The position numbers and the translations under genes are program-made. Below, piece after piece: positions 1-23,964 of a stretch of 23,964 bases of DNA; positions within the stretch are counted from its first letter, which is position 1, and every line of letters begins with the position of its first letter. Location: IMG/VR virus record IMGVR_UViG_3300047994_000615, positions 1-23,964 of that record; one strand, written 5' to 3'. A model generated the notes under the pieces. The model was not told where the DNA came from. It did no database searches and saw nothing but the letters and a program-made list of their open reading frames with translations. The DNA is from a virus.

Positions 1-1041
1 ATGGAAAAGAGTAAGGCACTGGACGCCGCCATGGCGCAGATCGAGCGCGCATTTGGCAAGGGCTCAATTATGCGTATGGGTGCTCGTGCAGGCGATGAAC
101 AGATTGAGGTGATACCCTCCGGCTCCCTTGGTCTCGATATCGCACTAGGAATTGGTGGCATGCCGAGGGGCAGAATCATCGAGATTTACGGTCCTGAGAG
201 CTCAGGCAAGACCACACTGGCGTTGCATGCGATAGCAGAGGCCCAGCGACGGGGGGGAACTTGCGCCTTTCTGGATGCCGAGCATGCGCTAGACCCCGGA
301 TATGCCCGGAAGCTCGGCGTCGATGTGGATAACCTGCTAATAAGCCAGCCAGATGCTGGTGAACAAGCCCTGGAGATAGCCGACACGCTTGTAAGGTCAG
401 GCGCTATCGATGTGCTGGTCGTCGACAGCGTCGCGGCCCTCGTCCCGCGGGCGGAACTCGAAGGGGAGATGGGGGACAGCCATATGGGCCTCCATGCCAG
501 GCTCATGAGCCAAGCCTTACGTAAGATCACGGGGAGTGTAAGCCGAAGCAATTGCATGCTGATCTTCCTCAATCAGATGCGTATGAAGATCGGCGTCATG
601 TTCGGCAACCCAGAGACCACGACAGGCGGAAATGCGCTGAAATTTTATGCTTCCATCAGGCTGGAAATTCGTCGCATCGGGCAGATCAAGGAGCGTGAGG
701 AAGTTGTGGGTAACCAGACCCGTGTGAAAGTGGTAAAGAACAAGCTGGCGCCTCCCTTCCGTCAGGTTGAATTTGACATTATGTACGGAGAAGGCATTAG
801 CAAGGTCGGCGAACTGCTGGATCTCGGCGTAAAAGCCGGTGTCGTAGAGAAATCGGGTGCTTGGTTCAGCTATGACAGCCAGCGCATCGGTCAAGGGCGA
901 GAGAATGCGAAGCAGTTCTTACGCGAGCATCGACCTTTAGCAGAAGCAATTGAAGCGAAGGTCCGCGACCACTCGGGCGTGGTAGCGAACACGATGATGG
1001 CTACCGCTGATGAAGCGGAGGACGCCGAAGCCGCCCAGTAA
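1..1041 (+). CDS. recA: RecA recombinase
   Basis: RecA is the ATP-dependent strand-exchange protein of homologous recombination and the co-protease that triggers LexA cleavage. At 346 aa it has full family length. Visible landmarks are the Walker A motif GPESSGKT (residues 64-71), the Walker B strand VLVVDS (about 138-143), the L2 DNA-binding loop region around [16 protein letters not shown] (about 195-210), and an acidic C-terminal tail ending [10 protein letters not shown]. The ATG is the first base of the window, so its ribosome-binding site, promoter and any SOS box lie outside. It is intact, with no missing key residue. The stop (1039-1041) lies 10 bp from the stop of the convergent fibre gene. 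The sequence is of alphaproteobacterial type and reads as a host housekeeping gene, not a phage recombinase. Confidence in the identity is very high; the exact taxon is inferred. Confidence 0.98.
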
Positions 1042-1051
1042 AATGGCTATG

Positions 1052-2920
1052 TTACTGAACAGTGAATGGTGTCGAATAAACGGTGAGGGCGCTCCCATCA
1101 GTGCCCTCCACCCACATATACCAAGTGCCGGCCGTGGATGGCGTCGATACGTAGGCCCCCCAGAGGTCGCTGTTAACATTAATTGCAGCCGTCCATGCCG
1201 TAGGTGCCACCGATGACGACTGTGAAACACCGAACTGAATTGCAGCAGTTGCAGGTGCCACATGAGCATTCACGCCAATCGCACCTGTCCCTTTCGCATA
1301 GGGGCCTGCGGGCGGCACATTCCATGTGATACTGGTGACTGCGTTAGGGGCCGAAGCTGTAGTGGCTGCCACGATTGAAGACATAACGCCGGCACCAGCT
1401 GTATTGACACCAAATACAGAAAAATCGTAACTTGTATTGGCCTGAAGACCGGAAATAGTGGTGCTGTTTGTGGTCAAACTGGCCACTGACCATGTCCATG
1501 TAGAGCCGCCGCTAAGACGATATTGAACTGTAAAACTCTTTGCAGCATTTGTACCGGACTGATTCGTCCATGAAAGTGATATACTCGTTGCAGATACGGA
1601 ATTCGCCGAAAGACCTGACACCTGGGCAGGTACGCTGGCTTGACTTGTGGCGGGTGTCGTCAGACTGACAATATTTGAATATGGACCGATACTATTAGAA
1701 CCAGCTGACTGTACAACAACGTCATACCCAGTCGAAGCCGTGAGGCCAGCAATAACGTAGCTAGTGGCGCTTAGGCCCGATATTCCGATCGTCCACGTTG
1801 ACGTCCCAGTCACTCTATACTGAACAATGTAAGTCAGCGAGCCACTGCTGTTGGCGGGCGCCAGCCACGATAGACCAATTGTGGTGGCACTGGTTGCTGT
1901 GGCACTCAAGCTGCTAACCATGCCTGGCCCACTACCATTAGTTCCTTGCGTTAAAATCTGGACAAAGGCAGCCGAACCGCCAGAATACGCCAGACCATTA
2001 ATCACCGCCGATTGCCAGGCTGCCAATGCGCTTGCACCCGTAGACGTAACAAATCCTTCACCGAACGTAATACTGCCTGAGCTGACATTTATGCACTTGC
2101 AATGAAACCCGCCTGGTAAACTACCAGATAATGTAATGGTTACGGCCTGACTACATATGAGACAGCATCCGTTATGCATTGACGGCTGAAGTGTGATGTT
2201 CGCCGTGACCTCGATGGAGGGTAACATATACGTCGTGAATTTGCCGGTAATCCAGGACCAAATCGCCGAAAAGCTCTGCCGCTCCATAAGGTTCGACCCC
2301 TGAGCAACCCAGAGGCTATCAGTGTCAGCCGCCGGTGCTGCTGCTTGGGCTTGATCGATCGTCAGGCCGTCAATCAGATTGGCATAGGTAATCGACCGCC
2401 CCATGCCAGATTGGTTAACTGGGATGATATCGGATGCGGAAAGTTTATTGGTAACCTGTTGCGCCGAAATCATGCTGGCGAAATCGAGAGATCCCGTTGC
2501 ACTGGCGGAAACGGATGAAGAGATGACGCCCGTAGAGTCGATCGAGATATTGTTGCCGGCGGAAAAGAGGCTCCGCAGAAGTACCACCGGCAAAAGCTGA
2601 GGCGCGCCGCCATCCGAGGCCACTAGATCCGTATCAGAATCAAGACTCGTCACGACCGGGAAAACCGCATGGTCCAGGCCAGTAGCGACTATTGTTGAAC
2701 CCGAGATAGCAAGACCTACTCCGACATCAACCTGCTCGGGTGATCCAGCGCCGAGGCTTGTGCGTCCTATCAAGCTCGGTGAAGCCACGGTTATTGTGGG
2801 TTGAACCGATTGAAGGAAGTCACCAACCGATACGCTTCGTAGAATTCCAGCCTGGTTGACGGGGATCGTATCGGAGGCAGATACAGATGTTGATGCAGGA
2901 AGTTCCGATATCGTAGGCAT
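1052..2920 (-). CDS. Tail fibre with two fibronectin III domains
   Basis: This 622-aa phage tail fibre is probably an alternative receptor-binding protein. Its N-terminus (MPTISELPASTSVSASD, then a GRTSLGAGSPE motif near residues 52-62) matches the N-terminus of the larger fibre upstream in the operon, pointing to a common attachment module. A second copy of the short 'ASD.IPVNQ.G..RSI' motif lies near residues 162-177. Residues about 245-330 form a fibre domain with a cysteine cluster (C252, C253, C256, C274, C276). Two fibronectin type III domains follow (about 333-422 and 430-521), each with the SW and Y.V..... pattern, then a distinct C-terminal beta domain (about 524-622). The start is the ATG at 2920; its Shine-Dalgarno is poor. 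It is the last gene of the phage operon and converges on recA. Receptor and partner are unknown. Confidence 0.85.
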   Translation of the reverse strand: MPTISELPASTSVSASDTIPVNQAGILRSVSVGDFLQSVQPTITVASPSLIGRTSLGAGSPEQVDVGVGLAISGSTIVATGLDHAVFPVVTSLDSDTDLVASDGGAPQLLPVVLLRSLFSAGNNISIDSTGVISSSVSASATGSLDFASMISAQQVTNKLSASDIIPVNQSGMGRSITYANLIDGLTIDQAQAAAPAADTDSLWVAQGSNLMERQSFSAIWSWITGKFTTYMLPSIEVTANITLQPSMHNGCCLICSQAVTITLSGSLPGGFHCKCINVSSGSITFGEGFVTSTGASALAAWQSAVINGLAYSGGSAAFVQILTQGTNGSGPGMVSSLSATATSATTIGLSWLAPANSSGSLTYIVQYRVTGTSTWTIGISGLSATSYVIAGLTASTGYDVVVQSAGSNSIGPYSNIVSLTTPATSQASVPAQVSGLSANSVSATSISLSWTNQSGTNAAKSFTVQYRLSGGSTWTWSVASLTTNSTTISGLQANTSYDFSVFGVNTAGAGVMSSIVAATTASAPNAVTSITWNVPPAGPYAKGTGAIGVNAHVAPATAAIQFGVSQSSSVAPTAWTAAINVNSDLWGAYVSTPSTAGTWYMWVEGTDGSALTVYSTPFTVQ

Positions 2921-2961
2921 TAAATAATGATCCGTTTCTTTATATTAGGGCTGGGGTTAGC

Positions 2962-5900
2962 CTAAGCCGCCACACCGGCGCCACTGCAGGAAGAAATCCA
3001 TTTTGATCCATCGTAGAATACTCCGACCCCGGTTCCAGCGCCGGCTGCTTCACTTGGTTTTCGGCCATTACTGGCAAATGCCGTTGCGCCGGCCGCCTGC
3101 CCAATTGGAAGGCTGCTCACCGTGTACGACGGCAGAATGACAGGTCCCGAAAACGAAGGTGATACCGCGTTCGACTTGAATACATCATGCCAGGATGAGG
3201 CTCCATCAGACACTATGTGATATCGGTCATTCGGCCTAAGCACTATTGGTGCATTATCGATAGAATTCCCCGAGGCCGGCGATATGGTTACCAAGGCCGT
3301 GCCGATGTTGGAGAATGTAAACCCGGTCCCAGCTGCTACCGCGGTCGCCTGCGGTAATGTCATCGTATAGGAACCACTACCAATCAGGAACAGGATATTG
3401 CCTGCAACATAAGCCGGAACGGCCGCGCTTGCCGAGAATACATTGGCAAATCCAACTGTAAGCCCGCGGCCAACAGGAAAAGATAATATGCCTTGCGCTA
3501 GCCGGACCGTATTCGTCGTTGTATCATAATACAATTTATTGCTATTGCCTGCATCAAACGAGATGGCCTGGCCAGCAGTCATCTTGATTACCGGTGCGCT
3601 ATTGAGGGATGTCGCATTGGTTGTGTCTAGCACCGCGTTCGAGAAAGGCGTCGCGATCAAAAAGACCGATTTTGCGCTACCTGAAGATCCGGCAGAGAGA
3701 TAAACTCCGATGATGGATCCGACCTCAACGGCCGCACCTGATTTGTTTGCCTGGCCAATTACCAGGCTCTGGATAGTACGACAGTTTGCGTCATCCAATC
3801 CGTTCCCAAACCAGTCCATTTCGACGGTCAGAGATGCCGCCCCGACACCACTGGATGGCAGACCGGTGGCATCTCGATATTCCAGGCATGCCGCCCAAAG
3901 CTGCGGTTGCGGAAGTAACTGACCGCTCGATCCGGTTGTGGCAGCCTGTCTTATAGTCTGAATATAGCGTCCTACATGTTGCGCTGGTGTCGCCGCGGTA
4001 GGGGTCTGCACCCCTGCCCAAACCAAGCGATCCAATCCCCCCCAAATATAATTGTTGGGACTAGCGTATATGATGGTATCTATTCTTGACGTTGATGCAA
4101 CAGAGCCGGAGGTCCCGCCGTTGTGATTTACGATGTAACTCGATTGTTCAACAGCGAAATCTGTAGTACTGGAGCTTCCCTGGGATTTCGTTAAACCGGA
4201 CAAAGTGTTGCCGAAGACCATTCCCGGTAACGTCAATCTGGCTGGTCCAGCGCCTCCCGGAATAGACGAGCCGAGTGGCGTGCCATCCGTCAGAGAAGTC
4301 CCGTCAACAATCCACTTTACCTGCTTTGTTATCGAAATGCCCCAAGTTCCGGGTGATTGCAAGACGACGGTACCATTCGGAACGTAAATGGCAGATCCAG
4401 CCGGGGCGGCTTGGTAGGCAGCTTTGAAGGCCGCCGTATCGTCCGTTACCCCATCAATTTTCGCATTGTATGGTGGCAATGCCACATTGATGACTCGGGC
4501 CGAGTTAGGATTCAGGTCAACGTAACCTTTGGTCGCTGCTTGATTTGTTAACGTTGGGGCTGCGCATAAAGTCAGCGCTCCACTCAGTGAGCCGCCCGAC
4601 AAAGGCAGTGCCAACGCATTCTGTGAGTCAACATATTGCTTGGTTGCGACATTTTGCGGAGCGACCGGTGCCGTCAACAGCGACAGTGCGCCGGAGATTG
4701 TGCCGCCACTGAGGGGAAGCAGCGAAACGACCTGTGCGTCTACGTATCGTTTTGTGGCTGCTTGCGCGGCCACAGCCGGATCGGCTGCGAGCGAGAGGCT
4801 GCCTGAAAGGCTCCCGCCGGATAAGGCCAGTCGGCTACCGATTTGGTTATCCACGTAGTTCTTTGTTGCTGCTTGGAGGTTGCTGACGGGATCAGCGGCG
4901 AGCGTCAGAGAACCCAGCAGGGTATCGCCACTCCGAAGGACCCTCGTATCGACATACCCCTTTGTACTTGCCTGGGTTGGAGTCATGGGATCGGCAGCAA
5001 GTACAACAGGCCCCGTAAACGTTGCCCCTGCGCTGGTCAGCGTGCCCAGAAGGGCATTATCAACATAATGTTTTGTTGCTGGCTGCAGTGGCAATGTGGG
5101 ATCGCCGGCAAGGTATATGGCCCCAGTAAAACTGTCGCCCGCCCGACTGACCTTCAGGTCGACATATTGTTTCGTAGACGCTTGCAATGGCGCCGCAGGA
5201 TCTGTAGCAAGCGCAAATGCACCCACCATAGAGCCGCCGGCACGCGAGATGGTAGTCGCAACCTGGCTATCGACGTAATTCTTTGTAGCAGCGTGAGTGG
5301 GCGACGTTGGATCGGACGCAAGCGACAAAATGCCCGTTAAAGTGTCACCAGTCCTAAACAACCGCTGATCAACATAATTCTTTGTAGCGGCCTGCGCCGA
5401 TGATGTCGGATCTCCAGCCAGAATCAATGCACCTGCCAAGGTTGCGCCCGCCTTTGGGACGGTCGTGCCTATTTGAAGATCGACATAGTTCTTTGTCGCC
5501 GCTTGAAGGAGCGCGCTCGGATCAGAGGCCAGAATGAGTGCACCGTTCAAGGTATCCCCGGACCGCGAAAGCTTTTGGTCAGCGTAACGTTTGGTAGCGG
5601 CACCGAGTGTTCCAGTCGGGTCGCCGCTCAGCGTCAATAGTCCCGACATCGAACCACCGCTACTTGCAACTACAGATGCAAGGCCCACGTCAACATATGA
5701 TTTCGTAGCGGCGTCCAGCGGACTCAAGGGCAAGGATACAAGGCTCAGAGTTCCGGATAATGAACCTCCTGTCAGTGGTAGTACTGTAGATACTTGTTGA
5801 TCAACGTATGCCTTGTTTGCAGCCTGGCTGGCTGTAAGCGGAGCGCCACTCAGGGTAATTGGCCCCGTAAGGGTACCGCCTGTTTTCAACAGTGTGTTTG

Positions 5901-6348
5901 CGGCTAAACTGCCGAGCGTAACGACACTCGTGCTACCCGTGGGTGTGACCACGGCTTGAGACAAATTGATGTTAGTCGCGGCCGATAATCCATTGACCAA
6001 CTGGGAATAAGTGATTGCAACGCTCGTCCCGGATTGTTGAAACGGAATGAGGTCAGCCATGCCAGGTACTGCACCTAAGGGAAGACTTCCGATGGTGAAA
6101 GGTGCAGCGGTTGCAGCGAGAGTATTGCCCTGAAGGACCAGATTTTGCCCAACCGCAATTAGCTCGGGCGATCCGACGCCAGTTGAAGCGCGGCCAAGCA
6201 AGCTACCTGTGGATAATGATAGCTGTGCCTGAACTCCGTTCAACACCTGAGCGCGCGTAATCTTACGCGCTATTCCTCCCTGGCTGACGAGGAGTTCGTC
6301 AGAATCCGAGGCAGATGGCGCTTGGGCAAGTTGATCAATTGTGGGCAT
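2962..6348 (-). CDS. Long repetitive tail fibre / tailspike
   Basis: This is a 1128-aa tail fibre. I place the start at the ATG at 6348 (MPTIDQLAQ), preceded by AGAGA, because it aligns with the N-terminus of the neighbouring fibre; an in-frame GTG at 6366 is less likely. Residues 1-80 are the shared attachment module. A second 'IPFQQSG...ITYSQL' motif lies near 101-117. Residues about 155-612 carry 13 repeats of the type 'SGGSLSG.L.L..DP....AATK.YVD', the class of phage tail-fibre repeat that forms trimeric stalks. Residues about 625-700 resemble the entry of a pectate-lyase-like beta-helix (DGVTDDTAAFKAAY ... IYVPNGTV). The C-terminus includes GRKPSEAAGAGTGVGVFYDG, a frequent phage fibre ending. 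Polysaccharide-degrading activity is possible but no catalytic residues can be assigned. The gene follows a decayed transposon region, so its transcription may no longer be purely operonic. Confidence 0.88.
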   Translation of the reverse strand: MPTIDQLAQAPSASDSDELLVSQGGIARKITRAQVLNGVQAQLSLSTGSLLGRASTGVGSPELIAVGQNLVLQGNTLAATAAPFTIGSLPLGAVPGMADLIPFQQSGTSVAITYSQLVNGLSAATNINLSQAVVTPTGSTSVVTLGSLAANTLLKTGGTLTGPITLSGAPLTASQAANKAYVDQQVSTVLPLTGGSLSGTLSLVSLPLSPLDAATKSYVDVGLASVVASSGGSMSGLLTLSGDPTGTLGAATKRYADQKLSRSGDTLNGALILASDPSALLQAATKNYVDLQIGTTVPKAGATLAGALILAGDPTSSAQAATKNYVDQRLFRTGDTLTGILSLASDPTSPTHAATKNYVDSQVATTISRAGGSMVGAFALATDPAAPLQASTKQYVDLKVSRAGDSFTGAIYLAGDPTLPLQPATKHYVDNALLGTLTSAGATFTGPVVLAADPMTPTQASTKGYVDTRVLRSGDTLLGSLTLAADPVSNLQAATKNYVDNQIGSRLALSGGSLSGSLSLAADPAVAAQAATKRYVDAQVVSLLPLSGGTISGALSLLTAPVAPQNVATKQYVDSQNALALPLSGGSLSGALTLCAAPTLTNQAATKGYVDLNPNSARVINVALPPYNAKIDGVTDDTAAFKAAYQAAPAGSAIYVPNGTVVLQSPGTWGISITKQVKWIVDGTSLTDGTPLGSSIPGGAGPARLTLPGMVFGNTLSGLTKSQGSSSTTDFAVEQSSYIVNHNGGTSGSVASTSRIDTIIYASPNNYIWGGLDRLVWAGVQTPTAATPAQHVGRYIQTIRQAATTGSSGQLLPQPQLWAACLEYRDATGLPSSGVGAASLTVEMDWFGNGLDDANCRTIQSLVIGQANKSGAAVEVGSIIGVYLSAGSSGSAKSVFLIATPFSNAVLDTTNATSLNSAPVIKMTAGQAISFDAGNSNKLYYDTTTNTVRLAQGILSFPVGRGLTVGFANVFSASAAVPAYVAGNILFLIGSGSYTMTLPQATAVAAGTGFTFSNIGTALVTISPASGNSIDNAPIVLRPNDRYHIVSDGASSWHDVFKSNAVSPSFSGPVILPSYTVSSLPIGQAAGATAFASNGRKPSEAAGAGTGVGVFYDGSKWISSCSGAGVAA
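4513..5886 (-). repeat. Thirteen tail-fibre repeats with 37/33-residue alternation
   Basis: Within the long fibre, the motif (A/S)TK.YVD and its close variants occurs 13 times. The tyrosine-to-tyrosine spacings I counted are 37, 37, 33, 37, 33, 37, 33, 37, 33, 37, 37 and 37 residues. The 4-residue difference always falls between YVD and the following GG/GD turn: long units read like 'QVSTVLPLTGGSLSG' and short ones like 'KLSRSGDTLNG'. The central part is thus built of 70-residue (210-bp) double units. Nucleotide identity between units looks moderate, so the expansion is not recent. Confidence 0.85.
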
Positions 6349-6412
6349 TGAATTTTCTCTGGCCACCTAATACAGAAAAGTGGCTATTTGCTAATTGATT
6401 AATGATATTGCC

Positions 6413-6429
6413 GGGTAATCAGATTACCC
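6413..6429. repeat. Perfect 8+1+8 palindrome
   Basis: GGGTAATC and GATTACCC flank a single A, giving a perfect interrupted palindrome. It lies at the downstream edge of the decayed transposase and about 65 bp upstream of the long fibre start. It has no T-tract on either side, so a classical terminator is not supported. It could be a small hairpin, an operator-like site, or debris of a mobile element end. Function is not known. Confidence 0.5.
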
Positions 6430-6479
6430 ACAGTAGGAAAAAGGGAGCGGTTGCTCGTACTTCTACAAAACCGTTCCTC

Positions 6480-7027
6480 GCCGTTCGGGGTGGATAACAA
6501 CGAACGCATGCGGGCAGGCGCAGGTGGAATGTCCGGGCCAGCAGATGCACCATGGCCTTGCGGTTTCGTACGGAACGGTCACTGCGCGCCTTTGCCTTGG
6601 CGGCCTGGACGAGACTGTTGATCCCGCATCAGTCCGTTGGCGATCTTGCTATTGAAAAACGCAGGATTGCGTTCCAATGACGCTTGACGGTATACGCCGC
6701 TATCCGCGGCGGTCCTGGTGACCCAAGAGGGATCGAGGCACACCCGCGCCTACGGCACGCTGATGGTCTTGATGCCGCAGGTCTAGCAGCGCGCCCGAGG
6801 TAGGCGGCCATTCCAATAGCCCAGTTGCTGGAAGACATTGGGATGCGTGGGGTTTTTCGCTCGGTGTTGCAGGCCGGGCGGGCGCACCGACGGCCGGCGG
6901 GGACATCGATCTCAAGGTCGATCCGGCCAATCTCGGGGTCGAAATCGCTGCCGGTTACTGTCCATGGTGGGGCCTGGTCCAGCGCGGTCCACATCAAAGT
7001 TGTGTCACGCACAGCCAATGCCCGCAT
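6480..7027 (-). pseudogene. Decayed, internally deleted ISL3-family transposase
   Basis: Pieces of an ISL3-type DDE transposase can be read in several minus-strand frames. The N-terminus is clear from 7027: RDTTLMWTALDQAPPWTVTG followed by SDFDPEIGRIDLEID, the usual ISL3 opening, then a cysteine pair region (CARPACNTE). After a frame change the text 'VFQQLGYWNGRLPRARC*TCGIKTISVP*ARV' continues the N-terminal zinc-finger segment but with two in-frame stops. The catalytic middle is missing: the sequence jumps to the C-terminal signature, 'FFNSKIANGLM' in one frame and 'INSLVQAAKAKARSDRSVRN' in another (about 6650-6500). So roughly the central 250 residues are deleted, plus at least two frameshifts and two stops. 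No intact terminal inverted repeats were identified. It is not functional. Confidence 0.8.
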
Positions 7028-7229
7028 GATGCCCGTCCTGACCGAGCCTCTGGCCGAGACGAAGAAACGGCCTCTTCCAGCCGAACCAAGAAACGCCCAC
7101 CGGGGGGTAACATTGGTTCGTCAGCAGAGAGAGCTTGTTTCTACCGTTCCCCAACGGCTAGAAGGCCAAAACATAAAAATTTGTCGTTCTAACGATCAGT
7201 ATGCTCTCTGACATCATTGTGAGGCAATA

Positions 7230-7712
7230 TCAAGATAGAAGGACGGGATTCCCATTCTGATCAGTTAATGCAGATCCCGCCGCTGCAAGTAACGCGTCTG
7301 CCGGTATCACTGGTATGGACAGAAGAAGCACCGGAAGCAGAACACTTCTCACAAGCGTGCGCCCATTGATGGTTGATATGTTGAAGGTGACAGTATAAAC
7401 TGTTCCTGCCTGACCCTCAGCAAGCCAAAGTATGATACGGCTACCGTCCGTCGTTGAACTCTGAAGTACGAGATCGCCCGGTTCTGACGGTGAGATGCCT
7501 ACATCCAGTGTTGCAATTCCGTCTCCCTTATTGCCGGTAATGGCAGGATCGATATCCAGAATGTAATCTAAAACGTCACCCGGATCCTTCGTTGGCCAGT
7601 TCAGTGGCGCAGGTGCGATAGCGGTCGTACCCCTGGCCACGGGGACAAATGAATCAATGACGACCATGCGAGCATTGCTCGGTTTCCAGGCGTGATTGGC
7701 TGGCGTTGACAT
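7230..7712 (-). CDS. Fibre-tail adaptor-like protein
   Basis: This 160-aa protein carries the segment WPTKDPGDVLDYILD (about residues 39-53), followed by an immunoglobulin-like beta pattern. It resembles the Gp77-like phage fibre-tail adaptor family, in which 'KDP.(D/E)VLDY..D' is typical. In that family it joins a receptor-binding fibre to the tail. It ends with a hydrophobic Ala/Leu-rich segment and ALTDQNGNPVLLS. The ATG at 7712 is the only sensible start; no strong Shine-Dalgarno is visible. It sits between the Gly-rich fibre and, after a transposon-damaged gap, the two other fibres, which suits an adaptor role. Family assignment is from memory of the motif and is moderate. Confidence 0.65.
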   Translation of the reverse strand: MSTPANHAWKPSNARMVVIDSFVPVARGTTAIAPAPLNWPTKDPGDVLDYILDIDPAITGNKGDGIATLDVGISPSEPGDLVLQSSTTDGSRIILWLAEGQAGTVYTVTFNISTINGRTLVRSVLLPVLLLSIPVIPADALLAAAGSALTDQNGNPVLLS

Positions 7713-7771
7713 GACTGATACAATTCAGGTAAGGGTTTTACTGAAAAAAGTGAGTAACAGTCGGGAAATAT

Positions 7772-9025
7772 TCACCATCTTACGACAACCAGGCCGCCGG
7801 CGCCCGCTGCGCCATTGTAGGCAGTGTTTCCGGACGAACCAGTGCCGGCACCCGAGGCGCCACCTCCAGGGAAAATGCCGCCGTTGCCGGCGGTGCCGCT
7901 ATTTTGGGACCCACCCATCGGAGCGGCACCGCCCATGCCGCCTTGTGTGCCGTAGCCGGCTTGGCCGGCCGAACCGGTCAGATTGACATCTCCACCGATG
8001 CCGACGCCCGGAGGCGTCGCACCGTTGCCAGGCTGGCTTATGGAGGAAAGGGAATTTGTTGCTCCCCCGGACGCGCTCACATATTGACCGAAACTGGAGG
8101 CCCCGCCCGGGCCGGCCTGACTACCAGTTGTAGTTCCTGCCGCGCCGCCGGCGCCAACAACCACGGCAATGACTTGTCCAGGGGTAAGGCTGGTTACGAG
8201 CTTCCGCGAATAGCCGCCGCCGGCTCCTCCACCGCTTGCCACGGCTGCCAGTGACGCATAGCTACCGGATCCTCCCCCCCATAGTTCAACCTCCACCTGG
8301 GACACGCCAATCGGAACGGTGAAGTTGCCATTTGCCTGAAATGTCTCTACGCCCGAGCCAAAGCCAGGGCGTAGGGACGGCAGTTTGAATGACAGAAATG
8401 GAGCTGTTGGGACAACGGAAATATTATTCGGGGCAATAGCAGTCTGACCGTACGTCAGTGTTACGACATATAGGCCAATGAAGCCCGTATCCGCTGTTGG
8501 GGTCACTTGGCTGCCCGAGTTGGCGCTCTGGCCTGCCTTGATTTGTAAATTTACCCGCTGAGTTCGCTGCGTTGGCTGAGACGTACCGGAATTCGCAGGG
8601 CCAGCGAAAGACTGGGTAGGATTATTCGCGTTATAGTAGGGAAGAACCACCGGGTCTGAGTCAGATTCCAGAAACGATGCCTGTATCAGATATGCCTGTG
8701 ACAGGCCAGCCGACCCTGGGGCCGATAGCGTAAATTGGGTTGGCGAAACATTGATCCCGATCTTCACGAGACTGTCGGACGTATCTGCCGGTAAGGATCC
8801 GTACGGCGTGGCATCAAGGGGGCCTAAGCAGGTAAGCGTGCCAGGACCAACGGATATTGTAAGTGAAGCGGGTGAAGTTGCCGCGCAGACCAGGCCGTCG
8901 ACAACAGTATTGCTACCGAGGCATGCTTGAGCAAGAAATCCCAGACCTACCATAACATTTCTGTTGAGCGAAAGAATATCAGTGTCTAAAGGAATGCTGC
9001 TCGGGTAGACGATGTTCCGATCCAT
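7772..9025 (-). CDS. Gly-rich tail fibre / receptor-binding protein
   Basis: This 417-aa protein directly follows the gpI-like baseplate gene. Its N-terminal 200 residues (MDRNIVYPSSIPLDTDILSL...) look like a phage tail-fibre body that docks on the baseplate. Residues about 225-417 form a Gly-rich domain that starts with FTVPIGVSQVEVELWGGG and continues with many GG, GGA and PGG motifs to a VVVRW end. Gly-rich domains of this kind occur in phage adhesins and fibre tips, where polyglycine helices pack together and loops bind the receptor. I chose the ATG at 9025, preceded by AAGG, over an upstream in-frame start at 9073 that would overlap gpI by 19 bp. It likely forms or caps a receptor-binding tip. 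Confidence 0.8.
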   Translation of the reverse strand: MDRNIVYPSSIPLDTDILSLNRNVMVGLGFLAQACLGSNTVVDGLVCAATSPASLTISVGPGTLTCLGPLDATPYGSLPADTSDSLVKIGINVSPTQFTLSAPGSAGLSQAYLIQASFLESDSDPVVLPYYNANNPTQSFAGPANSGTSQPTQRTQRVNLQIKAGQSANSGSQVTPTADTGFIGLYVVTLTYGQTAIAPNNISVVPTAPFLSFKLPSLRPGFGSGVETFQANGNFTVPIGVSQVEVELWGGGSGSYASLAAVASGGGAGGGYSRKLVTSLTPGQVIAVVVGAGGAAGTTTGSQAGPGGASSFGQYVSASGGATNSLSSISQPGNGATPPGVGIGGDVNLTGSAGQAGYGTQGGMGGAAPMGGSQNSGTAGNGGIFPGGGASGAGTGSSGNTAYNGAAGAGGLVVVRW

Positions 9026-9054
9026 TGAAACGAAAACCTTACTAAAAAAACTGG

Positions 9055-9738
9055 CTAAACAAACCGAATCCAAGCAGTGCAGTTCACCGGCACTAATCTT
9101 AGAATTTTTATGCGTACTTCATCATCCGTCAGTGTGCCGGGAACATCTGTGATGTCATTGTAGACGAGAGATCCTGCGGAATATCCTCCGCCAGGCACAC
9201 CGTAGCCGATTGGGGTTGCTTCGCCAGGTAGCGGTTTGGTGGCAACGGTAATGAACACCTGATAAGGTAAATTCAAACTGCCCCATCCGCCCGATAAACC
9301 ATAAGCCAGCCTACAAACCGGCCCGGTCAGCGGCGCCACAGAATCGCCATAAGCGCCAGTATCTGAACAATTGGTAGGTTCGAATATTTGAGCTGTCGCA
9401 TCAGCTAATCCTGCGACTCCTTCCATGAGCGAACATCTCGTTCCCGCACTGGTAAGAAGGTTGGCTCTGATGCGGCACCGATAAGAGTCATCCGTCTCGC
9501 CTGGCTGGCGAGTGATGAGGCTACCTAGGTAGTCTGCTCCAGCCAGGTCAAGCCATATGTCGGTTGCCGTCTGAATGCGTGTCTGACTGGAAACATAATC
9601 AATGTTATTACTTAAACCTACCCAGGGATCTGCTAGGGCCGTTAGCAGCGCACCCAAGATGGGGCTATCTTCAGAAAACCATCCCTTTGGAAGCAGTGCC
9701 CGGAGCCGCCTCACAAATGTTATGCTGTCAAGAGCCAT
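9055..9738 (-). CDS. Baseplate protein, P2 gpI-like
   Basis: This 227-aa protein follows the gpJ-like gene with an 11-bp overlap, the conserved position of gpI in P2-type contractile tails. The N-terminus (FVRRLRALLPKGWFSEDSPI) and the following ALTALADPWVGLSNNIDYV segment fit the family of short baseplate proteins that sit between the gpJ wedge and the tail fibres. The middle holds LAGADYLG and RQPGETDDSYRCRIRANLL, the latter reminiscent of baseplate wedge proteins that recognise 'E.D..YR.RI'. In the particle it would link the wedge ring to fibres. The C-terminus is Gly/Pro-rich and then DDEVRIKILRLVPVNCTAWI. Identity rests on order plus motif and is good. Confidence 0.78.
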   Translation of the reverse strand: MALDSITFVRRLRALLPKGWFSEDSPILGALLTALADPWVGLSNNIDYVSSQTRIQTATDIWLDLAGADYLGSLITRQPGETDDSYRCRIRANLLTSAGTRCSLMEGVAGLADATAQIFEPTNCSDTGAYGDSVAPLTGPVCRLAYGLSGGWGSLNLPYQVFITVATKPLPGEATPIGYGVPGGGYSAGSLVYNDITDVPGTLTDDEVRIKILRLVPVNCTAWIRFV

Positions 9739-10867
9739 TGATTGACACCGTCACCGTGCCGGCTTTGATAACCCCGGTTTGACCAGGGGAGATATCTTGG
9801 CTCGCCCCATTAAGAAGGACATCCGTGACATTGCTTATATCAGGCGCGGCAACGTAGGCTGCTTGGATTACGCGCGAAAGCGCTGCATTACACCCTATTC
9901 CAATCGTGTTCAAGTAGGCCTGAACAGACTCCTGAACGACAGATATGGACTGGGATACAGGCCCACTTGACTGTGGTATCCAAATTGAAATACTGACATT
10001 CACGATCGTAACAACGGGAGCGATCACCGACGCGCTGGTGCCGACTGGACGCACCGCTTCAATCGCATTCGCGACTGCGGACAGAAGGCTTGCATCCGGG
10101 TATCCGGACCCATCGTCGATGGTCACGAGAAAATGCCCCGGGGAAGACGTTCCATCCGCCGCGGTGTTTTCCAGGAGCGCCATTGTCAGGTCCTGCTGGA
10201 CATTGGCCACAGCTGAGCGGATCGCAGCAGGTGTAGCTTTCGATAGGCCCGCTAAAAACGAAACGAAGCGTTCTCTAAAAAGTAGATCGGTTTCGGCATC
10301 CATGCCTCCGTTCAACGGAGATGGATTGGTAACTTGGTCAATTCCTGGTAACGACGAAGCAATTATGCTAATAGTATTTGCAACTACGTTGCCGTTGGAA
10401 CCGACACTTGTACAAGTAATTGGAACAGTCGCTGATGTTACACCTGCGGGCAGCATGTAATATCCTAAATAGGCATTCCAAATTGAGACCGCCGGCGATT
10501 GCACAACTGCAAAGCTGAGGCTGCCATCGCTCGATTTCACGATTGCACCGGGCGGTATCGATGCCGGCAGGGTGGCATTAAATCGATAGAAAGTGGCTAG
10601 TCCTGACGCTGGAGTTGCGGGCAGGCGGACGAGGCCAAAGTCGGCCATCCAGGAGTCCAAATCAGTGCCTACGGATGTGGCGGCTCTCGTTGTCTGCAAT
10701 ACCTGAAGCATCAACCATTGCATCCACAGACCAATGCCCGCATTCGCCTCTATAATTGCACGAGAGACTGATCCCACTGAAACGTCAACAAGGGCAGTGG
10801 ATGAGCTTTGAAGAATTGCACCCATATCCTGTACGAATTGCGAAAACGACTTTAAGCTGAGATTCAT
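9728..10867 (-). CDS. Baseplate J-like wedge protein
   Basis: This 379-aa protein belongs to the Baseplate_J / P2 gpJ family, the wedge component related to T4 gp6 that forms the baseplate ring in contractile tails. Supporting features are the N-terminal SVSRAIIEANAG segment (about 31-42), the LDSWMADFGLVRLPATPASG region (about 70-89), the DAETDLLFRERFV motif (about 190-202) typical of gpJ, and a C-terminal half with ALSRVIQAAYVAAPDISNV. Length matches P2 J-like proteins. The ATG overlaps the stop of the gp25-like gene (ATGA), and its own 3' end overlaps gpI by 11 bp, so translation is probably coupled. Confidence 0.9.
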   Translation of the reverse strand: MNLSLKSFSQFVQDMGAILQSSSTALVDVSVGSVSRAIIEANAGIGLWMQWLMLQVLQTTRAATSVGTDLDSWMADFGLVRLPATPASGLATFYRFNATLPASIPPGAIVKSSDGSLSFAVVQSPAVSIWNAYLGYYMLPAGVTSATVPITCTSVGSNGNVVANTISIIASSLPGIDQVTNPSPLNGGMDAETDLLFRERFVSFLAGLSKATPAAIRSAVANVQQDLTMALLENTAADGTSSPGHFLVTIDDGSGYPDASLLSAVANAIEAVRPVGTSASVIAPVVTIVNVSISIWIPQSSGPVSQSISVVQESVQAYLNTIGIGCNAALSRVIQAAYVAAPDISNVTDVLLNGASQDISPGQTGVIKAGTVTVSINGS

Positions 10868-11238
10868 CAGACCACTTCCAACGACATCTGTACTGGACTA
10901 GCTGAAATCCTATCCGCATAATTTATTGTGACGGTCAAAATGCCATTTGCCGCATCGATATATTGAGTGGCAATATTTGGAGCTGGCGAAGATGCTACCG
11001 AATCTTCCAGTTGTAATTGATTACGGATGACCGACTCGATATCCTGAGCGCTGGTTGGTGTGCCGACGAAGTTGGCAAGGCCCGCGCCATAGCTAAGATT
11101 CCATACGTACGCGCCGGGATTAGTGACCAATCGACGATAAATGCGTTGGGTGGTCCGCACCGATGTACCACACAGGGCAATATCCCCAGTGCCGTCAACG
11201 GTAAGGTCAGCACCCCATTGATGGAAAATATCAAACAT
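10867..11238 (-). CDS. Baseplate wedge protein, gp25/P2 gpW-like
   Basis: This is a 123-aa lysozyme-like (gp25) wedge protein. The start is set to the ATG at 11238 (MFDIFHQWGADL), which overlaps the gpV stop by 8 bp; a longer in-frame start at 11331 would run deep into gpV. Key text: TTQRIYRRLVTNPGAYVWNL (about residues 29-48), where P2 gpW-like proteins read '...RRLLT.PG...W...YG', and a LQLEDSV / TVTINY tail. In related particles this protein initiates sheath polymerisation at the baseplate. Its neighbours, gpV upstream and gpJ downstream, are in canonical order. Confidence 0.82.
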   Translation of the reverse strand: MFDIFHQWGADLTVDGTGDIALCGTSVRTTQRIYRRLVTNPGAYVWNLSYGAGLANFVGTPTSAQDIESVIRNQLQLEDSVASSPAPNIATQYIDAANGILTVTINYADRISASPVQMSLEVV

Positions 11239-11770
11239 TCGCTGTATCCATTGGCGACGGTTCCCCTGACGCTCCGTTGGGCGTTGAATGTGTATGAGAG
11301 TTGTAACTGCTACGGAGATGCGAAAGGGCACCGAACTTGTCGTAGATATCGCCGGTTACACGGAGGTCACCTCCGATATGAATTGCACCATCCGACGCCA
11401 ATTTAATGAAACTGCCACTTTGGTGGACGAGCCAGAATTCCCCGGCAGGTGCGTTTGGCGGACGCTGTTGCCGGGAATAGCAACTCCCTACGACAATACC
11501 TTGCTCAATATCGCCATCCTGCGGGGCTATCAAGACCTGATCACCAGGTTGCGGTAAGCAGACCATGCCCCACCCATTGCCGATCCAAGGCGAAAGTATG
11601 GGCAGCCATCCCGATAATACACCTTCCGGCTGAAGTAGCACTCTGGCCATGCTCGTCGTAGCGTCAACTGAAGCGACAGTGGCCAACTTGCTTTGACCAC
11701 TCCCCAAATCAAGACCGGCGGAATGTGCTTTGATCGCGTTTGAAAGGCGCTCAATCATGCGGTTCAACAC
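11231..11770 (-). CDS. Membrane-piercing spike, P2 gpV-like
   Basis: This 179-aa protein has the layout of the small central spike of P2-type tails. An OB-fold region at about residues 27-98 includes ATVASVDATTSMARVLL and GDQVLIAPQDGD. A short beta-helix part follows (IKLASDGAIHIGGDLRVTGD). The apex carries H159-T-H161 in YNSHTHSTPNG, where the HxH pair is known in gpV-type spikes to bind iron at the tip. It follows the gpD-like hub after a 21-bp gap, and the two proteins interact in the particle. Its 3' end overlaps the gp25-like start. All visible features are intact. Confidence 0.88.
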   Translation of the reverse strand: MLNRMIERLSNAIKAHSAGLDLGSGQSKLATVASVDATTSMARVLLQPEGVLSGWLPILSPWIGNGWGMVCLPQPGDQVLIAPQDGDIEQGIVVGSCYSRQQRPPNAPAGEFWLVHQSGSFIKLASDGAIHIGGDLRVTGDIYDKFGALSHLRSSYNSHTHSTPNGASGEPSPMDTANV

Positions 11771-11791
11771 TCATAAATATAGCGGGAGAAT

Positions 11792-12793
11792 TCAGCCGCC
11801 AACTTTCGACAACAAGAGGTTTTGCTTCGAACCGGCTGGACGACTGAAGCGCCGCTCCAAGCTGTCGACACGATATATGCCGTCCAGAGCAGAACCGGTT
11901 CCATACAGATAAACAACATCCCGTACCAGAATTGTCTCATTCCACGGCATTTCAGCGACCACCGATTCACGTAGGCGGCCTATTTCGGCACTGTAGCGCG
12001 TTGCCTCACTGGTCACCTGGCTAGGTGTCATATTCGAACCTGCGAACACGTAGCTAGAGCCGTCTGGCTGACTGAACTGCGTTTGACTGTATGCGGCTCT
12101 GTCTTGCGAATTCCAGGATGACATCTGTACGGCCGGCATATCGGGTATCCAGAGTGTACGCTCAACGCGAAGCGTAGAAAGCAAATCTGGTGTAAGATAT
12201 GCATTAGCTGTAGCGCAATCCGGCGGTGCCACAAAATGCAGATTGCGACCGGATACATAGACATCATACTGACATTCGCGGGCCAGCTGTACGACCACAT
12301 CCCATTCGGACCGCATTCTCGTGAACTTGCTTATGGAAAGACGGGTAAAATTGCTGCCATAAAACCTTCCGCCAATTCGGCCAAACGCGGTAACGACGGC
12401 TGATAACTCATGTCGATCCGCGATCGTAGTAACGATCTCGGTTGGCGTTTGATTGGTGAAATCCTGCTGCGGTGACGCATCAATGAGCAGAGATGACAGA
12501 TCGCGTCCATGTACCTTCGCAACACAGTTTATAATATCAATAGTCACCTTGTCAATCATGCCGGTAATAAGACAAACGGACGTTGTCGCACCATATACCT
12601 CGACGTATCCGGTATCAAGCGTAGTCCAGAAGGTGAGGTTATTTGCCGGACTATTTTCAATAGCTATCGTGATCGCAAAGGTATCGGCCGAAAAGCTGTT
12701 TGTGGATGATATGCTTGCGGAGAGGATACTATCAATGTAAATACCCCCGATGGATACGATTGGGGCCGCGGGATATGGCTGCAGAATAGACAC
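11792..12793 (-). CDS. Baseplate hub, late control D (P2 gpD)-like
   Basis: This 333-aa protein is of the gpD / Phage_GPD family, a T4 gp27-like hub that joins tail tube and spike. The N-terminal part contains VSIGGIYIDSILSASISSTN and an 'ENSPANNLTFW' segment. The middle reads VHGRDLSSLLIDA (a gpD hallmark: '.GRD....LID'), DFTNQTPTEIVTTIADRHEL and SEWDVVVQLARECQYDVYVSG (a typical gpD segment). The C-terminus has DGIYRVDSLERRFS. The start is a GTG at 12793 that touches the TAG of the LysM gene, so coupling is likely. Length is normal for the family. Confidence 0.9.
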   Translation of the reverse strand: MSILQPYPAAPIVSIGGIYIDSILSASISSTNSFSADTFAITIAIENSPANNLTFWTTLDTGYVEVYGATTSVCLITGMIDKVTIDIINCVAKVHGRDLSSLLIDASPQQDFTNQTPTEIVTTIADRHELSAVVTAFGRIGGRFYGSNFTRLSISKFTRMRSEWDVVVQLARECQYDVYVSGRNLHFVAPPDCATANAYLTPDLLSTLRVERTLWIPDMPAVQMSSWNSQDRAAYSQTQFSQPDGSSYVFAGSNMTPSQVTSEATRYSAEIGRLRESVVAEMPWNETILVRDVVYLYGTGSALDGIYRVDSLERRFSRPAGSKQNLLLSKVGG

Positions 12794-12979
12794 CTATTGC
12801 GGACCTATTCCATCCTCGCAGGCATTCGAGTAATCGGGGATGGTTATGGTAGATAATACCGTAATGAACGGGTCCGAGATAGCGTTAACGCGTGCTATAT
12901 TGATCCACTGCATGGCATCTCCCAGTTCAGACGCTGCCATCTGAAATAAATCCACCCCGCTTGCAAACACAGTGTACAT
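12794..12979 (-). CDS. LysM-like tail protein, P2 gpX-like
   Basis: This is a 61-aa LysM-type tail protein. The segment LFQMAASELGDAMQWINIAR followed by N..SDPFI.VLSTITIPDYS matches the P2 X group, small proteins located between gpU and gpD. Its role is probably to bridge hub and tail ruler; in P2 it is needed for tail assembly. The start ATG at 12979 is preceded by AGGGG with 7-nt spacing. It ends in GIGPQ, as many of its relatives do. Confidence is high for family and position, lower for detailed role. Confidence 0.82.
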   Translation of the reverse strand: MYTVFASGVDLFQMAASELGDAMQWINIARVNAISDPFITVLSTITIPDYSNACEDGIGPQ

Positions 12980-12994
12980 CCGTCAATCCCCTGC

Positions 12995-13684
12995 CTAAAT
13001 TGAATTTATTATGCGGCCAATATACGCGGCCGCTATAACGGCATTGCCTACGACCCCTGCGTTCGATACGGTCTGTCCAAAGCCTTGTATGATCTGGGAA
13101 GCCGAAGACGGAAGGGTCGGATTACCCGAACCGGTGCCGATAGCATTCAGTTGGCCCAAATAGTTGTTCGCTTGTTGTTTTATGCCTGCCTGGGCCGAAC
13201 TCCCGGTGGGCGCGCCGAGCGAAGTAGATAAAATATTCGCCAGACTTGTTAAATCAACTCCGGCAAACGATGAGGCGTTGACCGCTTGCCCAATATCTGC
13301 CGCTATTTGTTGTTGTAGCCCATACTGTGTCGTATGGGCTACGCCTGGCTGATCAACTATGATGCAACTAGCCTGGTAGAGAATCCATGATTGACTATGA
13401 TAGTCAAGTCGAAGCGATTTGACTATGACGCGATAACGAAAAGTGCTCCATGTTAACCAGATCGGCACGCCAGCCAGCCGCATATCATTAAGTGCACGTG
13501 CCCGGGATGCCGCAAGTTGGCCCGAAAATATTCCACGAAACTGGATATCATTGTCGTCTGGACCTAATGTATCAATAATCCGAGTGCCGTTAGCGGACTT
13601 ATGGACGGCCATACGATGCTGACCTCCAAAAGTGATGGAAGGTGGCACCTCAAAGTCGTAAAGATAAATAGATCCAATTTGCAT
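12995..13684 (-). CDS. Tail hub/completion protein with gpU-like N-terminus
   Basis: This 229-aa protein sits between the tape-measure-position gene and the LysM gene, the place of P2 gpU. The N-terminal 120 residues fit the gpU/Mu-N type domain: P.SITFGG.H..AVHK, IDTLGPDDNDIQFRGIFSG, then RARALNDMRLAGVPIWLTW. The C-terminal 100 residues are Ala/Ser/Gly/Gln-rich and helical-looking (QQQIAADIGQAVNASSFAG), ending AAAYIGRIINSI, with a small hydrophobic stretch. It probably caps the tube or joins the ruler to the hub. The start is the ATG at 13684; the only purine-rich element upstream is GAGG at an unfavourable 13-nt distance. Confidence 0.75.
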   Translation of the reverse strand: MQIGSIYLYDFEVPPSITFGGQHRMAVHKSANGTRIIDTLGPDDNDIQFRGIFSGQLAASRARALNDMRLAGVPIWLTWSTFRYRVIVKSLRLDYHSQSWILYQASCIIVDQPGVAHTTQYGLQQQIAADIGQAVNASSFAGVDLTSLANILSTSLGAPTGSSAQAGIKQQANNYLGQLNAIGTGSGNPTLPSSASQIIQGFGQTVSNAGVVGNAVIAAAYIGRIINSI

Positions 13685-13739
13685 TAAATAACTGTAGCCT
13701 CGTTAAAATAACGCTCGGCAGCGTGGGATTCCCGATTTC

Positions 13740-14651
13740 TTAGAAAGGACTGAGCCGTGATCTGGGGTGAGCTGCACGTGGATCGACGCCTGTTATGCCA
13801 GCTTGGGGTCGCGAGAGTTCCTGCTCCAGATGGGTCACCACCCATTGTCCCAGGACAGAACCGTCAAGAACGAGTCTACCGCTCTGTCGTCTTTGCATTT
13901 CAACATCGGAGGCTCGCCCTCGAGGTGCATTTTGGGGGAGTAGGTCCGAATATGATCCAGTGACCGTTCCACTTCGAGGAGAGTAAAGGTGCTTTTGCTC
14001 CCTCTCATGACCCTTGAAGTCAGGACTCCCCACTATGGGCCGGTCATTTTCTTGCGGAGGACTAACGCGCGTTAATGGTACTGCAAGAATGGGAGGAAGC
14101 GATGGCGCAAAGGCGCGATGACTGTATACGGCTTGGATACCAAAAGCCTTGGTGTCGATAGGGCCCCTGACCGCAAACCGTTTCAGCAGGTCGTTGCTGG
14201 GTCTCCGCATAAGCGTGTTGGCGAAGGGCGTTGAGGTCCTGTCTGGCTGGTCAGATGGCAACCAATGAGATTGGTAGGGCTGCCGGCGCTGATCCCCAAA
14301 ACGTGCCTGTAGCACGGCCGCAGAGGCTTCAGTACCTTCGGTCGTCGGCCTAATACCCGTCAAGGGATCCGCATTACCAAACGAAGCGAGGCGCCCTTTG
14401 TTGGGCAACTCCATTGGAAATTCGGGTAAACGCCCTGCCGAGGACGCCACGAGTAAGCCTGCCGCCTTGGATGCGTCGCCATGGGAACGAAGGATCGGCG
14501 CAAGATGTCGATACCTCCTGAATGTAAGGAGCCTTTGAAGTCTCGCTACGGATGACAGCATTTGTTGAAAATCACGGTCGCATAATGAACGAGACGTAAG
14601 GCGTGCCGTTCTGTTAGCGGTAAGCCCGGACTTTCTTACAGCGGACGGCAA
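13740..14651 (-). CDS. Short protein in tape-measure position
   Basis: A protein of about 303 aa at the place where P2-type phages encode the tail tape measure (P2 T is about 800 aa). I suggest the TTG at 14651, which has AAGG upstream and overlaps the end of the frameshifted chaperone product; the open frame itself extends up to 14729 and a conservative ATG start is at 14561. The sequence is rich in Arg, Pro and Ser. A helical N-terminal region (FQQMLSSVARLQRLLTFRRY) is followed by a long proline-rich middle with no obvious coiled coil or membrane segment. The C-terminus reads LVLDGSVLGQWVVTHLEQEL then SRPQAGITGVDPRA, a defined-looking motif. It may be a very short ruler or the remnant of one. 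Function is inferred from position only. Confidence 0.5.
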   Translation of the reverse strand: MPSAVRKSGLTANRTARLTSRSLCDRDFQQMLSSVARLQRLLTFRRYRHLAPILRSHGDASKAAGLLVASSAGRLPEFPMELPNKGRLASFGNADPLTGIRPTTEGTEASAAVLQARFGDQRRQPYQSHWLPSDQPDRTSTPFANTLMRRPSNDLLKRFAVRGPIDTKAFGIQAVYSHRAFAPSLPPILAVPLTRVSPPQENDRPIVGSPDFKGHEREQKHLYSPRSGTVTGSYSDLLPQNAPRGRASDVEMQRRQSGRLVLDGSVLGQWVVTHLEQELSRPQAGITGVDPRAAHPRSRLSPF

Positions 14652-14655
14652 TGCG

Positions 14656-14835
14656 CTATTCTGCCTTCGCCGGGATCCAATCAAACCTGGTCCAGTCAAA
14701 TGCGTGTCCTTCAAGTTGACCAAAGACAATTACGAATGCATTCCGGTCTGTCGGAGAAAGCGAAAAGGCAACGTCGAATGGCACCCCGTTCCGTACAAGG
14801 TAGAGACAGTCTATTAGAACCGGGTGCCTGGCTAG
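14656..14835 (-). CDS. -1 frameshift extension of tail chaperone (E' part)
   Basis: After slippage at GGGAAAC the -1 frame stays open for 59 residues to a TAG at 14656-14658. It begins LARHPVLIDCLYLVRNGVPF, goes on with DVAFSLSPTDRNAF, and ends FDWTRFDWIPAKAE. The text looks like a genuine folded domain (hydrophobic and Trp-rich; 'LSPTDR.AF.I.FG' type) and has no start codon of its own, so it can be made only by recoding. The full long product would be about 170 aa. In P2 (E+E') and lambda (G-GT) the extension binds the tape measure or tube while the common N-terminal part coats the ruler. It overlaps the 5' part of the next gene's open frame. Confidence 0.8.
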   Translation of the reverse strand, partial: LARHPVLIDCLYLVRNGVPFDVAFSLSPTDRNAFVIVFGQLEGHAFDWTRFDWIPAKAE

Positions 14836-14841
14836 TTTCCC
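14780..14841 (-). promoter_or_regulatory. -1 programmed ribosomal frameshift signal
   Basis: On the minus strand the heptamer GGGAAAC (14841 to 14835) is read in phase as G GGA AAC and is followed at once by the zero-frame TAG. A 6-nt spacer (TAGCCA) leads to a stem: GGCACCC (14828-14822) pairs perfectly with GGGTGCC (14786-14780). After a G-G mismatch, GTT and AAC can add three inner pairs, with about 27 nt in the loop. Slippery sequence, spacing and stem all match known -1 sites of phage tail genes. Confidence 0.85.
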
Positions 14842-15167
14842 AGGGATGTCTCGCTTGTTTCATGCGTGCTTTCCAAGGCCTCGGCAATTGCCGTAACGCC
14901 GATGTCTCCCAATTTTGCGATGATATTTTCGATCTGTGCTTCACTGGAAGGCTGAGGCGTCGGTATCGCGTCAATCTTGCCGACGGTAAATGCCAGGATG
15001 GCCATTGACAGCCAGGCATCATTTTTTGAGAGCTCGGGCCCGGCTGCCTTCAAGAGCCTAAGGGTGTCGAGCGCATTTGGCTTCCGGAATTCTATTATTC
15101 GGCCACGCGCATCCGTCACATTCAGAGTTTGGTTTGCTTCGTCTACGATCCGCTTCGAGGGCTCCAT
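14832..15167 (-). CDS. Tail assembly chaperone (short form, gpE-like)
   Basis: This 111-aa protein between tube and tape-measure position has the properties of a tail assembly chaperone, which coats the tape measure before tube assembly. The N-terminus includes RIIEFRKPNALDTLRLLKAA, a text common in E-like chaperones ('...V.D..GR.I..RK...L..L.LL...'). It starts at an ATG overlapping the tube stop (ATGA) and ends SLGN before TAG. The last two sense codons, GGA AAC, are part of a -1 slippery heptamer, so this is the short product of a two-product gene; the long product is described separately. Position, size and recoding signal agree with the family. Confidence 0.85.
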   Translation of the reverse strand: MEPSKRIVDEANQTLNVTDARGRIIEFRKPNALDTLRLLKAAGPELSKNDAWLSMAILAFTVGKIDAIPTPQPSSEAQIENIIAKLGDIGVTAIAEALESTHETSETSLGN

Positions 15168-15595
15168 CAGATCCGCCGCTTCCTGGAAGCAAAAAAGTCC
15201 AATTTCTGTCGTACGCTCGCCTCACCTTTCCAACTTCCAGCATTCGTCAGCTTGAAGACAACGCCGTCGAACTGATAGGTCGACACAGATCCATCAAGCT
15301 CGGTTATGTACTGATACATCGTGCTCGGTTGAGTCGCAGTGCCGTTATAGAAATTCTGCTCTATTGAGGCAACAAAGTCGTCAAGCACGGATGTTCCGCG
15401 TTCGACTTCGAAGCCTCCCTCCCATCCTTTGGGTAGCTCGGTTCCCAGTTGCACCCCATCCAGGCGGCTTACACGCACGGAGTTCGTGAGTTGCCGACTC
15501 TCGAACCCGGTGACATGCGTCAGATCCACCCTGCCATTCGGTCCCATAATGACTAATTGTGTATCACGCCCAATCGAAAAGGCTGTCAGGCTCAT
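15167..15595 (-). CDS. Tail tube protein
   Basis: This 142-aa inner tube protein of a contractile tail lies immediately downstream of the sheath. The sequence has the P2 FII / phage tail tube pattern: MSLTAFSIGRDTQLVI, then VDLTHVTGFESRQL, GWEGGFEVERGTSVLDDFVA and a C-terminal FKLTNAGSWKGEASVRQKLD. Its size is in the usual range (about 140-170 aa). The ATG at 15595 has TAGGAG seven bases upstream, one of the best ribosome-binding sites of the operon, fitting a protein needed in many copies. Its stop overlaps the chaperone start. Confidence 0.88.
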   Translation of the reverse strand: MSLTAFSIGRDTQLVIMGPNGRVDLTHVTGFESRQLTNSVRVSRLDGVQLGTELPKGWEGGFEVERGTSVLDDFVASIEQNFYNGTATQPSTMYQYITELDGSVSTYQFDGVVFKLTNAGSWKGEASVRQKLDFFASRKRRI

Positions 15596-15605
15596 CTGAT
15601 CGCTC

Positions 15606-17168
15606 CTAACTCACTTGACCCTGGGGAAGGGTTTGTTTAGAGATTTGCACGGTCTGGCCTCCCTCAACATTGACGATAAAGCGTTCATTGATTGCTTGAT
15701 ATTGAACCTGTACATCTGCCTGAACGTAGCCTAGACCAGTCCTTGATGCGGGATTGTTGCTGGCGTCGCAGATAACACTGAAGGGCATCGCACCCGAGGC
15801 GGTTCCCAGCATCCCCTGTGATAGCATGTTATTTAGAAATGACGTTAATGTGGCGCGAATATTTTGGAACAGGTCGTTGTTTATGACCTGTCCGACGTAC
15901 TGACCCATTCCTGCGGCCAAACTTTCGGCAATATAGTTTGTAAGCCGCGTGTAGTTGTCACCGCAAACCGCACTATTGGAAGAGGTGTTATGTCCTGCCC
16001 GCACGCCCCAAAAGGCGCCTCCTGGCTGCGGTGTGCATATGACATCCAAGCCTGCTTCAAACAATGTCCCAAGTTCCGCATCCGAATAGGTGGTTGCTTG
16101 GCCTGAGTTGGGGGAACCGGTCTTTTGACTCGCTATGATGCCATAAATGGGCTTGTTGAGGCTTGATTGTTCGGGTGATAAATTGGCGAGCCGCCCGGCT
16201 ACGAATCCCTGCGGTGACACCAATCGTATCGTCTGATTCGTCTGGTCGCTCCACCAAAGCCAATCCCCAAACATGAGCTTGGCCGCGTAGCTATCCACTC
16301 CGGCTTGTGTTAGGGTCGAAACGGCGTTCGCAATCGTATCGCCCGCTGGACCGGCCAAAATCATATAGATGCCTTCTCCCAACCCGAAGCTGGCCTGTGT
16401 AGACCATGTCGTGGAGTCATCGCAGTCCGCCAGCAGTGCGATCCCGCAGCTCTGGTTCCGGAGCGCGTACATCCCTGTCCTGAAGACGCCGTCGATGCCA
16501 ACAAGGTTCATGCTCCCAACCGCGGAGGCGCCGTCCGACCCTGGACTGGTGGAACCGAGTGTCAAGGTGAAGGGTGAAGGTGACGCCGTCGTCCCCCCCG
16601 TTGTTGCGATCACGAATGCAGATGGTCCACGCTGAGGTCCCTGCCCAGTGTTAACGGCGCTCGTGAGGCCGGTCCAAAAAGCTAAGCCGTCACCGATAAG
16701 TCCATCATATACCTCAGGGGCGTAGCCAGGAATGCTTACCGTCAGCTTCCATGTCGCCGGCTTGGATGACTGCGTGAGTGATATGGTCACCAGGTTGCCA
16801 AGCGACCCTGTATACAGTGCTGTGAAACTGGCGTTGGTTCCGTTCACAACCGATGATGCAGCGCTATCGGTTCCGTCGGTGACTCGCACGCACCGGAAAT
16901 TCTGTGCCCCCTGCTGGACGGCCGTCGCAACGTGTGTGCCCATGTCGTACTTGCGGGGCATGACAGGCCCGAACGCGGCGGAATAGTCCGCCATGCTGCT
17001 AACGATCGTCGGCTGGTCGACTGGCCCCCACGAGGCCGATCCAACAATACCTGTGATGCTGGTGGGAACGCCGTTTAATACCAGATTCTGGGGTGAGACG
17101 ATTTGAACATATAGATTCGGAACGACAAGCGAGGCTGTGTTAACAGATCCAAATTGAACAACGGGCAT
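15606..17168 (-). CDS. Contractile tail sheath protein
   Basis: This is a 520-aa tail sheath. The start is set at the ATG at 17168 (MPVVQFGSVN) because it has AAAGG 8 nt upstream; an in-frame upstream start (17222) would lie inside the 49-aa gene. The N-terminus shows the sheath pattern PTSITGIVGSASWGPVDQPT with DYSAAFGPV following. The C-terminal part shows YVGQVINNDLFQNIRATLTS, LTSFLNNMLSQGML and VQYQAINERFIVNVEGG, the conserved C-terminal domain that meshes with neighbouring subunits and the tube. A variable beta-rich middle (about 150-260) is normal for the family. It defines the element as a myovirus-type (contractile) phage or derivative. Confidence 0.93.
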   Translation of the reverse strand: MPVVQFGSVNTASLVVPNLYVQIVSPQNLVLNGVPTSITGIVGSASWGPVDQPTIVSSMADYSAAFGPVMPRKYDMGTHVATAVQQGAQNFRCVRVTDGTDSAASSVVNGTNASFTALYTGSLGNLVTISLTQSSKPATWKLTVSIPGYAPEVYDGLIGDGLAFWTGLTSAVNTGQGPQRGPSAFVIATTGGTTASPSPFTLTLGSTSPGSDGASAVGSMNLVGIDGVFRTGMYALRNQSCGIALLADCDDSTTWSTQASFGLGEGIYMILAGPAGDTIANAVSTLTQAGVDSYAAKLMFGDWLWWSDQTNQTIRLVSPQGFVAGRLANLSPEQSSLNKPIYGIIASQKTGSPNSGQATTYSDAELGTLFEAGLDVICTPQPGGAFWGVRAGHNTSSNSAVCGDNYTRLTNYIAESLAAGMGQYVGQVINNDLFQNIRATLTSFLNNMLSQGMLGTASGAMPFSVICDASNNPASRTGLGYVQADVQVQYQAINERFIVNVEGGQTVQISKQTLPQGQVS

Positions 17169-17172
17169 GCGA

Positions 17173-17322
17173 TTAACCTTTGGTACTTGTGGGATGCGCG
17201 ACTTTATTGACGCAGTGCGCAACGCCGGATTTCAGTACCTGGTCAACCTTGTTCAGGTCAGTGATCAGATCACCACGCACGTATGTTTCGAACGCATTCT
17301 TGACGACTAGATAGATACTCAT
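17173..17322 (-). CDS. Small 49-aa phage protein upstream of sheath
   Basis: This short gene runs from the ATG at 17322 to a TAA at 17173-17175. The product opens MSIYLVVKNAFETYVRGDLI, then TDLNKVDQVLKSGVAHCVNK, and ends STKG. The pattern '(L/V)VVK.(A)F..Y..GD.ITD...V..VL.S...H.V.KV' resembles small proteins found next to capsid or sheath genes in proteobacterial phages; their function is unknown. It fits tightly between the 269-aa neck gene and the sheath, whose ribosome-binding site lies over its last codons (AAAGGTTAA). Coding status is supported by position, spacing and the family-like text. Confidence 0.72.
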   Translation of the reverse strand: MSIYLVVKNAFETYVRGDLITDLNKVDQVLKSGVAHCVNKVAHPTSTKG

Positions 17323-17328
17323 TTATTT

Positions 17329-18138
17329 TCAACCATAATAGGCATTGCCAGCGATCATAACGTCGCCGAATAGCATGGACGGAAGATTTTGCGTGGAGAT
17401 TGTTGCATATTCTGTAAGGTAGATGAGATCGCGTCTGAATAAGCTCGCGTTCTGTGCCTGGTCATAGACACGAGTGTTTCGATAGATGATTCTGGCCGAC
17501 GTCCCATCCGCGATAGAGAGGAACGTTGTTTGTGCCATCTGTTGGTCGGTCGCGATTGCAAGCGTGTCGCGCGATGTAGGATCCGGGCACCAAAAAATCA
17601 CGCGGATACATTTTTCCTGCCTCCTTGATTCTATGGCGGATGCAGCCCTGCTTACGACTCGTGCAATTATTCTTGCCGGTTGGTTAATGGTCAGCGTTGA
17701 TCCCGTAACCGTCACAGATAGGCTGCCGATCATGGTCCCGGCAAGTCCTGACGCGACCAGACCAATGGTATCATTTGCCTGGATAGGGTAAATGTACGGA
17801 GCACCGTTTATAAGGGCGCCCGCCAGATCGCCTGTCGTCGGCGTTCCTCCGACAGTAAGTGTGTTGGACTGCGCAATGATCGTCGTGCCGGGTGTGTATG
17901 ATATTATCTGCGGTCGGGGAAAGTAGCGCGTCGTTGTCCGGCCAGGCTCCTCGTCCGGACTTACTGTGACATTGATCACGCCAGCCGACAGATCCGAATT
18001 GAGGTTGGCGGCAACGGGCCAACCTCTGTAAATGCGGCATTGACTTCCTATAATACTGGCCTGTGTAGTACCCGCAGGGTAAATAACTGTTGTAACCAGG
18101 TTGACAATTGCCTGCTCGATATCAGCTAGATCAGCCAT
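17329..18138 (-). CDS. Neck / tail terminator-like protein
   Basis: This is a 269-aa protein directly before the sheath block. The N-terminus (MADLADIEQAIVNLVTTVIY followed by PAGTTQASIIGSQCRIYRGW) resembles proteins at the tail-terminator position in head-neck modules. The middle is beta-rich with Thr/Ser/Gly (GTTIIAQSNTLTVGGTPTTG). The C-terminal half has RRQEKCIRVIFWCPDP, a segment reminiscent of tail-completion proteins that contact both portal connector and tube end. No specific family can be assigned with confidence. The ATG overlaps the previous stop (TAATG), indicating coupling. Confidence 0.55.
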   Translation of the reverse strand: MADLADIEQAIVNLVTTVIYPAGTTQASIIGSQCRIYRGWPVAANLNSDLSAGVINVTVSPDEEPGRTTTRYFPRPQIISYTPGTTIIAQSNTLTVGGTPTTGDLAGALINGAPYIYPIQANDTIGLVASGLAGTMIGSLSVTVTGSTLTINQPARIIARVVSRAASAIESRRQEKCIRVIFWCPDPTSRDTLAIATDQQMAQTTFLSIADGTSARIIYRNTRVYDQAQNASLFRRDLIYLTEYATISTQNLPSMLFGDVMIAGNAYYG

Positions 18139-18779
18139 TATGCATTGGCCATTTTGGCGATCAGGTGCCAGCCCATCGCCGACTGATCTGCGTAGGATAC
18201 AATGGCCGACCGCCCAATTTCATCAGAAATCAGGTCCCCAGCCAGGATTGTTACGCTAGGATGAGCCGGCAGGTAAACAGCCCAATATGGGATTGCCTGA
18301 TCGGTCGGCAGACCTGCTGAGGACGGGCTCATTTTGTTTTCAACCACGACCGCCGAAGGGTAGTCGGTCAGAAAGGCCGTTGTATTCGCCGGTGAAAACC
18401 CGCCGTAAGCGGCAGCAGAGCCGACAGGGACCTGCGTTGCCCGGCCAATGGAAATGGTTCTGTTCGTCCGCACGCATATGATCGGCTGGAATGGCGCCTG
18501 TGACGCGACGAAATAGATTTCGTCATTGACTACCAGGTAGTCACCCGGTTTTGTATAAACACCATCCAGGGTGCCGCGCCAAAATATGCGATCAAACGCC
18601 TCATCTCCGGTTGCGCTGGTCATAGGCTCGAAAACGACGGGAAGGCGTAGATAGCGTCCCTCGGCTGCAAGCGGTGAATGGGGAGATCTGGGCCTATATG
18701 CATCAGCCCACTGTCCTGTGTGGCATGCCGCCTTTCCTAGGGCTCGATAAAGGCGATCTTGTAGTCGTGCGTATCTCAT
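18138..18779 (-). CDS. Head-tail joining protein, probable head closure
   Basis: This is a 213-aa protein. The start is the ATG at 18779, just 2 nt after the preceding stop; a longer in-frame start at 18863 would overlap the previous gene. Text of note: GTLDGVYTKPGDYLVVNDEI and IYFVASQAPFQPIICVRTNR, a pattern ('GD.L.......(F/Y)(F/I)AS....LP...V.TNR') seen in neck proteins of several proteobacterial phages. The N-terminus (RYARLQDRLYRALGKAACHT) is short and helical. By order it is probably a head-closure or joining protein between connector and tail terminator. Identity beyond that is not certain. Confidence 0.55.
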   Translation of the reverse strand: MRYARLQDRLYRALGKAACHTGQWADAYRPRSPHSPLAAEGRYLRLPVVFEPMTSATGDEAFDRIFWRGTLDGVYTKPGDYLVVNDEIYFVASQAPFQPIICVRTNRTISIGRATQVPVGSAAAYGGFSPANTTAFLTDYPSAVVVENKMSPSSAGLPTDQAIPYWAVYLPAHPSVTILAGDLISDEIGRSAIVSYADQSAMGWHLIAKMANA

Positions 18780-18781
18780 TT

Positions 18782-19162
18782 TCAGACAATCAGCGTTGCT
18801 TGCCCATCTGACAGAAATGGACCGGCGGGTACGCCCAGGAAGCCGCAAAGTCGCCGTCTCCAATGGTCGAATAGTGTAAGACGATCAGAAACTTCAGATC
18901 GGTTGTGCGACCACGATAATGCCTGGTCTGTATCCAGGTTTTCCGATGCCGAGGGGACTGCTAATTCTAATGGATTGAGTGTCGCGAGGTAGCGACGAAC
19001 AATTGTGCATTCTGCGGCCGCCAAATTGGTCATACGGAACTCAAGAAGGCCGTAAACTTGATAAAAGCGCCAGGTCTGCATTCCAACGGGAGCCGCGCCG
19101 TAGGCAGGGTATCCGCAAAAGCGCCTCACATCGACCCGTTCAGCATCCGTCAGCGGGTTCAA
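18782..19162 (-). CDS. Head-tail connector / adaptor-like protein
   Basis: This is a 126-aa protein starting with TTG at 19162, overlapping the preceding stop as TTGA. The opening LTDAERVDVRRFCGYPAYG and the following YGLLEFRMTNLAAAECTIVRRYLATL are helical and match the general form of head-tail adaptors that bind under the portal. The mid part has DTDQALSWSHNRSEVSDRLTLFDHWRRRLC. The family is not recognised by name; function is inferred from position (capsid, decoration, then connector) and helical content. Confidence 0.6.
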   Translation of the reverse strand: MNPLTDAERVDVRRFCGYPAYGAAPVGMQTWRFYQVYGLLEFRMTNLAAAECTIVRRYLATLNPLELAVPSASENLDTDQALSWSHNRSEVSDRLTLFDHWRRRLCGFLGVPAGPFLSDGQATLIV

Positions 19163-19467
19163 ATGACTGACCCGTCGCCACGGCTGAAGAAGATGGTCCC
19201 GGTTCCCGACTGGAGGACTGCTGAACCATAGGTGATCAAGGTATTGAGTGCCAGCATCACCCGGCTATTGGGTAGCACTGGCGTGTCGGTCGTCGACGCG
19301 GCCACGGTTGAATCAGAACCGAATCGAACATAGGCTAGCGATGTTGTTGGGTTGGTTACCACAACTGTGTCACCACCACCGGTAAGCGCAGCATTCGCCG
19401 GCGTCGTCGTTGCGGTGATGCCAATCGTCCCCGTGGGACGAAATGGGCTAATGGAACCTAGTGGCAT
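19159..19467 (-). CDS. Small capsid decoration-like protein
   Basis: This is a 102-aa protein right after the major capsid gene. I use the ATG at 19467 (MPLGSISPFRPTGTIGI), which has AGAAAGG 8 nt upstream; the frame is open further to a TTG at 19548 but with unlikely text. The sequence is Thr/Ala/Val-rich and all-beta in appearance (GGGDTVVVTNPTTSLAYVRF, then TPVLPNSRVMLALNT), ending FFSRGDGSVI. Small beta proteins at this place often decorate the capsid or stabilise its lattice. No cysteine or membrane segment is seen. Role is inferred. Confidence 0.6.
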   Translation of the reverse strand: MPLGSISPFRPTGTIGITATTTPANAALTGGGDTVVVTNPTTSLAYVRFGSDSTVAASTTDTPVLPNSRVMLALNTLITYGSAVLQSGTGTIFFSRGDGSVI

Positions 19468-19629
19468 GCGGTTTACCTTTCTAGAGACGGCTGCGACCTT
19501 GATCATCCTTATGAAGGCGTGGATGATGGGCAGAACGACCAGGCGCAACTGTCGATCGGCACGAACCAGCCAGTCTGATGTTCCTTGCGGAACGTCCCGA
19601 CGACCGGAAGGCTATGATAAATCTGACCT

Positions 19630-20952
19630 TCAGCCGATGTGTTCGATCACAACGGCCCTCTTAAAGGCGGCATTCGTGGCGGTCGGCACTGTGGTCGGGT
19701 TGGTTGTCGTGTCGGATGGGGCACAGAAGCCACCAATCCAATACCATGACTGAGCGATAATCTGCTGGAGACGGTCGATGGCTTCCCGAGTTACCATTGC
19801 AACACCGTCTACCATAGTGATAATGGCATCCTTCGGCGCTGTATCATGCGCACCCATTCCCGCAAAATCGCCCTCAATCAGAGCGCCCTGGCCACAAATG
19901 ATCGGACGCCGCACCATTAGACTGGCCAATGTCGGATGCGACTGAACAAGGGCTTCGGTGGTCGGCACAAAGCGGAGACCGAGGAAATCATTGGTCATCC
20001 CATTACGGAAAACCTGGTTTGCCGACGTTGCCCCCTGAAACAATTGTTTGAAGTCAGGGTCGGCAAACAATTGACGGGCCGAAACCGGATCGAGATAGCA
20101 ATTATATGCCCCGTTGATTTCGGGGACGGCGTTCATTCTCAGTTTTGCCACGGCATCGAGAAGGTTTGCCATCGAGAGGGTATCCGACGAACCCAGCAGG
20201 GAGGTATTCCCGCGCTGAGACGGACGGACGATCGTGGATGCGTTCGCGGCCTGGACAGAGTTGCCTGCCGTCCCATCAGAAACTGTAACGTTTCCTGAAA
20301 GTGTCAGTACTCCAGATACACCCCCTGGCGAGGTCGCCTGATTGGTAGCGTCGGCAACAACAGAAATCAGCGTGTAGGAATTGGAGCCGATGGTTACGAC
20401 CATTGAGTTCGTAGAACTTACCGGCTGCTGAACGCCATTGATGAAAACGTTCTGGAAACCCCGTATGTCGTCGACAGAGACGGCGGGGCCTGCCGAGGCA
20501 AGTGTCGTTCGCACACGGGTGTTGCCGCCGAGATAGGCGGCAAATAATGCATTCCGGCTCAGCTCGTCCAAACTCCGGGCCGCCTGTTCGCCATTGACGT
20601 AGGCGTTCTGAAGGAACTGTGACGCGATGCCGACACGCTCAGTCACCACGTTCAAGTCTGTTGTGGCAGCGTAGTGATTGATTGACAGGGTATACTGTTC
20701 GACGCCCCAAGTGGTCGGCGTAAGACCGTTGTCGAAGTTCGTATTGGTTGCCGGCGCGATGGGCGTCGTGACCGTGGGTTTGAGACCGGCGCGCGTTTTC
20801 GTCAGTGTCTCACCGATACCAGCCGCGATGACAACGCGATCGGCACAAGCCCTGTAACCGAGACGGGATTTGAGCGCCTGGGCAAACTCCCGTTCAAGGA
20901 AACCTTGCTGAATAATAGGTTGCAAAGCGGCGGGGAAGTTTTGGATAGACAT
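19630..20952 (-). CDS. Major capsid protein (HK97 fold)
   Basis: This 440-aa protein lies after the portal and scaffold-like genes. It has an N-terminal arm with RLGYRACADRVVIAAGIGET and a P-domain-like helix (ERVGIASQFLQNAYVNGEQA followed by ARSLDELSRNALFAAYLGG). The later part reads DAVAKLRMNAVPEINGAYNC, YLDPVSARQLFADPDFKQLF, and GMTNDFLGLRFVPTTEA, the pattern of large HK97-fold coats without a propeptide ('LRN.KAP...G.Y.......F..L..D..F'). Between about residues 170 and 245 a Thr/Ser/Val/Gly-rich segment interrupts the core and looks like an added beta domain, comparable in position to the insertion domains of P22-like coats. No protease gene accompanies it, so maturation by cleavage is unlikely. 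Confidence 0.85.
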   Translation of the reverse strand: MSIQNFPAALQPIIQQGFLEREFAQALKSRLGYRACADRVVIAAGIGETLTKTRAGLKPTVTTPIAPATNTNFDNGLTPTTWGVEQYTLSINHYAATTDLNVVTERVGIASQFLQNAYVNGEQAARSLDELSRNALFAAYLGGNTRVRTTLASAGPAVSVDDIRGFQNVFINGVQQPVSSTNSMVVTIGSNSYTLISVVADATNQATSPGGVSGVLTLSGNVTVSDGTAGNSVQAANASTIVRPSQRGNTSLLGSSDTLSMANLLDAVAKLRMNAVPEINGAYNCYLDPVSARQLFADPDFKQLFQGATSANQVFRNGMTNDFLGLRFVPTTEALVQSHPTLASLMVRRPIICGQGALIEGDFAGMGAHDTAPKDAIITMVDGVAMVTREAIDRLQQIIAQSWYWIGGFCAPSDTTTNPTTVPTATNAAFKRAVVIEHIG

Positions 20953-20995
20953 ATATGCGAATACCTATGGAATGAGATGTTTTGAGTAACGAGAA

Positions 20996-21394
20996 TCAGT
21001 AAGTGTATTTGACCAGAGCGGCTCGGGCCGAAATGTATTCCTCGTCACTCATGTCCATCGCTGATTTCTGCCGGACTGGGGCGGACGAAGGCGTAGGTAG
21101 TGTGCTGGATGACGACATCGAACCGAAGAGCCAAGGCTTCTTCTTCTGCAAGCTCTGCATAAGGCCTTTGCCATCAATAATATTGCCTTCATTGTCGATT
21201 TTGATTTTCGTTGTGTCGATCATGCGAAGACCATCCAGATCAATCATACCTGCACGTACAGCTTCGGTTCGGAGGTTCGCCTGGAGCAGGCGAGCTTCGT
21301 ACTCGCGGCGAATATCTTGATAGGTTTCCTCACCGCTACTGGTGGTGCTGGCGCCATCACTGTCCGTTGTCGTTGCGGCGTCATCCGAATCCAT
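20996..21394 (-). CDS. Scaffold-like protein (GP20-type)
   Basis: This 132-aa protein is encoded between portal and major capsid, the normal place of a scaffold. The N-terminus is acidic and Thr/Ser/Asp-rich (DSDDAATTTDSDGASTTSS). A charged helix follows (about residues 24-45). The central text AVRAGMIDLDGLRMIDTTKI, KIDNEGNI and LMQSLQKKKPWLFGS matches the C-terminal hallmark of GP20-type scaffolds ('AG..D.D....(I/L)D..KIK.D..G........L...KP.LF'). It is shorter than usual scaffolds, as the coiled-coil part is small. The ATG at 21394 has AGGAG but at 11 nt, slightly far. Its job would be to guide capsid assembly from the portal. Confidence 0.75.
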   Translation of the reverse strand: MDSDDAATTTDSDGASTTSSGEETYQDIRREYEARLLQANLRTEAVRAGMIDLDGLRMIDTTKIKIDNEGNIIDGKGLMQSLQKKKPWLFGSMSSSSTLPTPSSAPVRQKSAMDMSDEEYISARAALVKYTY

Positions 21395-21510
21395 TTTTTC
21401 CCATTCTCCTGAGATTGTAAGAAATCAGTGCAAGTGTGGAGGGACCGACATATCAGATAATAAGTCCGGCGGACTGCTTGGACACATCTGTCAGCCCCTG
21501 TCCGCTCGAA

Positions 21511-22902
21511 CTAAGTGTCGTCATCGGTAGCCATCGCCATAGGATGGAGGTCATATGTCGCCGCAATTAAGTGTTGAGCGGCCTCTCGGCTTAAAAGTCC
21601 CGATGATGTAAGGGATGTGACCGACTGCACATCTTTTTGACGATCGTCAGCTGTTGCAGGATACCACCGCGGCCACATGAGACTGAGGAAGGCTCCGGCA
21701 TCCAATTTTGGAAGAACCTGGCCTTGAACGATGATGCTATAAGTCTGAGTGGCCCGTACGATAAGTCTTGCAAGCTCCAGGAGGCCACTCTCTCCATAAC
21801 TGGTCCTCAGATTGTCTGTCAGGGAAATCAGGCCCTGATTAAGTAGTTCCAAGGCTCGGCCTGACTGAGCAGCCATTAACCGCTCCGGGCTCGCTCGGTT
21901 GCCGTGAATACTTTCGATGGCAAACTCTCGCAGCGTGCGAACATATTCGATGACGGCGCTGGAGGCGGTTCCACCTATTTCGAGCAGGCGAGCGTCTCCC
22001 TTCTCTGAGACGATCAGCGCGTTACCCGCGCCTTTCACAAATTCTCCATCGGGCAAAGCGGGGTCTTTCAGAAGGAGCGTAGGATCACTGCTGTATTTTA
22101 ACCCGCGCCCAACCTGGCTCAACTGATAATCAATTTCCACCTGGGAATGTATCGCCGCAGAGAATGTACAAGCGCCGTCGACGGAATCGCCTGTTGCCGG
22201 TCGGCCAGGAAGATTCTTTATCCAAACCAGTGGAACGCAACCGAGTTTGTGAGTAACCGACCGTGCCGCGTCAACCAGGTCTTGGCCAGCCTGCCCGACT
22301 TTCTGAGGAGCATACCAGGTTTCACTTTGTGCATCCCACTGGCGGGTGAACCAGTAGGTAGCGTCAGGCTCATCAATGTCATAGCCGTTATTTGTCAATA
22401 CCACGCCTGAAACCTTGTAGCGCTCGACCACTTTGGCCAGGCGGTCCGGGGCCTGCAGGTCCCATGTGGGCGTCAGGTATGTGGTGTCCAGAACATCAAC
22501 GAAAATGCGACCTTTCAGGATGCGAAGGAGCAACGCGACGGATCCGACAGAGCCTCGAATAGCCGCTTCGGTCATAGTCTGGTTAAGGCGCGTCTCTTTG
22601 AATATGGATGCCAAAGCATCGCGTATTTCGCTATCGGCGCATTGGACTGTCGGAAAGTGTCCATCACTGAACAGCAATGAGACACTATCTTCGACCACGG
22701 TTCGGCAAAGAGGGTACCTGACACTTGGACGCCTTTGACGCAGGGGAATATACTCTCCAGCCGGGCTTTGTTCCTCGTGAAAGTGATACGGCAGAAGGTC
22801 ATAGATGGTGCCGTCAAGGACGCGGTTCAGGACATCAAGCTTCTGAACGCGGGAGGGGTAGTCCGTATCATACGGCACCAGGTCGGACAATGTATCAAAC
22901 AT
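21511..22902 (-). CDS. Portal protein, SPP1 gp6-like
   Basis: This is a 463-aa portal, the dodecameric DNA gate at one capsid vertex. The N-terminus includes a helix-turn region with SVRYPLCRTVVEDSVSLLFS and TEAAIRGSVGSVALLLRI, matching SPP1-type portals ('...(N/R)....IV....SLLFG' and 'GS.A..L.'). The middle holds LGCVPLVWIKNL and a long helix around SQVEIDYQLSQVGRGLKYS. The C-terminal half has GRALELLNQGLISLTDNLRT and a final RDQKDV-like segment (DDRQKDVQSVTSLTSSGLLS). Terminase lies upstream, scaffold downstream, as expected. The start is the ATG at 22902 with weak Shine-Dalgarno. Confidence 0.88.
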   Translation of the reverse strand: MFDTLSDLVPYDTDYPSRVQKLDVLNRVLDGTIYDLLPYHFHEEQSPAGEYIPLRQRRPSVRYPLCRTVVEDSVSLLFSDGHFPTVQCADSEIRDALASIFKETRLNQTMTEAAIRGSVGSVALLLRILKGRIFVDVLDTTYLTPTWDLQAPDRLAKVVERYKVSGVVLTNNGYDIDEPDATYWFTRQWDAQSETWYAPQKVGQAGQDLVDAARSVTHKLGCVPLVWIKNLPGRPATGDSVDGACTFSAAIHSQVEIDYQLSQVGRGLKYSSDPTLLLKDPALPDGEFVKGAGNALIVSEKGDARLLEIGGTASSAVIEYVRTLREFAIESIHGNRASPERLMAAQSGRALELLNQGLISLTDNLRTSYGESGLLELARLIVRATQTYSIIVQGQVLPKLDAGAFLSLMWPRWYPATADDRQKDVQSVTSLTSSGLLSREAAQHLIAATYDLHPMAMATDDDT

Positions 22903-22935
22903 TTGAATTTATGCTCGCAAAGAAGCGGATAGTCT

Positions 22936-23964
22936 TTATCTGCCAAGAACAGAGTATTGAATGGATTGAGTGCCGTGCCCTCGATCAATCAAAACATTGA
23001 ATGCGCGGGACACGGCATCAACCTGATCGTCTTTGCGGCCATAAGGAAAGGCACGGAGCTCCTCAAAAAAATCGGCATTCCATTGGGCAGCAATCACAGA
23101 GACGTTGCCCGTCTCAATCTGGGAAGCGAGAGGAGTGGCTCGCGCTATTTTGGAGCCGGTTTCACGCGTTGCAAGTACATGAAAGCCTGCCAGCTGCCTA
23201 GTAAGATATGCGATCTGGCTCTTCCCAGCCTGGCCTGGATCTTCGGGCAGGGAGATGCTGACAGACCGGCCATCCTTTCGTGCTGTCTGCGATATGGTGT
23301 CTTCCACCTGACTTGGTGTGCCGCGGAGACGAACGATGTCGTCCACGATGAAGCGCCCGTTGGAATCGCGCTGTAACCTGATGCCGACAGTCCAATCGGG
23401 ATCGTTCTGACCCTCATGGATAGTTGCGGCTAAATCCCATGCTCGAATGATGATGGCGGGACTCATAGGTTGAAACCCATGCAGGACGGTGATCCTTTCC
23501 ACCGTAAACAGGCGCGCTTCCGTTGCTATTGGTCTCTGTTGGTACAAGGCAGACCAGACGCGTTCCCCAATGAGATCGCGTTTGCGCTGCAGGGCGGTCC
23601 GACTCTCCCAATCAGGCCAAAGGGCTTCTCCCGGAAGACGGTTGAGTGGGTCCCCCTCCTCGGCCAGCGCAGGAAGGCACAATACACGCCAATCGCCATT
23701 TGAATGACGAAGCAACTGCCCACCCAGATCTTCAGGATGCCACCGCGTCATAATGAGTACCACTTTCCCCCCTGGCTTGATGCGGGGCGTGATGTCAGCC
23801 TTATACCACTCCCATAAGTGCTCCCGTTGACGGGTGCTGTCCGCATCGGCCTGAGACTTCACAGGATCGTCAATGATGACCAAATCGGCGCGGCGCCCGG
23901 CGATGGCGCCTCGCACGCCTAAAGCTATGTATTCGCCGTCAGTTGTCGTCGTCCAGGCAGCCAT
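22936..23964 (-). CDS. Terminase large subunit (5' end outside window)
   Basis: The last 342 residues of a phage large terminase. The visible part starts in the ATPase domain: Walker B is LVIIDDPVK (about residues 28-36), and the motif III/coupling segment is VVLIMTRWHPEDLGGQLL (about 68-85). The nuclease domain follows with WDLAAT (D177), EDPGQAGK (D242) and the final KDDQVDAVSRAFNVL (Asp near 312-316), the three acidic positions of a RuvC-like nuclease (Terminase_6C type). Walker A and the N-terminal adenine-binding part are not in the window, so the ATG that coincides with the window edge is probably internal. It packages DNA into the prohead at the portal encoded next. Confidence 0.93.
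   Translation of the reverse strand: MAAWTTTTDGEYIALGVRGAIAGRRADLVIIDDPVKSQADADSTRQREHLWEWYKADITPRIKPGGKVVLIMTRWHPEDLGGQLLRHSNGDWRVLCLPALAEEGDPLNRLPGEALWPDWESRTALQRKRDLIGERVWSALYQQRPIATEARLFTVERITVLHGFQPMSPAIIIRAWDLAATIHEGQNDPDWTVGIRLQRDSNGRFIVDDIVRLRGTPSQVEDTISQTARKDGRSVSISLPEDPGQAGKSQIAYLTRQLAGFHVLATRETGSKIARATPLASQIETGNVSVIAAQWNADFFEELRAFPYGRKDDQVDAVSRAFNVLIDRGHGTQSIQYSVLGR

Follow-up and report, generated by a model that had tools for sequence, protein, structure and literature searches.

Two-product tail assembly chaperones that arise through a −1 shift are long established for lambda, P2 and numerous tailed phages. In lambda, the common part of the chaperone binds the tape measure protein, while the extension binds the tube protein (PMC5009743). 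The slip site of P2 and of P2-like Burkholderia phages is TTTTTTG, without a predicted hairpin, and downstream structure is described as rare (PMC3091744). The heptamers AAAAAAC and GGGAAAC have been described in the tape-measure chaperone genes of the Caulobacter phages phiCbK and Colossus, respectively, which are also alphaproteobacterial phages but siphophages, and the passage on these sites mentions no stem (PMC3556154).

Here, we describe a locus on the minus strand of a viral DNA of 23,964 nucleotides (IMG/VR record IMGVR_UViG_3300047994_000615; the whole stretch is called the window), in which the gene of a tail assembly chaperone very probably uses a programmed −1 frameshift to produce two proteins from one start, as judged from sequence comparison. 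Like lambda gpG/gpGT, the gene follows a tube-like gene and precedes an ORF in the tape-measure position, has its −1 slip site near the 3′ end and is predicted to give a short and a long form, and the lambda site GGGAAAG is one base off the GGGAAAC of the window. Unlike lambda, the A-site codon is AAC instead of AAG, and the extension has 59 aa instead of a long T domain. The locus also resembles P2 gpE/gpE+E′ of the FETUD operon in its contractile-tail order of sheath, tube, chaperone with −1 extension and next ORF, but it differs in having a GGGAAAC-type heptamer and a conserved hairpin where P2 has TTTTTTG and no predicted hairpin (PMC3091744). A conserved 3′ hairpin also sets it apart from certain tailed-phage cases described without stimulators (PMC5009743). 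The locus of the Komagataeibacter phages phiKX1 and phiKX2 is homologous to that of the window.

No paper describing this phage set was found in the literature collection searched. The locus is apparently an undescribed case of the known −1 frameshift chaperone type, an established device rather than a novel sort of system, and it is somewhat unusual in combining a deeply conserved 3′ hairpin with a second slip codon that is AAC or AAT and never AAG. With it, the dual-product tail chaperones gain a widespread set of contractile-tail phages, apparently undescribed, whose hosts are Acetobacteraceae and related bacteria.

Organization of the probable frameshift site

The zero frame ends in CTG GGA AAC TAG, and the coordinates, the phase of the heptamer, the 7-bp stem six bases further on and the open −1 frame of 59 residues are all as the first-pass annotation had placed them (Table 1). 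GGGAAAC occurs once in the whole window, both strands counted. The translation of the −1 extension is LARHPVLIDCLYLVRNGVPFDVAFSLSPTDRNAFVIVFGQLEGHAFDWTRFDWIPAKAE, and its joining to the zero frame gives a predicted long form of 170 aa. The extension had been called Trp-rich and free of any start codon; it does hold two Trp, which makes for mild richness only, and an in-frame GTG lies at 14784-14782, within the 3′ arm of the stem. The stem has 7 bp in the window and 8 bp, with the 5′ arm GGCACCCC, in most relatives. Folded alone, the stem of the window gives a z of −1.8, with 8 of 200 shuffles folding equally well. Since this fold is unremarkable and an open frame of 59 codons carries little weight by itself, the case for frameshifting rests on conservation.

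Table 1. Features of the chaperone locus and its neighbors, in window coordinates
Feature	Position	Strand	Basis
Tail sheath protein	15606..17222	-	phrog_23 tail sheath, E 1e-51
Tail tube-like protein, 142 aa, adjoining upstream	15167..15595	-	phrog_12993
Zero-frame putative tail assembly chaperone, short form, 111 aa	14832..15167	-	ORF; stop TAG 14834-14832
Slippery heptamer G_GGA_AAC, adjoining the zero-frame stop	14835..14841	-	X_XXY_YYZ phase
Spacer TAGCCA, 6 nt, first 3 bases being the zero-frame stop	14829..14834	-	sequence and relatives
Stem 5′ arm GGCACCC, putative stimulator	14822..14828	-	fold conservation; frozen synonymous sites
Stem 3′ arm GGGTGCC, putative stimulator	14780..14786	-	fold conservation; 35-nt loop between 7-bp arms
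−1 frame extension, 59 codons and TAG 14658-14656	14656..14835	-	−1 frame and dN/dS in relatives
Next ORF, tape-measure position, 329 aa as mechanically called	13740..14729	-	ORF

Conservation of the signal and selection on the hairpin

Relatives were recruited with the neighboring tail-tube gene as bait, which is independent of the signal because the tube protein carries no information on it. The sample comprised 162 loci, namely 80 viral contigs, 80 GTDB genome loci, phage phiKX1 and the window, and the hosts were mainly Acetobacteraceae. Both parts of the gene were readable in 153 loci, while nine lacked one or both in the available sequence; as near-copies were present, 137 distinct signal regions were kept, and the tree was built from 130 proteins. 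The extension lies in the −1 frame in all 153 loci and an in-phase XXXYYYZ heptamer precedes it in 152, being GGGAAAC in 127, AAAAAAC in 19, CCCAAAC in four and GGGAAAT in two. Three types of XXX (GGG, AAA and CCC) are thus followed by nothing but AAC or AAT, which fits the prediction of tandem slippage. The 6-nt spacer is invariant among relatives retaining the window-type stem. In phiKX1, at 22% identity in the zero frame and 37% in the extension, the site reads A_AAA_AAC TGA with the 6-nt spacer and the same stem kept. The first-pass annotation had named conservation of heptamer, spacer and stem in relatives among its checks, and because the signal is kept in nearly all relatives examined, we regard it as real.

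The sole exception among the 153 loci, L225 (site at about 5765-5790), has the −1 extension and the 3′ arm but neither the heptamer nor the 5′ arm, and it is possibly a decaying prophage. A separate pattern scan, signal-biased by design, covered at least 120 stretches, and 162 matches were scored over those and the genome loci; among the matches listed, the loop between the 7-bp arms was 35 nt in 161 of 162. The only 34-nt loop among the matches listed belongs to L113 (3559-3616, minus strand), where a one-base loss, either a mutation or a sequencing error, scrambles the extension frame. The tail module can be present more than once in a single bacterial genome: L247 and L248, both on one contig, are such copies together with L282, L232 and L233 share one genome, and CAIYCW01 has at least three copies.

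The arms of the stem encode the conserved residues RHP and GVP, so their conservation alone proves nothing, and the signal could be real with the stem a mere by-product of these two motifs and not a stimulator. Such a reading agrees with the modest single-sequence fold of the window, but we consider it unlikely, because the third positions of the arms are frozen while their neighbors are free. Synonymous divergence (pS) is 0.11 in the stem codons vs 0.52 and 0.62 outside, a drop of about fivefold, and the mean synonymous codon identity is 0.89 vs 0.43. The glycine of the stem is encoded by GGG and its valine by GTG in 59 of 60 cases each, whereas a variety of codons occurs in the other Gly and Val columns. 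Of the 137 distinct signal regions, 108 have a perfect 8-bp stem, and two-sided changes retain the same stem pair in L025 (GGCACGCC/GGCGTGCC; C-G to G-C) and in L215 (GGCACTCC/GGAGTGCC; C-G to U-A). The compensation in L025 weighs less, since its truncated extension and very long branch suggest that this locus may be decaying. In 41 diverse sequences, 89.3% of the pair cells are standard vs 32-50% in slid structures, and all five structure measures lie above nearly all shuffles.

The by-product reading also has to account for a replaced hairpin. In L063, L070 and L078 the window-type stem is absent, and a 15-codon insert folds into a different hairpin of up to 11 bp that starts about 6 nt past the heptamer, the element having turned over without a change of location. 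The replacement hairpin (L063 3839-4054, L078 3785-4000, and L070) accompanies the heptamers CCCAAAC or GGGAAAT. Judging by these comparisons, the stem is under selection at the RNA level and makes a hairpin at a fixed short spacing, a dnaX-like architecture and a putative stimulator of the slip. The frozen codons, compensatory pairs and swapped hairpin make the evolution of a presumed stimulatory RNA visible.

Translation of the extension and the predicted mechanism

Pairwise Nei-Gojobori counts among 125 distinct sequences gave the extension a dN/dS of 0.17 when read in the −1 frame; the zero-frame and third registers gave 1.55 and 2.2, respectively. The extension is, on these ratios, under strong purifying selection as protein, the outcome that the first-pass annotation had named as a test of its proposal. 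An alternative is two separate genes, the second translated by re-initiation or coupling from an internal start of its own (GTG 14784 in the window; ATG or TTG in relatives). This reading gains from the in-frame GTG, found in 144 of 144 relatives counted, and from the record of phiKX1, where two hypothetical proteins are annotated, the second from an internal ATG, and no frameshift is recorded; that an ORF caller would go wrong at such a gene had been foreseen. It is nevertheless very improbable. The segment from the heptamer to the GTG is conserved as protein (dN/dS 0.135, stem codons excluded), and purifying selection upstream of the GTG implies that translation enters the extension from upstream and not from the GTG itself. 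Moreover, 61 of the 144 relatives (about 42%) have no start-like codon before the GTG, the GTG is accounted for as part of the stem arm, and two genes would leave the heptamer unexplained.

A shift made by the polymerase, with transcriptional slippage yielding frame-changed mRNAs, would best suit the AAAAAAC sites (19 of 152), which have six A in a row. GGGAAAC and CCCAAAC, with runs too short for polymerase slippage, make up 131 of the 152, and a stem at a fixed downstream distance fits the ribosome, so we hold this explanation to be extremely remote. The split could also stem from an assembly error or the loss of one base in a single long gene, but nothing speaks for this beyond the split itself, and it is refuted by the identical split codon in 153 of 153 independently assembled loci, including the isolates Rhodopila globiformis and phiKX1.

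For programmed ribosomal frameshifting, we infer the slippage, how efficient it is and what each product does, and the process may be pictured as follows. Most ribosomes would terminate at the TAG at 14834-14832 and release the 111-aa chaperone. In a minority, the tRNAs on GGA and AAC would re-pair with GGG and AAA one base back, a slip that an encounter with the hairpin 6 nt downstream would favor, and these ribosomes would add the 59 residues of the −1 frame to give the long form of 170 aa. If lambda gpG/gpGT is a guide, coating of the tape measure protein would fall to the short form or common part and recruitment of the tail tube protein to the extension, with the ratio of short to long product set by the slip. 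The conserved arrangement gives a rule for automatic annotation (heptamer, then 6 nt, GGCACCCC, about 34 nt and GGGGTGCC) of a gene previously entered as two unrelated hypothetical proteins.

The second slip codon is AAC or AAT in all 152 heptamers and AAG in none, and the zero-frame stop is found only at +0 (112 loci) or +18 nt (40 loci) after the heptamer. The window has stops at both positions, 14834-14832 and 14816-14814. Both stop sites derive from conserved extension codons (Leu-Ser/Ala and Leu-Ile), and the stop position changes about 12 times on the 130-protein tree, at least 11 of the changes being forced by supported branches, with the bootstrap unsettled. In E. coli, where there is a single lysine tRNA, reviews name AAG as the shifty codon (PMC5009743). 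Rhodopila globiformis, which hosts close relatives, carries tRNA-Lys UUU and CUU together with tRNA-Asn GUU, and its two lysine tRNAs are consistent with the avoidance of AAG, as seen in this one genome. The idea is confounded, because the final C of the heptamer doubles as the first position of a conserved Leu codon. We therefore offer only as a tentative proposal, more doubtful than probable, that frameshifting depends throughout the family on AAC and on a near-fixed hairpin, exchanged for another in one lineage, that tRNA-Lys(CUU) makes AAG a poor slip codon and that the +0/+18 stop perhaps tunes the product ratio. The stop toggle and the AAC-only choice would provide handles on how hosts shape slip sites.

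Probable chaperone identity and neighboring genes

The first-pass annotation had called the gene a tail chaperone, and this identity is supported by P2-like gene order, a predicted fold like that of the HK97 chaperone and weak profile matches to tail assembly chaperone families. The tail gene order is P2-like, with sheath, tube, chaperone, next ORF and further tail genes. On the minus strand, terminase is followed by the tail sheath gene, the tube-like gene, the chaperone gene and the 329-aa ORF, then by a 229-aa ORF and a 61-aa ORF with baseplate-like matches, a hub-like tail protein, a gpV-like baseplate assembly protein and Baseplate_J. Upstream of the chaperone gene, the tube-like and sheath genes are clear, and the downstream ORF is short and without family match.

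The zero frame matches phrog_20383, a family of unknown function (E 8e-21), and relatives weakly match the chaperone families phrog_508 (12 of 54) and phrog_344 (4 of 54). From an alignment that left out phiKX1, AlphaFold2 gave the zero frame a model with a pLDDT of 88, whose best PDB match is the HK97 tail assembly chaperone 2ob9. The scores of this match are moderate (Foldseek E 0.021, prob 0.97; VIA Z 5.2, rmsd 4.3 over 95 residues), and HK97, with a similar fold at 8-15% identity, has a non-contractile tail. Among the BFVD viral models, annotated tail assembly chaperones recur in the matches of the zero-frame model. These models support a chaperone-like fold for the short form. The extension is modeled confidently as a small helical domain (pLDDT 89), and its comparison with the PDB returned no solved-structure match, unrelated rows at Z 2-2.5 being all that appeared. 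With hhalign, the zero frame showed no significant match to lambda G or P2 E, each used as a single sequence, profile searches of Pfam and NCBIfam with the zero frame and extension gave nothing useful, and tblastn of the zero frame against annotated phage records gave no match; phiKX1 and phiKX2 alone were found among these records, through the extension or the tube.

The start of the next ORF had been expected to need revision, and its mechanically called TTG at 14729 does sit inside the extension, with a 71-nt overlap. In the close relatives L203 and L205-L208, the first start codon of this ORF lies 12-33 nt past the extension stop. The start at 14729 is thus probably wrong, and TTG 14651 and ATG 14561 are candidates. 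The ORF (13740-14729) has about 300 aa with conservation mainly in the last 35-50 residues, and if it is the tape measure, its length would mean a very short contractile tail; otherwise it would be something else.

A complete recA begins at the first base of the window (1-1041, plus strand), opposite to the phage structural genes. With this gene at its edge, the record resembles a provirus cut at a gene boundary next to chromosomal recA. The minus strand at 2962-6366 encodes a tail-fibre-like protein in which an AATKNYVD-type unit is repeated about ten times, and the protein after it (1052-2920) has fibronectin type III domains.
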